NCBI RefSeq assembly: GCF_017347585.1
Contig: NZ_AP024480.1
Coordinates: 1,262,001-1,326,000 of the forward strand
DNA length: 64,000 bases
Origin: Caldicellulosiruptor diazotrophicus
GTDB lineage: Bacteria > Bacillota > Thermoanaerobacteria > Caldicellulosiruptorales > Caldicellulosiruptoraceae
Direction of reading: 5' to 3'
The notes beneath the pieces were generated by a model, which was not told where the DNA came from, made no database searches, and saw only the letters and a program-made list of their open reading frames with translations. Position numbers and translations under genes: made by a program. How positions within the stretch are numbered: position 1 is the first letter of the stretch; the number at the start of each line of letters is the position of its first letter. Below, in pieces: positions 1-64,000 of this stretch.

Positions 1-454
1 TATTGATAACAACCATGTTTTTCTTTACACCATCTTTTTCACCTTTATCTATGATAAAAAAACTAAGCCAAGCTTCTTGAGACCTCTGAACAACTCTGGC
101 AATTTCAAAACTTGTAGTCAATCCAATTTGCTCTTTTAGCTTCAAAAGTTCTTTTAATTTTATATTCTCACTTTTTACTTCTTCAATGGTAATTTTATCA
201 ATCTTTAATTTATTCATCTCTTCTTTTAATCGTTTATTCTCAGCAATAATTTGGTTGAGATGAAATATTCCATTTATATACTCTCTTATATCTCTTATAA
301 TCCTAACTATTTGGGAATTAACAGGGATATATCCGTCTTTCAATTTTCTTGAGATAATATTTGAATCGTAGTTTTTTAGGGATATTACAGTTGCAGCTAT
401 ACTAAATAAAAATGCAAATAAAACCACAACGGTTAATAAAATATTTCTTTTCAA
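1..454 (-). CDS. mreC: Rod shape-determining protein MreC, N-terminal part (cut by window edge)
   Basis: Only the first 151 residues lie in the window; the gene continues past the left edge. I place the start at a TTG (452-454), 10 bases after GGAGG. A hydrophobic segment (about residues 5-26, with ILLTVVVLFAFLFSIA) would anchor the protein in the membrane. A charged helical stretch follows (about residues 60-105), as in the extracytoplasmic coiled coil of MreC, and then the start of the beta domain (VVQRSQEAWLSFFIIDKG). It lies 16 bp after mreB in a maf-mreB-mreC order typical of Firmicutes. MreC links the MreB filament to the cell-wall elongation machinery. The family call rests on topology, sequence character and neighbours. 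Confidence 0.85.
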   Translation of the reverse strand, partial: MKRNILLTVVVLFAFLFSIAATVISLKNYDSNIISRKLKDGYIPVNSQIVRIIRDIREYINGIFHLNQIIAENKRLKEEMNKLKIDKITIEEVKSENIKLKELLKLKEQIGLTTSFEIARVVQRSQEAWLSFFIIDKGEKDGVKKNMVVIN

Positions 455-470
455 AACATTTCATCCTCCA

Positions 471-1502
471 CTACCTTGAACTCCTGTTAATCATTACCTT
501 TTGCAAGGTTTCAATTTCTTCTAATGCCTTTCCCGCCCCCAGAGCAACGCAATCAAGAGGTCTTTCAGCTATGTGAACAGGAAGACCAGTTTCTTTACTT
601 ATAAGTTTGTCAAGTCCCTTTAAAAGCGCACCACCACCTGTCAGCATAATCCCTCTTTCCATAATGTCTGCTGCAAGCTCTGGCGGAGTCTTTTCAAGAG
701 TTTGTTTTATCGCATCAACTATTGCCATAACAGGTTCTTTTAAAGCATCCCTTATTTCTGTTGATGAAACCTTTATAGTCTTTGGAAGACCAGTTATAAG
801 GTCTCTTCCTTTTATTTCATACCACTCTTCTTTTTCAAGAGGATACGCAGAGCCGATGTTTATTTTTATTTCTTCTGCAGTTCTGTCACCTATCATTAAG
901 TTATATTCCTTCTTTATATAATTTGAAATTGCCTCATCAAACTCATCCCCAGCAATTCTTAAGGATTTACTGGTGACAATTCCACCCAAGGATATCACTG
1001 CAACCTCTGAAGTGCCACCACCAATATCTACTACCATACTTCCTGACGGTTCATCAACTGGAAGTCCTGCCCCAATGGCCGCTGCCATGGGTTCTTCCAT
1101 TATATAAACCTCTTTTGCCCCTGCTTTGTAAGCTGACTCTTCCACAGCTCTTCTCTCAACTTCTGTCACACCTGATGGAACACATATAACAACTCTTGGT
1201 CTTAAACCAAGAAATGATTTTTTGTATGCTTTTTCCATAAAATACTTTAACATAACTTGAGTTGTATAAAAATCAGCAATAACGCCATCCTTTAATGGTC
1301 TTATTGCCACAATGTTGCCTGGTGTGCGGCCAATCATCTCTTTTGCTTCATTCCCAACTGCCAAAATCTTCCCAGTGTCCTTTTGAACAGCTACAACAGA
1401 TGGTTCATTTACAACAATACCTTTTCCACGCAAATGTACAAGTGTGTTTGCAGTTCCTAAGTCAATTCCCAAATCTCTGTAGAGTGACTTTAAAAGTCCC
1501 AT
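471..1502 (-). CDS. mreB: Cell shape-determining actin homologue MreB
   Basis: This is a full-length actin-fold protein of 343 residues, normal for MreB. The phosphate-1 motif is [13 protein letters not shown] near the N-terminus, and the phosphate-2 motif [18 protein letters not shown] lies near residue 160. A conserved MreB end follows ([17 protein letters not shown]). MreB forms membrane-associated filaments that organise the elongation wall synthases. I prefer the ATG at 1502, 7 bases after AGGAG; a GTG one codon earlier (1505) is also possible. The start overlaps the TGA of maf, so the two are probably translationally coupled. MreC follows directly. Confidence 0.97.
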
Positions 1503-2110
1503 CACAACTCTCCTTTCATTAAGTCATATCCAAGTTTTTGTAGCATGATGTTTAGTTTGTACAATGGAAGACCAACTACATTGTAAAAACAGCCCTCTAT
1601 CCTTTCAACAATTAAGCTTCCAAAACCTTGGATTGCATATGCCCCTGCTTTATCAAAAGGCTCTTTTGTTGAGATATATCTTAAAATCTCTTCATCGGAC
1701 ATATGCTTTATATAAACGTTACTTTTTTCGTATTCCACCAAAATTCTCTCGCTTGGTCCATCAATTATACATACACCGGTGTAAACAGTATGCCACTTAC
1801 CGCTTATTTTTCTGAGCATCCAGAAAGCTTCATCTTCATTTGAGGGCTTTCCAAGAATGACTTCTTCAACATACACCACAGTGTCAGCTGCAATAACCAA
1901 GCTGCACTTTTTATCCTCTCCAAGTTTTTCAAAAATCTTTTGAGCTTTCTTTTTAGCAAGCTGCATTACATTTTCTTCAACCGAAAGACTTTGATCTATA
2001 CTTTCATCAACGTTTGATGGAATTGTTTCAAACTCTATGCCAAACTGCTTTAAAAGCTCTATTCTTCTGGGTGATGAAGAGGCAAGAATTATTCTTTTCA
2101 ATTTTGCCAA
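1502..2110 (-). CDS. maf: Maf-family nucleoside triphosphate pyrophosphatase
   Basis: This 202-residue protein carries the Maf signature near its start ([13 protein letters not shown]) and the later conserved acidic and lysine residues ([18 protein letters not shown], and [30 protein letters not shown]). Maf proteins hydrolyse dTTP, UTP or modified nucleotides to monophosphates and, in Bacillus, affect septation. The start is a TTG (2108-2110) preceded by AAAGGGG. It is the first gene of a maf-mreB-mreC unit, with a promoter candidate in the gap upstream and the hydA terminator beyond that. Substrate preference cannot be read from the sequence. Confidence 0.93.
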
Positions 2111-2172
2111 ATCTAACCCCTTTCTTTTAATGTAGTTATTTTGCTCAGCCTTTCTTGACTCTCTGATATTCT

Positions 2173-2178
2173 ATTATA
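2173..2178 (-). promoter_or_regulatory. Candidate -10 element for maf-mreB-mreC
   Basis: On the minus strand the gap before maf contains TATAAT preceded by TGA, which makes an extended -10 element (TGATATAAT). No good -35 is present at 17 bp; the position is a T-run. The element lies about 60 bases upstream of the maf start and beyond the hydA terminator, so a promoter is expected here. The assignment is by inspection only. Confidence 0.45.
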
Positions 2179-2211
2179 TCATTAATATGTTACAAAAAAA
2201 ATAACTTTTGA

Positions 2212-2256
2212 TAAAAAAAGAAGCTGGCAAATCAGTATTACCAGCTTCTTTTTCTT
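2212..2256 (-). terminator. Rho-independent terminator of the hyd operon
   Basis: An inverted repeat (AAGAAGCTGG at 2218-2227 against CCAGCTTCTT at 2241-2250, 13-base loop) is followed on the minus strand by a run of T. It sits just after the hydA stop at 2273 and before the maf promoter region, and so separates the hydrogenase transcript from maf-mreB-mreC. Confidence 0.85.
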
Positions 2257-2272
2257 AAGGTTGAAATTAAAA

Positions 2273-4012
2273 TTAATACAATGGCCTTTTCTTATAGTGT
2301 GTATGCAAAATATGATGAGCTTTTTCGCTATTTGGATGACCTAAGAACTCTTCATATAATCTTTTTACAGTAGGATTTTCATGAGACTTTCTTATTGGCA
2401 AAGACCTATCTTCATCATATATTGCACTTGATCTGAGTTTTGCAACATCTACTTTTTCTTTTATCTTTGCAGGGACAATTGGCTGTCCACCACCCATTAT
2501 GCAACCACCGGGACATGCCATAATCTCTATAAAATGATACTCTTTTTCTCGGTTTTTGACCATCTCAAGAAGTTTTTTAGCATTTGCCAGGCCATGAGCA
2601 ACGGCTGCTTTAATCTTCATACTACCGACATCAATCTCAGCTTCTCTTATTCCCTCGAGACCGCGAACCTGTGTAATTTCAACATTTTCAAGGGTTTTTC
2701 CTGTCAGCACTTCATATACAGTTCGCAGTGCTGCTTCCATTACACCGCCTGTTGTTCCAAATATAACACCGGCACCTGTTGCATCTCCCATTGGATCGTC
2801 AAAATGACTATCTGGCAGGTTCACAAAGTCAATTCCCGCTTCTTTTATCATTCTTGCAAGTTCTCTTGTTGTTAAAACTGCATCAACATCTGGATATCCA
2901 CTTGCCGCAAGTTCTTCCCTTTGAGCTTCAAATTTCTTAGCAGTACATGGCATAACTGACACAACAAACATGTTTGCAGGGTCAATTCCCATTTTCTGTG
3001 CAAAATATGTCTTTAAAATTGCACCAAACATCTCGTGTGGAGATTTGCAGGTTGATAAATTGTCTAAAAATTCAGGAAAATAGTGTTCACAGAATTTAAT
3101 CCAACCTGGTGAACATGAAGTTATCAAAGGCAACTTACCACCATTTTTAATTCTGTTGATAAGCTCTGTACCTTCCTCCATAATGGTAAGGTCTGCACCT
3201 GTGTCTGTATCAAATACCTTATTAAAGCCAAGCATTTTAAGAGCAGTTACCATTTTGCCTGTAACTCTTGTGCCTATTGGAAGTCCAAACTCTTCACCAA
3301 GAGCAACTCTAACAGCTGGAGCTGTCTGAACAACTACATATTTGTTCTTATCTGCAAGTGCTCTCCATACAATATCTGTTGAATCTTTCTCTCTTAAAGC
3401 TCCAACTGGACAAACCTGAATACATTGACCACACATTGTGCATGCAACTTCATTGAGACTTCTGTCAAATGCAGTAGATATAACTGTTCTGAAACCTCTA
3501 TAATTTGCGTTTATAACTCCGACTTCTTGAACATTTCTACATACATTTATACATCTTTTACAAAGTATACATTTATTAGGATCTCTTACAACAGAAGGTG
3601 AAAAATCATCAAGAGGTCTTCTTATATTTTCACCTTCATATCTAATCTGTTTAACATTTAAATCTTCAGCAAGTTTTTGAAGTTCACAGTTCCCGCTCCT
3701 GACACATGTCAAGCAGCTTCTGTCATGGTTTGACAATATAAGCTCAAGATTGACCTTTCTTGCTCTTCTTACCCTTTCACTGTTTGTGATAACTTCCATG
3801 CCTTCCGACACAGGATAAACACAAGCAGCCTGCAAGCTTCTTGCCCCTTTTACTTCAACAACGCACATTCTGCAAGCACCAATTTCATTTATACCTTTAA
3901 GATAACACAGGGTTGGAATCTCAACTCCTGCTTCGCGTGCAGCTTGGAGTACTGTATAATCTTTTGGCACTTGAATTTTCTTACCATCTATTGTGATATT
4001 CACCATTTCCAT
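2273..4012 (-). CDS. hydA: [FeFe]-hydrogenase catalytic subunit HydA (NAD-linked, trimeric type)
   Basis: The 579 residues have the full modular layout: an N-terminal [2Fe-2S] domain (C36, C47, C50, C64), a His-Cys3 [4Fe-4S] site (H96, C100, C103, C109), two ferredoxin clusters (C148/151/154/158 and C191/194/197/201), then the H-cluster domain. The H-cluster loops are TSCSPGW (298-304), MPCTAKKFE (C356) and ACPGGCIMGGGQP (C500, C504). With HydB and HydC it should form the cytoplasmic complex that couples hydrogen formation to NADH and ferredoxin. The L1 loop has one cysteine followed by serine where the classical clostridial enzyme has two adjacent cysteines (see findings). It is the last gene of the operon, 19 bp after hydB, before a terminator. 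Electron bifurcation itself is inferred from family membership. Confidence 0.96.
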   Translation of the reverse strand: MEMVNITIDGKKIQVPKDYTVLQAAREAGVEIPTLCYLKGINEIGACRMCVVEVKGARSLQAACVYPVSEGMEVITNSERVRRARKVNLELILSNHDRSCLTCVRSGNCELQKLAEDLNVKQIRYEGENIRRPLDDFSPSVVRDPNKCILCKRCINVCRNVQEVGVINANYRGFRTVISTAFDRSLNEVACTMCGQCIQVCPVGALREKDSTDIVWRALADKNKYVVVQTAPAVRVALGEEFGLPIGTRVTGKMVTALKMLGFNKVFDTDTGADLTIMEEGTELINRIKNGGKLPLITSCSPGWIKFCEHYFPEFLDNLSTCKSPHEMFGAILKTYFAQKMGIDPANMFVVSVMPCTAKKFEAQREELAASGYPDVDAVLTTRELARMIKEAGIDFVNLPDSHFDDPMGDATGAGVIFGTTGGVMEAALRTVYEVLTGKTLENVEITQVRGLEGIREAEIDVGSMKIKAAVAHGLANAKKLLEMVKNREKEYHFIEIMACPGGCIMGGGQPIVPAKIKEKVDVAKLRSSAIYDEDRSLPIRKSHENPTVKRLYEEFLGHPNSEKAHHILHTHYKKRPLY

Positions 4013-4031
4013 TTGTCATACCCTCCCTTGT

Positions 4032-5828
4032 TTATGCCTTCTTGGAGATTGCTTTAAATGGACACTTCTCTATGCAAACTCCGCATTTGATACATTTGCT
4101 CTGGTCAATCTCAAAAGGCTTTTTAATCTGTCCTGTGATAGCATTTGCAGGACAATTCTTAGCACATATGCCACAGCCTTTACAAAGATCTTTGTCTATC
4201 ACAATTCTGAGTAGTGCCTTGCAAGCACCTGCTGGACATCTCTTTTCTTTTACATGCGCTTCATATTCATCTCTGAAATATCTCAGCGTGCTTAAAACAG
4301 GGTTTGGTGCAGTCTGACCAAGTCCACAAAGAGCACTGTCTTTAATTGAATATGCAAGTTCTTCTAACTTCTCTAAATCTTCTTCTGTGCCATTTCCGCT
4401 TGTTATCTTCTGCAAAATTTCGAGCATTCTCCTTGTTCCTATTCTACATGGTGGACATTTTCCGCATGACTCATCAACTGTAAACTCTAAGAAGAACTTT
4501 GCTATATCAACCATACAGGTGTCTTCATCCATCACAATCATTCCGCCAGAACCCATCATTGTACCAAGTGCTGTTAAAGAATCAAAATCAATTGGTGTGT
4601 CCATAAGCGATGCTGGAATACATCCACCTGATGGTCCACCTGTTTGAACTGCCTTAAATTTTTTGCCACCAGGAATTCCGCCACCAATATCCTCAACTAT
4701 CTCTCTTACAGTTGTTCCCATTGGAACTTCAATAAGTCCTGTATTGTTAACCTTTCCAACAAGTGCAAAAACTTTTGTCCCTTTGCTCTTCTCTGTTCCA
4801 ATTGATGCAAACCACTCTGGACCCTTTAGAATTATTACTGGAATATTTGCGTATGTCTCAACGTTATTAAGTAAAGTAGGTTTTCCCCACAATCCTTTTA
4901 CAGCTGGGAATGGTGGTCTTGGTCGTGGTTCTCCTCTGTGTCCTTCAATTGATGTCATCAGTGCTGTTTCCTCTCCGCAAACAAATGCACCAGCACCAAG
5001 CCTTATCTCTATATCAAATTCAAATCCTGTACCAAGTATATTTTTACCTAAAAGTCCATACTGTCTTGCTTGTTCAATAGCAATTTCTAATCTCTTTACT
5101 GCCAAAGGATATTCTGCTCTGACATACACATAACCTTGTTTTGAACCAATTGCATACCCAGCAATTGCCATTGCCTCAATTACAGAATGCGGATCACCTT
5201 CCAAGATACTTCTGTCCATGTATGCCCCTGGGTCACCTTCGTCTGCGTTGCAAACAACATACTTAACATCACCTGGAGCTTTTGCTGCAAATTCCCATTT
5301 AAGTCCTGTTGGAAATCCACCGCCACCTCTTCCTCTAAGACCTGACCTTTTTACCCAGTCAATCACCTGTTCAGGTGTCATTTCTGTAAGAACCTTTGCC
5401 AAAGCCTTGTATCCATCATATGCGATATATTCTTCAATATTTTCTGGATTTATAACGCCGCAGTTTCTAAGAGCAATTCGCATCTGCTTTTTATAGAATT
5501 TAACTTCATTTAATGATTTTATCTGACCTTCTTCTATGGATTCTTTATACAAAAGCCTCTTTACTATTCTTCCTTTTAAAAGATGCTCTTCAACAATCTC
5601 TTTTACATCAGAGTCTGCAACCTTGCTGTAAAAAGCTCCTTCTGGATAAACAATGACAATTGGACCTTCTGCACAAAGGCCAAAACATCCTGTACGAATT
5701 ACTTGAATCTCATCTTTTAAATTTTGAGCTTCGATCTCTTTTAGAAATGCATCATATATTTTATCTGACCCACCTGATGTACAACCTGTCCCACCACATA
5801 CAAGAACGTGCGCTCTGTACAATGGCAT
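4032..5828 (-). CDS. hydB: Hydrogenase subunit HydB (NuoF-like flavoprotein)
   Basis: Domains in order over 598 residues: a thioredoxin-like [2Fe-2S] domain (C11, C16, C48, C52); a NuoF core with the glycine-rich FMN/NADH region (RGRGGGGFPTGLKW, about 165-178, and NADEGDPGAYMDR); the N3-type [4Fe-4S] site (C455, C458, C461, C501); and a C-terminal double [4Fe-4S] ferredoxin domain (C549/552/555/559 and C579/582/585/589). This arrangement is characteristic of HydB of trimeric [FeFe]-hydrogenases. It carries FMN and exchanges electrons with NAD(H). It follows the small ferredoxin gene and precedes hydA. Confidence 0.96.
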   Translation of the reverse strand: MPLYRAHVLVCGGTGCTSGGSDKIYDAFLKEIEAQNLKDEIQVIRTGCFGLCAEGPIVIVYPEGAFYSKVADSDVKEIVEEHLLKGRIVKRLLYKESIEEGQIKSLNEVKFYKKQMRIALRNCGVINPENIEEYIAYDGYKALAKVLTEMTPEQVIDWVKRSGLRGRGGGGFPTGLKWEFAAKAPGDVKYVVCNADEGDPGAYMDRSILEGDPHSVIEAMAIAGYAIGSKQGYVYVRAEYPLAVKRLEIAIEQARQYGLLGKNILGTGFEFDIEIRLGAGAFVCGEETALMTSIEGHRGEPRPRPPFPAVKGLWGKPTLLNNVETYANIPVIILKGPEWFASIGTEKSKGTKVFALVGKVNNTGLIEVPMGTTVREIVEDIGGGIPGGKKFKAVQTGGPSGGCIPASLMDTPIDFDSLTALGTMMGSGGMIVMDEDTCMVDIAKFFLEFTVDESCGKCPPCRIGTRRMLEILQKITSGNGTEEDLEKLEELAYSIKDSALCGLGQTAPNPVLSTLRYFRDEYEAHVKEKRCPAGACKALLRIVIDKDLCKGCGICAKNCPANAITGQIKKPFEIDQSKCIKCGVCIEKCPFKAISKKA

Positions 5829-5845
5829 ATTAGTCTTCCCTCCTT

Positions 5846-6235
5846 TTAGTTATTTGCCTCTTTATTTTCTTCATAGCCAATTGTGTATTCATATACTGGT
5901 TTTCCGTTGACCAAATGCTCTGCAACAACCTTTAAAACTTTTTCAGGAGTCATTTTAACATATGTGACCTTTTCTTTATTTGGTTCATAAACCTCTACAA
6001 TTGGTTCATACTTGCAAAGTCCAATACAGCCAGTCTGCACAACTGTAACGTTTCTTAAATTTCTTTTTTGAATTTCTTCAACAAACTTGAGCATAACAGG
6101 TCTTGCACCCGCTGCTATTCCACATGTTGCCATACCAACAACAACTCTTATCCCTTCACCGTGTTGTTTTCTGAACTCAAGCTCTTCTAACGCCTTTTTC
6201 CTTATTTCTTCAAGCTCCTGAATAGACTTAATCAT
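5846..6235 (-). CDS. Small thioredoxin-like [2Fe-2S] ferredoxin domain protein of the hyd operon
   Basis: A 129-residue protein whose residues about 29-85 match the thioredoxin-like ferredoxin domain at the HydB N-terminus. Three cysteines align without gaps to HydB (C38, C70, C74 against C16, C48, C52). The position of the first HydB ligand, C11, is valine (V33) here. From memory the GMxTCGIAAGA form is a family trait, so this is probably not decay. Its ATG overlaps the stop of the preceding ATPase gene by 4 bases, and hydB follows 17 bp later. It may be an accessory electron carrier or assembly partner of the HydABC complex; that role is inferred from position. Confidence 0.85.
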   Translation of the reverse strand: MIKSIQELEEIRKKALEELEFRKQHGEGIRVVVGMATCGIAAGARPVMLKFVEEIQKRNLRNVTVVQTGCIGLCKYEPIVEVYEPNKEKVTYVKMTPEKVLKVVAEHLVNGKPVYEYTIGYEENKEANN

Positions 6236-6789
6236 TTATTATTTACACCTCCGGTTAAATTTGATAAACCACTTTCTAACTGGCTTCGAATAAAGTCAAG
6301 TACGCTCAGAGTATTCAAAGGAATATCATCGCCCAAAACCTCTCGGATGCTTCTTGTATCAAAAGTAAATTCACTTTGATTGTTTCTGTAACAAAATATA
6401 AAATCTACATCTGGTGCTCCACTTATAAGTGCAAGTAGGGTCTCTGCAATATTTCCAAGAGGAGGTCTGTCTATATGAGAATGTTTCATCTTAAGCACTA
6501 TTTTAGTGCCTCTTTCGAGCCTTTCAACAGTGAAGCTTCCTTCACAGTCCATTGCAAGTTGTTTTGCTAAAGAAAGACCAAGTCCTACTTTTCGTGTTTT
6601 TCTTGTGGTGTAAAAAGGGTCTGTCACTATATCAATAACTTCCTTAGGAATACCCCTTCCATTATCCTCTATTGTAATGGTAAAAAGGTCCTCTTCCAAA
6701 TCTTCGACAATCTCAATCTTAACTAAACTTGCACCCGCTTCTATTGAATTTTGCACAAGATCAAGGATATAAAGCGAAAGATCGTTCAA
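6232..6789 (-). CDS. ATP-binding protein with histidine-kinase-type ATPase fold, no kinase domain
   Basis: The 185 residues begin with a GHKL ATPase domain: N-box (LVQNSIEAGA, with N14), G1 box (EDNGRGIP, about 41-48), G2 box (VGLGLSLAKQ, about 68-77) and a terminal RGTKIV strand. There is no phospho-acceptor histidine or dimerisation helix. The C-terminal 80 residues are unassigned. Proteins of this kind often occur in hydrogenase operons and resemble anti-sigma or sensor ATPases. The start is a TTG (6787-6789) after AAGGTGAT. It lies between hydC and the ferredoxin gene. The function is unknown; a regulatory or assembly role is inferred. Confidence 0.8.
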   Translation of the reverse strand: MNDLSLYILDLVQNSIEAGASLVKIEIVEDLEEDLFTITIEDNGRGIPKEVIDIVTDPFYTTRKTRKVGLGLSLAKQLAMDCEGSFTVERLERGTKIVLKMKHSHIDRPPLGNIAETLLALISGAPDVDFIFCYRNNQSEFTFDTRSIREVLGDDIPLNTLSVLDFIRSQLESGLSNLTGGVNNK

Positions 6790-6831
6790 TTATATCACCT
6801 TATATTTTCTTACCATTGTCAATTTGTTAAG

Positions 6832-7314
6832 TTAATATCTTGACAAAATATCTGTAACATCATCCTCACTCAACTTTCCATACACAGTATTGTCAATTAC
6901 AACAACCGGCGCCAGTCCACAAGCTCCCAAACATCTGGTTGCTTCAATTGAAAATTTTCCATCTTCTGTTGTTTCCCCTACGTCAATCTTTAAAAGTTCT
7001 TTTAACTTATCCAAAATCTTGTCTGCACCTTTAACGTAACAAGCTGTACCCATGCACACACTTATCTTATGGTCCCCTGTTGGCTTTAAGGTAAACCTTG
7101 TATAAAATGTCGCAACACCGTAAACCTCAGCCATTGGTATATTGAGCCCTTCTGCTATTCTTTTTTGAACTTCATATGGCAAATATCCAAAAAGTTCCTG
7201 TGCCTCATGCAAAACTGGAATTAAAGCCCCTTTCCTTGATTTATTTTTTTCAATAATTTCATCAAGTTTTTTGAAATTCTCTTCTGTTAGATTCTTACCC
7301 TGGCAACAAGACAT
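6832..7314 (-). CDS. hydC: Hydrogenase subunit HydC (NuoE-like [2Fe-2S] protein)
   Basis: The 160-residue protein has the NuoE signature: the helical N-terminal part with ALIPVLHEAQELFGYLP and GVATFYTRF, then a [2Fe-2S] site formed by C87, C92, C128 and C132 (CMGTAC and CLGAC). It passes electrons between HydB and HydA. The reading frame opens further upstream, but I place the start at the ATG at 7314 because GAAGGGGG lies just before it and the extra 25 residues would overlap the operator region. It is the first gene of the hydCBA unit, downstream of two Rex-like sites. Confidence 0.93.
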   Translation of the reverse strand: MSCCQGKNLTEENFKKLDEIIEKNKSRKGALIPVLHEAQELFGYLPYEVQKRIAEGLNIPMAEVYGVATFYTRFTLKPTGDHKISVCMGTACYVKGADKILDKLKELLKIDVGETTEDGKFSIEATRCLGACGLAPVVVIDNTVYGKLSEDDVTDILSRY

Positions 7315-7334
7315 AAATCTGCATCCCCCTTCTA

Positions 7335-7352
7335 TTGTTAGAAATTTAACAT
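7335..7352. promoter_or_regulatory. Rex-like operator, hydC-proximal
   Basis: The 18-bp sequence TTGTTAGAAATTTAACAT matches the Rex consensus TTGTTAA-N4-TTAACAA at 12 of 14 defined positions. It ends 20 bases upstream of the hydC start codon, where a bound repressor would block transcription. Rex represses fermentation and hydrogenase genes in many Firmicutes and releases DNA when NADH is high. No rex gene is in the window. Confidence 0.72.
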
Positions 7353-7367
7353 ACTGAGTTAAAACTA

Positions 7368-7385
7368 CTGTTAATATTGTAACAT
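7368..7385. promoter_or_regulatory. Rex-like operator, hydC-distal
   Basis: CTGTTAATATTGTAACAT matches the Rex consensus at 11 of 14 defined positions. Its centre is 33 bp from the centre of the proximal site, about three helical turns, so two dimers would sit on the same face of the DNA. On the minus strand the site contains TACAAT, a possible -10 hexamer, but I see no convincing -35 partner. Confidence 0.62.
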
Positions 7386-7422
7386 ACAATGGGTTATAAA
7401 TGAAGTATAAATTTTGGAGAAT

Positions 7423-8124
7423 TTAATTGAAAAATATTGTATACAGTATATCACTTTCAATAAAAAATTCTCTCTCATTTATCTCCCATAGATGATGAGC
7501 GTCTGATGAATATAAGTAAACATAATTTCTGTTTTGAGGAAGAAAATTAGTAAATTCTATTTCAGAGGTTTTAGAAACCTCTAAAAAAGTCAAATCAGTT
7601 AGATCCTCAGGCAAAAAGCCAAGCCTCCCAATTACACCAAAAGACTGTCTGTTTATGTGTGCAGGTACAAAAACCATATTATAGAATTTAGATATTTCGT
7701 AAACTTGTTTTAAACTTAGTAAAAGTGGTTGAAGAAGAAGTTTTTCATAGCTTCCAATTACATTGTCCTGAATATCAACAGTATACTGATTACCGTAAAT
7801 ATCTTCTCTGAGCTTTATAAAAGGTAGATGCTTTTCAATAATGTCCTGAAATTCTCTTATAATACGAACATCTTTATGCTTAAAATACAAAAGAACATGT
7901 ATCTCCTCTTCTGTTTCTATCTCAACCCCAGGTATAAACAAGATGTCAAGCAAGGTTGCCACTTCTAAAAAACTTTCAAGGTTTAAGGTGCAGTTATGGT
8001 CTGTCACAGCTATAACATCTAATCCTTTTAATTTAGCCATATTTATTATATTATGCGGGGTCATATCATTGTCTGCACAAGGAGAAAGCAACGAATGAAT
8101 ATGAAGGTCATAATAAAGTTTCAT
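7423..8124 (-). CDS. PHP-domain protein of the hydrogenase sensor cluster
   Basis: The 233 residues form a stand-alone PHP (polymerase and histidinol phosphatase) metal-binding domain. The metal motifs are DLHIHSLLSPC (D6, H8, H10), VTDHN (about 39-43), FVPAHINR in the middle and SSDAHHL near the end. Such proteins are phosphoesterases acting on small phosphates or nucleotides. Its start overlaps the DRTGG gene by 4 bases, and it is the last gene before the hydC promoter region. Members of this type recur beside putative sensory hydrogenases; the substrate is unknown. Confidence 0.82.
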   Translation of the reverse strand: MKLYYDLHIHSLLSPCADNDMTPHNIINMAKLKGLDVIAVTDHNCTLNLESFLEVATLLDILFIPGVEIETEEEIHVLLYFKHKDVRIIREFQDIIEKHLPFIKLREDIYGNQYTVDIQDNVIGSYEKLLLQPLLLSLKQVYEISKFYNMVFVPAHINRQSFGVIGRLGFLPEDLTDLTFLEVSKTSEIEFTNFLPQNRNYVYLYSSDAHHLWEINEREFFIESDILYTIFFN

Positions 8125-8459
8125 AATTTATCTTCCTTTTCTTTAAGAATCAACAGCCTTGCTGTTTCAAAATGTGAAAGTTCTGTTGTAAAAATTGGTA
8201 TTTGCTGCTCTATTGATCTTTTAAGCATATCAGAATCGGGTTTTACTCCTTCTGTTAAGATTATTGCTTTTACTTCTCTGAGAGTTGCTATAGCAACCAC
8301 ATTTACATTGTTTTGAATGGTTATCCATATACTGTTATCCTTGATATGTGATATTGCAAAACTTAACACATCTCCAATGTATACATTTTCATACCGTTCA
8401 TTCTTTACAACCCCATTTGCTAATTCAAAATACTTGCCTAAATCCAAAATACTTGGCAC
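8121..8459 (-). CDS. DRTGG-domain protein (second copy)
   Basis: A 112-residue protein with the fold and length of the DRTGG domain, named after an N-terminal segment of phosphotransacetylase and related proteins. Recognisable features are the central hydrophobic strands (VVAIATLREVKAIILTEG) and the downstream KPDSDMLKRSIEQQIPIFTT segment. It shares its first base with the sensory hydrogenase stop and overlaps the PHP gene. A related 117-residue copy lies at 10248-10601. The domain is thought to be regulatory, but no activity is established. Confidence 0.72.
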   Translation of the reverse strand: MPSILDLGKYFELANGVVKNERYENVYIGDVLSFAISHIKDNSIWITIQNNVNVVAIATLREVKAIILTEGVKPDSDMLKRSIEQQIPIFTTELSHFETARLLILKEKEDKL

Positions 8460-9790
8460 TATTCATCATTCCTTTCAAGTGATGGTGGAAGTTTATTCGA
8501 AAGTTCAACCATTTTGTTTGCAAGCTCTTTTATGCTTTCCCTAAGAATAAAAATACAATCTGTATCATTAGCAAAACCACGTACTATATCCTCTGCAAGA
8601 GTTTTACATGTAGGTGAACCACAAGCCCCACAATCCAAACCAGGTAACATACTAAGGATATTATTTAACTTTTCAAACTTTTCCATAGCTCTCTCAATAT
8701 CAGAGTCAAGTTCAAGGACAGGGTTTGTTTCTAATTCTTTTTCAAAAAGAATATCCTCAAGCTTAAGAGAAAAACTATTAATAATCTCCTCCGTCCACCA
8801 TGAAAAACTCTCTTCTTTGTCTTTTAATTTGGAAGACAATCTTTTAATACGATTTTTAGCAACATACGGATTTTCCACTGTAAGCGGTCCTCCGACACAC
8901 CCACCGCTGCATGCAAGACCTTCAAAATATACAATATCTTTGAGTCTGCCATTTTCAATCTCTTCTAAAACTTTTACTACATTGTGAATACCATCTACAT
9001 TTACATACTCTTCAATTTCCAACGCTAAGCTTTCACCGCCTGATGCTGCCCAACCAATACCCTTACCTGAGGCAATTGAAAGAAGCTTTACATCTTTTAT
9101 TTCTCTTAGCTTACTTCTTACAAGTCCATAAACATCTTTTATCGCTATTACTCCATCCACGTATGAGCGTTTAAAACCAAGGGGACTGTTTACATATGTC
9201 ATCTTTGCTGCACATGGAGAGATAAAAAAAACCCCTATTTTACCTTCTTCAATTCTCTTTTCTCTTTGTATCTTTTTCTTAGCAATATATGCAGCAACTT
9301 CCATAGGCGAGGCAATTGGCAGGATATTCTCTATAAGGTCTGGAAATTTTGTCTGGATAAGCCTGACAACTGCCGGGCATGCAGAGGAAATTATTGGTTT
9401 TTTGCTTTTATTATTGAGAATAAACTGTTTTGTAAAGTGGGTTACTATCTCGGCTGCTTTTGCAACCTCAAATACATCATCAAACCCTATGTCAAGCAAA
9501 ACATACAGAAGCTTATTCACATCGTCAACCTCAAACTGAGCATAAAAAGAAGGAGCTGGCAGTGCAACTTTATATTGAAATTTATTGATTTCCTCTAAAC
9601 TATCAGTAACAGCATATTTTGCATGGTATGGACATGTCCTTATGCACTCTCCACAGTCTATACACCTCTGATCAATAATCCTTGCTTTTGAGTTTCGCAC
9701 CCTAATGGCTTCAGTAGGACATCTTTTAATACAGTTTGTACACCCTTTACATTTCTCTTTGTCAAGCATAATAGAATGTAAATTTTTCAT
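8459..9790 (-). CDS. Putative sensory [FeFe]-hydrogenase (HydS-like)
   Basis: Layout over 443 residues: two ferredoxin [4Fe-4S] motifs (C14/17/20/24 and C43/46/49/53), an H-cluster domain with loops SSACPAVV (C138), SPCAAKMTYVNSP (C193) and EGLACSGGCVGG (C294, C298), and a C-terminal RnfB-type Fe-S domain (C387, C390, C395, C412). All four H-cluster cysteine ligands are present. The residue before the first ligand is alanine instead of the proton-relay cysteine, and the third loop reads GGPL instead of GGGQP. Both traits are known from putative sensory (group C/D) hydrogenases, which turn over slowly. There is no PAS or kinase domain. It is flanked by DRTGG, ATPase and PHP genes, which supports a signalling role. 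Confidence 0.87.
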   Translation of the reverse strand: MKNLHSIMLDKEKCKGCTNCIKRCPTEAIRVRNSKARIIDQRCIDCGECIRTCPYHAKYAVTDSLEEINKFQYKVALPAPSFYAQFEVDDVNKLLYVLLDIGFDDVFEVAKAAEIVTHFTKQFILNNKSKKPIISSACPAVVRLIQTKFPDLIENILPIASPMEVAAYIAKKKIQREKRIEEGKIGVFFISPCAAKMTYVNSPLGFKRSYVDGVIAIKDVYGLVRSKLREIKDVKLLSIASGKGIGWAASGGESLALEIEEYVNVDGIHNVVKVLEEIENGRLKDIVYFEGLACSGGCVGGPLTVENPYVAKNRIKRLSSKLKDKEESFSWWTEEIINSFSLKLEDILFEKELETNPVLELDSDIERAMEKFEKLNNILSMLPGLDCGACGSPTCKTLAEDIVRGFANDTDCIFILRESIKELANKMVELSNKLPPSLERNDE

Positions 9791-9822
9791 TTATAGTTCA
9801 CTTCCCCACATTTCAAAGATGG

Positions 9823-10242
9823 TCATTTATTGTAAATAACCATATATACCCTTGTACCTTTGCCTTTTTGTGAATCAATCTCAAAATAATCTGAGTACTT
9901 TTTCATGTTTGGAAGTCCCATCCCGGCTCCAAATCCTAAGTTTCTTATCTCTTCCGGAGCTGTGGAATATCCTTCTTTCATAGCAAGCTCAATGTTTTCA
10001 ATTCCAGGTCCACTGTCTTGAGCTATTATTTCAATCTTGTCCTTTGAAATTATGGCTTTTAAAATACCACCAATTGAATGTATAACAATATTCATCTCTG
10101 CTTCATAAGAGACAATTGCAACTTTTTTAAGTATCTCTGGTTTTACTCCAAGTTTTTTTAAAGTCTCTTTAATTTTAGAAGAAGCTTCACCTGCTAATAT
10201 AAAATTGCCCGGTTCAATCTCAAATTCCAGATCAATAAGCAT
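9823..10242 (-). CDS. Anti-sigma-factor-like ATPase (RsbW/SpoIIAB type)
   Basis: The 139 residues form a GHKL ATPase domain like that of serine-kinase anti-sigma factors: N-box region YEAEMNIVIHS, G1 box AQDSGPGI, G2 box GFGAGMGLPNMKK and the closing KGTRVYMVIY strand. I use the ATG at 10242; a GTG at 10257 that overlaps the preceding gene is an alternative. It lies between the first DRTGG gene and the HydS-like gene. In related clusters such ATPases are proposed to pass on the hydrogenase signal, but no partner sigma factor or antagonist is visible here. Confidence 0.8.
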   Translation of the reverse strand: MLIDLEFEIEPGNFILAGEASSKIKETLKKLGVKPEILKKVAIVSYEAEMNIVIHSIGGILKAIISKDKIEIIAQDSGPGIENIELAMKEGYSTAPEEIRNLGFGAGMGLPNMKKYSDYFEIDSQKGKGTRVYMVIYNK

Positions 10243-10247
10243 CTTTT

Positions 10248-10601
10248 TCAGCAGCACCTTTCTTTCCCAAGTCCATTTTCATAAAGTATTCCGCATGCTT
10301 GAAACATAGGATAATCCGTTCCGAGAAGAGCTATACACTTTTCTTTCGCAAGTTTCAACATTTCTTCAGATGGTTGCTTACCTCGAACAATTATCACAGC
10401 TTTTATATCCATCATCTCTGCAGTTCTTATCACTTGAGGATTTACAAGACCCGTCAATAAAATCACCTTCTCTTTTACAAATGCCAAAACGTCGCTCATA
10501 AGATCAGAACCACATGCATTTAAAAATTCTTCATTATATAGCTCTTCAGGCTCGAAATAAACCGTGCAATTTAAAAGCTCTTTAATTTTTGTTAATTTCA
10601 T
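10248..10601 (-). CDS. DRTGG-domain protein (first copy)
   Basis: This 117-residue DRTGG-type protein is similar in length and layout to the copy at 8121-8459. It has an N-terminal part with VYFEPEELYNEEF, a conserved LMSDVLAFVKEK segment, hydrophobic strands (VIRTAEMMDIKAVIIVRG) and the terminal LAKEKCIALLGTDYPMF region. Cysteines occur at the C-terminus (ERCC). It heads the putative sensor block and starts 20 bp after tlyA, too close for an obvious promoter of its own. The biochemical role is unknown. Confidence 0.75.
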   Translation of the reverse strand: MKLTKIKELLNCTVYFEPEELYNEEFLNACGSDLMSDVLAFVKEKVILLTGLVNPQVIRTAEMMDIKAVIIVRGKQPSEEMLKLAKEKCIALLGTDYPMFQACGILYENGLGKERCC

Positions 10602-10621
10602 AACAAATAACCTCCAAATTT

Positions 10622-11431
10622 TTACTTTTTTCCGCTTAATACTTCAAACGCCTGATTGACAATTTCTTTTATTAACATATCGTTCACACAATTTTTTGTT
10701 GAATCTTCCATTTTAATGTAGAGAAGATACTCAATATTTCCCTCTGGTCCTGTGATTGGCGAATACGTCAGGCCATTAATTGAGATTCCAAGCGAAAAAT
10801 AGTGATCAATTACCTTTTTGATTACATTTTTATGAGTTTCTTTAGACTTTACAACTCCTCTTTTTCCAACCTCCTTTCTTCCCGCTTCAAACTGAGGTTT
10901 TATCAGCAAAACACCTTCTGTTCCATTTTCCATAAACTCCTTTATCTTTTCCGAAATCAGGTTCAAAGAAATAAAGGAGACATCGCATACTATTATCTCA
11001 ATATTATCCTGAATACTTTTTCTATCAAAATATCTAAAATTAGTCTTTTCAAAATTTACTACTCTCGAGTCTTCTCTCAACTTCCATGCAAGCTGACCAT
11101 ATCCCACATCCACACAATAAACCTTTTTAGCGCCATGTTGGAGCAAACAGTCTGTAAACCCTCCTGTTGAAGCACCAATGTCAAGTGCAATCTTACCTTC
11201 AACGTCAATTTGAAAAAACTCTAAAGCTTTTTCAAGTTTAAGACCACCTCTACTAACATATTTTAGTGGTTCTTTTATTATTATCTGGCTGCTTTCATCT
11301 ATCATCTCTCCTGCTTTTTCTATCTTTTGATTATTAACATAAACGTTGCCACTCAAAATTAACGCTCTTGCCTTTTCACGTGATTCTACCAGACCTCTTT
11401 CAACAAGAAGTATATCAGCCCTCTTTTTCAA
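10622..11431 (-). CDS. tlyA: TlyA-family rRNA 2'-O-methyltransferase
   Basis: The 269 residues have an N-terminal S4 RNA-binding domain (RADILLVERGLVESREKARA and the VYVNNQKIEKAG turn) followed by an FtsJ-type methyltransferase domain with the SAM motif LDIGASTGGFTDCLLQHGA. TlyA enzymes 2'-O-methylate cytidines of 16S and 23S rRNA. The start is a TTG that overlaps the dxs TGA. The dxs-tlyA pairing beside OLE RNA matches the known OLE neighbourhood in other Firmicutes (yqxC). Confidence 0.92.
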   Translation of the reverse strand: MKKRADILLVERGLVESREKARALILSGNVYVNNQKIEKAGEMIDESSQIIIKEPLKYVSRGGLKLEKALEFFQIDVEGKIALDIGASTGGFTDCLLQHGAKKVYCVDVGYGQLAWKLREDSRVVNFEKTNFRYFDRKSIQDNIEIIVCDVSFISLNLISEKIKEFMENGTEGVLLIKPQFEAGRKEVGKRGVVKSKETHKNVIKKVIDHYFSLGISINGLTYSPITGPEGNIEYLLYIKMEDSTKNCVNDMLIKEIVNQAFEVLSGKK

Positions 11432-13278
11432 CTCTCTATCAACTCCATGATAATTTTTGTTAAGTTTTCTCTGTCCATCCCGAGCATAGAATAAAGCTGA
11501 GAAATTGAACCATGAGGAATAAATCTATCAGGTATAGCAATGTGCTTAATCTCTGCCGATCTTTCTTCAGCTATGATACTTTTTATTTTTTCACCAAGCC
11601 CACCAATGACGCTATTATCCTCTACAATCAAAATCTTTTGATGTGTACTTGCTATTCTTTTTATAATCGCGCTATTCAATGGTTTTATAAATCTTACATT
11701 TACCAGTGTTACATCCAACTTGTTTCTGCTAATAATATCATACAACATTGAAACATGTCTTCCAATAGAAAATACGGCCAGGTATTTTCCTTCTTTTAGT
11801 ACCTCTGGCTCAGAAAGTTTAATTTCATCATAAATACCTACCTGTTTGCAGCTTCCGCGTGGATATCTTATCGCAATAGGTCCGTCTTGATAAAAAGCTG
11901 CAAATTCCAACATCATTTCAAATTCTTTTGTATCTTTCGGTACCATCAATATCAAGTTTGGAATCAAGCTCAAATACGATATATCAAAACTTCCATGGTG
12001 TGTCTCTCCATCCTCACCAACAAGACCCGCTCTGTCTACACAGAAAACCACGTTTAAGTTTTGAAGACACACATCATGAATAATCTGGTCAAAAGCCCTT
12101 TGTAGAAAAGTTGAATATATTGCAACAAACGGTTTAAATCCTTCTTTTGCAAGAGCACCTGCAAAAGTAACCGCATGTTCTTCTGCTATTCCAACATCAA
12201 AAAACCTCTGAGGATACATCTTTGCAAACCTACTAAGGCCAGTACCATCTGGCATCGCAGCGGTGATTGCTAATATTTTTTGATTGTACTTGGCAAGCTC
12301 GCAAAGTTTATCACCCAAAACCTCAGAAAATGTCTTTGAAGTATTGTCAGATAAATGATTGCCTGTTTCTATGTCAAATGGTGGAACACCATGGAATTTC
12401 TCTGGAAATCTTTCTGCATGTTCATATCCTTTACCCTTTTGTGTAACAACATGAACCAAAACAGGTCTTTCAAAATTCTTGATACTTTCAAACACTTCAC
12501 AAAGTCTTTCTATGTCATGACCATCAATAGGTCCATAATATTCAAATCCAAGAGCTTCAAACAAAGTTCCAGGAAAGAAAAAATATTTTAAACTTCCCTT
12601 TACCTTTCTTACAAATTTACTTAAGTTTTTCCCAACAACCGGTATTCTTTCTACTAAACTATCGGCAGCTTTTTTTAACTTAAAATAACGTGGTTTTGTT
12701 CGTACCTTTGATAGATATTTTGCAATTGCACCAACATTTTTAGAGATTGACATTTCATTATCATTCAAAATAACAAGAAGTTTTCCATTATATCTGCCGG
12801 CATTATTAAGTCCTTCATATGCAAGTCCTCCAGTTAAAGCTCCATCACCAATAACAGCAATCACTTTGTAGTCTTCATTTTTAAGATCGCGCGCAACTGC
12901 AAATCCCAGGGCAACAGAAATAGAAGTAGAGCTATGTCCAGTATCAAACGAGTCATAAATGCTTTCTTTTGACTTTGGAAAACCACTCAGACCACCAAAT
13001 TTTCTTAAAGTATTAAATTTTTGCTTCCTTCCTGTTAAAATTTTATAAACATAACACTGATGTCCTACATCCCACACAATTTTATCTTTTGGTGGATCAA
13101 ATACTTTCAGCAGAGCAAGAGTCAGTTCAACAACCCCTAAATTTGCTGCCAAGTGTCCACCCGTATTTGCAATGTTATACAACAGAAATTCTCTTATCTC
13201 ATCTGCAAGTTCATATAGTTCAAATACACTCAATTTTTTTACGTCTTCAGGATAGTTCACTTTTTCTAATATACCCAA
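11428..13278 (-). CDS. dxs: 1-deoxy-D-xylulose-5-phosphate synthase
   Basis: The 616 residues contain the thiamine diphosphate motif GDGALTGG followed by NDNEMSIS, the GHQCYVYKILTGR substrate region and the transketolase-type pyrimidine domain (DVGIAEEHAVTFAGALA). The enzyme condenses pyruvate and glyceraldehyde 3-phosphate in the first step of the MEP isoprenoid pathway. The start is a TTG after GAGAGG. It lies 18 bp downstream of oapA and overlaps tlyA by 4 bases. Confidence 0.97.
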   Translation of the reverse strand: MGILEKVNYPEDVKKLSVFELYELADEIREFLLYNIANTGGHLAANLGVVELTLALLKVFDPPKDKIVWDVGHQCYVYKILTGRKQKFNTLRKFGGLSGFPKSKESIYDSFDTGHSSTSISVALGFAVARDLKNEDYKVIAVIGDGALTGGLAYEGLNNAGRYNGKLLVILNDNEMSISKNVGAIAKYLSKVRTKPRYFKLKKAADSLVERIPVVGKNLSKFVRKVKGSLKYFFFPGTLFEALGFEYYGPIDGHDIERLCEVFESIKNFERPVLVHVVTQKGKGYEHAERFPEKFHGVPPFDIETGNHLSDNTSKTFSEVLGDKLCELAKYNQKILAITAAMPDGTGLSRFAKMYPQRFFDVGIAEEHAVTFAGALAKEGFKPFVAIYSTFLQRAFDQIIHDVCLQNLNVVFCVDRAGLVGEDGETHHGSFDISYLSLIPNLILMVPKDTKEFEMMLEFAAFYQDGPIAIRYPRGSCKQVGIYDEIKLSEPEVLKEGKYLAVFSIGRHVSMLYDIISRNKLDVTLVNVRFIKPLNSAIIKRIASTHQKILIVEDNSVIGGLGEKIKSIIAEERSAEIKHIAIPDRFIPHGSISQLYSMLGMDRENLTKIIMELIES

Positions 13279-13296
13279 TACCTCTCACTTCCCAAG

Positions 13297-13848
13297 TTAC
13301 ATTTTTAAAAATATTCCAATAATCTTTCCGCATATTTTAACAATCTCATTACTCTTATGGACTGCAAAATACTTTCCGATTGACTTACCAGATATTGTTA
13401 TAGCAGCAACCATTGCAGTCAGAAGTATAGAAAGAAGAATTGGATTTGCTTTGCTATTTTTAGTTATATAAAATACAATACTTGCAGAAAGTGCACCACT
13501 CAATATTCCGCAAATATCCCCTATAACATCGTTGCAAATAGAAGATACCTTGCTTGCATTTTTTATAAGCCATACACTTGCTTTTGCACCTTTTACTTTC
13601 TTTGCAGCCATTGCATGGAAAGGAACTTCATCGGCTGCAGTTGTTGCAATTCCAATTATGTCAAAGATTATCCCTAACAGCATTATACAAAATAAAAGTG
13701 TGAATGAAGTTATTATAGGTAATCTTTCTGATACACAGCTTGAAATATAATTTAGAGTAGCTGACAATAAAAACGATAAAACAAATAATATCAATGTCCA
13801 CTTTAAATATTCTCGTTTTTTATTCTGAAATTTTTTTTTATTTTTCAT
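13297..13848 (-). CDS. oapA: OLE RNA-associated membrane protein OapA
   Basis: This 183-residue integral membrane protein has about four hydrophobic segments (around residues 16-38, 46-68, 112-130 and 136-155) and a conserved polar stretch between them (DEVPFHAMAAKKVKGAKAS, then ICNDVIGDICG near 104-113). It resembles a DUF21/CorB-like membrane domain without CBS domains, as described for OapA. OapA binds OLE RNA and holds it at the membrane; in Bacillus halodurans the pair affects tolerance to cold and alcohol. The decisive context is the OLE RNA encoded 48 bases upstream on the same strand. Start: ATG after GGGAGATAAAAA. Confidence 0.9.
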   Translation of the reverse strand: MKNKKKFQNKKREYLKWTLILFVLSFLLSATLNYISSCVSERLPIITSFTLLFCIMLLGIIFDIIGIATTAADEVPFHAMAAKKVKGAKASVWLIKNASKVSSICNDVIGDICGILSGALSASIVFYITKNSKANPILLSILLTAMVAAITISGKSIGKYFAVHKSNEIVKICGKIIGIFLKM

Positions 13849-13896
13849 TTTTTATCTCCCATGATATTCTATTTCAAGAAGACATATAAATTTATT

Positions 13897-14511
13897 GGGA
13901 TAGGGTGATTTTACGAAGGGTAAATTTTGCGGCTTAAGGTCTGGTAGGATTTCCCCCAAACTTACCTCCCGTCACCAGGAGGCGGTTTCCCTTTAAAAGT
14001 TTGGGTGTGCGGTTGCCCAACACACAACCAGATCGCCACTTAGTCCGCACTTTAATCCCCTTCGTAAAGCCAATACATGGCACAGCCTAGGAGCTTTCCT
14101 CGGCAGAGGGCATGCTTTCTTAGCCTCTTTTGCGAAATAGATTTCAGACCCCAAGACCTTCCTAAAAACGGGCCCTATTTTTAGGAAGGCCAGAAATTCG
14201 GCCATCCGTCTATTCCGCTCAAGGCAGGCTACACTACCCCAAGCACATCCTTTTTCAAAAAAGATGTACCTGGCGGTAGGTTTTACTAACGCACAAAAAG
14301 CTTTATTTCTTTTTGTGCGTTAGCCTCCACGGGAAAAGGGTTGCATCCTGCATGCCATTGCAGGACTCCCTTAACCCTTACTCCCAGCTTCAACCCCTGA
14401 CTGGGCGTCAGAAGCCGAAACCAGGAACTTCATCGGTGTGCCCTTTGGCGGATTTTTAGGCCCGCCTTCGAAAGCAGCCACTCTGACTAGGATACTGCAT
14501 CACCCTATCCC
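13897..14511 (-). ncRNA. ole: OLE (ornate large extremophilic) RNA
   Basis: A stretch of about 615 bases has no credible ORF, is clearly more GC-rich than its surroundings and is full of stable hairpins. The ends pair perfectly over 13 bp (14499-14511 with 13897-13909). Inside are a perfect 15-bp hairpin (14286-14300 with 14309-14323) and a perfect 12-bp hairpin (14157-14168 with 14178-14189). Length, closed terminal helix, location directly upstream of oapA and the dxs-tlyA neighbourhood all match OLE RNA. Family identity is inferred from these traits; I could not run a covariance model. Confidence 0.93.
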
Positions 14512-14547
14512 ATTTAACATTCTTGATTATTCAGTTTACAGAGTATT

Positions 14548-14576
14548 ATTATATCACAGCTTTTGTCTTGCTTCAA
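14548..14576 (-). promoter_or_regulatory. Promoter of OLE RNA
   Basis: On the minus strand TTGAAG (14571-14576) and TATAAT (14548-14553) are separated by 17 bp, with TGA directly before the -10 to give an extended -10. The -35 overlaps the stop region of the upstream yuiD gene. Initiation near 14541 would give a short leader before the first base of the OLE terminal helix at 14511. Confidence 0.82.
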
Positions 14577-15019
14577 ATCATTATTGTGGCAATTAATATT
14601 CCAACTATAGCTCCTGCAAAGACTTCCGTAGGTTTGTGCCCTATGAGCTCTTTTAGTTTATATTGAGGCTTGTAATGTGGTGAGAGATATATCTCAATTA
14701 TTTCATTTAAGGTCTGTGCCTGTTTTCCAGCCTCTCTTCTTACTCCCGCTGCGTCGTACATTACAATTAAAGTGAATGTCAATGAAATAGCAAAATTAGT
14801 TGAGCTAAATCCATCTAAAAGTCCTACAGCAGTTGAAAGCCCACATGCAAAAGCTGAATGAGAACTTGGCATTCCTCCAGAGCTTATGAACCATTTAAGA
14901 TTAACTTTTCTTGTCATGATAAACCCTATCACAATCTTTAAAAACTGTGCAGCAAACCAGCTGACAACGCCAACCTGTAACGCTCTATTCTTTAAAATCT
15001 CTAAAATAACCTCTTTCAT
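14573..15019 (-). CDS. yuiD: Divergent PAP2-family membrane protein (YuiD/DUF212)
   Basis: The 148 residues align with B. subtilis YuiD: a membrane segment near the start, then the hallmark GGMPSSHSAFA, MYDAAGVRREAGKQAQ and LIGHKPTEVFAGA. These resemble phosphatase PAP2 motifs, but the activity is unproven. The frame is open to 15052; I use the ATG at 15019 because the family usually starts MKEV-like and the earlier start would lie well inside pcrA. It is probably translated by coupling with pcrA, whose stop is at 15027. Confidence 0.88.
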   Translation of the reverse strand: MKEVILEILKNRALQVGVVSWFAAQFLKIVIGFIMTRKVNLKWFISSGGMPSSHSAFACGLSTAVGLLDGFSSTNFAISLTFTLIVMYDAAGVRREAGKQAQTLNEIIEIYLSPHYKPQYKLKELIGHKPTEVFAGAIVGILIATIMI

Positions 15020-15026
15020 CTTTCCA

Positions 15027-17171
15027 TCAACCAATCCTTTTAAGATTTGCATAGGACAGAAGTAGTCTTTTTTGACCTATCTTTTCAAAATCTACTATCA
15101 CCTCTCTCATATCATCTGAAAGCCATACAACTTTACCAACTCCAAACTTCCCATGCTGGACTTTGTTGCCCACTTGTAGATTGTTAATAGAAAAATCTTC
15201 AGCCTGATTAATCTTAACAGAAAATTTTTGGTGAGTTTTAATAATAGGACTATTAACAACTTGAATGTATTTTTGAGGAATCTCCTCAATAAAACAAGAC
15301 CTTTGTCGTGAAGAAAGTCTGCCAAATACTCTTCGATTGTTAGCATATGTCAGAACAAGAAGTTTTTTTGCTCTGGTAATTGCAACGTAACACAGTCTTC
15401 TTTCTTCTTCAAGTTCTTTTTCAGCCTCGATTGGTTCTTCAGCCCTGACAAGTGGAAACAGTCCTTCTTCCAGTCCTGTGAGAAAGACAACTTCAAATTC
15501 CAATCCTTTTGCAGCATGAACTGTCATAAGCGAAACTTTTTCCTCTTTTTGAGTATCCTCATCATCAGAACTTAAAGTAATAGAGTTCAAAAAATTTTGC
15601 AAGGTTGGCTCCTCATTTTCTTCTTCAAAAATAGCTGCAGCACTTATAAGCTGCTCAATATTCTTGGCTCTTTGAAACTCCTCTTCATTTTTGCTACTGA
15701 GCAAACTTTCTAAATACTCTGTCTTGTCAAGCACAAGTTTAATGGTCTGGCTTACAGACAAATTTTCTGCTTCGGCTTTTAAATCTTCTATCAGAGATAT
15801 AAAGCCTTTTAACTTTTCATATGTCTTTTTGTCAAAATCAAATTTTGCTCGCTCGAGTAAAACTATATACGCTGAAACACCATACTCTTCACTCAAAACT
15901 TTTATTTTTTCTATGGTACTGTTTCCAATTCCTCTTCTAGGAACATTAATAATCCTAAATAGACTCAAATCGTCATGCGGATTTGTAATGAGTCTTAAAT
16001 AAGCAATAATATCTTTTATTTCTTTTCTTTCATAAAAACGCAAAGCACCTACAACTTTATATGGTACAGAATAAGCCGAAAGTACATTCTCAAAGTTAAT
16101 AGACTGAGCATTTGTCCTGTAAAGCACTCCTATTTCGGATGGTGAAAGTCCGCTTTCAATGAGGTTCTTCACGCTTGATGCAACAAACTCTGCTTCATTT
16201 ACTTCATCAAATGCTGAGTATAGAAAAATCTTTTCACCCTCAAGGTTGTCTGTCCACAGCTTTTTAGATTTTCTGTAGTAATTGTTTTTTATAACCTCAT
16301 TTGCAGCTGAGAGTATTGTCTTTGTAGACCTGTAGTTTTTTTCTAATTTTATCACCTTGGCATCGCTAAACACCTTTTCAAATTCCAAAATATTTTTTAT
16401 ATTTGCTCCTCTGAAACTGTATATACTTTGGTCGTCATCACCGACAACACAGACATTTCTGTGTTTCTGTGAAAGTAGATAAACAAAATAAAACTGAGCA
16501 TGATTTGTGTCCTGGTACTCATCTACCAAGATATACTTAAACTTATTCTGATACTTTTCCAGAATATCAGGGTTTGTTTGAAAAAGAACTACAGTATAAT
16601 ATAGAAGGTCATCAAAGTCAAATGCGTTATATTCTCTCAAAAGTTTATTGTAAAGTTTATACACTTCAACAACACGACCATCAACCTCACCGTATCTGTA
16701 TACATCGGAAGGTCCAATTAACTGATTTTTAAAATTACTAATCTGCCTTGATACATATCTAATATCAAGGCGCTCTGTATCGATGTTTAGCTTGTCAAAA
16801 CACTCTTTCAAAAGCTGGTTTCTATCCTGGGTATCAAATATTACAAAGTTGTTTGAAAATCCTATATTATGAGCTTCCATTCTCAAAATCCTTGCACATG
16901 CAGCATGAAAAGTAGACACCCACATCTCTGAAAACGACTGAGTACTTACAAGCCTTTTTATCCTTTCTTTCATCTCATCAGCAGCTTTATTTGTAAAAGT
17001 AATTGCAAGAATATTGGCCGGACTTGCTAACCCCATATTCAAAATATATGCTATCCTGTATGTTATGACACGAGTTTTACCTGAACCTGCACCAGCCAAT
17101 ACTAAAAGCGGCCCTTCTGTTGAAAGAACCGCCTCTTTTTGCTGTTCATTTAATTCTTTTAACCATTCCAT
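15027..17171 (-). CDS. pcrA: ATP-dependent DNA helicase PcrA/UvrD
   Basis: A full-length SF1A helicase of 714 residues: Walker A VLAGAGSGKTRVITYRI, motif II LVDEYQDTN, QSIYSFRGAN, TVHAAKGLEFEVVFLTGLEEG and the VAITRAKKLL motif VI. The C-terminal tail (HGKFGVGKVVWL) is the Tudor-like RNA polymerase/DNA-binding domain of PcrA. It acts in nucleotide excision repair and in clearing RecA and stalled polymerase. It lies 6 bp after pheT. Confidence 0.96.
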   Translation of the reverse strand: MEWLKELNEQQKEAVLSTEGPLLVLAGAGSGKTRVITYRIAYILNMGLASPANILAITFTNKAADEMKERIKRLVSTQSFSEMWVSTFHAACARILRMEAHNIGFSNNFVIFDTQDRNQLLKECFDKLNIDTERLDIRYVSRQISNFKNQLIGPSDVYRYGEVDGRVVEVYKLYNKLLREYNAFDFDDLLYYTVVLFQTNPDILEKYQNKFKYILVDEYQDTNHAQFYFVYLLSQKHRNVCVVGDDDQSIYSFRGANIKNILEFEKVFSDAKVIKLEKNYRSTKTILSAANEVIKNNYYRKSKKLWTDNLEGEKIFLYSAFDEVNEAEFVASSVKNLIESGLSPSEIGVLYRTNAQSINFENVLSAYSVPYKVVGALRFYERKEIKDIIAYLRLITNPHDDLSLFRIINVPRRGIGNSTIEKIKVLSEEYGVSAYIVLLERAKFDFDKKTYEKLKGFISLIEDLKAEAENLSVSQTIKLVLDKTEYLESLLSSKNEEEFQRAKNIEQLISAAAIFEEENEEPTLQNFLNSITLSSDDEDTQKEEKVSLMTVHAAKGLEFEVVFLTGLEEGLFPLVRAEEPIEAEKELEEERRLCYVAITRAKKLLVLTYANNRRVFGRLSSRQRSCFIEEIPQKYIQVVNSPIIKTHQKFSVKINQAEDFSINNLQVGNKVQHGKFGVGKVVWLSDDMREVIVDFEKIGQKRLLLSYANLKRIG

Positions 17172-17177
17172 CTCTTT

Positions 17178-19553
17178 CTACTCCCGCAAACTTATATTGT
17201 AGCTTTTAAGCTCATCCAAGATTTTTTCTTGAAGCTGGTTAATATCACTATCTGAAAGTGTTTTTGTTTTTGACCTAAAAACCGCTTTATAGGCATAACT
17301 TTTAAAACCTGGCTTTATTTGTTGCCCTTTGTACACGTCAAACAGACGAAACTCTTCTAAAATGTCAGAGCTATATTTCTTGAAGATTTCTTCAATCACC
17401 CTGCTTTCTAAATCGTCTGGCACAACAAAGGCATAGTCTCTCTCAACAGCAGGATATTTTGGAAGCGGAACATACCGCTTTTCTTTCTTCTCTGCCTCAA
17501 GCAGCTCATCTATAAAAAGTTCTGCATATACAACTCTTGTGGGAATGTCAAATTTTTCTAATATATCCGGATGAACTTCTCCAATGTAGCCCACAAGAAA
17601 ACTCTCATCGGTATAAATCTTTGCTGAACGTGTAGGATGCAAATTTGGATTTTGATGTTGCGATGAAAACTTAACATCTTTTATTCTTAGCATGTCAAAA
17701 AGATTTTCAAGTACACCCTTTAAAGAATAAAAATCCTGAGACGAACTTCCTATTGCCAAAACAGGTTTTTCTTCCGGAAGTTTCTCGCCTGATTTCTTAA
17801 ATACTGTAGATAGCTCAAATATTTTCACATCTTTTATATTTCGCGATATATTGAGGTAAACTGTTTTTAATATGGAAGACAAAAGCTGCATTCGCATGAT
17901 AGAAAAATCTTCTCCGAGTGGATTTGAAATCTTGACAGCATCATCCAAGTTATACCCTTTTAAAACTTCATAAACCTTTGGTGATTCAAATGAATACGAA
18001 TAAATCTCATAATAACCACTGTTGGCAAGAAAATTTTTTACACTATTTACCATTCTTTGTTTTTGTGTAAGACCAGAAGATATAGCATTTCCCATGAAAA
18101 CCCGCGAAGGTAGTTTATCATACCCATATATTCTTATTACCTCTTCAGAAATATCGGCCATATCTTCAATATCAGTCCTAAAAGGGGGTACTATGAACAC
18201 ATTTTTTTCTTCATCATATTTTATTTCAAGTCTGTTAAGAATATTCACCACTTCGTCTTTTTCAATTCTAAGACCAAGAAGTTTTTCTATATATGAAAAA
18301 TCAGCTTTTATTTCTACCTGCTGCCATGGGCTAACATAAGTATCTACAATTCCTTGTACAACCTCGCCTGCTCCAATTTGTTCAATCAAAGCACACGCTC
18401 TTTGAATTGCAAGTTCTGCAAAATATGGACTCAAACCTTTTTCAAACCTGTTTGAAGCTTCTGTTCTAAGCCCCAAATATCGTGCTGTCCTTCTTACCAT
18501 TGCAGGATTAAAAGTTGCAGATTCTAAAAGTACTAAAGTTGTACTCTCATCAACTTCAGTATCTAATCCACCCATCACACCTGCAACAGCTATAGCCCTT
18601 TTTTCATCTGCAATAACAATGTCGGATGACCGCAAAATCCTTTCCACACCATCAAGAGTTATAATCTTTTCGCCATCACTTGCAAGTCTTACAAAAATAC
18701 TCCTGCCATAAATTTTGTTGAGGTCAAACGCGTGAAGAGGTTGACCCATCTCGAGCATTACATAATTTGTCACATCAACAATATTATTTATTGGTCTTAC
18801 ACCGCAAGCTATAAGTCTTCTTCTCAGCCACAGAGGCGACTCTTCAATCTTTACGTTTTTTACCACTCTCCCAATATACCTTCTACAAATCTTTTTGTTC
18901 TGAATTTCAATACTATCTATATAATTTTTTACCGGTTCATCTGCCTCTTTGAAACTTAAATTTGGAAATTTAAGGGGTTTATTTAAAATAGCAGCTATCT
19001 CTCTTGCAATACCCACAATACTTAAACAGTCGGGTCTATTTGAGGTTATTTCAAAATCAATTATCACATCATCTATTCCAAGTGCAGTCTTTATGTCATT
19101 TCCTATCATGCTGTCATCCATACCTTCAAGAATAAATATGCCATTCTCATCAGCATATGAAAACTCGCTACGGGTAAGCCCAAGCTCCTCCAACGAACAC
19201 AACATTCCTTCTGATACTATCCCCTTGAACTCAAGAACATCAATTGTTTTACCATTTGCCAAGACAGCACCTGGTTTTGCTACAGGGACATGTAAACCCT
19301 TTTTTACGTTTTTTGCTGCAGTTATTATTGTAAGTATTTTATCTTTTGTATCTACTTTGCAAACAAAAAGATTCTGGTTATGGGGGTGCAAAGAAATTTC
19401 CAAAACTTTACCTACTACTACATTTTTAATATTCTCAAGTCTCTTTTCATATCCCTCTACCTTTGTTCCGCTCATAGTAAGTTTATCAACAAGCTCATCA
19501 ACCGAACAATCTATATCAACATAACTTTTTAACCATTCCAACGAAACCTTCAA
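17178..19553 (-). CDS. pheT: Phenylalanyl-tRNA synthetase beta subunit
   Basis: The 791 residues match a standard bacterial PheT: an EMAP-type tRNA-binding domain (about residues 40-150), B3/B4 editing domain (ITSNRPDCLSIVGIAREIAA and GVRPINNIVDVTNYVM), B5 domain, inactive synthetase core and a C-terminal anticodon-binding FDX-ACB domain. The start is a TTG (19551-19553) following AAGGAGTGAAGAATA. It lies 27 bp downstream of pheS and forms the alpha2-beta2 enzyme with it. I see no T-box leader: pheS starts only 25 bp after mtaB. Confidence 0.97.
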   Translation of the reverse strand: MKVSLEWLKSYVDIDCSVDELVDKLTMSGTKVEGYEKRLENIKNVVVGKVLEISLHPHNQNLFVCKVDTKDKILTIITAAKNVKKGLHVPVAKPGAVLANGKTIDVLEFKGIVSEGMLCSLEELGLTRSEFSYADENGIFILEGMDDSMIGNDIKTALGIDDVIIDFEITSNRPDCLSIVGIAREIAAILNKPLKFPNLSFKEADEPVKNYIDSIEIQNKKICRRYIGRVVKNVKIEESPLWLRRRLIACGVRPINNIVDVTNYVMLEMGQPLHAFDLNKIYGRSIFVRLASDGEKIITLDGVERILRSSDIVIADEKRAIAVAGVMGGLDTEVDESTTLVLLESATFNPAMVRRTARYLGLRTEASNRFEKGLSPYFAELAIQRACALIEQIGAGEVVQGIVDTYVSPWQQVEIKADFSYIEKLLGLRIEKDEVVNILNRLEIKYDEEKNVFIVPPFRTDIEDMADISEEVIRIYGYDKLPSRVFMGNAISSGLTQKQRMVNSVKNFLANSGYYEIYSYSFESPKVYEVLKGYNLDDAVKISNPLGEDFSIMRMQLLSSILKTVYLNISRNIKDVKIFELSTVFKKSGEKLPEEKPVLAIGSSSQDFYSLKGVLENLFDMLRIKDVKFSSQHQNPNLHPTRSAKIYTDESFLVGYIGEVHPDILEKFDIPTRVVYAELFIDELLEAEKKEKRYVPLPKYPAVERDYAFVVPDDLESRVIEEIFKKYSSDILEEFRLFDVYKGQQIKPGFKSYAYKAVFRSKTKTLSDSDINQLQEKILDELKSYNISLRE

Positions 19554-19580
19554 TATTCTTCACTCCTTCTGTACAAAGTT

Positions 19581-20603
19581 TTATCTGAATTGTTTCAAAA
19601 ATCTTAAATCATTTTCGTAAAAGAGTCTGATATCTTCAATCTCATATCTCAAAAGCGCTATTCTCTCAACACCCATACCAAATGCAAAACCAGTGTATAT
19701 ATCGGGATCAATTCCACAGTTCAAAAGAACTTTTCTGTGAACCATTCCTGCGCCAAGTATTTCTATCCAACCTTCACCCTTACACGTTCTGCATCCTTTC
19801 CCACCACAGAAGATACACGAAATATCAACCTCGGCCGAGGGTTCAGTAAACGGGAAATGATGCGGTCTGAACCTGACCTTGGTCTGTTCACCAAAAAATC
19901 TTTTTGCAAACACTTCAAGGGTTCCTTTTAAATCAGCCATTGTAACCCCTTTGTCAACAAACAGTCCTTCTATTTGGTGAAAAATTGGAGAGTGTGTACT
20001 ATCCACCTCATCCGACCTATATACCCTTCCAGGAGAAATTATTTTAATTGGAGGTTTTTTACTTTTCATTACCCTGATTTGAACAGGGGATGTATGTGTT
20101 CTTAAAAGCACGTCGTCATATATATAAAAAGTATCTTGAGTATCTCTTGCAGGATGATCAGCGGAAATATTCAATGCCTCAAAGTTATAATAATCAAGCT
20201 CTACTTCCGGCCCCTCTGCAATTTCATATCCCATATTCAAAAAGATTTCTGCTATTTCATTTTGAACCTGAGAAAGAATATGAATAGACCCAATTTCTAC
20301 TCTTTTGCCAGGTATAGTAACATCAATGCGTTCATTTTGTATCCTCTTTTGCTTCTCTTCCTCTAAAAACTTTTTTCGCATGACAGCAATACTTTCTTCA
20401 AGGTACTCTCTTAGACTATTTAATTCTTTTCCCATTTGAGCACGAATTTCTGGTTCAAACTTTGATAGCTCTTTCAGTTTACTTTTCAAAATGCCTTTTT
20501 TACCCAAATACTTGACCTGAAAATCTTCAAGTTCTTGCAAATTCTTGATTTTTGACAATTCTTCCACACATTGGCTTTTTAAATTTGCTATATCAGTGTT
20601 CAA
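19581..20603 (-). CDS. pheS: Phenylalanyl-tRNA synthetase alpha subunit
   Basis: The 340 residues comprise an N-terminal coiled-coil arm and the class II catalytic core. Motif 2 is near HTSPVQIRVM/GRVYRSDEVDSTHSPIFHQIEGL, and motif 3 is FAFGMGVERIALLRYEIEDIR. It attaches phenylalanine to tRNA-Phe with PheT. The start is a TTG preceded by a GGTGGTG stretch. It sits between mtaB and pheT in what looks like one transcript with pcrA and yuiD. Confidence 0.97.
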   Translation of the reverse strand: MNTDIANLKSQCVEELSKIKNLQELEDFQVKYLGKKGILKSKLKELSKFEPEIRAQMGKELNSLREYLEESIAVMRKKFLEEEKQKRIQNERIDVTIPGKRVEIGSIHILSQVQNEIAEIFLNMGYEIAEGPEVELDYYNFEALNISADHPARDTQDTFYIYDDVLLRTHTSPVQIRVMKSKKPPIKIISPGRVYRSDEVDSTHSPIFHQIEGLFVDKGVTMADLKGTLEVFAKRFFGEQTKVRFRPHHFPFTEPSAEVDISCIFCGGKGCRTCKGEGWIEILGAGMVHRKVLLNCGIDPDIYTGFAFGMGVERIALLRYEIEDIRLFYENDLRFLKQFR

Positions 20604-20628
20604 TATTACACACCACCTTTTTGTATTT

Positions 20629-21933
20629 TTATTGGATTATTTCTCCTTTAACATATTGTTCAAATGCTTGTATAATCTTAACTTTGTAAATTTCACCAGG
20701 TATTATCGTATGGGTTTTTCTTACTAACGTACGGATATAATTTCCCGAATATCCTTCGTAATATCCGTCGAAATCAGAATCCCGTTCAATCAAAACTTCT
20801 AACGTCTTCCCAACAAACTTACTATGAAATTGATATGAAAGTCTCTCTGCTACTTCTTTCATTATCTTGCTTCGTCTTTCTTTCTCTTTGTTATCTACAT
20901 GGTTGGGCATCTCAAAAGCTTTGGTACCCTTCTTTGGCGAAAATCTGAACACGTGAATTCGTGAAAAACCTATCTTCTGAACAAACTCTAAAGTAGCATT
21001 AAAATCTTCTTCTGTTTCTCCTGGAAAACCCACTATAATATCAGTGGTAAATGCTACATCCTCCCATTCTTCTCTTATTCTATCTACTATACCTTGGTAC
21101 TGTGCTGTAGTGTAATGTCTGTTCATAAGTTTCAATATTTTATCACTGCCACTTTGAAGCGAAAGATGTAAATGATGGCACAGCTTGTCAAAACTAAGCA
21201 ACCTCTCTATAAATTCATCATTCATTATAACCGGTTCTAAAGAACTCAGTCTAATTCTTTTAACACCTTCAATTTTATTTACCCTATCAATAACATCTAT
21301 AAGGGTAACATTTCCATTTAAATCTTTCCCATAAGATGAGATGTTAATTCCTGTTATAACAAATTCCTTGTAACCCCTCTTAACAAGCCTTATAACCTCT
21401 TCTTCTATACTTTTTAAACTTCTACTTCTAACAGCTCCCCTTGCATATGGGATTATACAATAAGAACAAAACTGTTCACAGCCTTCTTCTATCTTTATAA
21501 AAGCTCGACTGCGTTCATTAAATTCTGATATCTTAAGCTCTTCAAAGGCTTCCCTTTTATATCCTTCATCTATTGCTACAATTTTCTTTTTGTTCTCTAA
21601 ATATTCTTTAATGTAATCAACAATTTTTTGTCTATCTTTAGTCCCAATTATAATATCTATATCTTTTATCTTCTCAACTTCATGGGGATACACTTGAGGA
21701 TAGCATCCCATTACAACCACGATACTTTGAGGAGAAAGCTTTCTAGCCTTTTTTATTACCTGTCGTGATTTTCTATCACTTGCGTTGGTAACTGTACATG
21801 TATTTATCACGTACACGTCTGCCTTGCTTTCAAAGTCGACAATCTCAAACCCGATTTTTTTAAAAAGTTCAGCTACTGCTTGAGTTTCATATTGGTTGAC
21901 CTTACATCCAAGTGTATAAAAAGCAACCTTCAA
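20629..21933 (-). CDS. mtaB: tRNA t6A37 methylthiotransferase MtaB
   Basis: The 434 residues have the MiaB-family layout: an N-terminal UPF0004 Fe-S domain (TLGCKVNQYETQAV, then CTVTNASDRKSRQ and MGCYPQ), the radical-SAM motif CEQFCSYCIIPYARG, and a C-terminal TRAM domain. The GCKVNQYETQAV form is typical of MtaB, which makes ms2t6A at position 37 of tRNAs. The start is a TTG 11 bases after GGAGGTG. It heads the mtaB-pheST-pcrA-yuiD run. Confidence 0.93.
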   Translation of the reverse strand: MKVAFYTLGCKVNQYETQAVAELFKKIGFEIVDFESKADVYVINTCTVTNASDRKSRQVIKKARKLSPQSIVVVMGCYPQVYPHEVEKIKDIDIIIGTKDRQKIVDYIKEYLENKKKIVAIDEGYKREAFEELKISEFNERSRAFIKIEEGCEQFCSYCIIPYARGAVRSRSLKSIEEEVIRLVKRGYKEFVITGINISSYGKDLNGNVTLIDVIDRVNKIEGVKRIRLSSLEPVIMNDEFIERLLSFDKLCHHLHLSLQSGSDKILKLMNRHYTTAQYQGIVDRIREEWEDVAFTTDIIVGFPGETEEDFNATLEFVQKIGFSRIHVFRFSPKKGTKAFEMPNHVDNKEKERRSKIMKEVAERLSYQFHSKFVGKTLEVLIERDSDFDGYYEGYSGNYIRTLVRKTHTIIPGEIYKVKIIQAFEQYVKGEIIQ

Positions 21934-21964
21934 TTTGACTTGTTCACCTCCACATTTAAGTTAT

Positions 21965-21993
21965 ATTATAATATTTAGTTGCCAATTAGTGAA
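21965..21993 (-). promoter_or_regulatory. Candidate promoter of mtaB-pheST
   Basis: On the minus strand TTCACT (21988-21993) and TATAAT (21965-21970) are 17 bp apart, about 32 bases upstream of the mtaB start. The -10 is perfect and the -35 is weak (4 of 6). It is the only promoter-like site before this gene run. Confidence 0.5.
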
Positions 21994-22064
21994 GAGCTAA
22001 AAAATATATCTTTGATTGTTATTTTTCTATGAAAAAAGGGTATAGAAAATGTGTAAGGAGTTAA

Positions 22065-22094
22065 TTGATTTAAAGCTCATAAACATGATATGAT
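22065..22094 (+). promoter_or_regulatory. Candidate promoter of the HPr-like gene
   Basis: TTGATT (22065-22070) and TATGAT (22089-22094) are separated by 18 bp, about 40 bases upstream of the ATG at 22137. A strong ribosome site (GGGAGG) follows downstream. Promoter assigned by inspection. Confidence 0.55.
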
Positions 22095-22136
22095 AAATAA
22101 TGAGTATTATTTTTGTTGTGAAGGGAGGAATTTAAA

Positions 22137-22367
22137 ATGAAAACAGTAACAGTAAAGCTAAACACAATTGACGCTGTCAAGAACTTTGTCAACATTGTTA
22201 GTAAGTACCCGTTTGATATTGACCTTACATCAGGAAGATATGTTGTTGATGCAAAGTCCATTATGGGTATATTTAGTTTGGATCTAAGCAAACCTATTAA
22301 AGTTGAAATTCACTCAGACAATTGCGATGAATTAATCAAAGAACTTGAACCGTTTATAGAAAAATAA
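22137..22367 (+). CDS. HPr-like domain protein lacking the active-site histidine
   Basis: The 76 residues have the length and pattern of the phosphotransferase protein HPr. The regulatory serine motif is kept (DAKSIMGIFSLDL, with S41 corresponding to Ser46), but the GLHARP active-site segment is replaced by NTIDAVKNF, with no histidine there. It therefore cannot carry phosphate from enzyme I in the usual way. A Crh-like role (serine-phosphorylated co-regulator of carbon catabolite control) or another structural role is possible. It is a single gene on the plus strand with its own promoter and a shared terminator. Confidence 0.85.
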   Translation: MKTVTVKLNTIDAVKNFVNIVSKYPFDIDLTSGRYVVDAKSIMGIFSLDLSKPIKVEIHSDNCDELIKELEPFIEK

Positions 22368-22370
22368 GAA

Positions 22371-22415
22371 AAATAAATTTAGCGTGGATGAAAAATCCAC
22401 GCTAAATTTATTTTT
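22371..22415. terminator. Bidirectional terminator between the HPr-like gene and dacF
   Basis: A perfect 18-bp inverted repeat (22371-22388 with 22396-22413; core AGCGTGGA/TCCACGCT) with a 7-base loop is flanked by T-runs on both strands. It serves the plus-strand HPr-like gene and the convergent minus-strand carboxypeptidase, whose stop codon lies inside the right arm. Confidence 0.9.
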
Positions 22416-23532
22416 GTCTCCTCCTATTTTCAAACAATTTTTCTTTTATTCTATCCCATAAAGATTTTCTTGGACATTCTTGTAATGCAAGAAGGGGAAG
22501 GCTCTGTTTTTCATTTTTAAGATACACATTCAACCGACCAACTACCTTGTTTTTTTCGACAGGAGCTTCCGTTGCTTGCAAAAGCATATCTATTTTCGGA
22601 AAACAGCTTGATTCAATCACCCAATAACATTCATGTGTCGTTCCAACTTTTACCCAATCACTTTTTCCATTTTTAACTTTAACATAACCCATTTCGCCAG
22701 GTAGTAGTTTTATCACTTTAAAGTTATTATAACAATAGTCGAGAATCTTTTGTGTATCATTCCACATATCCGAAGCATTTAAAACCACACATATAACTCT
22801 AAAATCATCTCTGTAAACAGAAGTTACAAGACACCTACCTGCCTTTTTTGTAAATCCAGTTTTTACACCATCAGCCCCAGGATATAATCGTAACATCTTA
22901 TTTTTATTTCTGAGAATTCTGTTGTAAGGTCTTGTAGTCCACGGTACTTCTTTTTCTTTGGTTTTTACTATCTGCCTAAACACTGGATTTCTCATAGCAT
23001 ATGCTGTAAGTTTCGCAAGATCGTGAGCTGTTGTATAGTGTTGACCTTGTTCCAAACCATGTGGAGATGAAAAAACAGTATTTGAAAGTCCAAGTTCTTT
23101 TGCTTTCTTGTTCATAAGATTAACAAATTTTTTTACATCACCAGCTGTTGCTATCGCCAAAGCAACAGCAGCATCGTTTCCAGAAGAAAGCATAAGCCCA
23201 TATAAAAGGTCTATTATTTTCAATTTTTCTCCTTTTTCGAGGTACATAGATGACCCTGGAACTCCCACAGCCTGTGGCGGAATTTCAATTTCTTTATTTA
23301 CATCGCAGTTTTCTAACACCAGGATTGCTGTCATTATTTTTGTTGTGCTTGCCATCGGAAGTTTTAAATCCTTATTTTTTTCAAAGAGAATTTTCCCTGT
23401 TACCCATTCAATAGCTATTGCAGATTTAGAGCTCAGTTGTGGCAAATTCTTTTTCTCATTTGCATAGCATATGTTACCGAATGTTGTAATCATTATTAAT
23501 GTAAATATAAGGACAAATGCCCTTGATTTCAT
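22408..23532 (-). CDS. dacF: D-alanyl-D-alanine carboxypeptidase (PBP5 family)
   Basis: A serine-type low-molecular-weight penicillin-binding protein with a signal peptide at its start (RAFVLIFTLIMITTFGNICYA). The catalytic motifs are SxxK in MASTTKIMTAILVLE, SxN in LSSGNDAAVALA and KTG in GVKTGFTKKAGR. A C-terminal beta domain and a basic amphipathic tail for membrane attachment follow. It trims the terminal D-Ala of peptidoglycan pentapeptides. I choose the ATG at 23532, behind GGGGGTG, over the in-frame ATG at 23553. A second enzyme of this family is at 44590-45945. The symbol is a family-level guess. Confidence 0.92.
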   Translation of the reverse strand: MKSRAFVLIFTLIMITTFGNICYANEKKNLPQLSSKSAIAIEWVTGKILFEKNKDLKLPMASTTKIMTAILVLENCDVNKEIEIPPQAVGVPGSSMYLEKGEKLKIIDLLYGLMLSSGNDAAVALAIATAGDVKKFVNLMNKKAKELGLSNTVFSSPHGLEQGQHYTTAHDLAKLTAYAMRNPVFRQIVKTKEKEVPWTTRPYNRILRNKNKMLRLYPGADGVKTGFTKKAGRCLVTSVYRDDFRVICVVLNASDMWNDTQKILDYCYNNFKVIKLLPGEMGYVKVKNGKSDWVKVGTTHECYWVIESSCFPKIDMLLQATEAPVEKNKVVGRLNVYLKNEKQSLPLLALQECPRKSLWDRIKEKLFENRRRQK

Positions 23533-23591
23533 TATAAAAAAACACCCCCACATCTACTCAGTATACCCATGGATGTGAGGGAATATGTATT

Positions 23592-24743
23592 TTACCCTTT
23601 ATTATAAATTCTTTTGAAAGTCTCTAACATAGTCTTAGCAGAATCTCCTCCTAACCTTTCTATTAAAGCATTTGCCAAAACATACGCAATTGCCGCCCTC
23701 ATAACAATACTTCCCGCAGGCACAGCACATATGTCAGACCTTTCCACTGCTGCCTCAGCAGGTTGAAATGTTCTTATATCTACACTTTTGAGGGGTTTAT
23801 ATAAAGTTGGAATTGGTTTAAAAGCAGCACGAACCACAATATCCATACCGTTTGAAATTCCGCCCTCTATACCACCTGCATTGTTCGTCTTTCGATAAAA
23901 ACCTATCTTTTCATCATAATAAATTTCATCATGAACTTCAGAACCAAACCGCCTGGCTGATTCGAAACCCATGCCAATTTCAACACCTTTTACAGACTGA
24001 ATACTCATCACAGAATATGCAATCTGTGCGTCAAGCTTTCTGTCCCAGTGAACATGACTGCCAAGACCATAGGGAACATTTTTGCAAATTACTTCAGCAA
24101 TACCACCTACGCTGTCACCCATTTGTTTTGCTATCTCAATCTCTTGTTTCATCTTCATTTCAGCTTCCTTGTCAATACAAAACAGATCAGAAGAAGATAA
24201 AGCCTGTTCAAAAAGTTCTGTGTCATCAAATGAATACGATTTTGTAAGCCGTACTCTCCCAATCTCAATAACGTGGTTATAAAGTTTTATACCGAACATT
24301 TTCAAAAGTTCTTCACAAACAGCTCCAACTGCTACCCTTATAGCGGTTTCTCTTGCACTGGCTCTTTCCAATACATTTCTTGCATCATCAAATTCATACT
24401 TTAAACAGCCAGCCAAATCTGCATGACCAGGCCGTGGAACTGTAACTTTTTTGGTATCCATATCACATTGCATTGAATCCATAAAATTCTTCCAATTTTC
24501 GTAATCATTATTTTCAATTACCAATGTAATAGGAGATCCTGTGGTAAAAGAGTTCCTCACCCCTGATAAAATTTTTACTCTGTCTTTTTCTATCTCCATT
24601 CGTTTTCCTCTACCATAACCTCTTTGGCGTAGTTGTAAAAGACGGTTTATATTTTCTATGCCTATTTTTACATGTGCGGGAAATCCTTCTATTATGGCTA
24701 TTAAAGCTCTTCCGTGGGTTTCACCAGCGTCTAAGAATCTCAT
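23592..24743 (-). CDS. aroC: Chorismate synthase
   Basis: The 383 residues carry the signature regions of chorismate synthase: the N-terminal GETHGRALIAIIEGFPAHV, the RQRGYGRGKRM segment, PRPGHADLAGCLKY, the ASARETAIRVA region, and GGIEGGISNGMDI near the C-terminal third. It converts EPSP to chorismate with reduced FMN as the last shared step of aromatic amino-acid synthesis. No other shikimate gene is adjacent. Divergent from the plus-strand gene at 24845 across a 101-bp gap. Confidence 0.97.
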   Translation of the reverse strand: MRFLDAGETHGRALIAIIEGFPAHVKIGIENINRLLQLRQRGYGRGKRMEIEKDRVKILSGVRNSFTTGSPITLVIENNDYENWKNFMDSMQCDMDTKKVTVPRPGHADLAGCLKYEFDDARNVLERASARETAIRVAVGAVCEELLKMFGIKLYNHVIEIGRVRLTKSYSFDDTELFEQALSSSDLFCIDKEAEMKMKQEIEIAKQMGDSVGGIAEVICKNVPYGLGSHVHWDRKLDAQIAYSVMSIQSVKGVEIGMGFESARRFGSEVHDEIYYDEKIGFYRKTNNAGGIEGGISNGMDIVVRAAFKPIPTLYKPLKSVDIRTFQPAEAAVERSDICAVPAGSIVMRAAIAYVLANALIERLGGDSAKTMLETFKRIYNKG

Positions 24744-24844
24744 TATTTCACCTCAGTTTTTTATTTTTTGTATCAAATAAACTATTCCTCTCAAATATAA
24801 TGGTAATATACTAAACTATTATTATTTCTGGGTAGAAAGTAAAT

Positions 24845-25360
24845 ATGAAAAGAAGACTTGTTCGCATACTCTTTACATTATTGACAGTTTATATAATCTT
24901 GAGCATATTTATTATTAAAAATACGGATAAATACGTATACATTTATCATGAACCTTCAAATTTATCCAACCGTTATGGAAAATCAGAATACTCAATAATT
25001 ATTCAGAATATAAAAGTAAGCCTTGAAAAAGCAACAAAAGAAAAATTTTATATCACATACTCACAAGTTACCGGAAATCAGAGTTATTTTGGCTTAACTC
25101 TTATTTTAGAGAACTTAGAGAAAAAAAAGATTAATAAAGCTGCATTCGAATACATTTACATTGAAGACGCAAACACAAAACAAAAATTTTATCCAATTCC
25201 TTATTTTGAAATAGAGAATTTTCCTCAAGACCAACCTATATGGTATAAAGCAAAATTTTATGCTAAATTTCATCTATTACCACATAATATTTCTGAAATA
25301 AATATCTATTTTAAATTTGAAGGTAAGCTATTTATTCTTAAAAATGTCGATATAAGATAA
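24845..25360 (+). CDS. Membrane-anchored protein of unknown function
   Basis: I do not recognise this 171-residue protein. It begins with a basic stretch and one hydrophobic segment (about residues 6-25), so it is probably anchored with the rest outside the membrane, or is a signal-peptide protein. The remainder is rich in beta-type alternation, Tyr, Phe, Ile and Lys, with no cysteine, and resembles single-domain DUF4352-like exported proteins only in general character. It is the only plus-strand gene in its neighbourhood, with GGGTAGAAAG as a weak ribosome site. It ends 9 bp from the convergent nuclease gene. Confidence 0.72.
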   Translation: MKRRLVRILFTLLTVYIILSIFIIKNTDKYVYIYHEPSNLSNRYGKSEYSIIIQNIKVSLEKATKEKFYITYSQVTGNQSYFGLTLILENLEKKKINKAAFEYIYIEDANTKQKFYPIPYFEIENFPQDQPIWYKAKFYAKFHLLPHNISEINIYFKFEGKLFILKNVDIR

Positions 25361-25369
25361 ACATTCTTT

Positions 25370-26992
25370 TCAATAATCATTCAACGCAAGGCTGAGAAGG
25401 TATCTCAGTTCTTCTAAATTCGAATTGAGTGTAGATAGCCTTTCTGGAGAAATAGCAGAGTTTTTAACACCTTCTTTTATTCTATCAAGTTCATATTCAA
25501 TTTCTTCAATCTGAGCAAGTACCGAAAGATTTACAAATGAAGGAAGTTCTGAGAATATTCTCTCACTTTGTGAAATATATTCAGGTGTAATTTCATACAT
25601 CTCGCCACGCATAGGGATAATGACATCTGTGTTAAATCGTTTTTGTAATTCTCTTGCAAATTCAATTTGAACTTCCTTCTCTCCATGAACTACAAAAATC
25701 TTCTTTGGTTTTTGGTTCATCTGTTCAATCCACGAAAAAAGCCCATTTTTATCTGCATGGCCAGAATATGCCTCGATATACTCAATCTTTGCTCTAACTT
25801 CTACCTCTTCACCAAATATTTTTACCTTTTTTTGTCCATCCAAAAGCTTTCTTCCAAGCGTGTTTGGTGCCTGATAACCAACAAAGAGTATTGTGTTTTT
25901 CTCATTCCATAAATTGTGTTTAAGATGATGTTTTATCCTTCCTGCCTCACACATCCCACTCGAAGAAATTATTATACAACTTCTGTCATACTCATTCAAC
26001 CATTTTGACTCATCAACAGATTTTATGAACCTCAAATTAGGTGGTTCAAGGGGATATATACCATTTTTTATAAACATAGCTGCCTCTGAATCAAAATAAT
26101 CTATATGTTTTTTATATATAGTTGTTGCAGAAGTTGCAAGTGGACTGTCAACAAATATCTCTATATTTTTCAAAATTTTGGCTTCCTTAGTGTTAGTATT
26201 GATTTCTTTTGCAATCTCGTACAATATTTCCTGGGTTCTACCAACTGCAAAAGATGGAATTATAACCTTTCCGCCGTTTGAAAGAGTTGTACTAATTATA
26301 TCTATTAGTTTTTTAGATTTGTTTTCACCGTCTACATGAAGTCTATTTCCGTAAGTACTTTCAATAAACAAATAATCGCAACCATCTAATATGGTAGGGT
26401 CTTTCAAAATAGGAATATTCCTGTTTCCTAAATCACCAGAAAAAACAAGTTTGTACTCCTTACCATTTTCTTTTATATAGAGCTCAACTATTGCTGAACC
26501 AAGCATATGGCCAGCATCTTTAAAAACAAAACTCAATTTTTTGTCTATTTGAATTTTTTGCTCATATTTTACCCCTCTGAAATGTTTCAAGACATTTTCG
26601 GCATCTTCTGAGGTATAAAGCGGTTGCAGTTGTTCTTTCCCTTCTCTTTTCCTTTTTCTGTTCTTCCACTCAATTTCACTTTCCTGAATATGAGCGCTGT
26701 CTGGTAACATAATGCTACACAGGTCCACCGTGGCATCTGTTGTGTAAATTACACCTCTAAAACCATCTTTATAAAGTTTGGGGATTCTTCCACTGTGGTC
26801 AATATGAGCATGAGAAAGAATAACAAAATCAATTTCAGATGGATTAAAAGGAAATGATTCATAGTTGAGCAGTTCTTCTGTCAAACCACCTTGAAACATA
26901 CCACAATCTAATAAAAATTTTTTATCTTCAATGTCAAAAAGGTAGCATGATCCTGTCACACTCTGAGCTCCACCTATAAAAGTTATCTTCAA
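25370..26992 (-). CDS. Metallo-beta-lactamase/beta-CASP RNA-processing nuclease
   Basis: The 540 residues have the MBL metal motifs HAHIDHSGRIP, SGDLGNRN and later HSGHADKNGLFSW, with the beta-CASP insertion (SFAVGRTQEILYEIA, SSSGMCEAGRIKHHL) and the RMMBL-type C-terminal region VVHGEKEVQIEFA. This is the CPSF73-like family of bacterial and archaeal RNases, distinct from RNase J. The final 60 residues form a predicted helical tail. RNA is the likely substrate. It lies 15 bp from the lipoprotein gene upstream, perhaps in the same transcript. Confidence 0.88.
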   Translation of the reverse strand: MKITFIGGAQSVTGSCYLFDIEDKKFLLDCGMFQGGLTEELLNYESFPFNPSEIDFVILSHAHIDHSGRIPKLYKDGFRGVIYTTDATVDLCSIMLPDSAHIQESEIEWKNRKRKREGKEQLQPLYTSEDAENVLKHFRGVKYEQKIQIDKKLSFVFKDAGHMLGSAIVELYIKENGKEYKLVFSGDLGNRNIPILKDPTILDGCDYLFIESTYGNRLHVDGENKSKKLIDIISTTLSNGGKVIIPSFAVGRTQEILYEIAKEINTNTKEAKILKNIEIFVDSPLATSATTIYKKHIDYFDSEAAMFIKNGIYPLEPPNLRFIKSVDESKWLNEYDRSCIIISSSGMCEAGRIKHHLKHNLWNEKNTILFVGYQAPNTLGRKLLDGQKKVKIFGEEVEVRAKIEYIEAYSGHADKNGLFSWIEQMNQKPKKIFVVHGEKEVQIEFARELQKRFNTDVIIPMRGEMYEITPEYISQSERIFSELPSFVNLSVLAQIEEIEYELDRIKEGVKNSAISPERLSTLNSNLEELRYLLSLALNDY

Positions 26993-27007
26993 ATTTTTTC
27001 TCTCCTT

Positions 27008-28075
27008 TCATTCAAACTTAACCTTACCATACTGTGGTACAATCTCAAACCATGTGTTACCTTTTAAAAGCTTAATCTCCTGCCCATTTTCGTCTTTTAT
27101 TATAAATGAATTTTCCATATCAAATTCATAAGTGATTGGAATAGTCTTTCCCATTTGCAGAACATACCCTTCCCCTCTTGAAAAATTCACTTCCTGCCTA
27201 CCTTTGTCATCGTTTTTTATTGTGTCATAGTGAGCAAAAATTATTACTAAGTTTTTTGCAGTAAGTACCGCACCTGTCTCTTTGTCAAGATGAGGTTTTT
27301 CTTTGATAAACCTCTTGTAAACTTTTTTATGTTCATCATATTCATATCTTACATAATACCATCCAGAAAAAGTAATTTTTATTTTAGTGTTTTCTGAAAT
27401 CCATTTATTTACAACTTCATCTGTTAAAGGATATGTTTTGTAAGTTTTCTGCATTTTGTAACCCTTTTTATCGAAAAAAGCTGTAAGTTTTTCCATAGAA
27501 GAATAAAGATTATGCGGTGCTTTTCTATCTGAGGTTCTGAAGAAAATTCCACCACCTGTGTAAATAGCATCAATATGAGGTATAAAATTCTGTTTGAAAA
27601 GCCTGTAAGCTTGTGGGCTTCCACCACAGTGTACAAAGTAGGCATTAAGTGATTTTGCTATCTGCATAAAATATGGTCTTGCACTTCTTATAGGTCCAAC
27701 TTTTTTAGGATATGTATGGTGATATATTGCCATAATTCGTGTTGCCCCACCCTCAATTAAAGCCTCATAAATGTACTCAGCTTGGTTTAACGAAGATTGA
27801 GGAATTGCGCCAGGCTCATTATTAACCATAATTGCTATTATTTGATGTTCATCTTTTGAATAAATAGCTTGTCCAGTGAATCTGCAAAAATAGTCAAATT
27901 GCTGTGAGTGACTATTATCTTTTTCTTCTTTATTGATTGTTTGTAATGTTTTACTTGTTTTAGAGATTCCATTTTTAGTTCCTTTTTTACTACATGCTGA
28001 TAAGGAAAAAATTATTATTCCCATTATTATCAATAGTAAAATCTTTTTTAAATAAAATTCATTTTTTTGTTTCAT
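27008..28075 (-). CDS. YerB-like DUF3048 lipoprotein
   Basis: The 355 residues begin with a lipoprotein signal peptide (IIMGIIIFSLSAC, lipobox LSAC with the modified cysteine at about residue 28). The body matches DUF3048/YerB: MVNNEPGAIPQSSLNQAEYIYE, GATRIMAIYHH, VGPIRSARPYF and the C-terminal segment with YVLQMGKTIPITY. Function is unknown in the family; it should sit on the outer face of the membrane. It lies 13 bp downstream of the dgkA fusion gene. Confidence 0.88.
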   Translation of the reverse strand: MKQKNEFYLKKILLLIIMGIIIFSLSACSKKGTKNGISKTSKTLQTINKEEKDNSHSQQFDYFCRFTGQAIYSKDEHQIIAIMVNNEPGAIPQSSLNQAEYIYEALIEGGATRIMAIYHHTYPKKVGPIRSARPYFMQIAKSLNAYFVHCGGSPQAYRLFKQNFIPHIDAIYTGGGIFFRTSDRKAPHNLYSSMEKLTAFFDKKGYKMQKTYKTYPLTDEVVNKWISENTKIKITFSGWYYVRYEYDEHKKVYKRFIKEKPHLDKETGAVLTAKNLVIIFAHYDTIKNDDKGRQEVNFSRGEGYVLQMGKTIPITYEFDMENSFIIKDENGQEIKLLKGNTWFEIVPQYGKVKFE

Positions 28076-28088
28076 AAAGGTCCCTCTT

Positions 28089-28787
28089 TCATTTTATTTT
28101 GAATATCAAAAGGGTTACAAGAACTCCAATAATGGCACCCACAACTGTCTCCCAAACTGTATGAATCTTTGCTTCTATTCTACTTTCAAGTACCAATAGA
28201 GCCAAAAATAAAGCAAGTGATACTATTATGAGGTTATTTGTGAGCATTAAAATAGCAGTCGCTGCAGCAAAAGCTAAGGCAGTATGACCGCTTGGCATTC
28301 CACCCTGCATAAATTTTGTTCTATTTGTAATAGCCTTAACAACTATTATGACCATTGCTACAATTATAAGGGATAAAAATACTACATGAAAAGAAATACC
28401 TCTTATATGTTTAAGTGTTAATTCTATTGGTAACTTTATTTTATCATAAAAAAGAAAATATCCTATAGTCAATGACATTAAGGCAGCAACAAATACAGAT
28501 CCCGCTGCTACGTCTTTTGCTATTTTTGCTTTCGGTTCAAACTCTTTTGCTATTAGGTCTATGGTATTCTCTATTGCAGTATTTATAAGTTCTGTTGCAA
28601 TAACAAGGCCGACACAAATAAGTACTAATACAGTTTCAATCTTATTAAGTTTAAAAACAATAGTTAAAAAAAGAATTGTAAAAGCTATTATAAAATGAAT
28701 CTTCATATTTCTTTGGGTCTTAAAAGCAATTATTATACCATTTATTGCATTGTCAAAACTCTCCAGCAAGGTTCTTCTTTTGTTCAT
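28089..28787 (-). CDS. dgkA: Undecaprenol/diacylglycerol kinase fused to a PAP2 phosphatase domain
   Basis: Residues 1 to about 120 form a DgkA domain with three membrane helices and the signature ELINTAIENTIDLI. Residues about 125-232 form a small PAP2-like membrane domain with GGMPSGHTALAFAA and an R-x3-KIHTVWE segment. The first half should phosphorylate undecaprenol or diacylglycerol and the second could remove lipid pyrophosphate or phosphate. It overlaps ybeY by 4 bases (ATGA). The ybeY-dgkA order is conserved in Firmicutes; B. subtilis DgkA lacks the PAP2 part. Confidence 0.9.
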   Translation of the reverse strand: MNKRRTLLESFDNAINGIIIAFKTQRNMKIHFIIAFTILFLTIVFKLNKIETVLVLICVGLVIATELINTAIENTIDLIAKEFEPKAKIAKDVAAGSVFVAALMSLTIGYFLFYDKIKLPIELTLKHIRGISFHVVFLSLIIVAMVIIVVKAITNRTKFMQGGMPSGHTALAFAAATAILMLTNNLIIVSLALFLALLVLESRIEAKIHTVWETVVGAIIGVLVTLLIFKIK

Positions 28788-29260
28788 CTTGTCAACCCCA
28801 TACTCTGTAAAATTTGTTCTTCATACTCCCTCATTATTTTTCTATCATTCTCTTCTATGTGGTCGAAACCTAAAAGATGTAAAACAGAATGTACAGTTAA
28901 ATATGCAATCTCTCTTTCCAATGAGTGACCAAATTCTTTAGCCTGCTGCGCTGCTTTCTCTATTGAAATTACAATGTCACCAAGAGGAATTTCATCTTCC
29001 ATAATTACTATATCTTCTAAAAGCTTACCATTTTTAAATTCGAATATAGGAAAAGATAGGACATCTGTTTCTTTATCGACATTTCTATAATTTCTATTGA
29101 GGTCCTTTATGAAGCTGTTATCAACTATGAGCACACTTATTTCAAATTTTTCTTCCTCCAAGAAAACTTTAATTGTATTTACAATCGACTCTTCAATTAT
29201 CTTCGAAATATGTTGATCTATATCAACCTTATCCTGCTGATTTTGAATGAATATTTTCAC
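28784..29260 (-). CDS. ybeY: Endoribonuclease YbeY
   Basis: The 158 residues carry the zinc motif HSVLHLLGFDH (H-x3-H-x5-H) and the DKETDVLSFP segment of the YbeY family. YbeY acts in 16S rRNA 3'-end maturation and ribosome quality control. The start is a GTG after GGTGATGG. It sits between the pgpH-like gene and dgkA as in B. subtilis. Confidence 0.95.
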   Translation of the reverse strand: MKIFIQNQQDKVDIDQHISKIIEESIVNTIKVFLEEEKFEISVLIVDNSFIKDLNRNYRNVDKETDVLSFPIFEFKNGKLLEDIVIMEDEIPLGDIVISIEKAAQQAKEFGHSLEREIAYLTVHSVLHLLGFDHIEENDRKIMREYEEQILQSMGLTR

Positions 29261-29288
29261 TTCTTACCATCACCTCATCTGATTTGTT

Positions 29289-30740
29289 TTAAGAATCTTC
29301 GAATATATTATAACTAACTCTCTTATGAAAAACACCCGTTAAAACTTTGATAAAACTTTCGGATATAATTTCAAGCTCTTTAAATGTCAAATCACTGTTA
29401 TTTAGCTGTCCATCAAGAAGCTTTTCTTGGATAACATTTCTTATAGTAGCTTCAATAATCTGAGGCGTTGGAGAAGAAAGTGCCCTGACAGCTGCTTCAA
29501 CAGAATCAGCCAACATAACAATTGCAGCTTCTTTACTTTGCGGGATTGGTCCATCATATCTAAATTTTTCCTCGCTCACTTGTTGATTTTGACTTAACGC
29601 TTTTCCATAAAAAAATGCCACTTTAGTAGTACCATGATGTTGTTTTATAATGTCAAGAACCTGTCTCGGTAGCTTGTATTCTTTCCCAATCTCCACACCA
29701 TCTTTTGTGTGTGAGATTATTATAAGAGCTGAAAGAGTAGGGGTTATCTTGTTGTGAGGGTCTTCTTCAATAATCTGATTTTCTTTGAAATAAAAAGGTC
29801 TTTTTAACTTTCCAATGTCGTGATAATAAGCACCTATGCGGGCAAGAAGATAATTCCCACCAACTGCTTCACATGCAATCTCGGCTAAATTCCCCACTAT
29901 TAAACTATGATGATAAGTACCTGGAGCTTCAAGTAAAAGTCTTTTCAGTAGTGGATGGTTGGGATTAGAAAGCTCCATAAGTCTAATGGGGGTGGTAAAA
30001 TCAAATAAATATTCACATACAGGTAAAGTTCCATATGCAATAATAAACGAAAGTGATGTACCAATAAAAGAATTTGCTGAAGTGATCAACACCTCAGCCC
30101 CGTTTATTTTAAATACCAGTTCAGCTGATAAAACAAAAAGTGCAGAAATTAAACTGGCTAAAAACCCGTGAGATATAAATTGCAGCCTATTTTGAATATT
30201 ATGTGATACAATTGCACACAAACTTCCTGTCACAAAAAGATGAAGAGCAAAACTTAGACTATTCATCCCAACAATTAATAAAGTTACAACAGAGAGTATA
30301 ATATTAAAAATTATTGATACTCTCACATCAATCAGTAGAGAAATTAAAATAACCCCTACAAAAGCTGGCACAGCATAAGTTGGTATGGGAAGAAGAAACT
30401 TTATTAAAAGAAGATTTAAGGCTATTATAGCACTTGTTGCTGCCATATCTCTACAGTTATCAATAAATTTCCTCTCAAAAAGATAAAAATAAACCCCCAT
30501 TATGAGAGATAGTATCAAAATTAATAAAACTGCAGCTGATAAATCACCTGCTATTTTAAAATTAGAATATTTTATGTCAGGATTAAAAAATCGAAAAATT
30601 TTATTCCATACTATGGATGTTCCTTTTCTTTTAGACAGTGATATCAATAGCAACGAAAACCCAAAAAAAGAGAAAAAAAGAATAAATCGATAATAGTAAA
30701 TCCTTTTTCTCTCTTGCCATCGTTGAAAAAATTTTAACAT
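29289..30740 (-). CDS. pgpH: PgpH-like membrane HD-domain phosphodiesterase, short form
   Basis: The 483 residues have an N-terminal membrane helix, a short loop of about 40 residues, then a block of six or seven membrane helices (about 60-255) and a C-terminal HD domain with HHSLIVGNLAEIA, the YYHDIGKLKRPFYF metal motif and HHGTTKVAFFY. The order is that of YqfF/PgpH, which degrades cyclic di-AMP. B. subtilis PgpH is about 710 residues, and the roughly 230-residue extracellular 7TMR-HDED domain is missing here. Position between phoH and ybeY supports orthology. There is no clear Shine-Dalgarno, so translation may be coupled to phoH. Confidence 0.88.
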   Translation of the reverse strand: MLKFFQRWQERKRIYYYRFILFFSFFGFSLLLISLSKRKGTSIVWNKIFRFFNPDIKYSNFKIAGDLSAAVLLILILSLIMGVYFYLFERKFIDNCRDMAATSAIIALNLLLIKFLLPIPTYAVPAFVGVILISLLIDVRVSIIFNIILSVVTLLIVGMNSLSFALHLFVTGSLCAIVSHNIQNRLQFISHGFLASLISALFVLSAELVFKINGAEVLITSANSFIGTSLSFIIAYGTLPVCEYLFDFTTPIRLMELSNPNHPLLKRLLLEAPGTYHHSLIVGNLAEIACEAVGGNYLLARIGAYYHDIGKLKRPFYFKENQIIEEDPHNKITPTLSALIIISHTKDGVEIGKEYKLPRQVLDIIKQHHGTTKVAFFYGKALSQNQQVSEEKFRYDGPIPQSKEAAIVMLADSVEAAVRALSSPTPQIIEATIRNVIQEKLLDGQLNNSDLTFKELEIISESFIKVLTGVFHKRVSYNIFEDS

Positions 30741-30743
30741 GGT

Positions 30744-31721
30744 CTATGCTTTTTGTTTCTCCTTTCGTTTTTCTTCATATCTGTTGTAAGCATTAATAAT
30801 CTTTTGAACAAGTTGATGACGAACAACATCCTGATACGTCAAAAAAACAAATTCTATTCCTTCAATATCCCTAAGTATCTTCGTTACCTGAACAAGTCCA
30901 GATTCAACCCCACTTGGTAAATCAATCTGAGTAATATCACCAGTCACTACAGCCTTTGATCCAAACCCCAGTCTTGTCAAAAACATCTTCATTTGCTCTG
31001 AAGTTGTGTTTTGCGCCTCATCTAAAATTATAAAAGCATCATCTAAGGTCCTTCCACGCATGTACGCAAGCGGAGCAACCTCAATTACTCCTCTTTCCAT
31101 GTACCTTTGGTATGTTTCTGTGCCAATTAAGTCATGAAGTGCGTCATAAATTGGTCGCAAATATGGGTCTACTTTTGTTTGTAGATCTCCAGGTAAAAAT
31201 CCTAATTTTTCACCTGCTTCAACAGCTGGTCTTGTAAGAATAATCTTGCTTACTTCTTTCTTTTTGAGATAATAGACAGCCATTGCCATAGCCAAATAAG
31301 TCTTACCAGTACCTGCAGGTCCAATCCCAAACACAATTGTATTATTCATAATTGCATTTATATATCTTTTTTGTCCAAGAGTTTTAGGTTTTACCTGTTT
31401 GCCTCTGTGAGTTATAAAAATAACATCGTTCTCTAAGCTTCTTATTTCTTCATCTTCTAAGGTCTCTACTATATAACGAATGGTATGTTCATCAATATCC
31501 AATTTTTTCTTCTCCATGTCATGTAATATTTTGATTGTTTTTTCAGCCTTACTTATATTATCTGGACTACTACCGATGATTTTTATCCCATTGTCTCTAA
31601 ACACAATATTTACATTCAAAAGCTCTTCTAATGTTCTTACTTTGGAATCAAATTCACCAAATATATTCCAAAGTTCTTGAGTATCTTCAATACTTAAAGT
31701 TGAAACAAGCCTTTCTTCCAA
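30744..31721 (-). CDS. phoH: PhoH-family ATPase
   Basis: A PhoH-like protein of 325 residues with an N-terminal KH-like portion and a P-loop ATPase domain: Walker A GIGPAGTGKTYLAMAMAV, Walker B FIILDEAQNTT, and MKMFLTRLGFGSKAVVTGD. The frame extends upstream to 31760, but AGGAGGT lies 8 bases before a TTG at 31719-31721, so I start there. PhoH is linked to RNA metabolism and often found with ybeY. It follows yqfD. Confidence 0.93.
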   Translation of the reverse strand: MEERLVSTLSIEDTQELWNIFGEFDSKVRTLEELLNVNIVFRDNGIKIIGSSPDNISKAEKTIKILHDMEKKKLDIDEHTIRYIVETLEDEEIRSLENDVIFITHRGKQVKPKTLGQKRYINAIMNNTIVFGIGPAGTGKTYLAMAMAVYYLKKKEVSKIILTRPAVEAGEKLGFLPGDLQTKVDPYLRPIYDALHDLIGTETYQRYMERGVIEVAPLAYMRGRTLDDAFIILDEAQNTTSEQMKMFLTRLGFGSKAVVTGDITQIDLPSGVESGLVQVTKILRDIEGIEFVFLTYQDVVRHQLVQKIINAYNRYEEKRKEKQKA

Positions 31722-31743
31722 ATATTTCTGACCTCCTAATATT

Positions 31744-32889
31744 TTATTTTTTAATGCCAATTTCTTCTAAGCATTCATAATTTCTTTGGCATTCAATTTT
31801 CTTCATCTCACCTTTTTGCTTTATTACTTTTATATTTGTGCGAATTGATAAAACATTTAATATCTTTTTGTTTTTTGTAAGTGTCATAAACTTTTTATCA
31901 CATTCTTTTATAATCTTTACTTTTATTTGAGTAAACGTAGGTATAAACCTTTTCAACTTGTATCTTCTGATTTCATACACTCCCACCCAAATATCCAAAG
32001 GTGAAAGTTTATACTCTTTTATTTTAATTTTATCACAATTCTCGTTTTTAGTAACTATATTTTTAAGTTTGATTTCATAATTTCCAACTTTTATGTATGG
32101 AATTGTTGATTTTGAAATATATTCTTTTTGATATAAGGGAATAGTAAAATCCGTAGAAACGGTATAAAATGTGATTGCTTCTATTTGAGCATTTGCATCT
32201 TCAAAATATTTAATTCCATCCTTAGAGAATACTTTATTATCTACAAGAAGCTGTCCACTTACTACAGTATCACCTTCTTTTACAAGTAAATTCCCAGATT
32301 TTAGAATTATCTTTTTAATAATTCCACTACTTGCTGCAAATATCTGTCCTTTATAGTTCTCTATTTCTGTTGTTTCTCTTTTTACATACTCTATAAACAA
32401 ACGAGCACCTTCTTTTTTTACATTAACCCACATCAAATCACCTAAATCAGTAAGAAGTTTTTTTTCGAGTATTTTTTCATCAATTTTATATTTTGGAATA
32501 ATTGGTTTTATATTGTATTGGTAAAGTTTTTCTTTTATTTTTTTATCAAAAAATATATCTGTATGACCATGATTTAAAATAACTATGTCAAAAATAAACT
32601 GGTTAAAGACTATTAAAATAAAAATACACAATCCGAATGTTATTAATTTCCATAATGTTAGTTCTCTTAAATAAAAATATACCCCATTTTTTTCTAATAT
32701 ACTTATCTTGCAATTTATTCTTTTAGCAATTTTTGTTACTTTTCTATAATTATTAGTTGATATTTCAATAATAATAGTATTATCTTGTTTAAAGTATAAT
32801 TTAAGTAAAATCTTATTGAAAGTAAGTAAATTTAAAAACTTGTTTAGATTTTCTCCTTCTACTTTTAAAACAAGTTTTCCACTACACAC
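31744..32889 (-). CDS. yqfD: Sporulation-associated membrane protein YqfD
   Basis: The 381 residues match YqfD in layout: an N-terminal domain, one membrane helix (about 95-117, with LITFGLCIFILIVF), then an extracytoplasmic part with the characteristic LGDLMWVNVKKEGARLFIEYVKR and GIIKKIILKSGNLLVKEGDTV. Start GTG, 4 bases after the yqfC stop, with a ribosome site inside yqfC. In B. subtilis yqfC and yqfD are expressed in the mother cell under SigE. Confidence 0.9.
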   Translation of the reverse strand: MCSGKLVLKVEGENLNKFLNLLTFNKILLKLYFKQDNTIIIEISTNNYRKVTKIAKRINCKISILEKNGVYFYLRELTLWKLITFGLCIFILIVFNQFIFDIVILNHGHTDIFFDKKIKEKLYQYNIKPIIPKYKIDEKILEKKLLTDLGDLMWVNVKKEGARLFIEYVKRETTEIENYKGQIFAASSGIIKKIILKSGNLLVKEGDTVVSGQLLVDNKVFSKDGIKYFEDANAQIEAITFYTVSTDFTIPLYQKEYISKSTIPYIKVGNYEIKLKNIVTKNENCDKIKIKEYKLSPLDIWVGVYEIRRYKLKRFIPTFTQIKVKIIKECDKKFMTLTKNKKILNVLSIRTNIKVIKQKGEMKKIECQRNYECLEEIGIKK

Positions 32890-32892
32890 CTT

Positions 32893-33195
32893 TTAACCAC
32901 TTCTCCCTTGTGTAGGTTCAGAAGAATATTTCACTGATTTTATTCTTCCCCTAATTATAATTGTTTCGCTGTCCATCCTTTCAATTATAAGTTTTTCTCC
33001 TTCAACTATAAGAGGAAAGACACTTGTGTTTATCTTAACAAAAGTATCTTCATAACTTATCAGTCCTTTTTGGTTCTCAACAGTAATTTCTTGATCACCT
33101 ATTAATATAATCCTTGGCTGGTTTGTTATAACCTCTTGTGGAAACTGAGATAACAAAGCAAACTGTCTTAAATTTTTCTTCGATATCTTTGACAT
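32893..33195 (-). CDS. yqfC: Sporulation-associated protein YqfC
   Basis: A small protein of 100 residues with the YabP/YqfC pattern: PRIILIGDQEITVENQKGL, then ISYEDTFVKINTS and IERMDSETIIIRGRIKSVKY. I take the ATG at 33195; a GTG at 33204 is also in frame. The ribosome site is weak. It is the first gene of yqfC-yqfD-phoH-pgpH-ybeY-dgkA. No clear SigA or SigE promoter is evident in the 80 bp upstream. Confidence 0.85.
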   Translation of the reverse strand: MSKISKKNLRQFALLSQFPQEVITNQPRIILIGDQEITVENQKGLISYEDTFVKINTSVFPLIVEGEKLIIERMDSETIIIRGRIKSVKYSSEPTQGRSG

Positions 33196-33275
33196 CAACT
33201 TCACTTATTTAAAAAAATTTAAGGTCCACCTCTATTTTATTTCTACTCAATTTTTTTTATAACTTATCCAAAAAA

Positions 33276-33320
33276 TAAAAAAAGTGACCTTCTTCTACTT
33301 AAGGAAGGCCACTTTAATTT
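33276..33320 (-). terminator. Terminator of rpsU-yqeY
   Basis: An imperfect inverted repeat (AAAGTGACCTTC against GAAGGCCACTTT with one mismatch, 11-base loop) is followed on the minus strand by a run of seven T. It sits between the yqeY stop (33336) and yqfC. Confidence 0.83.
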
Positions 33321-33335
33321 TAAATTATTCTATTT

Positions 33336-33785
33336 TTACTGTTGTAAAAATTTTTTAACAATCTCACTTACAACTTTCCCTTCTGCTCTGCCACTTACCT
33401 TTTTCATAACCTCTTGCATTACCTTACCCATATCTTTTACACCATTAGGTTTCATAACTTCTATAGTTTCCTTCACAAGTTGTTCTATCTCTTCTTCGCT
33501 GAGCATAGGTGGAAGGTAAGAAGCTAAAATTTCAATCTCTCTATTTAATTCATCAATCAAATCTTGTCTTCCACTTTTTATATATTCAGGTAAACTATCT
33601 TTCCTCTTCTTAATTTCCTTAGAAATAACATTCAACACCCCATTATCGTCAAGAATAACTTTATTGTCCTTTTCAAACTGCAATATAGCAGCTCTTACCA
33701 TACCAACAACATTTTTTCTGACAACATCTTTTTCTTTCATTGCAGTTTTATAATCTTCAAGGAGCTTATCTTTGAGACTCAACAA
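33336..33785 (-). CDS. yqeY: GatB/YqeY-domain protein
   Basis: The 149 residues match YqeY throughout: LKDKLLEDYKTAMKEKDVVRKN, LPEYIKSGRQDLIDEL near the middle and LPPMLSEEEIE followed by the DMGKVMQEVMKKVSGRAEGKV tail. It resembles the tRNA-binding tail domain of GatB; its role is not settled. It lies 16 bp after rpsU, the usual Firmicutes pairing, before a terminator. Confidence 0.94.
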   Translation of the reverse strand: MLSLKDKLLEDYKTAMKEKDVVRKNVVGMVRAAILQFEKDNKVILDDNGVLNVISKEIKKRKDSLPEYIKSGRQDLIDELNREIEILASYLPPMLSEEEIEQLVKETIEVMKPNGVKDMGKVMQEVMKKVSGRAEGKVVSEIVKKFLQQ

Positions 33786-33801
33786 AAACGCCTCCTACTC
33801 C

Positions 33802-33978
33802 TTATCTACGCTTTCTCCTACGTGCAGCTTCTGATTTTTTCTTTCTTCTAACGCTTGGGCTTTCATAGTGCTCTCTTTTTCTGAGCTCAGCTAAAACCCC
33901 AGCTTCTGCACATTTCTTTTTAAATCTTCTGAGGGCACTATCGAGTGATTCATTCTCACCCACTCTTACTTCTGACAT
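33802..33978 (-). CDS. rpsU: 30S ribosomal protein S21
   Basis: The 58 residues match S21: [20 protein letters not shown], then [22 protein letters not shown] use the ATG at 33978, 7 bases after GGAGGG; the frame is open to 33996 but that would skip the ribosome site. It is expressed from a strong promoter about 60 bp upstream, with yqeY. Confidence 0.97.
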
Positions 33979-34033
33979 CAATTTCCCTCCCCTCAAACCA
34001 GGCTCAAAAACACTACTTCAGGATTATGGTATT

Positions 34034-34063
34034 ATTATAACTCACTTATTTAATATATGTCAA
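34034..34063 (-). promoter_or_regulatory. Promoter of rpsU-yqeY
   Basis: On the minus strand a perfect TTGACA (34058-34063) and a perfect TATAAT (34034-34039) are separated by 18 bp. It lies about 55 bases upstream of the S21 start. Confidence 0.87.
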
Positions 34064-34076
34064 ACAGTTTTAAATA

Positions 34077-34496
34077 TTACAGTTTATCTTCCACCCACAG
34101 CTTTTCAAAATTCAAAAACAAATCCCTGTTTTTTTTCTGCAAATTTAACGGTTTAAAATTTTTATCTACAAAAGCATGTTCTGTAAAACCTGTTGCACAC
34201 AAAACCCCATCTCTTTTAACTTCATAGTAAAATTTTATTCTCGTAGGCGCTAAATTATTAACCCTTGCACTTACCGTTATCTTATCCTCGTAAAAACAAG
34301 CTCTTTTAAAATCACAAAAGCAGCTTATAAGCGGCAGATACACCCCAAATTCTTTTTCAATTTGAGAATATGAAACACCTACCTTTTTTATAAGCTCTGT
34401 ACGAGCTGCCTCAAACCAAATAAAATAATTTGAGTGATGTACAATACCCATTCTGTCTGTTTCAGCATATCTAACTATTATTTCTATTTCTACCAT
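34077..34496 (-). CDS. Acyl-CoA thioesterase, 4HBT/YbgC family
   Basis: The 139-residue hot-dog-fold protein carries the 4HBT/YbgC signature YAETDRMGIVHHSNYFIWFEAARTE, in which the aspartate and following histidine are the expected catalytic residues. It probably hydrolyses short or medium acyl-CoA. It lies 27 bp after pyk and may be its co-transcribed tail. The physiological substrate is unknown. Confidence 0.88.
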   Translation of the reverse strand: MVEIEIIVRYAETDRMGIVHHSNYFIWFEAARTELIKKVGVSYSQIEKEFGVYLPLISCFCDFKRACFYEDKITVSARVNNLAPTRIKFYYEVKRDGVLCATGFTEHAFVDKNFKPLNLQKKNRDLFLNFEKLWVEDKL

Positions 34497-34523
34497 TATT
34501 TATTACCCCTAAAATCTTTTATC

Positions 34524-36275
34524 CTATACTTTCTGCTCTCCACTAAATACAATGCCTTTTTGAGTATCAATTGTAACCACAATCCCTGTTTTTAATATCT
34601 CCAAAGCATTTTTTGCATCTGTTATTACGGGTATATCAAGTGCAGCACCTACAATTACAGCATGAGAGTTCTGTCCACCTTCTTCTGTAATAATTCCAGA
34701 TGATCTTTTCATATACGGTATAAATTCGTTATTTGTTTGATTTGTAACAATAATATCTCCATCTTCAAAATTCTGTTTAAGATCATTAATTGTTCTTACA
34801 ACACATACCCTGCTTGTTACCTTGCCGCTTCCCCAGCCTCGCCCTTCAACCAAAACATGTCCTACAACGTGAACTTTAAGTATATTTGTTGTTCCACTTA
34901 CACCAACAGGAACTCCAGCAGTGATAACAACTAAATCTCCATTTTTTACAATCTTGGATTTCACAGCTATTTCAACAGCATGGTCAAATATATCATCGGT
35001 GGAACTCTTGTACTCAGCCAAAAATGGATACACACCCCATGACAGATTCAACTGTCTTCTTACCTTCTCACAAGGTGTGGTTGCAATAATTGGACATGCA
35101 GGTCTGAATTTTGAAACCATTCTTGCAGTATTACCTGACTTTGTCACAGTTATGATAGCTTTTGCACCAAGGTCATGTGCGGTTGTACAAGTTGCATGTG
35201 AAATTGCATTTGTCACATTAACAGGCATATCAAATATCTGAGATTGGAATCTCTTGATATAATCAATCTGATTTTCCACTCTCTCAGCAATCTTTGCCAT
35301 TGTAGCAACACTTTCAACGGGGTATTTGCCCATTGCTGTTTCGCCAGAAAGCATTATCGCAGAAGTTCCATCAAATATAGCATTGGCAATATCGCTAACC
35401 TCTGCCCTCGTAGGTCTTGGATTTCGTATCATAGATTCAAGCATCTGGGTTGCTGTTATGACAGGCTTTCCTGCTTTGTAACACTTCTCAATCAGCATCT
35501 TTTGGACAAGCGGAACTTCCTCAAAAGGAAGTTCTACGCCTAAGTCTCCTCTTGCAACCATAATACCATCTGCAACCCTTATTATTTCGTCACAGTTAGC
35601 AACACCTTCTTGAGTTTCTATTTTGGCAATTATTAAAATGTCTTTTCCTCCATTTTTATTAAGAAATTCTCTGATTTCAACAACGTCACTTGCCTTTCTT
35701 ATAAATGAGGCTGCAATAAAATCTACATCGTTTTCTATTTCAAACAGAATATCCTCTTTATCCTTCTGGGTAAGTGCAGGAAGTCTTATGGGTATACCTG
35801 GTACATTTACCCCTTTTTGGTTGGTTAAAATTCCTCCATTTTTTACCTTGCAGATTATATTCTTTTCTGTTTTGTCTTCAACAATTAGCTCAATAAGTCC
35901 ATCATCAATAAGAATTTTATCACCTGGTTTTACATCCTCAACAAGTTCTTTATAAGTTATACTCACCATTTCTTCGTTTCCTAAAATTTCCTCCGTGGTC
36001 AGAACAAATTTTTGACCTTCTTTTAGTTCTACTTTGCCGTCCTTAAAAAAACCTATTCTTATTTCTGGTCCTTTTGTGTCAAGCAAAATAGGAATAGGCT
36101 TGTCAAGTTCTTCTCTTATTTTTTTTACCATGTCAATCTTTTTCTTATGCTCTTCATGAGTACCATGAGAAAAATTTAATCTAACAACATCCATTCCATT
36201 TTCAACAAGTTCTTTTACTATTTCCTCTGTATCGGTCGCTGGACCTAATGTACAAATTATTTTTGTCTTTCTCAA
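34524..36275 (-). CDS. pyk: Pyruvate kinase with C-terminal phosphohistidine-like domain
   Basis: The 583-residue enzyme has the pyruvate kinase core (TKIICTLGPATD, LNFSHGTHEEH, MVARGDLGVELPFEEVP, ITATQMLESMIRNPRPTRAE) plus a C-terminal mobile PEP-utiliser domain (SSGIITEEGGQNSHAVIVGA). The extra domain is common in Bacillus-type enzymes. I start at the TTG at 36273-36275, 6 bases after GGAGGGT; a GTG at 36290 is in frame but precedes the ribosome site. It follows pfkA by a short gap, forming a glycolytic pair. Confidence 0.96.
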   Translation of the reverse strand: MRKTKIICTLGPATDTEEIVKELVENGMDVVRLNFSHGTHEEHKKKIDMVKKIREELDKPIPILLDTKGPEIRIGFFKDGKVELKEGQKFVLTTEEILGNEEMVSITYKELVEDVKPGDKILIDDGLIELIVEDKTEKNIICKVKNGGILTNQKGVNVPGIPIRLPALTQKDKEDILFEIENDVDFIAASFIRKASDVVEIREFLNKNGGKDILIIAKIETQEGVANCDEIIRVADGIMVARGDLGVELPFEEVPLVQKMLIEKCYKAGKPVITATQMLESMIRNPRPTRAEVSDIANAIFDGTSAIMLSGETAMGKYPVESVATMAKIAERVENQIDYIKRFQSQIFDMPVNVTNAISHATCTTAHDLGAKAIITVTKSGNTARMVSKFRPACPIIATTPCEKVRRQLNLSWGVYPFLAEYKSSTDDIFDHAVEIAVKSKIVKNGDLVVITAGVPVGVSGTTNILKVHVVGHVLVEGRGWGSGKVTSRVCVVRTINDLKQNFEDGDIIVTNQTNNEFIPYMKRSSGIITEEGGQNSHAVIVGAALDIPVITDAKNALEILKTGIVVTIDTQKGIVFSGEQKV

Positions 36276-36296
36276 ATTTAAACCCTCCACAAAAAG

Positions 36297-37265
36297 TTAT
36301 AAAGAAAGGATAGTAGCTAAATTATACATATACTCATCAATTGTCTTTTGCATAGAGAGTGCTTCATCAATATCATAATCAACAATCTTTCCATCCTTCA
36401 TAGCAATTATCCTGTTTTTCTTACCTTCTTTAATAACTTCAACAGCTTTTGCACCCATCAAACTTGCAACAACTCTATCGTACGCAGTTGGTGAACCACC
36501 TCTTTGGATATACCCAAGAATGGTCGCTCTTGTCTCTATTCCTGTTGCTTCTTCAATCTCTTTTGCAAGCTCTGTTGCTCCACCAATTCCCTCAGCCAAT
36601 ATAATCAAGTTGTGGAGCTTTCCTTTGTTTTTGCCGTCAATTATTCTTCTGATTATCTCATCCTTGTCAAGACCTTTTTCAGGAATCACGATTGACTCAG
36701 CACCACCTGCGATACCACTATAAAGAGCAATATATCCTGCGTGACGTCCCATTACCTCAAGAATACTAACTCTTTCGTGAGAGGTTGCTGTATCTCTTAT
36801 TTTGTTAATCGCATCCTGCACTGTATTCAATGCTGTGTCAAACCCTATTGTATAATCTGTACATGCGATATCATTGTCAATGGTTCCTGGAATTCCAACA
36901 ACGTTTATACCAAATTTACTTAGGTCTCTTGCTCCCCTGAAAGACCCATCTCCGCCAATTACAACAAGAGCATCAATCTTGAATATCTTACACATTGAAG
37001 CAGCTTTTTTGAGTCCATTTTCTGTCATAAATTCAGGCGATCTTGCTGTTAATAGTATTGTTCCACCACGCTGGATTATGTCTGAAACAGACCTTAGGTT
37101 CATCTCAAAAATATCGCCCTCAATAAGGCCATTATAACCTCGTCTTATACCCATTACTCTAAATCCATAGTAGATACCTGTTCTCACAACTGCTCGAATA
37201 GCAGCATTCATTCCCGGCGCATCGCCACCACTTGTCAAAACACCAATAGTTCTCACTTCTGGCAT
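36297..37265 (-). CDS. pfkA: ATP-dependent 6-phosphofructokinase
   Basis: The 322 residues match bacterial Pfk[31 protein letters not shown], the substrate loop [19 protein letters not shown] and the [10 protein letters not shown] region. GGDGS with a glycine after GGD indicates the ATP-dependent rather than the pyrophosphate-dependent form. The start ATG is behind AAAGGGG. pfkA-pyk gene order is typical of Firmicutes. Confidence 0.95.
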
Positions 37266-37291
37266 ATATTTTATTCCCCTTTCTTTTTAGT

Positions 37292-37483
37292 TTAAAATCC
37301 TTTTTCAATTATTATGTTGTGTGCTTCATTAACTTCAGTTTCTGGCACTATTATTTCAAAATAACCCTCTTTCCCTTCCTGAGAAATAGATTTGACCTTT
37401 GCAAGAATCCCTACCTTCTCAAGTTCTTCTTTAATTTTGTTGGCAATCTCACTATTTGAGGTTACATAAACAACTTCCCACAT
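37292..37483 (-). CDS. Small DUF2007-like protein
   Basis: A 63-residue protein with one alpha-beta repeat (WEVVYVTSNSEIANKIKEEL, then VGILAKVKSI and YFEIIVPETEVNEAHNIII), resembling the small DUF2007 putative signal-transducing family. The ATG at 37483 follows GAAGGTG; the longer frame to 37528 would overlap mtrB. It lies between mtrB and pfkA. No function can be stated. Confidence 0.72.
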   Translation of the reverse strand: MWEVVYVTSNSEIANKIKEELEKVGILAKVKSISQEGKEGYFEIIVPETEVNEAHNIIIEKGF

Positions 37484-37502
37484 AAAAACACCTTCTACAC
37501 TA

Positions 37503-37751
37503 TCATTTATTCTGGGACTCTGAAACAATTAGTCCAAACTTTGTGTAAATTTCTGCCCTTCCTCTTACTTTAATTGCAGATGTAACTTCGGTAAATTGAG
37601 CAAGTAAAACTTCACCACTATCAAGTTTTTCTGTGTGATGAAGTTTTGTATCTTTGCCTCTTGTAAGCCCTATGACATTTACTCCGTTTTCAAGTGCCTT
37701 GACTACTATATAGTCACCATTTTTGTATTCGTATACATTTTCATTTTCCAT
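37503..37751 (-). CDS. mtrB: Tryptophan RNA-binding attenuation protein TRAP
   Basis: The 82 residues align without gaps to B. subtilis TRAP apart from a 5-residue longer N-terminus: [29 protein letters not shown] and TSAIKVRG. The RNA-contacting residues K37, K56 and R58 of B. subtilis correspond to K42, K61 and R63 here and are conserved, as are the threonines and histidines of the tryptophan pocket. TRAP forms an 11-subunit ring that binds GAG/UAG repeats in trp leader RNA. No trp genes, anti-TRAP or folE (mtrA) are adjacent. Confidence 0.93.
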
Positions 37752-37776
37752 ATCTCAATCTCACCTCTTTTCAAAT

Positions 37777-37803
37777 ATTATAACAAAACGGTCTAAAAAT
37801 CAA
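37777..37803 (-). promoter_or_regulatory. Candidate promoter of mtrB
   Basis: On the minus strand TTGATT (37798-37803, overlapping the dnaE stop) and TATAAT (37777-37782) are 15 bp apart. The -10 is perfect but the spacing is short, so the -35 is uncertain. It lies about 26 bases upstream of the mtrB start. Confidence 0.45.
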
Positions 37804-40800
37804 GAATCTATATCTTCTAACCAAACATTTTCATTGCCAAACCACTCTCTGAGCTGTTCAATCACTGTAGGATTTATTTCTATACATAAATTTGACTTGG
37901 AAATCAGCCTTTTCTGATTATAATAAAGAACTATTTTAGACTTCCCTGCAAAGAATTTTACAAACGCTAAGAATTTTTTTGACTTTAATATTGTATCATC
38001 ACTCACCCTTATTGCAATTGCTTTTTCACCGCTTTCTTGACCTTCCTGATGCTTGTCATTAGCCAGTCTGTCTACTTTTTGAGCAATAATTTTCACTCCT
38101 TCGTCCTCTCTGAATGTTGCCTTTGCCTCCATTATCACAATCATATCTTCCTTTATCAACTGAGAATACCTTTCGTAAACAGTAGGAAAAAATAATACTT
38201 CAACAGAATCTGTTAAATCTTCTAATTTTGCGAATGCCATTGTTTGATTATTCTTTGTAAGTTTTACTTTAATGTCTTTTAATATTCCGCACACGAGTAT
38301 TTGCCCAAACTTGTATTCATCTTCTTCAGTCATTGTAGATATTTCAGAGAGAGGAGTTACATTATATTTTGAAATTTCCTCTATATACTTTTCAAGTGGA
38401 TGACTGCTTATATATACTCCAATTGTATCTTTTTCCATTCTTATGAGGTCATGAGCTGTTGGTTGTGGCATATTTTTGTATTCAAAACTTTCATTTTCGT
38501 TACCTGATATTTCAAAAAAACTAAACTGATTGGCATTCTTCTTTTTAGCTTGTTTTATAACAAGTATGTCTTCGACTGAAGCTAAAAGCGAATTCCTATT
38601 TAAACCTGTAAAATCAAATGCACCTGAACGTATCAAATTTTCAATAATTCTTTTGTTTACAGTATTTGTGTCAACCCTCATTATAAAATCGTATAAATCC
38701 TTAAATTCACCTTTTTCTTCTCTCTCCTTTAGGATGTGGGCAATGATGTTCTCGCCCAAACTTTTTATAGCTCTAAGTCCAAATCTTATACTGTTTCCTT
38801 CAATTGTAAAGTCATAACTACTTTTGTTTATATCAGGTGGTAAAATAGATATCCCAAATTTCCTGCACTCTTCAATATACATTCCCACCTTCTCATTTGA
38901 GTTCATGACACTTGTAATTAAGCTTGTCATAAACTCGATAGTATAATACCTTTTCAAATATGCTGTTTGATATGCTAATATAGCATATGCAGCAGCATGT
39001 GACTTATTAAATGCATAACTTGCAAAATCTTCTATAATGGCGAAAATTTTTTCAGCTACTTCCTTATCTATTCCATTAGCTATAGCTCCTTCAATAAATC
39101 TGCTCTTTTCTTCCATCAGTATATCAGCTTTTTTCTTTGCCATTGCTCTTCTCACAAGGTCAGCTCTCCCAAGCGAGTATCCAGCAAGTGTTCTAAAAAT
39201 TTGCATAACTTGTTCTTGATACACAATACATCCATAGGTTACATTTAAAATTGGTTCAAGGCTAGGATGTAAGTATTCAATTTTCTCTCTATTGTTTTTG
39301 TTCTGAATGTAAACTGGAATCTGGTCCATAGGTCCTGGTCTAAATAGAGAAATTCCTGCAATAATATCCTCCAAGTTTTCAGGTTTGAGTTCTTTCATAA
39401 ACTGTTTCATGCCACTACTTTCAAGCTGAAACACACCATTCGTGTTTCCTTCTGATATAAATTCATAAACATTTTTATCATTATAGTCTATCTTGTCCAA
39501 ATCAATCTCAATACCTCTATTTTTTTTCACAAGCTCCAACGTATTTTGAATGACAGTGAGTGTTCTCAAACCAAGAAAATCCATCTTCAAAAGCCCAAGT
39601 TCTTCTAAAGTTGTCATTGGAAACTGAGTAACAATAGCATCATCAGTCCTTGCCAACGGCACTAAATCTGTAATTGGACAACTTGAAATCACAACTCCGG
39701 CAGCATGAACAGATGCATGTCTTGGCATACCCTCAAGATTTCTTGCTGTATCAATTATTTTTCTTACCGTATTATTTCGTTCATAAACTTTTTTAAGCTC
39801 ATGGTTTATCTCAAGTGCTTTGTCAATGGTCATCCCTGGAGAAAACGGAATCATCTTAGCAATTTCGTCTACCTGAGAATATGGGATTCCCAGAACCCTT
39901 CCAACATCTCTGATTGATGCTCTCGCCGCCATCGTTCCAAATGTAATTATTTGACTTACTCTGTCCTCTCCATATTTGCGAGTAACATAATCAATCACTT
40001 CCTGTCTTCTTTGGTAACAAAAGTCAATATCTATGTCGGGCATAGATACTCTTTCTGGATTTAAAAATCTCTCAAAAATAAGGTCATACTTTATTGGGTC
40101 AACATTTGTGATACCCAGACAGTATGCAACAATACTCCCAGCTGCAGAACCTCTCCCAGGTCCTACCATTATGTTATTTTGTTTAGCATAGTTTATAAAG
40201 TCCTGAACTATCAAAAAGTATTCAACAAATCCCATATCTTTTATCACTTGAAGCTCCATCATAAGCCTGTCATATGCTGCTTTGTCATCTTTTGAATATC
40301 TTTTCTTGAATCCTTCTAAAGCCAACTCTTTAAGATATTCAAATGCGTCATTTTTGCCTTTGGGCAGTTGAAATTTCGGAAGATTAATCTTACCAAACTC
40401 AAACTCAACATTGCATTTTTCAGCAATCTCCAATGTATTTTTTAATGCTTCTGGAATGTAACCAAAAAGTTGGTACATCTCTTCAGGTGATTTGAGGTAG
40501 AATTCATCAGTTGGAAATTCCATTCTGTTTGAATCATTTATAGTCTTTCCCGTTTGAATACAAAGTAAGATATCGTGAAGATTTCTATCTTCTCTCCTCA
40601 AATAATGGACATCATTAGTTGCCACGAGCGGAATTTGATATTTTTTTGACAGCCTCATAAGTTCATTATTTACAAACCTTTGCTCATCAATGTAATGATA
40701 TTGAAGTTCAAAGTAAAAATTTTTGCCAAATACCTCTTTATAGAAATTTATCGCATTATGCAATCTTTCCTTTTGCTCTCTCAAAATTAGCTTAGGAATT

Positions 40801-41222
40801 TCCCCAGCAAGACAACTTGTAAGAGCAATGAGCCCTTTTGAATACTTACTCAAAACTTCTCTATCAACTCTTGGTTTATAGTAGAATCCTTCAACAAATC
40901 CAATTGAAACTATCTTAGAAAGATTTCTGTAACCATCATTGTCCATAGCAAGAAGGACAAGATGATGGATATCATTGTCGATATTTGGTTCTTTATCAAA
41001 GCGAGTTCGTGGAGCTAAATATACCTCACATCCAATTATAGGCTTAATACCATTTTCCTTGGCAGCTTTATAAAAATCTATAACACCATACATTGCTCCA
41101 TGGTCAGTTATTGCTACAGCATTCATATTCAGCTCTTTTACCCTTTCAAAAAGCCTATCGATCCTACAAGCCCCGTCTAACAAACTATACTCTGTGTGAA
41201 GGTGAAGATGAACAAAATTCAT
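37800..41222 (-). CDS. dnaE: DNA polymerase III alpha subunit (DnaE type)
   Basis: The 1140 residues have an N-terminal PHP domain with intact metal motifs (HLHLHTEYSLLDG, AITDHGAMYG), the polymerase core with the aspartate-rich palm motif PDIDIDFCYQRR and VGPGRGSAAGSIVAYCLGI, the helix-hairpin-helix region, an OB domain (FGQILVCGILKDIKVKL) and a short C-terminal domain. This is the DnaE1-like form without a built-in exonuclease. It lies 31 bp downstream of the HD-GYP gene. Confidence 0.96.
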   Translation of the reverse strand: MNFVHLHLHTEYSLLDGACRIDRLFERVKELNMNAVAITDHGAMYGVIDFYKAAKENGIKPIIGCEVYLAPRTRFDKEPNIDNDIHHLVLLAMDNDGYRNLSKIVSIGFVEGFYYKPRVDREVLSKYSKGLIALTSCLAGEIPKLILREQKERLHNAINFYKEVFGKNFYFELQYHYIDEQRFVNNELMRLSKKYQIPLVATNDVHYLRREDRNLHDILLCIQTGKTINDSNRMEFPTDEFYLKSPEEMYQLFGYIPEALKNTLEIAEKCNVEFEFGKINLPKFQLPKGKNDAFEYLKELALEGFKKRYSKDDKAAYDRLMMELQVIKDMGFVEYFLIVQDFINYAKQNNIMVGPGRGSAAGSIVAYCLGITNVDPIKYDLIFERFLNPERVSMPDIDIDFCYQRRQEVIDYVTRKYGEDRVSQIITFGTMAARASIRDVGRVLGIPYSQVDEIAKMIPFSPGMTIDKALEINHELKKVYERNNTVRKIIDTARNLEGMPRHASVHAAGVVISSCPITDLVPLARTDDAIVTQFPMTTLEELGLLKMDFLGLRTLTVIQNTLELVKKNRGIEIDLDKIDYNDKNVYEFISEGNTNGVFQLESSGMKQFMKELKPENLEDIIAGISLFRPGPMDQIPVYIQNKNNREKIEYLHPSLEPILNVTYGCIVYQEQVMQIFRTLAGYSLGRADLVRRAMAKKKADILMEEKSRFIEGAIANGIDKEVAEKIFAIIEDFASYAFNKSHAAAYAILAYQTAYLKRYYTIEFMTSLITSVMNSNEKVGMYIEECRKFGISILPPDINKSSYDFTIEGNSIRFGLRAIKSLGENIIAHILKEREEKGEFKDLYDFIMRVDTNTVNKRIIENLIRSGAFDFTGLNRNSLLASVEDILVIKQAKKKNANQFSFFEISGNENESFEYKNMPQPTAHDLIRMEKDTIGVYISSHPLEKYIEEISKYNVTPLSEISTMTEEDEYKFGQILVCGILKDIKVKLTKNNQTMAFAKLEDLTDSVEVLFFPTVYERYSQLIKEDMIVIMEAKATFREDEGVKIIAQKVDRLANDKHQEGQESGEKAIAIRVSDDTILKSKKFLAFVKFFAGKSKIVLYYNQKRLISKSNLCIEINPTVIEQLREWFGNENVWLEDIDS

Positions 41223-41253
41223 TTTTCTTTTGCACCTTTCTTCTTTTCTGGTT

Positions 41254-42324
41254 TTATATCTCTAAATCATCCAAAACATCAACAATATAATAATGGAAAT
41301 TCAAAGCCAAATCTATATCCTTGCGAAATGCGAGCCTTTTACCTTCGCTATCATAAAAAATTCTAACAATTGGTCTGGATGGAAACCTGGGATTATTATG
41401 AACAACTATCCCTTTTTCTCGAGTATTGAGTACAACCGGTGTTCCTATTTGAAAAAGAGAAATAAATGTGACAAATTTTGAAACGATGTAACTATCAAAA
41501 TGTGTCGAACACGAATTTAATAGATATTCAATCGCCATATGAGGTTTTAGGCGTTTTCTAAATTCTCTATCACTTACTAAAGCGTCAAACACATCTGCTA
41601 CAGCTACAATTTTAGCCATTTGCGGGATTTCATCTCTGGTTTTGCCAAACGGATAACCACTGCCATCTAATCTTTCGTGATGGAAAAGTGCAATCTCTGC
41701 AACATTCTGTTCAAATTTGTACTCAGAGTTCAAGATATCATATCCAACAATTGTGTGCATTTTTATCATTTCATATTCTTTTTCCTGAAGAGGTCCTCTT
41801 TTACTTAAAATATTCCTGGGAATTCTTATTTTGCCAATATCATGAAGTAAAGTGCCCATACCAAGTATCATTAGTTTATCAAATTCATATCCAAGCTTTA
41901 TTCCAATTAGAATTGAAAGAACTGTTGTGTTGAGCGAATGAAAAAGTGTGTAGTTCCCAACTGTGCGTATATCACATAAATTTAAAATAACCTCTTTTTG
42001 GTTCAAAAGAGAAGAAATTATTTTGCCAACAAGTTCTTTTATTTCAGGAGTAATCTCTTGTGCATTTATATATCTCGATGAGAAAACACCATTTACAATC
42101 TCAAATGCTTCTTCTTTAATTTCTTTGGTTATAACATCTTCTATGTAAATCTCGGTATTGTCATCTACAATGTAAATGTCATAAACTCCAAATTCTTTTA
42201 ATCTTTTTATGATACTATTTGTGAGTTTCTGCCCACTTGCAATCAAAACCTTTCCATCTTCACTGTATATGTCCCGAGCAAGTAGCATACCTTCTTTTGC
42301 ATTTTTAAGGAGTATTCTTCTCAT
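41254..42324 (-). CDS. HD-GYP domain protein
   Basis: The 356 residues have an N-terminal domain of about 110 residues (LLKNAKEGMLLARDIYSEDG, then LKEFGVYDIYIVDD) as in the Clostridia DUF3391-like HD-GYP proteins, followed by an HD-GYP domain: LLHDIGKIRIP, HTIVGYDIL, LFHHERLDGSGYPFG. The HHE and GYP motifs suggest cyclic di-GMP phosphodiesterase activity. I use the ATG at 42324 behind AGGGGAG, which overlaps the cyclo-ligase gene by 20 bases. Substrate specificity is inferred from the family. Confidence 0.88.
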   Translation of the reverse strand: MRRILLKNAKEGMLLARDIYSEDGKVLIASGQKLTNSIIKRLKEFGVYDIYIVDDNTEIYIEDVITKEIKEEAFEIVNGVFSSRYINAQEITPEIKELVGKIISSLLNQKEVILNLCDIRTVGNYTLFHSLNTTVLSILIGIKLGYEFDKLMILGMGTLLHDIGKIRIPRNILSKRGPLQEKEYEMIKMHTIVGYDILNSEYKFEQNVAEIALFHHERLDGSGYPFGKTRDEIPQMAKIVAVADVFDALVSDREFRKRLKPHMAIEYLLNSCSTHFDSYIVSKFVTFISLFQIGTPVVLNTREKGIVVHNNPRFPSRPIVRIFYDSEGKRLAFRKDIDLALNFHYYIVDVLDDLEI

Positions 42325-42904
42325 CGTATTCTCCCCTATATGCATTTTTTTGCAGTATGATAAACCTATCAGTCACAATTATATCAAGTTTTACATCATG
42401 ATTTTCTGGTTTTATTCTTTTTATTTTTTGAAAATGGTAAGCAACTCCAATTTTTATACAATGCGGATCTACATTTTTCAAAAACCTATCGTAGTAACCC
42501 TTACCAAACCCCACCCTGTTTAAATTATTGTCAAACGCAACAATTGGTACAATACACACATCTATTTGTGATGGAGGTATCTGGTATGTATTTGACGGCT
42601 CTAAGATACCAAGCTTATTTCTGTGAAGCTTATCCTCTCTTTTATACTCACAAGCCACCATTTCTGCACTATTTACAACTTTGGGTACATACACCCTTTT
42701 GTTCTTTTTGATTAGATATTCTATAATTCTTTTAGTATCAACTTCATATGGAAGACTCATGTAAATGAAGATGGTTTGAAATACAAATGTTGAAAGAAGT
42801 TTTTTCAAGTTTCTGTATACCAATATATCAAGATATAATTTTCTCCTTGGTTCAACCAATTTTCGCCTGATTCCTATAACTTTTCTTATTTTTCGTTTGA
42901 CCAG
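42305..42904 (-). CDS. 5-formyltetrahydrofolate cyclo-ligase
   Basis: The C-terminal half carries the family signature VAFDNNLNRVGFGKGYYDRFL, and YVPKV occurs upstream. The first TTG in frame (42857-42859) would cut off the conserved basic ATP-binding N-terminus. That segment (VKRKIRKVIGIRRKLVEPRR) is encoded in the same frame upstream, reaching back to a CTG at 42902-42904, 5 bases after GGTGAT, with a stop just before. I use this CTG start, giving 199 residues, the normal family length. The alternative is a one-base frameshift after an out-of-frame ATG nearby. The enzyme recycles 5-formyl-THF to methenyl-THF. Confidence 0.83.
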   Translation of the reverse strand: MVKRKIRKVIGIRRKLVEPRRKLYLDILVYRNLKKLLSTFVFQTIFIYMSLPYEVDTKRIIEYLIKKNKRVYVPKVVNSAEMVACEYKREDKLHRNKLGILEPSNTYQIPPSQIDVCIVPIVAFDNNLNRVGFGKGYYDRFLKNVDPHCIKIGVAYHFQKIKRIKPENHDVKLDIIVTDRFIILQKNAYRGEYDEKNTP

Positions 42905-42976
42905 TTTTCATCACCCTTTTCTATTAATTTATCACTTTTTTATTACAATTGAAATACCTTTTATGGATTCAAAGTA

Positions 42977-43007
42977 AAATAGCCCTGAAAATAAATCAGG
43001 GCTATTT
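42977..43007 (-). terminator. Terminator of the DUF177-rpmF unit
   Basis: A perfect 12-bp stem (AAATAGCCCTGA with TCAGGGCTATTT, 7-base loop) lies just after the L32 stop. The T-run on the minus strand is short and interrupted. Assigned as a factor-independent terminator by position and stem strength. Confidence 0.75.
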
Positions 43008-43009
43008 CG

Positions 43010-43186
43010 TTAGTCTTGGTTTACAACTTTTCTATTTCTATAATACCCGCAATTTGGACATACCCTGTGAGGAAGTTTCATTTCATGACACTGTGGACAC
43101 TCTGCGAGATTTGGAATTTCCAATTTCCAATTAGCTCTATGTTTGTGTGTTCTTTGTTTTGACCATCTTCTTTTTGGTTGTGCCAT
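43010..43186 (-). CDS. rpmF: 50S ribosomal protein L32
   Basis: A 58-residue ORF with the typical L32 start (AQPKRRWSKQRTHKHRANWK) and a four-cysteine zinc-ribbon (C30 and C33, then C43 and C46 in CPNCGYYRNRKVV). It begins at an ATG behind AGGAGGTGTGATAG, 6 bases after the end of the DUF177 gene. The DUF177-rpmF pair is conserved across bacteria. Confidence 0.95.
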   Translation of the reverse strand: MAQPKRRWSKQRTHKHRANWKLEIPNLAECPQCHEMKLPHRVCPNCGYYRNRKVVNQD

Positions 43187-43192
43187 TTTCTA

Positions 43193-43714
43193 TCACACCT
43201 CCTTTTTTTCATCTGTGTCTAATTGATTAATAATGGTTTTTAAAATGCTCAGTCTTGGGTCAATATCATCTTTTTCACAAGAACATGAACTCACATTCAG
43301 GTTTGTTCCACATACAGGACAAAGCCCCTTGCAGTCTTCCTTGCATAGATACTTCATTGGCAGATATAGAACAATTGTTGCTACTATGCTATCATCAAAT
43401 TCAATGATATCATCCACAAACTTAATTACTTCATCATCTGTAGTATCTTCTCTATTAGAGTACTCTTCATAAAAAGGAACGTCAACTTCAACATAAGCAT
43501 CATCTGTACATCTGTAACATATTGTTTTTAGCCTTGTTTTGACATTTCCACTGACCTCAATTAAATTTCCCTTCTTTGTAGCCACCCCATAAAAATAGAC
43601 AGGTTCAACGAAAAATAAAATATCACCTCTAAATTCAAGCTTTTCCCAAGATTCACAAAATTCAAACTCTTCAGAGTCACCATTTGTTTTTAATTTTGAC
43701 ACATCTAATCTCAT
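43193..43714 (-). CDS. yceD: DUF177/YceD-family protein
   Basis: The 173 residues match YceD: a KTICYRCTDDAYVEVDVPF segment and a C-terminal cysteine cluster (CKEDCKGLCPVCGTNLN, then CSC). The ATG at 43714 follows GAGGTGA; a GTG at 43726 is also in frame. Plant and bacterial members are linked to 23S rRNA and L32 metabolism, which fits the rpmF gene directly downstream. Confidence 0.9.
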   Translation of the reverse strand: MRLDVSKLKTNGDSEEFEFCESWEKLEFRGDILFFVEPVYFYGVATKKGNLIEVSGNVKTRLKTICYRCTDDAYVEVDVPFYEEYSNREDTTDDEVIKFVDDIIEFDDSIVATIVLYLPMKYLCKEDCKGLCPVCGTNLNVSSCSCEKDDIDPRLSILKTIINQLDTDEKKEV

Positions 43715-43745
43715 CTTTATAGTCACCTCGTATCATAACGGTTGT

Positions 43746-43774
43746 ATTATAAACTTTTATTTGAGTTTTGTCAA
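43746..43774 (-). promoter_or_regulatory. Promoter of DUF177-rpmF
   Basis: On the minus strand a perfect TTGACA (43769-43774) and a perfect TATAAT (43746-43751) are separated by 17 bp. It lies about 32 bases upstream of the DUF177 start, in the gap after comEA. Confidence 0.88.
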
Positions 43775-43779
43775 TTGAT

Positions 43780-44439
43780 TTATTGCACTGTGATGGAATC
43801 CTTAATACTCTCGAATATCTTCTCCCCAATACCATTTACATTCTTTATCTCTTCAATACTTTTAAATGGACCATGCTTTTGTCTATATTCTATTATCCTT
43901 TCAGCAAGTTTATCACCAATTCTATCAAGAGTTTTCAACTCCTCCTTTGTTGCAGTATTGATATTTATTTTTCCTTCACCTGCAGAAATTGTTTCTTGTT
44001 TCGTCCCACTTGAGGAAGGAGGCAACATACTTTTTGACTGTATTTCGCTCATCTTTGGAATATAAATCTTTTGCCCATCAGAAATTTTCTCGGCAAGATT
44101 AATTGAATTCAAGTCACTTCCTGGCAAAGCTCCACCCGCCAAAATTAAGGCATCGTTTATTCTGCTGCCTGGCAAAAGCTCATAAACTCCTGGATTTTTT
44201 ACGTTTCCGCACACATAGACAACATATTTTTGCTGAGAATCTTGGATATTTGTCTCAGCTGTTTTTCCACCTTCATTGTTCATTATGTCATTGTCGCTTT
44301 CTTGTGACTCAAGGGTAACCACTTCTCCGGTGCTTTTGTCTAAAAAATTATTGCGTGTGAAATACTGGTATATATTTAGTGTAAGAAGCACAGCAATTAT
44401 CACAATCATAACCTTTTCTCTTTTTGTAAATATAGGCAT
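43780..44439 (-). CDS. comEA: ComEA-type competence DNA-binding protein
   Basis: The 219 residues have an N-terminal membrane anchor (about residues 8-25), a variable linker, an SLBB domain (YVVYVCGNVKNPGVYELLPGS) and two helix-hairpin-helix motifs at the C-terminus (INTATKEELKTLDRIGDKLA and VNGIGEKIFESIKD). ComEA binds incoming double-stranded DNA at the cell surface during transformation. No comEC follows; the next gene downstream is DUF177 with its own promoter. Divergent from the plus-strand carboxypeptidase. Confidence 0.92.
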   Translation of the reverse strand: MPIFTKREKVMIVIIAVLLTLNIYQYFTRNNFLDKSTGEVVTLESQESDNDIMNNEGGKTAETNIQDSQQKYVVYVCGNVKNPGVYELLPGSRINDALILAGGALPGSDLNSINLAEKISDGQKIYIPKMSEIQSKSMLPPSSSGTKQETISAGEGKININTATKEELKTLDRIGDKLAERIIEYRQKHGPFKSIEEIKNVNGIGEKIFESIKDSITVQ

Positions 44440-44511
44440 TTTATTTCACCTTCTTTTTTTTGATTGTAGTACTTCACAGGAGAATAAAAAGTTTTGCCAG
44501 AAGTCCAGCAA

Positions 44512-44539
44512 TTGACATAAAAGCTGGTCATAATATATA
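44512..44539 (+). promoter_or_regulatory. Promoter of the plus-strand D,D-carboxypeptidase
   Basis: A perfect TTGACA (44512-44517) and TATATA (44534-44539) are separated by 16 bp, about 50 bases upstream of the ATG at 44590. A GGCGGTGA ribosome site follows. Assigned by inspection. Confidence 0.65.
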
Positions 44540-44589
44540 CTTATTTTATCACATGCAAACAAAATTTTTAAAGGCGGTGACAGTATTTA

Positions 44590-45945
44590 ATGTCTCAGTT
44601 TCTAAAAAAGATAGGGTTATATCTAATTATCTTTGCACTTCTTTTTGCAATACTTTTTACATACCCTTTATATACATACTCACAGCAAGAGTCCCCAGAC
44701 AAACTTGGCTTGAGCGCAAAATCAGCCATTTTAGTTGAAGCACATACGGGGCAGATTTTATTTGAAAAAAATCCTAATTTAATATGCTTTCCTGCAAGTA
44801 CTACCAAGGTTCTCACAGCACTTGTTGCTATATCATATGAACATGATCTTAACAAGATATTTAAAGTTTCTTCAAAAGCCACAATGATTGAACCAGGAAG
44901 TAGCAGTTACTATCTTAACCCAGGGGAGACTATATCTTTCCAGGACCTCCTTTATGCTATGCTTTTGATATCTGCAAACGATGCAGCTAATGTGATTGCT
45001 GAAAATATAGCTGGTAATATCCCAGCATTTGTTGAAAAAATGAACCAATACGCAAAAAGTATTGGTACCAAAAATTCTCATTTTGTAAATCCAAATGGAC
45101 TTCATTCTCCTCAGCACTATACAACTGCTTATGATTTGAGCCTTATTGCAAGACAGGCTTATCAAAATAAGATTTTGAGAAAGATATTTTCTACAGTTGA
45201 ATATAGAATTACAACCGCTTCAATGCATAAAAAAACTGAGTGGCAGATAATTTATAATATAAATAAACTTCTGCGTAAAAACTCTAAATATTATTACCCA
45301 TATGCAACAGGAATAAAAACAGGTTATACAGCCCAGGCAAAAAGATGCTTAATTGCCTCTGCTAAAAAAGACGACATTGAACTTATCGCTGTTATTCTCT
45401 CTTCTGAAGATGCTTTTTCAGATGCAATTAAGCTATTTAATTACGGTTTTAACAACTTTAAAAGAGAGAAACTTTTTTCAGAGAATCAAATTGTTGGTAA
45501 AGTATTGATAGATAAAACAAATCATAAATGGCTGGATGGATATCTTAAAACTCCTGTTTATGTTCTTCAAAATGTTTACTCTCCAGCAGAATCTGACTTA
45601 ACTTACACTGTAGACTTTTTAAAAGACTTAAAACTGCCAGTATATAAAGACACAGTCATCGGAAATGTGTATGTGTACAGTAAGGGATATCTCATCAGTT
45701 CCATACCTGTTCTTTCATATGAAAGATATGAAATGCAAACTTCAAAGAAAATTTTACAGAATGTAAAAAATGGATTGATAAAGGGTACTAAAGTAGTGAT
45801 AGAAATCTTGGCAGGAATTATCTTGTGTGTGCTACTATTTACAGTTATAACTATAATCAGGTTTAAGCGTAAAAAAATGAGACTAAAACTCAGGTCGACA
45901 AAAACAATAGATTTTTCAACATTACAAAATAAAAAATTAAAATAA
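44590..45945 (+). CDS. D-alanyl-D-alanine carboxypeptidase (PBP5 family), second copy
   Basis: The 451 residues have a signal peptide (about 11-32, with LYLIIFALLFAILFTY), catalytic SxxK in PASTTKVLTALVA, SxN in LISANDAANVIA and KTG in GIKTGYTAQAKR, then a C-terminal domain. Unlike the enzyme at 22408 it ends in a true membrane helix (about 405-427, with VIEILAGIILCVLLFTVI) and a basic tail. It should trim D-Ala from peptidoglycan stem peptides. It is a single plus-strand gene between comEA (divergent) and leuS (convergent). Confidence 0.92.
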   Translation: MSQFLKKIGLYLIIFALLFAILFTYPLYTYSQQESPDKLGLSAKSAILVEAHTGQILFEKNPNLICFPASTTKVLTALVAISYEHDLNKIFKVSSKATMIEPGSSSYYLNPGETISFQDLLYAMLLISANDAANVIAENIAGNIPAFVEKMNQYAKSIGTKNSHFVNPNGLHSPQHYTTAYDLSLIARQAYQNKILRKIFSTVEYRITTASMHKKTEWQIIYNINKLLRKNSKYYYPYATGIKTGYTAQAKRCLIASAKKDDIELIAVILSSEDAFSDAIKLFNYGFNNFKREKLFSENQIVGKVLIDKTNHKWLDGYLKTPVYVLQNVYSPAESDLTYTVDFLKDLKLPVYKDTVIGNVYVYSKGYLISSIPVLSYERYEMQTSKKILQNVKNGLIKGTKVVIEILAGIILCVLLFTVITIIRFKRKKMRLKLRSTKTIDFSTLQNKKLK

Positions 45946-45980
45946 AGAGGGCACAACGTAAATGCCCTCTTTATTATTTT
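45943..45980. terminator. Bidirectional terminator between the carboxypeptidase and leuS
   Basis: A perfect 11-bp inverted repeat (TAAAGAGGGCA at 45943-45953 with TGCCCTCTTTA at 45963-45973, 9-base loop) is flanked by T-rich sequence on the plus side and by A/T sequence on the other. It lies between two convergent stops. Confidence 0.85.
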
Positions 45981-48427
45981 ACAACAATGTTAACAAGTCT
46001 ATTTTTCACATACACAAACTTAACTATTTCCTTCCCATTCAAAAGCGCTTTAAGTTTCTGGTCATTGATAACTGCCTGTTTCACTTCTTCTTCTGTCATA
46101 TCCACAGAGATGTTCATCCTTGACCTTACCTTGCCATTTATCTGAATAGCAATCTCTACGTTCTTTCGAACAAGAGCAGCTTCATCGTACTGCGGCCAGC
46201 TTACCTCTTCAATGTCCTCACCAAACCCCATAATCTCCCATAGCTCACATGCAATGTGGGGTGTAAATGGATAAATCAATATTAACAAATTCCTGAGTGT
46301 ATCAACAATTAAATCTTTATTTAATTTTCCATTCTCCTTATACTCATACAAAAAATTCAAAAGTTCCATGATAGTACTGATAGCAGTGTTAAAGTTGAAC
46401 CTCTCTCCTATATCCTCTGTGACCTTTTTAATTGTATAATTTAATCTATATTTTAGTTCATCGTCAAGTTCAGACTCACCAATAAGATTATCATCTGCAA
46501 GTTTGTTTTTAAGTTCTATATAAAGTCTCCACAGCCTATTTAAAAACCTAAAACATCCCTCAACACCTTGGTCTGACCACTCTAAATCTCTCTCCGGCGG
46601 TGCAGCAAAAAGTATAAATAGCCTTGCTGTGTCAGCTCCATACTTTTCTACTATGTCTTCAGGACTGACTATATTTCCAAGCGATTTTGACATCTTTGCT
46701 CCATCTTTTAACACCATGCCTTGCGTCAAGAGGTTCTTGAAAGGCTCTTCAAAAGGTACATAGCCAAGGTCATATAGCACCTTTGTAAAGAACCTAGAAT
46801 ACAGAAGATGCAATATAGCGTGTTCAACCCCACCAATATACTGGTCAACAGGGAGCCAGTAAGAAACAATGGATTTTTCGAAAGGTTTTTGATCATTTTT
46901 GGGGTCTGTGTATCTAAAATAATACCATGATGAACATATAAATGTGTCCATTGTATCAGTTTCTCTCTTTGCAGGCTCCCCACACTTTGGACATGTAGTG
47001 TTGACAAACTCTTCACAGTAAGAAAGTGGTGACTGCCCTGTTGGTTTAAACTCAACATTGTAAGGCAGCAAAACAGGCAAATCATCCTCAGGTACAGGAA
47101 CAACCCCACATTTATCACAATATACAATAGGAATTGGAGCTCCCCAATAACGCTGTCTCGATATTAACCAATCTCTAAGTTTATACGTTACACATGCCCT
47201 GCCAACACCTTTTTGTTCCAAATGCTGTGTTATCTTTTTCATGGCCTCTGTATTTTTAAGCCCATCAAAAATTCCAGAATTAATCAAGACACCTTCGTCT
47301 TCATAGGCATTTTGAAGATTTTCGATGTCAATACCTTCACCTTTTATTACAACTTTAATAGGGAGATTATATTTTTTAGCAAACTCAAAGTCCCTTTGGT
47401 CATGCGCAGGAACACCCATTACAGCCCCTGTTCCATAATCAACCAGCACATAATTTGCAATATATATTGGAACTCTTTCACCTGTTAGAGGATGAATAGC
47501 ATATCCACCCGTAAACCTTCCCTCTTTTTCTGTTTCTGTAGAAGTTCTCTCAATCTCATTTAGATATTGCATCTTTTCGATAAATTCCAAACACTCTTTC
47601 TCTTGAGGTTTTCCTGCTATTATCTCTTTTGTTAAGGGATGTTCTGGAGCCAAAACAAGGTATGTGACACCAAAAAGAGTATCAGGTCTTGTAGTAAACA
47701 CTTTTATTTTTTTACCTAAGCCTTCAATTTCAAACTCAATCTCTGCACCTTCACTTTTCCCTATCCAGTTTTTTTGCATTATCTTTACCTTTTCTGGCCA
47801 ACCGTCGAGCTTTTCTATATCACGAAGAAGTCTTTCTGCATAGTTGGTAATCCTAAAAAACCATTGCTCTAAATCTTTTTTACCAACAAGTGATTTACAT
47901 CTTTCACATCTACCATTTACAACCTGTTCATTTGCAAGCACTGTCTCACACGATGGACACCAGTTCACATATGACCTCTTTCTATAGGCAAGTCCGGCTT
48001 TATAAAACTGCAAAAACATCCACTGAGTCCATTTATAATAGTCTGGATGACATGTGGCTACTTCTCTATCCCAATCATAGCTAATTCCAAGTTCCATAAG
48101 CTGTTTTTTCATATTCTCAATGTTTGACCATGTCCAGTCAGAAGGATGAATTCCATGCTTTATAGCAGCATTTTCAGCTGGTAATCCAAAAGCGTCCCAG
48201 CCCATCGGGTGCAAAACGTTGTATCCTTTTAATCTCATAAATCGAGCAAATACATCTCCAATCGAATAGTTCCTAACATGTCCCATATGAAGCTTTCCTG
48301 AAGGATATGGAAACATCTCAAGAACATAATATTTTGGTTTTGGACTGTCCTCTGATACTTTGTATTTGTTCTGTGAAAACCATTTTTGCTGCCATTTCTT
48401 TTCAATTTCTTTAAAATTATATTCCAT
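45974..48427 (-). CDS. leuS: Leucyl-tRNA synthetase
   Basis: The class I synthetase of 817 residues has the HMGH motif ([14 protein letters not shown]), an editing domain ([20 protein letters not shown]), a zinc-type insertion ([12 protein letters not shown] and [11 protein letters not shown]), the KMSKS loop (AKMSKSLGN) and the C-terminal anticodon and tail domains. I take the ATG at 48427, 8 bases after GGGGGT; the frame is open to 48454. It lies 46 bp downstream of rsfS, and no T-box fits in that gap. Confidence 0.96.
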
Positions 48428-48473
48428 TTTTTCATACCCCCATTGATTTTTCATTTGAATCAGTTAGTTATTA

Positions 48474-48806
48474 CTACAATGCTGCAATCTCAATCTTTTG
48501 AGCATCTATCCACAAACGTTCAAGGTTATAAAATTCTCTCTCTTTTTCGTGGAAGATATGAAGAATTATATTACCAAAGTCTACAACAACCCATCTGAAA
48601 CTCTCTTTACCTTCAATTCTTAAAATATGCACTGGCTCCTTTTCCTCTATCTCATCCACAATGGCTTTTACGTGTTGAACATTCGAAGCACTGCATATAA
48701 TAAAATAGTCTGCTATTATGGTTAGCTTTGAAATGTCCAAAACCACTATATCCTGAGCTTTTTTGTCAGATAAAAGCTTTACAATCTCATATATTTTTTG
48801 TTCCAA
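48474..48806 (-). CDS. rsfS: Ribosome silencing factor RsfS
   Basis: The 110 residues match RsfS/YbeB: KKAQDIVVLDISKLTIIADYFIICS, then the WVVVDFGNIILHIFHEKEREFYNLERLW signature (in shorter overlapping form). It binds L14 and blocks subunit joining in starving cells. The start is a TTG behind AAAGGGG. It ends the nadD-yqeK-LCP-rsfS run, a conserved order. Confidence 0.94.
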   Translation of the reverse strand: MEQKIYEIVKLLSDKKAQDIVVLDISKLTIIADYFIICSASNVQHVKAIVDEIEEKEPVHILRIEGKESFRWVVVDFGNIILHIFHEKEREFYNLERLWIDAQKIEIAAL

Positions 48807-48827
48807 TTTGTTTTTTTCACCCCTTTT

Positions 48828-50039
48828 TTATTTTACTTTAATATAAATATCATATTTTTCATCATAGTCTGGTGAATAAACCACCTGAAAAGTTGAAAGA
48901 TCAATGTCATTTCTCAATTGTTCAATATATTTTCTGTTAACTCTCTTTAGCTCAATTGTAGAATTTTGAATACTCTTTTGACTCACCAATACAACATTTA
49001 CATATCCTTTTGACTCAAGCTCACTTTTGAGCAAAGCTGCCTTTTCACTGCCACTTTCTCCTATCACTTTTATTCTGATATTTTCCTTTACTATCTCTGG
49101 CTCATTTAAATCTTCAACAAACCGTTTGCATTTTTCTTCATCCAATATATAGTAAGAAACATTATCAATATACTTAGGATAGCCCGGCAGTACAGCTGTC
49201 ATTATATTTTGGCTACTGAATTTACCTGCATTTTGGACAAACCAAATCATTTCACTTCTCGTAAAATTATGGTCAACGTATTTTGTTGCTGTTTGGATAA
49301 TACTTGGGAGTTTTATAAGGTTTTGTGGTTTTAATACCTTCTCAATCAAAGCAAACACAAATTTTTTCTGCATCTCAATTCTGCCTAAATCCCCGCCTCT
49401 TCCATATTCTTTGCCGTTTGAATTGTGTCGCCAGCGCAAAAATTCAACTGCCTTTTCCCCATCCAAATGTTGAAGACCCGCAGGAATATCTATAAAAAGC
49501 TCTTTGCCCGGTGTTGTATCTTTGTAGTATAAATGAAAAGGAACTTCAACATCCACTCCACCAACTGCATCAACAATTTTTTTGACCGCTTCATAATTTA
49601 ATGCTACATACCTGTCAATTTTTATGCCCAGAAGATTTTCTACAGTATTTATGGCCAATTTTGACTTGCCATAGGCATATGCAGCATTTATTTTTGAATA
49701 TCCCCTTATGCCCTCTATCTTTACTCGTGTATCCCTTGGAATAGAAATAATAACCGGTTGAAAATCTTTCTGGATACGGATAAGCATTATGGTGTCTGAC
49801 CTTCCACCTTCTTTTTCATCTCCTCCAAAAACCAAAATGTTCATTGGCAAATTATTCTCAAGACCATTTGTTTCAGTATTTGTAACTTTTTCAATGAGAC
49901 TATTTATAATTGGCGGAAGTGTCTTTGTATTTTTATAATAGAGGGCTGTTATAACTGTTAACAAAAATAAAATTGCTACAGTTACTAAAAAAGAAGCTAA
50001 AAACATCTTTGCTTCTTTCTTGATTCGTATCTTCTTCAC
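48828..50039 (-). CDS. LytR-CpsA-Psr (LCP) family protein with LytR_C domain
   Basis: The 403 residues contain an N-terminal membrane helix (about 14-33), an LCP catalytic domain with NILVFGGDEKEGGRSDTIML, IPRDTRVKIEG and the VEFLRWRHNSNGKEYGRGGDLGR segment, and a C-terminal LytR_C-type domain (about 300-395). LCP enzymes transfer lipid-linked polymers such as teichoic acids or capsule to peptidoglycan. The GTG start overlaps the yqeK stop. A second LCP protein is at 56493-57830. Confidence 0.9.
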   Translation of the reverse strand: MKKIRIKKEAKMFLASFLVTVAILFLLTVITALYYKNTKTLPPIINSLIEKVTNTETNGLENNLPMNILVFGGDEKEGGRSDTIMLIRIQKDFQPVIISIPRDTRVKIEGIRGYSKINAAYAYGKSKLAINTVENLLGIKIDRYVALNYEAVKKIVDAVGGVDVEVPFHLYYKDTTPGKELFIDIPAGLQHLDGEKAVEFLRWRHNSNGKEYGRGGDLGRIEMQKKFVFALIEKVLKPQNLIKLPSIIQTATKYVDHNFTRSEMIWFVQNAGKFSSQNIMTAVLPGYPKYIDNVSYYILDEEKCKRFVEDLNEPEIVKENIRIKVIGESGSEKAALLKSELESKGYVNVVLVSQKSIQNSTIELKRVNRKYIEQLRNDIDLSTFQVVYSPDYDEKYDIYIKVK

Positions 50040-50614
50040 TTTGTTTCACCGCTTTCTCGTAAGATAAGCCAGTTTCTTGCATAAATAGTATTGGGATGTA
50101 TTAATCCACCACGGTCAATTACATACTTTAAAGTGTTATCCATAGCCATTACAACAGCTTTTGCTAAATTTTCAAACGATTTTTCTCTAAGCCTCTCTAC
50201 ATGTTCGAACTTTCTTGAAGGTTCAATCAAATCCGCCACATAAATTATCATTTCTAATTTTGACATATTTTCTCTTCCTGTTGTATGATACGCAATAGCA
50301 TTTAAGATATCAATATCTTCTATTCCAAAGAGCTTTCTTGCTAAATAACTTCCAGCAGGACCGTGTAAAAGTTCTATTTGATTTCTCATAACGTTATCTA
50401 TAACTATACCAGATTTCAATGCACAATTCAACAACTGCTGCTTATCAAGGCATTTTGCAACATCATGAACAAGACCTGCAATCATCGCTTTTTTTGTATC
50501 TTCATCAAATCTCTCTGCAAGCTTTACTGCACACTCCATTGTCCCGATCGAATGCACATACCTTTTTTCATCCAAAAGTTCTTTTAATTTATCTTTAATC
50601 TGTTCAATTTTCAC
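50036..50614 (-). CDS. yqeK: YqeK HD-domain hydrolase (Ap4A hydrolase family)
   Basis: The 192-residue HD protein has RYVHSIGTMECAVKLAERF, AGLVHDVAKCLDKQQLL and AIAYHTTGRENMS as metal-binding segments, and YVADLIEPSRKFEHVERLR at the conserved C-terminal part. YqeK enzymes split Ap4A symmetrically. It overlaps nadD and the LCP gene with 4-base GTGA overlaps. Confidence 0.92.
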   Translation of the reverse strand: MKIEQIKDKLKELLDEKRYVHSIGTMECAVKLAERFDEDTKKAMIAGLVHDVAKCLDKQQLLNCALKSGIVIDNVMRNQIELLHGPAGSYLARKLFGIEDIDILNAIAYHTTGRENMSKLEMIIYVADLIEPSRKFEHVERLREKSFENLAKAVVMAMDNTLKYVIDRGGLIHPNTIYARNWLILRESGETK

Positions 50615-51201
50615 CTTTTATAAAGCCCCTTTCTCTTTATATATTCTTCCACCTTTGGATGAACCATATATCTTATACTTTTGTTTTTACGAATCAATTT
50701 TCTTATCTCTGTTGATGATATATCAACAATAGGCACTTGAATTAGAGTAATCTCTTGCATGTATTTAGAATAAAGATTTTCTATTTCTTTTTTTATCGAA
50801 CATAAATCTCTTTCTCTCGGAAGAACAATAAGAGGGTATCTTTTAAGAATCTCTTCTGCCTTGTACCAATTTACTATCTCTGTCAAATTATCACTTCCAA
50901 TAATAAAATACACTTTTTCATAAAGAGATGAAAAATATTCAAGAGTATCTATTGTCCAACTTGGACCGTCTTTTTTAATTTCATAGTCACTTATATCAAA
51001 ACTTGGATTATCTTCTATTGAAAGTTTAACCATTGCAAATCTATCGAAGGCATCTGCTACATCCTCAACTTTGTGCGGGGGACGCCCATTAGGAACAAAT
51101 ATAACTTTTTGTACTTGAGAGAAATTTAAAACATACTGAGCCATAATTAGATGCCCAATGTGTATAGGATTAAAAGTACCTCCAAATAACGCTACTTTCA
51201 T
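50611..51201 (-). CDS. nadD: Nicotinate-nucleotide adenylyltransferase
   Basis: The 196 residues carry the nucleotidyltransferase motif GGTFNPIHIGHLIMAQ, the FVPNGRPPHK segment and the ISSTEIRKLI motif near the C-terminus. It makes deamido-NAD from nicotinate mononucleotide. It starts at an ATG behind AAGGAG and heads the nadD-yqeK-LCP-rsfS unit. Confidence 0.95.
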   Translation of the reverse strand: MKVALFGGTFNPIHIGHLIMAQYVLNFSQVQKVIFVPNGRPPHKVEDVADAFDRFAMVKLSIEDNPSFDISDYEIKKDGPSWTIDTLEYFSSLYEKVYFIIGSDNLTEIVNWYKAEEILKRYPLIVLPRERDLCSIKKEIENLYSKYMQEITLIQVPIVDISSTEIRKLIRKNKSIRYMVHPKVEEYIKRKGLYKR

Positions 51202-51240
51202 TTACAGACTCCTTGAAAAATTCTTCATATCTAAGATATT

Positions 51241-51269
51241 ATAATAAAATAAATCCTTTTAAATCTCAA
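51241..51269 (-). promoter_or_regulatory. Candidate promoter of nadD
   Basis: On the minus strand TTGAGA (51264-51269) and TATTAT (51241-51246) are separated by 17 bp, about 40 bases upstream of the nadD ATG. A TATAAT overlaps a few bases further on and could serve as an alternative -10. Confidence 0.5.
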
Positions 51270-51288
51270 GAAAAATTAAGTTAGCTCG

Positions 51289-51317
51289 TTGCATAATTAT
51301 TCATTTAGGTGTATAAT
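51289..51317 (+). promoter_or_regulatory. argGH promoter overlapped by an ARG box
   Basis: TTGCAT (51289-51294) and a perfect TATAAT (51312-51317) are 17 bp apart. The -35 lies inside TGCATAATTATTCA (51290-51303), which differs from the ArgR consensus TGAATAATTATTCA at one position. ArgR with bound arginine would cover the -35 and repress the genes. A GGGGAGATAAACAAA ribosome site precedes the argG ATG at 51359. Confidence 0.8.
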
Positions 51318-51358
51318 TTTATAAAATCAATTAATTTACATGAGGGGAGATAAACAAA

Positions 51359-52570
51359 ATGAAGCTGAACAAAGTAGTTTTGGCATATTCAGGCGGACTT
51401 GATACTTCAGTTATTATCCCTTGGCTTAAAGAAAACTATGACTGCGAAGTAATTGCTGTTGTTGTTGATGTAGGTCAGGAAGATGACTTTGAAAAAATAA
51501 AAGAAAGAGCTTTCAAGACAGGTGCTTCAAAGGTTTACATTGAAGATGCTAAAGAAGAGTTTGTGAATGAATATATATTCCCCACTTTAAAAGCTGGAGC
51601 TATTTATGAGGGAAAATATCTGCTTGGAACATCAATGGCAAGACCTTTAATTGCGAAGAAACTTGTCAATATCGCAAAAAAAGAAAACGCCGATGCAATA
51701 GCGCACGGTGCAACAGGAAAAGGAAACGACCAGGTAAGATTTGAAGTGACAATTAAAGCGCTTATGCCACAAATAAAGATAATAGCTCCTTGGCGAATTT
51801 GGAATCTAAAATCGCGCGATGCCGAGCTTAATTACCTTGCCCAAAAAGGAATTGATATTCCTTTTAAAAAAGAGGATAGTTATAGCATGGATGGGAATAT
51901 ATGGCATCTTTCACATGAAGGACTTGATTTAGAAGATCCATGGAATATGCCAGACTATGACAAGGTATTAAAAATTACAAAAAATCCACTTAAACTTACT
52001 GATTCTCCAGAAAGCGTGGAAATTGAATTCGAAAAAGGGATTCCTGTGAAGATAAATGGTCAGAAAATGAATGGAGTGGAACTTCTAAAAACCTTGAACG
52101 AATTAGGGGCAAATCATGGAATCGGCATTGCTGATATAGTTGAAAACAGACTTGTTGGAATGAAATCGCGTGGCGTGTATGAAACTCCTGGCGGGACAAT
52201 TTTGCACTATGCTCATAGAGAATTAGAATATCTTTGCCTTGACAGAGCTACTTTGCATTTTAAAGAGATGGTAGCTATCAGATTTGCTGAACTTGTTTAT
52301 GATGGACTTTGGTTTTCGCCGTTAAGAGAAGCACTTTCAGCTTTTGTTGACAAAACCCAAGAGGTTGTTAATGGCACAGTAAAACTCGTACTATACAGAG
52401 GTAACATCTATTCAGCTGGCTCAAAATCACCAAATTCGCTATATATTAAAGACCTTGCAACCTTTGAAGAAGACCAAATGTATAATCAAAAGGATGCCGA
52501 GGGATTTATAAACTTGTTTGGCTTGCCTTTGAAGGTATTTGGAATGATAAACAGAAGGGAGGATGAATAA
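51359..52570 (+). CDS. argG: Argininosuccinate synthase
   Basis: The 403 residues show the PP-loop ATP motif [15 protein letters not shown], the [15 protein letters not shown] signature and the [18 protein letters not shown] segment. The enzyme joins citrulline and aspartate using ATP in arginine synthesis. It overlaps argH by 8 bases and is transcribed from a promoter that overlaps an ARG box. Confidence 0.97.
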
Positions 52571-53951
52571 TCTGAAACTCTGGGAAGGCAGGTTCTCAAA
52601 GTCTACAGCACAGATTTTTGATCTTTTTAATGCTTCTATTATGACTGACATAAAACTCTTTGAATACGACATTCTTGGGTCTGTCGCCCACGTTAAAATG
52701 CTTGCAAGGTGTAATATTATTCTTGAGGATGAGTCAAAACTTATCATAGATAGTCTCTATCAAATATTAGAAGATTTTAAATCAGGTAAAATCGAATTTG
52801 AAGTTTCTGATGAAGATGTCCACATGCTGATTGAAAAAGAGCTCATAAAGAGAATAGGAGAAGTTGGCAAAAAGGTTCACACAGCCAGAAGCAGAAACGA
52901 CCAAGTTGTTCTTGACGAGAGACTATTTTGTCGTGAAAAGAATTTGTATCTTCAAGAACTGATAAAAACATTAATAAACACCATTGTAAACTTAGCCGAA
53001 GAAAATATTGATGTAATTATGCCAGGGTTTACTCATCTGCAAAAAGCTCAGCCTGTTCTTTTTTCTCATTATATTCTAGCATATGCTCATATGTTAAAAA
53101 GAGATTTGTTAAGACTAAGACATAACTACAGTATGACAAATTCCAGTCCACTTGGTAGTGCTGCTTTAGCAGGAACCACATTTAAAATAGATAGATTCTT
53201 TGTGGCAAATGAACTTGGTTTTGAAAGCGTAACAGAAAACAGTATCGACACTGTGTCTGATAGGGATTTTATACTTGAGATGTTATTTTCACTTGCCATG
53301 ATTCAGATGCATCTTTCTCGACTTGCAGAAGATTTTATTATATTTAATACTGACGAGTTTAAATTTATTGAACTTGATGATAGTTTCTGTTCAGGTAGTA
53401 GCATAATGCCACAAAAGAAAAATCCTGACGCTCTGGAGCTTATCCGTGGTAAGACAGGAAGAGTATATGCAAACTTGATTGGACTTTTAACAGTACTAAA
53501 GGGTTTGCCTCTTTCATACAACAAAGATTTGCAGGAAGACAAAGAATTTTTATTTGATTCCATTGAAACGGGAGAAATGAGTTTAATAATAATAAATGAA
53601 ATACTCAAAACTCTCAAAATTAACAAAGAGAATATGATAAGTTCCTGCAAATCTGGATTTATCAATGCAACAGACCTTGCAGATTACTTGGTTGCAAAGG
53701 GATTAGCTTTTAGAGATGCCCATTTTATTGTAGGAAACATTGTAAAGTACTGTATTGAAAGCGGCAAAACATTTGAAGACTTATCGTTAGAGGAATATAA
53801 AAGATTTTGTGAGAAGATTCAAGAGGATGTATATCAATTTATAAATATTGAAACCTGCGTAAATCGGAGAAAAAGCTATGGCGGGACTTCACTGGAGAGT
53901 GTAAGAAAGCAAATTGATAATCTTAAAGAATTTTTAAAAAACTTAGAATAA
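52563..53951 (+). CDS. argH: Argininosuccinate lyase
   Basis: The 462 residues match Arg[37 protein letters not shown], the catalytic [19 protein letters not shown] loop and [13 protein letters not shown]. It splits argininosuccinate to arginine and fumarate. The ATG lies inside the end of argG, behind AGAAGGGAGG. It is followed by a terminator. Confidence 0.97.
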
Positions 53952-53974
53952 TATATTGAAAATGAATTAGATTT

Positions 53975-54018
53975 AAGGTGGGTGTTCAAGGTGGATGCTA
54001 ATCACTCACCTTTTTTGT
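53975..54018 (+). terminator. Terminator of argGH
   Basis: The stem AAGGTGGGTG (53975-53984) pairs with CACTCACCTT (54003-54012) with one G-T pair, followed by six T. It lies 24 bp after the argH stop. Confidence 0.8.
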
Positions 54019-54208
54019 TTTTTGTAGCCAGAATCTATTTAGATTTTTAAGAAAGAGTATAAAAAAGTATATGGAAGTATAGTTGGCAAAAACGTTAATA
54101 ACAATATGCTCACAGAAGCTTGTTACCAACCATGTTCTTAAGAAGCTGTGAAAAATACATCTTTTCGAACTTTGATGCCGAATTTTTGATTTGAAATAGA
54201 TGATAACG
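54019..54208. other. Unassigned spacer between argH and rplY terminators
   Basis: About 190 bases between two terminators with no convincing gene. A 74-residue minus-strand frame (53998-54222) overlaps both hairpins, lacks a ribosome site and resembles no family known to me. On the plus strand, frames are broken by several stops. It may be a decayed gene or an insertion remnant, but I see no terminal repeats. Confidence 0.4.
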
Positions 54209-54250
54209 AAAAAAGGTGGCATATTTGTTTGTTGTTGCCACCTTTCTTTA
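54209..54250 (-). terminator. Terminator of rplY
   Basis: A perfect 10-bp stem (AAAGGTGGCA at 54212-54221 with TGCCACCTTT at 54236-54245, 14-base loop) is followed on the minus strand by a run of T. It lies about 45 bases after the rplY stop at 54296. Confidence 0.83.
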
Positions 54251-54295
54251 TTCGCAATTTTATATTAGTCACATTTTTTAATCTTTTCTGTGTTA

Positions 54296-54898
54296 TTATG
54301 CATTTGAAGAAGTCTCTTCTTTCTTCTCTTCTATCTCTGGCTCTTCTGTAATCTCGCTTATATCAATTACTGCAACAACCTCATCCAAGTCTTCTGTTAT
54401 TTTGATTCCCTCTGGAAGCTTTATATCTCTTAACTTTATAGCTGTTGGTTTTTCATACTCCATGAGGTTAATTACTAAATGTTCAGGAATATCCTTTGGA
54501 AGCCCTTCTATCTCTACTGTGTCCATCTGTCTTTGAAGCACAAGTCCTCTTGATTTTAAAATCTCTGCATTTTCAAATATAATAGGCACTTCAACATAAA
54601 TAGGCTTGTTTTCAGAAAGTATTTGAAAATCTACATGAATTATATTCCCTTTTGTATAATGTATCTGAACCTCTTTTATAAGAGCAGTTCTTTCTTTCCC
54701 ATCAATAAAAATCTTTATTTTACCAGCCAAACCTTTTTGATGATACAATTTTTCAAATTCTTTTTTAGAAACATAACCAGGAAGGCTCTTTATGTCATTA
54801 CCATATGCAACAGCAGGGATGTAACCTTCTTTTCTGAGTTTGTTTAAATTGCTCTTTGTAAACACGTCCCTTCTGTTGTAAACAAGTACTGGTTCCAT
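54296..54898 (-). CDS. rplY: 50S ribosomal protein L25 / general stress protein Ctc
   Basis: The 200 residues have an N-terminal L25 5S-rRNA-binding domain (VLVYNRRDVFTKSNLNKLRK, YIPAVAYG) and the TL5-type C-terminal domain (VYVEVPIIFENAEILKSRG, AIKLRDIKLPEGIKI) of the long Ctc form, with an acidic tail (EEPEIEEKKEE). The ATG at 54898 follows GGAGGTTATATCTTT; the frame opens at 54919. It stands as a single gene with its own promoter and terminator. Confidence 0.94.
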   Translation of the reverse strand: MEPVLVYNRRDVFTKSNLNKLRKEGYIPAVAYGNDIKSLPGYVSKKEFEKLYHQKGLAGKIKIFIDGKERTALIKEVQIHYTKGNIIHVDFQILSENKPIYVEVPIIFENAEILKSRGLVLQRQMDTVEIEGLPKDIPEHLVINLMEYEKPTAIKLRDIKLPEGIKITEDLDEVVAVIDISEITEEPEIEEKKEETSSNA

Positions 54899-54948
54899 AA
54901 AGATATAACCTCCCTTCACGTATTTTAAATTTTCGCATAGTATTATAT

Positions 54949-54978
54949 ATTATACACTATCTTAACTATGTCTGTCAT
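54949..54978 (-). promoter_or_regulatory. Candidate promoter of rplY
   Basis: On the minus strand ATGACA (54973-54978, inside the end of the YesL-type gene) and TATAAT (54949-54954) are 18 bp apart. A second TATAAT lies 7 bases downstream (54942-54947). About 45 bases remain to the rplY start. Confidence 0.55.
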
Positions 54979-55888
54979 CATCTTTGTTTGAAGAAAGTTC
55001 AGTATTTTCTTGACTTTCAAGCTGCTCTTCATTTTCCTTATGAGGATTAAGATATATCCCGAAGATGTAATTTGTATAAAAATTTTGAGTAAGCCCAATT
55101 ACACTCACCCATATTAAAGGATAAAGAAACAGCACTGGGATAAACCGTGTTACAAATAAAAGTAAGAAAGGAATTAACCATACAGTTACTAATAACAAAA
55201 ACATTCCAATAGTATGGGGAAGTTTTAAAATGGTGAAAATAAAAGCATTTTTATAAATGTGCCTTACTTTCAGGTTGTATGTTACCATCATAGGGTAAAT
55301 ATATATGTGCATCATGAAATAGACAAAAAGTGTGAAAACTAAAAAATATTTTATAATTCCTACACTTGGATATTTGAGACTTTGAATTGAATAAAATCGT
55401 ATAGCTACAGAAAATACCCACAGTATTAATAAGTCTATAATGAAACTAATTATTCCCTCTTTGAGATTCTTTTTTGTGTGCTCAAAAAAATCACTAGTAA
55501 CCCATGCATGTTCTTCTCTTGCAAAATTTCTCACAATATACGTGAAACCTGCAGTTGTTGGCCCTATACCAAACACCATAAATCCACTTAAAAGTGTCAA
55601 ACCAAAAGCTGTCATCAAAAAACCTTGTAACGACTGAATATCTTTTACATTTCCAGCTCCTTTTGTTGCAGACTGAATAATAGGAGCTAAATAATTGCCA
55701 ATTATAAAATAGAGCAATATTAGTATTGGTAGCGAGACAAGAAAGTATAAAATATTCAACCAACATAGTTTCCAGAACTTCCTTGTAAGCACTTCAAAAA
55801 ACACTATAAACTTTGATTTTGGAGGCTCATTTTCCGGTACACCCGGCCCAGGCTTTGTATAGTCAAAAAATCCAAAAAAACCTGCCAC
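54962..55888 (-). CDS. YesL-family (DUF624) membrane protein
   Basis: The 308-residue protein starts MAGFFGFFDYTKPGPGVP, typical of this family in Clostridia. It has about five or six membrane helices (around residues 44-66, 92-120, 160-180, 185-210, 225-250, 255-280) and an acidic, polar C-terminus. YesL-type proteins are often linked to sugar-uptake or polysaccharide-use loci; no function is proven. The start is a GTG, 15 bp downstream of carD. Confidence 0.85.
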   Translation of the reverse strand: MAGFFGFFDYTKPGPGVPENEPPKSKFIVFFEVLTRKFWKLCWLNILYFLVSLPILILLYFIIGNYLAPIIQSATKGAGNVKDIQSLQGFLMTAFGLTLLSGFMVFGIGPTTAGFTYIVRNFAREEHAWVTSDFFEHTKKNLKEGIISFIIDLLILWVFSVAIRFYSIQSLKYPSVGIIKYFLVFTLFVYFMMHIYIYPMMVTYNLKVRHIYKNAFIFTILKLPHTIGMFLLLVTVWLIPFLLLFVTRFIPVLFLYPLIWVSVIGLTQNFYTNYIFGIYLNPHKENEEQLESQENTELSSNKDDDRHS

Positions 55889-55903
55889 TATAAAACTTCC
55901 CCC

Positions 55904-56410
55904 TTACTCTGCCGTTTCAAGCTCAAATAAAATACTGTCAACCATTCTCTCAACTTCTTCCATGTCAAGACCTTTTGCAAGTCCAAGCTCACTTACTAAA
56001 ATTTGTTTTGCAGTGTTGAACATCATCTTTTCATTTGTTGAAAGTCCTTTTAATTTTTCTCTCATTGCAAGCATCTTTAAAACCTCTACCACACAGTAAA
56101 TATTCCCGCTCTTCAGTTTTTGCTGATTTTCTCTTATTCGTTTATTATAATTTCCACATCCATTTATATCAACTTTAAAACTGTTGTCTTTCAAAAGCTC
56201 AAATACTCTGTTTGCTTCCTCTTCAGAAATAACATTCCGAATACCAATCTCTGATGCGCTTTTGACAGGAACTAATACCTTCATTCCATTGTAAAGTATC
56301 TTCAGCACATAATATTTCTGAACACTATCTAAGACCTTCTCCTCAACTATCTCAACTATCCTGCCTGCTCCATGCAAAGGGTGTATTATAGTATCTCCCA
56401 CCTTATACAT
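55904..56410 (-). CDS. CarD-family transcriptional regulator
   Basis: The 168 residues have an N-terminal RNA-polymerase-interacting Tudor-like domain (MYKVGDTIIHPLHGAGRIVEI, YYVLKILYNGMKVLVPV) and a helical C-terminal domain with GNIYCVVEVLKMLAMREK. CarD binds the beta subunit and stabilises open promoter complexes. I start at the ATG at 56410, behind GGGGTGG; an in-frame ATG at 56425 precedes the ribosome site. It has its own strong promoter. Confidence 0.92.
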   Translation of the reverse strand: MYKVGDTIIHPLHGAGRIVEIVEEKVLDSVQKYYVLKILYNGMKVLVPVKSASEIGIRNVISEEEANRVFELLKDNSFKVDINGCGNYNKRIRENQQKLKSGNIYCVVEVLKMLAMREKLKGLSTNEKMMFNTAKQILVSELGLAKGLDMEEVERMVDSILFELETAE

Positions 56411-56454
56411 TCTTTGCCACCCCATGCTATCTTACAATAACTTTACATAAATAA

Positions 56455-56483
56455 AGTATATCCAATTTAAAAACTTTTGTCAA
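56455..56483 (-). promoter_or_regulatory. Promoter of carD
   Basis: On the minus strand a perfect TTGACA (56478-56483) and TATACT (56455-56460) are separated by exactly 17 bp, 45 bases upstream of the carD start. Confidence 0.8.
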
Positions 56484-56492
56484 AAATTCTTC

Positions 56493-57830
56493 CTATCTGA
56501 CCTCATTGTAGACATTTGTATTTACATCTGAGTCTGTAGATGGCAATGAATTACTTTGGTGTGATAAAGTTTGCCCTTGATTTTTGTAAAAGCTATCTTG
56601 AGAATTTTCTGGTGGCAAAGTTTGCTGATCCTCCAGTGCTTGCAAAGTTTGCTGAGTCTTAGCAGTAGTATCCCCATTTGAAGAATTATCCGAATTTTTT
56701 GCTGGCAAAGAAATATCAACTGAACTTTTTTGCTGACCTTGTTCTTCTGTTGTTTTCTGGTGTTTCTGAACTGCAATCTGTAAATTATTCCCAACAGATT
56801 TCTGTGAAGAATTACTGGTTTTATGTTTTACAACCTTCTGTACATATTTAAATTTTTCAGGAAGCTGAAGGTCTATCTCAATGTCATAGCCAAGTAAGTC
56901 CTTTACAAGCTTTTTTATCCCCTCATAGTCCGGTTTCCAGTAACTCACTCCCGCATAGTTAAAATAAGTGCCAGGAATACTCTCAAATACAATGTTTTCT
57001 TTGTTCATTCCTTGGGCAAAATAAGCAAGCGATGTCACCTGCTGAAAAGAAAGATTGGTAAAAAAGTGTTTTCTTATCTTCCAATATATTTCCGGTAGTT
57101 TTATTATTTTATTACTTTCTTTGAGCTGCTGAAAAACCGAAAGAATCAGCTCTTTATCTCTTTTTATTCTGTCTATATCACCCCCAGGAGTCTTTCTCCA
57201 AAGAGCGTAATAAAGAGTTTCTATCCCATTCAGTTTCTGATATCCTGGTTTTAAATCAATGTCTACCCACTTGGTCTTTACCCTAACAGGTACCTCAACA
57301 TTGACATAAACACCACCTAATATATTTACAACCTTTCTTATTGCATCAAGGTCAAATCCGATGTAATAATCTACTGGCATCCCACCTAAGAGCTTACTTA
57401 CAGTTTCCATAGTATATATAAAACCCTCTTTTTTCTCTCCTCCTCCATAACCAAATGCACTATTAATCTTGTCCCATTTTTCAATTTTGTATATTTGTGT
57501 AAGCGTATCTCTTGGAATAGAAATTCCTCTAACTTTTTTGTCTTTGAAATTAATATTTACAAACAAAATTGTGTCTGTTCGATGCATATCGTACACTGTT
57601 CTATTGCTTGCCTTATCAAGTCCAACAATCAAGATGTTTATACTATTGTTATCAAAAGGATATTTTAGTGAAGGGTTTTTCGATACCTGTAATTTTTTCG
57701 TAAAAACCTTCTCAATATGCCTTGCATCAATAACAAAAACCTTGTAAACATACCCAGCCACAGCTATGCATATAACCAAAATCGAAGCTATAATAGAAAT
57801 TATAATCTTCTTTTTCTTTGTCCTATCCAT
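56493..57830 (-). CDS. LytR-CpsA-Psr (LCP) family protein with Ser/Gln-rich tail
   Basis: The 445 residues have an N-terminal membrane helix (about 7-29, with IIISIIASILVICIAVAGYVY), an LCP domain (INILIVGLDKASNRTVYDMH, GISIPRDTLTQIY and the ETLYYALWRKTPGGDIDRIKRD segment) and, from about residue 340, a low-complexity tail rich in Ser, Gln, Thr and Asn. The tail probably spans the wall. It lies 31 bp downstream of the glycosyltransferase at the end of the polysaccharide cluster, so it may attach that polymer to peptidoglycan; this is inferred. Confidence 0.9.
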   Translation of the reverse strand: MDRTKKKKIIISIIASILVICIAVAGYVYKVFVIDARHIEKVFTKKLQVSKNPSLKYPFDNNSINILIVGLDKASNRTVYDMHRTDTILFVNINFKDKKVRGISIPRDTLTQIYKIEKWDKINSAFGYGGGEKKEGFIYTMETVSKLLGGMPVDYYIGFDLDAIRKVVNILGGVYVNVEVPVRVKTKWVDIDLKPGYQKLNGIETLYYALWRKTPGGDIDRIKRDKELILSVFQQLKESNKIIKLPEIYWKIRKHFFTNLSFQQVTSLAYFAQGMNKENIVFESIPGTYFNYAGVSYWKPDYEGIKKLVKDLLGYDIEIDLQLPEKFKYVQKVVKHKTSNSSQKSVGNNLQIAVQKHQKTTEEQGQQKSSVDISLPAKNSDNSSNGDTTAKTQQTLQALEDQQTLPPENSQDSFYKNQGQTLSHQSNSLPSTDSDVNTNVYNEVR

Positions 57831-57861
57831 ACCAATCTTGTTTCCCCTTTCCCCGCACTTT

Positions 57862-58962
57862 TCAATAGCCTATAATTCTCTCATAAAATTGAAAAAGTTT
57901 CTCTTCTTCCTTTGTCCAATTGTATTTTTCTATAAATGCCTTGTAACCATTTAAGCCTTTTTTTACTATCTGGTCTCTGTTGTTGTAAAAAAATAATATA
58001 GCATTTTTAATATCCTGGATATCTGTAGGATCAACTAAAACTCCACAATCTGATTCTTCAATTATCTTTTTCCAAAGTTCAAAGTTAGAAGCAACCACAG
58101 CTACCTTTGCAGCCATGTATTCAAAAAGCTTCAAAGGAAGTGAGTTTTTATACCGTAAAAGTGGTAAAAGAGTTACAAACCCAACATGAGCACTTTTTAG
58201 AATTTGTGGAACATCTTTTTTAGGTACTCTTCCCCATATCCTTATTCTTTCATCCTCGTATTTCTTTATCTCTTCAAAGTATTTCTGATTTTCAGCAGGA
58301 CCAATAATGTCTAATCTTATGTCAAGTTCATACAAACTTTTTACGGCCAAAATCAAGTTTGTTATTCCTCTGCTTTGCGAAACGCTTCCTATATACACAA
58401 GGTTTAGGGTTCCATCAATAGCAACATCTTTTTCAATAAAAAATGAATCATAAATAGGATAATTTTTGATAATTACTTTATTTTTGCAATTAAATTTTAA
58501 ATATATATCTTCTGTAACAGTTATAACACCATCCAAAAGTTTACTTACAGTTTTTTCCAAGAAATTAAAAAAAATTGAGAATACTGTTGAAAATGGCTCT
58601 GGAAAATATCTTCTATCTCTAAATGCCAAAGGATAGTCCTCATGTACGTCATATATTACTTTTTTTCTTAAAAAGAATTTAAAGTATAAAGACAAAATCA
58701 AGAGATCAGGATCATGAAAGTGAATAATGTCGGGTTTAAATTTATTTATTATCCTTATGATTTTTAAATAATTTTTATATCTCCTTGTTCGTGGCAATTT
58801 AAGAAGTCCAAAAATCTTTATCCCATCAACTTCAAAATATTCCTTGTCTGCAACAGCACATAGAGCTGTTTCATATTTTTTCGAAAGACTTTTTGTTATT
58901 TTGTTTAACACTCTTTCATCATCCCATGGATGAGCAGATGATAAAACCAATACCTTTTTCAA
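57862..58962 (-). CDS. Group 1/family 4 glycosyltransferase
   Basis: A GT-B-fold enzyme of 366 residues: an N-terminal acceptor domain (VLVLSSAHPWDDERVLNKI, IIHFHDPDLLILSLYF) and a C-terminal nucleotide-sugar domain with NLVYIGSVSQSRGITNLILAV, IWGRVPKKDVPQIL and the LPLKLFEYMAAKVAVVAS motif with the expected glutamate. Retaining sugar transfer during polysaccharide assembly is likely; donor and acceptor are unknown. The TTG start overlaps the upstream gene by 4 bases. Confidence 0.9.
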   Translation of the reverse strand: MKKVLVLSSAHPWDDERVLNKITKSLSKKYETALCAVADKEYFEVDGIKIFGLLKLPRTRRYKNYLKIIRIINKFKPDIIHFHDPDLLILSLYFKFFLRKKVIYDVHEDYPLAFRDRRYFPEPFSTVFSIFFNFLEKTVSKLLDGVITVTEDIYLKFNCKNKVIIKNYPIYDSFFIEKDVAIDGTLNLVYIGSVSQSRGITNLILAVKSLYELDIRLDIIGPAENQKYFEEIKKYEDERIRIWGRVPKKDVPQILKSAHVGFVTLLPLLRYKNSLPLKLFEYMAAKVAVVASNFELWKKIIEESDCGVLVDPTDIQDIKNAILFFYNNRDQIVKKGLNGYKAFIEKYNWTKEEEKLFQFYERIIGY

Positions 58963-60248
58963 ACCTTAGACTCTCCTTTTTCTTCTCTTGATTTTTCTAA
59001 AACAAAAACCGAAAGCGCAAATACAAACCACATTACCCTCATCTCAATCATCTTCGATGAACTTATACTTGATATAAAAAATGCAGAAATAGAGCTCGTT
59101 AAAGAGACTGCAGGCATACTTAAAAAAACATTTTCCATTTTTATCTTGATAAGATTATAAATCAAGTAAAATATCCAAATGAGATACAAGATAAATATTA
59201 ATATGCCATAACATACAAGAATATCCAATAACCAATTATGAAGTTCAACATTTATAGTATACTGTTTTACCTTTTCCATCAAAATCCTGCTGTTGCCCGA
59301 ACCAACTCCAAAAAAGAAGTAGTCATACAAAAACGAAAGACCATATACAATCAAAAGTTCACGCCGCACATTAGAAGAAAGAGAAGTCTTTGAGAAATCA
59401 GCAAGCGAAGAAATCTGAATTTTTATCATTTCAACTGCCTTATTAAACGTTCCAAAATCCAGTCTAAAACCTATTATAAGCATCAAAAAAACTAAAAATA
59501 TAGCTCCGTACTGCAGAAGACTCTTTTTCTGGTCTTTACCAGCCAAAAGAAAATAAACAATCAAAGCTATTAAAAATCCTATGTAATTTGCTCTACTTGT
59601 GGTAGATATCAAAAGTGGAATATTCAAAACAGCACCTAAAATAGCTACCCACTTTTTGAAAAAATTCTTTCTACATTTATTTATCGCAACAGCTAAAATA
59701 AAAGGCAAATATAAAACCAAATAAGTCGCAAAATCGTTTGGATTTGCAAAAAAGGTTGAAGGAGTTCTATGAAGATTGTATAAAGGTACCTTAGATGTCC
59801 ACAAATGTTTGTCAGTCACTACTTCAAAATAGCCTACAGTAAGATGGATAATAAATGAAATCAAAATTATATTTTCAAGAACATCCCATCTAAGATATTT
59901 TGCGTAATACATGAATATTAGAATCAAAAATATATTGAAAGTTAAAAAAACTTGGTCTCTTGCTGCACTTTTTACATCCTGAGCCCATAAAAAACTTAAA
60001 AGTGAGTAGGCACACCACCCTATTAGAAAAAAAGCCGAAAAGTTAAGAAAACTCTTAAGATTAATCCCATTTAACATCAAGTCGATAAAAATGAAAAAAA
60101 ACAAAAATGCCAAAAATATTCTATATGCAAAAAGGTAACTTAGCTTTGGATATGCAAGAGTACTTCCAAAAAAACCACTAAAAAAAGTCAAGTACAAAAT
60201 AGCTGGAATAACCCGCTGCTTCAATCTAACTCTAAATGCATTCTCCAT
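58959..60248 (-). CDS. O-antigen polymerase/ligase-type membrane protein (second of two)
   Basis: The 429-residue protein has 10-12 membrane helices and a large external loop near residues 250-330 followed by the family-typical VGSGNSRILMEKVKQY and ELHNWLLDILVCYGI segment (the Wzy_C/WaaL region with its histidine). Such proteins polymerise or transfer lipid-linked glycans outside the membrane. It overlaps the first O-antigen protein by 17 bases and has a good ribosome site (GGAGATCTTTAG) inside that gene. Confidence 0.87.
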   Translation of the reverse strand: MENAFRVRLKQRVIPAILYLTFFSGFFGSTLAYPKLSYLFAYRIFLAFLFFFIFIDLMLNGINLKSFLNFSAFFLIGWCAYSLLSFLWAQDVKSAARDQVFLTFNIFLILIFMYYAKYLRWDVLENIILISFIIHLTVGYFEVVTDKHLWTSKVPLYNLHRTPSTFFANPNDFATYLVLYLPFILAVAINKCRKNFFKKWVAILGAVLNIPLLISTTSRANYIGFLIALIVYFLLAGKDQKKSLLQYGAIFLVFLMLIIGFRLDFGTFNKAVEMIKIQISSLADFSKTSLSSNVRRELLIVYGLSFLYDYFFFGVGSGNSRILMEKVKQYTINVELHNWLLDILVCYGILIFILYLIWIFYLIYNLIKIKMENVFLSMPAVSLTSSISAFFISSISSSKMIEMRVMWFVFALSVFVLEKSREEKGESKV

Positions 60249-61422
60249 CTAAAGATCTCCACCTTCTTAATCTGTAAATAGGTAAGAAAAGATAATATGT
60301 ATATAGCATATTAATAAATAGCATTCTACTATTTGTAATTTCAGCCATATCAAACATCTGAAAAATGGTTATAAGAATAAACCCAATAAGAATATTTCTA
60401 TCATATTCCTCTTTGTGTTTAAAAAAATTATATGCAGAAAGAAAAACCGAAAAATAAACTATAAAAACTAAAATCATATATCCTATTATACCATATTCAA
60501 TAAGTGCATTTAAAAACAAATTGTGGGCCGAGTGAAGGGCAACTATACCGGGCGCTTTTAACCTTCTAAAAAATAGCTCAAATTGACCTGCGCCAATTCC
60601 TGTAAACAAACTTCTGTGTGAAAAATATCTCAAAACAAATTCAATTAAAAAAATCCTCTGCCCAACAGCTGTTTTAGTATTTGTTATATCCCTCATGTTT
60701 GGAACTCTATAGAGAATCTTCGGAAGAAAAACAGTCAATATACCAGCTGTTGCTAAGAAAAACTTTAAGATATTTTTTTTAATAAGGTTAATATTTATAA
60801 GAAAAAGTTCGAATATATACAAAACAAAACCTGTCCTTGAACCTGAAAGTAAGATTTCAATAAAAATCAAAAGTGATACTACAAATTTAGACCTTTCATC
60901 TTTCAATTTATTTATAACAAGTGGATACATCATAACTAAAAAAAACGCAAATGTGTTTGGATTAAAAAAGATTGAAACTGTTCTCTCTCTAAAAGTTTTG
61001 AAAACTATATAATATAAAAACTCAAATATACAGACAAATGAGGCAATTATCAGCAGTAATAGGCACATTTCCTCGATTTTTCTAATAAAATCTTCGTTGC
61101 ATGAAATGAGTAAGATATAAAATAATGCTGGTAATACAAAAGCATTTAATATACCTATAATAGCCTTGTGCTTATCTAAACTTATATTTAGTAACAACAA
61201 AGAAATTAATGTAAGGCTTGCATAGAAAAATAATGGAATAAAATTTAAAATATTGAACATAATTTTAGGTTTATAGACATAAAATGAGATAAAAAATAAT
61301 ACTACAAAAAACAAATATACAGGAATATATGAATACCTAACAAACTGTAAAGTAATAACAGCGCTAACAGCAAGTAACAATTCGTACTTATTGGTTTTCA
61401 AGTAACTGATCAACTGGTACAT
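60232..61422 (-). CDS. O-antigen polymerase/ligase-type membrane protein (first of two)
   Basis: The 396 residues contain 10-11 hydrophobic segments and the Wzy_C/WaaL signature GIGAGQFELFFRRLKAPG followed by ALHSAHNLFLNALIEYG, with the conserved histidine. The start is the ATG at 61422, behind GGGAGATAAAAG, inside the last 35 bases of the acetyltransferase gene. Two such proteins in tandem suggest one polymerase and one ligase, or two glycans. Confidence 0.87.
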   Translation of the reverse strand: MYQLISYLKTNKYELLLAVSAVITLQFVRYSYIPVYLFFVVLFFISFYVYKPKIMFNILNFIPLFFYASLTLISLLLLNISLDKHKAIIGILNAFVLPALFYILLISCNEDFIRKIEEMCLLLLIIASFVCIFEFLYYIVFKTFRERTVSIFFNPNTFAFFLVMMYPLVINKLKDERSKFVVSLLIFIEILLSGSRTGFVLYIFELFLININLIKKNILKFFLATAGILTVFLPKILYRVPNMRDITNTKTAVGQRIFLIEFVLRYFSHRSLFTGIGAGQFELFFRRLKAPGIVALHSAHNLFLNALIEYGIIGYMILVFIVYFSVFLSAYNFFKHKEEYDRNILIGFILITIFQMFDMAEITNSRMLFINMLYTYYLFLPIYRLRRWRSLDGECI

Positions 61423-62128
61423 CTTTTATCTCCCTTGCAGGATTTCCCACAACAATCTTTCTCGGCATAACATCTTTTGTAACAACACTGCCAGCACCCA
61501 CAAATCCTTCTTCTCCTATCACTTTTCCAGGAAGCACAGTAGCATTTGCACCAATTCTACCACCTCGTTTCACTGTAACACCTTTGAAATATTTTGCCCT
61601 GTCCTTCCCTCTTCCCGCAAAATTGTCATTTGACGTCACAACACATGGTGCAATAAAAGCCCAATCTTCAATTGTTGAAAGTGCAGTAATATATGCATTT
61701 GTCTCTATTTTGCAATAACTTCCAATAGTTGTCTTGTTTTCTATGCAAACACCACGACCAATAATGGTGTACTCACCAACACTTACATCTTCTCTTACTG
61801 TCACAAGATCAGCTATAAAGACATAGTCTGAGATTACAGCACCTCTGTAGATTATGCTATTTGCTCCAATCTTGACGTTGTTACCTATTTTAGTGGGTGG
61901 AAGAACAATTTCTTCTGTGGTTTTGCTCGAAATAGCCTTTTGAGGAAATTTTCCTATAATTGTCCCATCAGAAATTTCAACATTGTTTCCTATAATGCTT
62001 CCTTTTTTTATAATTACGTTGTGACCAATTTTGCATCCGCTACCTATCTCAACATCATCTTCTATCACCACAAAATAGCCCATTTCAACGTCTTTTGATA
62101 TCTTTGCTTTCTCACTTATAAATCTCAT
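61388..62128 (-). CDS. Hexapeptide-repeat acetyltransferase (WbpD-like)
   Basis: The 246-residue left-handed beta-helix protein has many hexapeptide repeats (ISKDVEMGYFVVIEDDVEIG, IGNNVKIGANSIIY, RIGANATVLPGKVIGEEGFV) and a C-terminal VVGNPAREIKDV. It is longer at the N-terminus than most single-domain members and resembles WbpD-type N-acetyltransferases acting on UDP-amino-uronic acids. The start overlaps the oxidoreductase stop (ATGA). Substrate is inferred from the neighbours. Confidence 0.85.
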   Translation of the reverse strand: MRFISEKAKISKDVEMGYFVVIEDDVEIGSGCKIGHNVIIKKGSIIGNNVEISDGTIIGKFPQKAISSKTTEEIVLPPTKIGNNVKIGANSIIYRGAVISDYVFIADLVTVREDVSVGEYTIIGRGVCIENKTTIGSYCKIETNAYITALSTIEDWAFIAPCVVTSNDNFAGRGKDRAKYFKGVTVKRGGRIGANATVLPGKVIGEEGFVGAGSVVTKDVMPRKIVVGNPAREIKDVPVDQLLENQ

Positions 62129-63249
62129 CTTACCAACCTCTGCCTTTCATAAACCTTTTTCATATCCATTGTAGAAAAATTAGTAAGTGGTATTTTTATT
62201 GGTCTTTTCTCAATTGCAGACTTGTAAATACCCAGAATTATCTCTAAGGACTTTTTACCTTCCTCACCAGTAACCAGTGGATTTTGTCCACTTTTGATGG
62301 CTTCAATAACATTCTTGATAAAAGGGGTGTGGCCAAACCCATATACATTATCTGGATTTTCGGCAAACTTCTCTAAAGCCTCTTTTTCATCCTCATCAGG
62401 TACACGCCATACAACAATTTTGTTAACCGATGTACCACCAAGAACTGCAGTACCTGTTTGACCAAAAACACTGAGCGTCTCTTCTAAATTTGAAGGCCAA
62501 ACGCATGTTGTTCCTTCGACAACTCCTCTTGCTCCACTTTTAAATTTCAAAATAGCAAAACCTGTATCCTCTGCTTCAATCGGTCTTAAAAATGTTTCTA
62601 TATCACCATAAATCTCGTCAACTTCAGAACTTATTATCCATTGCAGAAGGTCAATGTTGTGGGTACATTGGTTCATAAGCGCACCACCATCTTGTTCCCA
62701 AGTACCTCTCCAACTATCATGTCTGTAGTATTCATCGTTCCTATTCCATCTGATACTTGCAACTGCATACAATAACTTACCAAATTTCCCACTATCTACA
62801 GCACTTTTAAGTTTTTGTACGCTTTTGTTAAACCTGTTTTGAAGACATACACTAAGTATCTTCTTTTTTTCTCTTGCTTTTTTAATCATCAAATCCGCAT
62901 CTTCTATTGAAAGTGCCATAGGCTTTTCTACAATCACATGCTTATTAAAATCCAAAGCAACAAGTGTCTGCTCAGCATGGCACCCACTGTATGTGGCTAT
63001 GTCAACTATGTCACATTCTTGTTCTTTTAACATCTTGATATAATCCGTGTATATAGGTATATCCTTTTTTATTTCAATTCCTTTGGTTGCAAGCAGTTCA
63101 TAATACTTTTGTCTTGTCCTCAAAGCTTTTTGGCTATCTAAGTCACAAAATCCCACAACCTCAAGTTGATCATAGTTGTTGGCATAAGCCTCAGCATGTT
63201 TAAATGATATCCTTCCACATCCAACAAGACAAATTTTTAGCTTCTCCAT
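62125..63249 (-). CDS. Gfo/Idh/MocA-family oxidoreductase (WbpB-like)
   Basis: The 374 residues have an N-terminal Rossmann fold (KICLVGCGRISFKHAEAY) with the conserved VEKPMAL motif (HVIVEKPMALSIEDAD) and a C-terminal alpha/beta domain with WEQDGGALMNQCTHNIDLLQ, which includes the histidine and aspartate of this family. Context with a nucleotide-sugar dehydrogenase and WbpD-like acetyltransferase suggests it oxidises C3 of a UDP-GlcNAc uronate. The ATG at 63249 follows GGAGG by 8 bases; the frame is open to 63264. Confidence 0.88.
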   Translation of the reverse strand: MEKLKICLVGCGRISFKHAEAYANNYDQLEVVGFCDLDSQKALRTRQKYYELLATKGIEIKKDIPIYTDYIKMLKEQECDIVDIATYSGCHAEQTLVALDFNKHVIVEKPMALSIEDADLMIKKAREKKKILSVCLQNRFNKSVQKLKSAVDSGKFGKLLYAVASIRWNRNDEYYRHDSWRGTWEQDGGALMNQCTHNIDLLQWIISSEVDEIYGDIETFLRPIEAEDTGFAILKFKSGARGVVEGTTCVWPSNLEETLSVFGQTGTAVLGGTSVNKIVVWRVPDEDEKEALEKFAENPDNVYGFGHTPFIKNVIEAIKSGQNPLVTGEEGKKSLEIILGIYKSAIEKRPIKIPLTNFSTMDMKKVYERQRLVR

Positions 63250-63276
63250 CAACAAATCCTCCACTATGCTAGATTT

Positions 63277-64000
63277 TTATAGTTTATAAATTTTATCAGA
63301 TTTAATGCCTTTTGTTGCATTTCTTGTGTCAAAAATAAGATTAGCATTTTCTACTATAAAATTATAATCATATTTTGAATGGTCTGTTGTGATAACCACT
63401 ATATCATATTTTTTGAGCGACTCTGCAGTAAAATCCACCGAAAAATACTGTTTCCCGTTATAAGTAAAACTCGGTACATATGGATCATTGTAATCTATCT
63501 CTGCATTCTCTTTTTCAAATATTTCAATAATTTTTAATGCGGGTGACTCTCTTATATCATCAATATCTTTTTTGTACGCCACGCCTAAAATCAAAATTTT
63601 TGAGCCGTTCAAAGGTTTTTTGAATTTGTTTAGGATTTTCATAACTCTTTCTACCACGTACTCTGGCATATAGTTGTTTATCTCACCAGCTATTTCAATG
63701 AGCCTTGTATGATAATCGTATTCACGTGCTTTCCAAGTAAGATAAAACGGGTCAATCGGTATGCAATGACCGCCCAGCCCAGGTCCGGGATAAAATGCCA
63801 TAAATCCATAAGGTTTTGTTTTCGCCGCTTCAATTACCTCCCATATATCAATGTTCATCCTCTCACATAAAATAGCCATTTCGTTTACAAGAGCAATATT
63901 GATATTCCTGAATGTATTTTCTAAAATCTTTTCCATTTCCGCAACCTTTGGCGAGCTTACCCTGAATACCTCTCCTTTCAAAACATTCTCATAAAGCCTT
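63277..64000 (-). CDS. Nucleotide-sugar dehydrogenase, C-terminal part (cut by window edge)
   Basis: The frame is open through the right edge, so only the last 240 residues are present (RLYENVLKGEVFRVSSPKVA begins the visible part). The central region AEMEKILENTFRNINIALVNE and the loop GFMAFYPGPGLGGHCIPIDP are hallmarks of the UDP-GlcNAc/UDP-ManNAc 6-dehydrogenase group (WbpA/WecC), followed by the UDP-binding C-terminal domain (ILILGVAYKKDIDDIRESPA). The catalytic cysteine usually found in the GxxxxxxxGxGGxC motif is present in GGHC. It oxidises C6 of a UDP-HexNAc to the uronate. Confidence 0.9.
   Translation of the reverse strand, partial: RLYENVLKGEVFRVSSPKVAEMEKILENTFRNINIALVNEMAILCERMNIDIWEVIEAAKTKPYGFMAFYPGPGLGGHCIPIDPFYLTWKAREYDYHTRLIEIAGEINNYMPEYVVERVMKILNKFKKPLNGSKILILGVAYKKDIDDIRESPALKIIEIFEKENAEIDYNDPYVPSFTYNGKQYFSVDFTAESLKKYDIVVITTDHSKYDYNFIVENANLIFDTRNATKGIKSDKIYKL

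Follow-up and report, generated by a model that had tools for sequence, protein, structure and literature searches.

A conserved gene module around a putative sensory [FeFe] hydrogenase beside the bifurcating hydrogenase operon of Caldicellulosiruptor diazotrophicus

Introduction

Group D (M2e) [FeFe] hydrogenases have been termed sensory in published surveys because their genes lie near kinases and a bifurcating hydrogenase (PMC3561251, PMC8163306, PMC3608648). TamHydS of Thermoanaerobacter mathranii, a member of this group with two N-terminal and one C-terminal [4Fe-4S] clusters and no PAS domain, turns over H2 (PMC8163306, PMC13104023), and it alone among group D proteins has been measured to have low turnover and an H2-induced structural change. 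H2 alters its secondary structure independently of the redox state of the C-terminal cluster, and as this cluster is not reduced by H2 (PMC13104023), the case for simple redox signalling is weakened. In other Thermoanaerobacter strains the group D gene lies two genes before a five-gene hyd operon; Tmath_0862 is such a group D gene and the hyd genes end at Tmath_0869 (PMC3608648). Neither DRTGG nor PHP partners are discussed in the TamHydS literature (PMC8163306, PMC13104023).

The group C (M2f) proteins TmHydS, Ruminococcus albus HydS and HfsB (PMC10055695, PMC11837493) share a sensory-type active site, a C-terminal [4Fe-4S] cluster and a neighbouring second hydrogenase with the protein described here but differ in having a PAS domain. 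The SpoIIAB/RsbW modules combine a small GHKL ATPase having an N-box Glu/Asn pair with small partners, a phosphoesterase and an upstream input, using STAS proteins, PP2C and a sigma factor. The DRTGG fold binds or transmits nucleotide signals in solved proteins. In the CBS-DRTGG region of family II pyrophosphatase (3l31), the CBS and DRTGG parts sense nucleotides jointly. Finally, in the Caldicellulosiruptor Rex regulon, as described in the main text of PMC6391272 and PMC8579813, a Rex box precedes the five-gene hyd operon, as it does at the present locus.

Organization of the locus

The window analysed is the whole 64 kb stretch of the C. diazotrophicus chromosome (NZ_AP024480.1, positions 1,262,001 to 1,326,000). 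Five open reading frames were confirmed on its minus strand at 7423–10601, next to the hyd operon:

10248–10601, minus strand: DRTGG1, protein with a single DRTGG domain, encoded by the first module gene
9823–10257, minus strand: SAB, SpoIIAB/RsbW-like GHKL ATPase, putative switch kinase
8459–9790, minus strand: HydS, [FeFe] hydrogenase of group D (M2e) without a PAS domain, putatively the H2/redox input
8121–8459, minus strand: DRTGG2, second DRTGG protein
7423–8124, minus strand: PHP, PHP-family metallophosphoesterase with the predicted metal ligands present
6832–7314, minus strand: hydC, first of the five hyd operon genes (2Fe-2S_thioredx, 2.3e-54)
6232–6789, minus strand: HK2, the second ATPase, a stand-alone HATPase encoded within the hyd operon and counted as the sixth module member
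5846–6235, minus strand: thioredoxin-like [2Fe-2S] protein, an associated gene that is fused to HK2 in locus L043
4032–5828, minus strand: hydB of the bifurcating hydrogenase, putative regulated target, neighbourhood conserved
2273–4012, minus strand: hydA of the bifurcating hydrogenase, putative regulated target (PF02906, E = 3.6e-106)

The initial annotation described the five genes as lying head to tail with small overlaps. This is true of three of the four junctions (spacings of -10, +32, -1 and -4 nt in gene order), the ATPase and HydS being separated by 32 nt. The start of hydC was placed at the ATG at 7314, which has a ribosome binding site, rather than at the 7389 given by the ORF tool.

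The group D hydrogenase

HydS gave Pfam matches to Fe_hyd_lg_C (127.9 bits) and the C-terminal FeS domain (45.4 bits), both above cut-off, as well as two Fer4 matches. Its H-cluster site is complete, sites for three accessory [4Fe-4S] clusters are present, and it carries group D substitutions. The H-cluster ligands are all present, as had been noted (Cys138, Cys193, Cys294 and Cys298), and the full set of 16 Fe-S and H-cluster cysteines is kept in 113 of 113 relatives. The reported alanine in place of the relay cysteine was also borne out; it is Ala137, it matches the TamHydS class, and cysteine occurs at this position in none of the 113 relatives. CpI residues Met353 and Met497 are replaced by Ser191 and Leu292, loop 3 reads LACSGGCVGGPL, and the group A proton-path residues are all missing.

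Every residue compared is identical in TamHydS, including the Met353-to-Ser and Met497-to-Leu changes, the absent relay cysteine (C299) and, in shared numbering, C20, R30, R32, K35, R42 and K58. The Asp-Cys, Glu-Asp and Asp-Cys pairs of the TamHydS-type C-terminal site are likewise kept (D386-C387, E400-D401 and D411-C412). HydS gave no Pfam match to the C-terminal PAS domain that characterises group C. With four H-cluster cysteines, two N-terminal and one C-terminal [4Fe-4S] sites and the group D residues (R30, R32, K58 and the Ser/Leu changes), HydS is by its residues a group D (M2e) hydrogenase of the TamHydS type, and it probably senses hydrogen. The alanine fits this class but is an unreliable sign of the slow sensor that it had been taken to indicate, as TmHydS also carries this alanine yet exceeds CpI C299A in activity. 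That a sensory hydrogenase lies beside a bifurcating one is supported here and had been proposed already in the surveys cited above.

Partner proteins

SAB matched Pfam HATPase_c_2 at 30.6 bits, above cut-off, and SpoIIAB (5e-11) and RsbW (7e-4) in the PDB, while its score against NCBIfam spIIAB (58.8 bits) lies under the equivalog cut-off of 135. The GHKL fold is accompanied by an N-box ExxxN (E52 and N56), DxGxG and GxGxG, all invariant among relatives, and by these features SAB belongs to the SpoIIAB/RsbW kinase superfamily. The Pfam scan of eight window genes found no STAS antagonist or sigma factor, and the set has no PP2C phosphatase; the partners here are DRTGG and PHP proteins. Nor did Pfam find a HisKA domain with a response regulator in the window. 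The statement of the initial annotation that no classical kinase or regulator is present misleads and is wrong in part: SAB is placed in a kinase superfamily and keeps the residues that bind ATP and the N-box Glu and Asn without variation, and a second ATPase, HK2 (HATPase_c, 67 bits), is found in the hyd operon.

DRTGG2 (112 aa) matched Pfam DRTGG at 38.1 bits, above cut-off, and DRTGG1 at 25.0 bits against a cut-off of 25.2. An AF2 model of DRTGG1 (two-sequence input, pLDDT 79.5, conserved loop 35–43 uncertain) matched the DRTGG structures 2ioj (E = 3e-6), 3l31 and 1ko7, so that both proteins are assigned to the family by Pfam or by the solved fold. Unlike in 3l31, they stand alone here, and CBS domains are carried by the ATPase in some relatives. 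Two residues are invariant among the relatives of each protein, S36 and T50 in DRTGG1 and S33 and T47 in DRTGG2. To regard S36/T50 as phosphoacceptors is a guess. By eye, the N-domain of HprK from this genome showed no counterpart of these residues, but invariance can be structural, and the DRTGG fold is not known as a kinase substrate.

PHP scored 36.6 bits in Pfam, above cut-off, and matched EndoQ in the PDB (9e-17). Its His/Glu/Asp metal ligands (H8, H10, H43, E68, H76, H156, D208 and H210) are 98–100% conserved, from which phosphoesterase activity is predicted; the group C hfs operon likewise has a serine-phosphatase-like partner, and the ATPase, DRTGG and PHP partners distinguish the present locus from group C.

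Conservation, co-occurrence and gene fusions

Following separation of HydA from HydS by HMMs with competitive assignment, 105 group D HydS loci had enough flanking sequence for neighbourhood analysis. At least three of the four partner genes occur in fixed order at 97 of them; SAB adjoins HydS at 101, and DRTGG2, PHP and DRTGG1 are found at 98, 89 and 82, respectively. DRTGG1 or PHP is missing from some HydS loci, in L150 together with SAB. Co-occurrence across genomes, which had been suggested as a check, was clear: 107 of 299 genomes have both group D HydS and DRTGG1, 13 HydS alone, 9 DRTGG1 alone and 170 neither (Fisher p = 1.5e-54, uncorrected for shared ancestry). Both the cysteine conservation of HydS and this co-occurrence are far beyond chance. 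The single-protein search of genome contigs yielded one locus, L033 of Sedimentibacter.

Neighbouring genes of the module are also found fused. Pfam confirmed DRTGG1-SAB in L052 (further cases come from HMM and length), SAB-HydS in L132 and, in L047 and L054, a HydS that continues at its C-terminus into DRTGG2. PHP is fused to HK2 in six loci (Pfam-confirmed in L098 and L128), and HK2 directly follows PHP in 21 loci and is retained in modules without hyd genes. As these fusions occur in other lineages, HK2 belongs to the set; the five genes proposed initially are real, and the boundary around them was drawn too narrowly. Conservation, fusions and the sensor exchange described below strongly support a single functional unit.

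The module adjoins Rnf genes in L033, L126, L130 and L143, and there are modules without nearby hyd or rnf genes (e.g., L081, L104, L166 and L168). In the f77 genomes, and only in these, SAB-HydS lies beside a histidine kinase and an OmpR-type response regulator, apart from the otherwise intact module. In the literature searched, no description of the conserved DRTGG/ATPase/PHP set was found, and biochemical or genetic tests on module genes concern HydS relatives only. An AraC regulator is reported as the other neighbour of TamHydS; DRTGG2 fills that slot in three related genomes (f3), which leads us to suspect a misannotation. The possibility that the f3 genomes carry TamHydS itself was rejected, as residue offsets differ by 1–2 and the proteins are thus relatives only.

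Apparent exchange of the sensor

In L166, L168 and L172 HydS is absent and the gene order is DRTGG1, CBS-SAB, DRTGG2, PHP, HK2. The CBS-bearing SABs fall at three or more points among the HydS-type SABs in the SAB tree. Given the absence of HydS and the presence of CBS domains on SAB in several genomes, HydS looks like one interchangeable input to the module.

Rex boxes and linkage to rex

Three perfect Rex cores are present in the 64 kb, against 0.15 expected, and these are the only such boxes:

7336–7351: proximal Rex box of hydC, TGTTAN6TAACA, kept in 5 of 5 genus members
7369–7384: distal Rex box of hydC, 33 bp from the proximal box and overlapping a possible extended -10 (TGTTACAAT)
10590–10605: Rex box over the DRTGG1 start codon, in 4 of 5 genus members

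A whole-genome scan allowing three mismatches was uninformative (759 matches, 806 in the reversed control). The proximal box corresponds in position to the C. bescii site, 39 bp from the ATG, at which Rex binding was reported by EMSA in the main text of PMC6391272 and PMC8579813; neither main text mentions the box at the DRTGG1 start codon or an overlap of rex with DRTGG1. Since the promoter carries a Rex operator and the genome encodes rex, the locus is assigned to the Rex regulon, binding having been shown for the C. bescii homologue. Transcription start site evidence indicates that Rex represses the bifurcating hydrogenase. Hydrogenase transcripts of C. saccharolyticus rise at high pH2, and rex deletion in C. 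bescii reportedly changes hydC expression little (log2 -0.13 to -0.38).

A full-length rex gene is linked to the module in 24 loci from at least 11 families, most loci being without one. It directly precedes DRTGG1 in six families, with a 4-nt overlap in nine loci of two families. Rex-box enrichment outside the genus is modest (9–15% of loci, 2% in controls). Replacement of DRTGG1 by rex in eight loci was considered and rejected, as DRTGG1 proved from Pfam and the length of the ORFs to be fused to SAB in these loci. The two hydC boxes, the DRTGG1 box and the rex linkage contradict in part the earlier view that a classical regulator is lacking; this linkage could simply place module and hydrogenase in one shared regulon.

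Proposed mechanism and alternatives

We propose a cytoplasmic switch in which a slow group D hydrogenase is the input and enzymes of ferredoxin, NADH and H2 metabolism receive the output, a reading to which we give a probability of about 0.5. H2, or the redox poise of H2, protons and ferredoxin, would induce a conformational change in the ferredoxin-like and C-terminal cluster region of HydS, and HydS, in a complex with SAB, would thereby alter SAB activity; that HydS is the input to SAB is quite likely. SAB would act on the DRTGG proteins by partner switching and/or by phosphorylation of the invariant Ser/Thr, the latter being a tentative proposal. PHP, paired with HK2, would act as the phosphoesterase that resets the switch. 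The output would tune enzymes linking ferredoxin, NADH and H2, namely the bifurcating hydrogenase here and Rnf in some relatives. As the last step we favour an effect exerted via the NADH-sensing repressor Rex or jointly with it, so that one operon would integrate H2 and NADH. A direct DRTGG-to-Rex link is doubtful; it is inferred, as are H2 sensing and phosphotransfer.

The alternative that survives best, though we consider it unlikely, is that the module acts post-translationally and leaves transcription to Rex alone. It would directly gate how the bifurcating hydrogenase or the Rnf complex works or is assembled, and HK2 and the [2Fe-2S] protein would serve as docking parts. Rex already explains hyd transcription, no DNA-binding domain occurs in the module, HK2 and the [2Fe-2S] protein sit within the hyd operon and are tied to the module by the PHP-HK2 and HK2-[2Fe-2S] fusions, and the four Rnf-adjoining loci agree; it fits poorly with the modules that have no hyd or rnf genes nearby and with the two-component system adjoining SAB-HydS in f77.

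HydS might instead be a slow metabolic enzyme, a low-potential electron valve, with assembly or repair factors as partners, in line with its complete cluster ligands, the H2 turnover of TamHydS and a C-terminal cluster that H2 does not reduce. We regard this as improbable given the CBS domains that substitute for HydS on the same ATPase, the invariant ATPase and phosphoesterase sites of the partners and the lack of group A proton-path residues, Cys137 among them. A mere Rex-controlled redox operon, in which SAB, DRTGG and PHP proteins perform unrelated nucleotide chores, would account for the Rex boxes that precede each of the two units and for the nucleotide-handling members of the PHP and DRTGG families, but is very improbable in view of the neighbour fusions, the persistence of the module without hyd genes and the near one-to-one relation of DRTGG1 and HydS across genomes.

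Implications

The "new type of relay" of ATPase, DRTGG and PHP proteins in the initial annotation is plausible as a hypothesis. Its widest form is speculative and rather unlikely as a whole: a relay class of many Bacillota, with a SpoIIAB-like kinase, DRTGG in place of STAS proteins, PHP, swappable HydS or CBS inputs and DRTGG acting on Rex, in which H2, adenylate and NADH signals would meet on hydrogenase and Rnf operons. Although a sensory role has been ascribed to the group D enzymes for more than 10 years, they had no known signal path. The conserved partners and their fusions, the CBS domains that stand in for HydS and the link to Rex narrow this question to a few binding and deletion tests, which are feasible in non-pathogenic, genetically tractable thermophiles that serve to produce hydrogen and ethanol.

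Gene Order and Partners

The module genes and neighboring hydrogenase genes reported in the initial annotation were confirmed, within a nearly complete 2.6-Mb genome, in the following order of transcription:

minus strand, ahead of DRTGG1: tlyA
10248-10601, minus strand: DRTGG1, first DRTGG-domain gene
9823-10257, minus strand: SAB, SpoIIAB-like ATPase
8459-9790, minus strand: HydS, [FeFe] hydrogenase
8121-8459, minus strand: DRTGG2, second DRTGG-domain gene
7423-8124, minus strand: PHP
minus strand, 108 nt past PHP: hydC
6232-6789, minus strand: HK2, a second ATPase
minus strand, after HK2: thioredoxin-like [2Fe-2S] gene, then hydB, then hydA

Gene order is the same in Caldicellulosiruptor bescii, with HydS at Athe_1292, a five-gene hyd operon beginning with Athe_1295, and Athe_1297-1299 as the hydrogenase trio. 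This spacing equals that of the Bacillota genomes tabulated in PMC3561251, in which five locus numbers lead from the group D enzyme to the adjoining hyd trio.

The active sites predicted for the partners of HydS are well conserved. In all SAB sequences examined, both glycine boxes were kept, as were Glu52 and Asn56 of the N-box, and the closest solved structures were SpoIIAB (5e-11) and RsbW (7e-4). SAB scored far under the equivalog cut-off for anti-sigma-F, and the scanned genes included neither a STAS nor a sigma partner; it is therefore treated as putatively anti-sigma-F-like in its working and was not filed in that family. PHP most resembles PHP endonuclease Q and phosphoesterases, and its metal ligands are conserved at 98-100%. 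The predicted structure of DRTGG1 matches the HPr kinase N-domain as well as DRTGG domains of known structure. Each DRTGG protein has an invariant Ser and Thr (Ser36 and Thr50 in DRTGG1, Ser33 and Thr47 in DRTGG2), which makes these residues candidates for phosphorylation.

The HydS Hydrogenase

A domain scan of HydS identified an N-terminal 2x[4Fe-4S] region, the H-domain and, at the C-terminus, an FeS domain. It detected no PAS domain, and group C, which is defined by that domain, was rejected. As had been noted initially, all H-cluster ligands are intact (Cys138, Cys193, Cys294, Cys298) and alanine (Ala137) replaces the relay cysteine. Met353 and Met497 are replaced by Ser191 and Leu292, the two substitutions also seen in TamHydS, the group D enzyme of Thermoanaerobacter mathranii, and the remaining group D residues named in PMC13104023 are likewise present. 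None of the 16 cysteines varies in 113 relatives, and position 137, mostly Ala (56%) or Ser (37%), is never Cys. By its sequence, HydS is assigned to group D (M2e). This sensor class is already known; its nearness to kinases and proposed sensory role were published previously (PMC3561251 among other sources). Because the C-terminal cluster gives no response to H2 (PMC13104023), conformational signaling would be likelier than signaling by the redox state of that cluster.

Distribution and Extent of the Module

When 299 genomes from the phylum were searched, a clear group D set emerged, and 121 loci were read around the module genes. The order DRTGG1-SAB-HydS-DRTGG2-PHP recurs across these loci, which come from dozens of families. 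In the 105 loci with enough flank, HydS had SAB next to it in 101, DRTGG2 in 98, PHP in 89 and DRTGG1 in 82, the last two counts being lower bounds because fusions were scored as missing. Bifurcating hyd genes lay nearby in 77. The co-occurrence analysis proposed initially bore out the association: at least three of the four partners were found in 97 of the 105 loci, and HydS and DRTGG1 occurred together in 107 genomes (HydS only, 13; DRTGG1 only, nine; neither, 170; raw counts, ignoring kinship). The module is real and widespread.

Fusions into a single reading frame were seen by domain scan for DRTGG1-SAB (locus L052), SAB-HydS (L132), HydS-DRTGG2 (L047, L054), PHP-HK2 (L098, L128) and CBS-SAB (L130, L051). 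Fusions beyond these, one of them HK2-[2Fe-2S] in L043, were called from HMM assignment together with ORF length. DRTGG2-PHP is the one neighbor link of the chain for which no fusion was found; these genes usually overlap (median -4 nt). The five-gene boundary first drawn proved too narrow: HK2 directly follows PHP in 21 loci, some without hyd genes, and this, together with the PHP-HK2 fusions, makes it part of the module.

Several loci depart from this arrangement. In L173 (6165-7927), DRTGG1 is intact behind rex and hydC-hydA continue, with mere fragments of HydS and PHP, an apparent decay of the sensor. L150 (2891-4180) has a group D HydS without SAB, DRTGG or PHP, adjoining a CitMHS/ArsB-type transporter gene. 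In ten loci (L062, L064, L070, L072 and similar) HK2 and the [2Fe-2S] gene are separated by an inserted gene of the RseC/MucC family, which matches PF04246 in L064. In f3 genomes (L046, L049, L050), DRTGG2 follows HydS where the TamHydS paper gives an AraC regulator; the AraC call is probably an annotation error in the T. mathranii entry.

Probable Exchange of Inputs

Sites with DRTGG1 and no group D HydS were read as a separate set. In L166, L168 and L172 the order is DRTGG1, a SAB with two CBS domains, DRTGG2, PHP and HK2, followed in L172 by hyd genes; group D HydS was not found in these genomes, that of L172 being only 85% complete. In the SAB-domain tree, CBS-bearing proteins branch off at three or more separate points within the HydS-type SABs (local supports of 0.84-0.92 where L130/L167/L168 and L172 attach; the position of L166 is not settled). 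In family f77, SAB-HydS stands separately, with a complete histidine kinase and a regulator of the OmpR type as its neighbors, and DRTGG1, DRTGG2, PHP and HK2 stay as one group, preceded by rex in three of four genomes. The simplest reading of these gene arrangements is that the module would be a switch core whose inputs can be swapped, with HydS as one such input. Such exchange is the best evidence here that HydS may be a sensor rather than a metabolic enzyme.

Two other hydrogenase fusions lie upstream of group D modules. The one shortly upstream in L134 (10556-12778, minus strand) is 741 aa long and combines three parts: an [FeFe] hydrogenase domain with C-terminal FeS, an AAA+ domain of the sigma-54 activator type, and a Fis-type HTH. 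It is possibly a one-protein hydrogen-responsive transcription activator. Immediately upstream in L054 (11646-13979, minus strand) is a 778-aa [FeFe] hydrogenase-PAS-HisKA-HATPase fusion.

Association With Rex

The Rex core TGTTAN6TAACA occurs exactly three times in the 64 kb (0.15 expected; reached in 0 of 100 shuffles). Two copies, spaced by 33 bp, lie upstream of hydC, and the third lies across the DRTGG1 start codon. The proximal hydC box is present in all five genus members and the DRTGG1 box in four of the five. In C. bescii, the site picked for EMSA lies 39 bp from the ATG of the hydC-equivalent gene; the Rex study reports a Kd of 10-50 nM at conserved sites of the regulon, and in its model the FeFe hydrogenase is repressed by Rex, a repression that mapping of transcription start sites supports (PMC6391272, PMC8579813). 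The rise of hydrogenase transcripts under high H2 pressure in C. saccharolyticus has also been attributed to Rex. Across all loci, Rex-like sites were found upstream of 9% of modules (uncorrected Fisher p = 0.002), 15% of hydC (2e-5), 2% of controls and 0 of 102 hydB genes, about half of the hits stemming from the window's own genus. In 24 loci, drawn from at least 11 families, a full-length rex lies nearby and in the same orientation; six families have it directly before DRTGG1, and in nine loci the two genes overlap by 4 nt. These boxes and linked genes tie a classical regulator to the module, where none had been recognized initially. Either the module acts on Rex or the two are merely co-regulated.

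Possible Outputs and Neighboring Systems

In searchable open-access papers no description was found of a conserved device of these six genes that has exchangeable inputs and is linked to Rex; part of it may be known from other sources.

In some families the region just past the module holds rex and, after it, NapC-like/multihaem cytochrome genes, as in L100 (5165-6649; identified by Pfam), L119 (11276-12757) and L169 (3385-4302; both by sequence similarity).

Output through transcription with Rex is weakly preferred; direct gating of enzymes would also fit and is ranked slightly behind. The varying neighbors of the module are systems that handle electrons: most loci have the bifurcating hydrogenase, L100 has a multihaem cytochrome, and L033, L126, L130 and L143 have, from gene order and sequence, an Rnf operon directly after the module in place of hyd genes. 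Such neighbors fit a device that would tune enzymes linking ferredoxin, NADH and H2.
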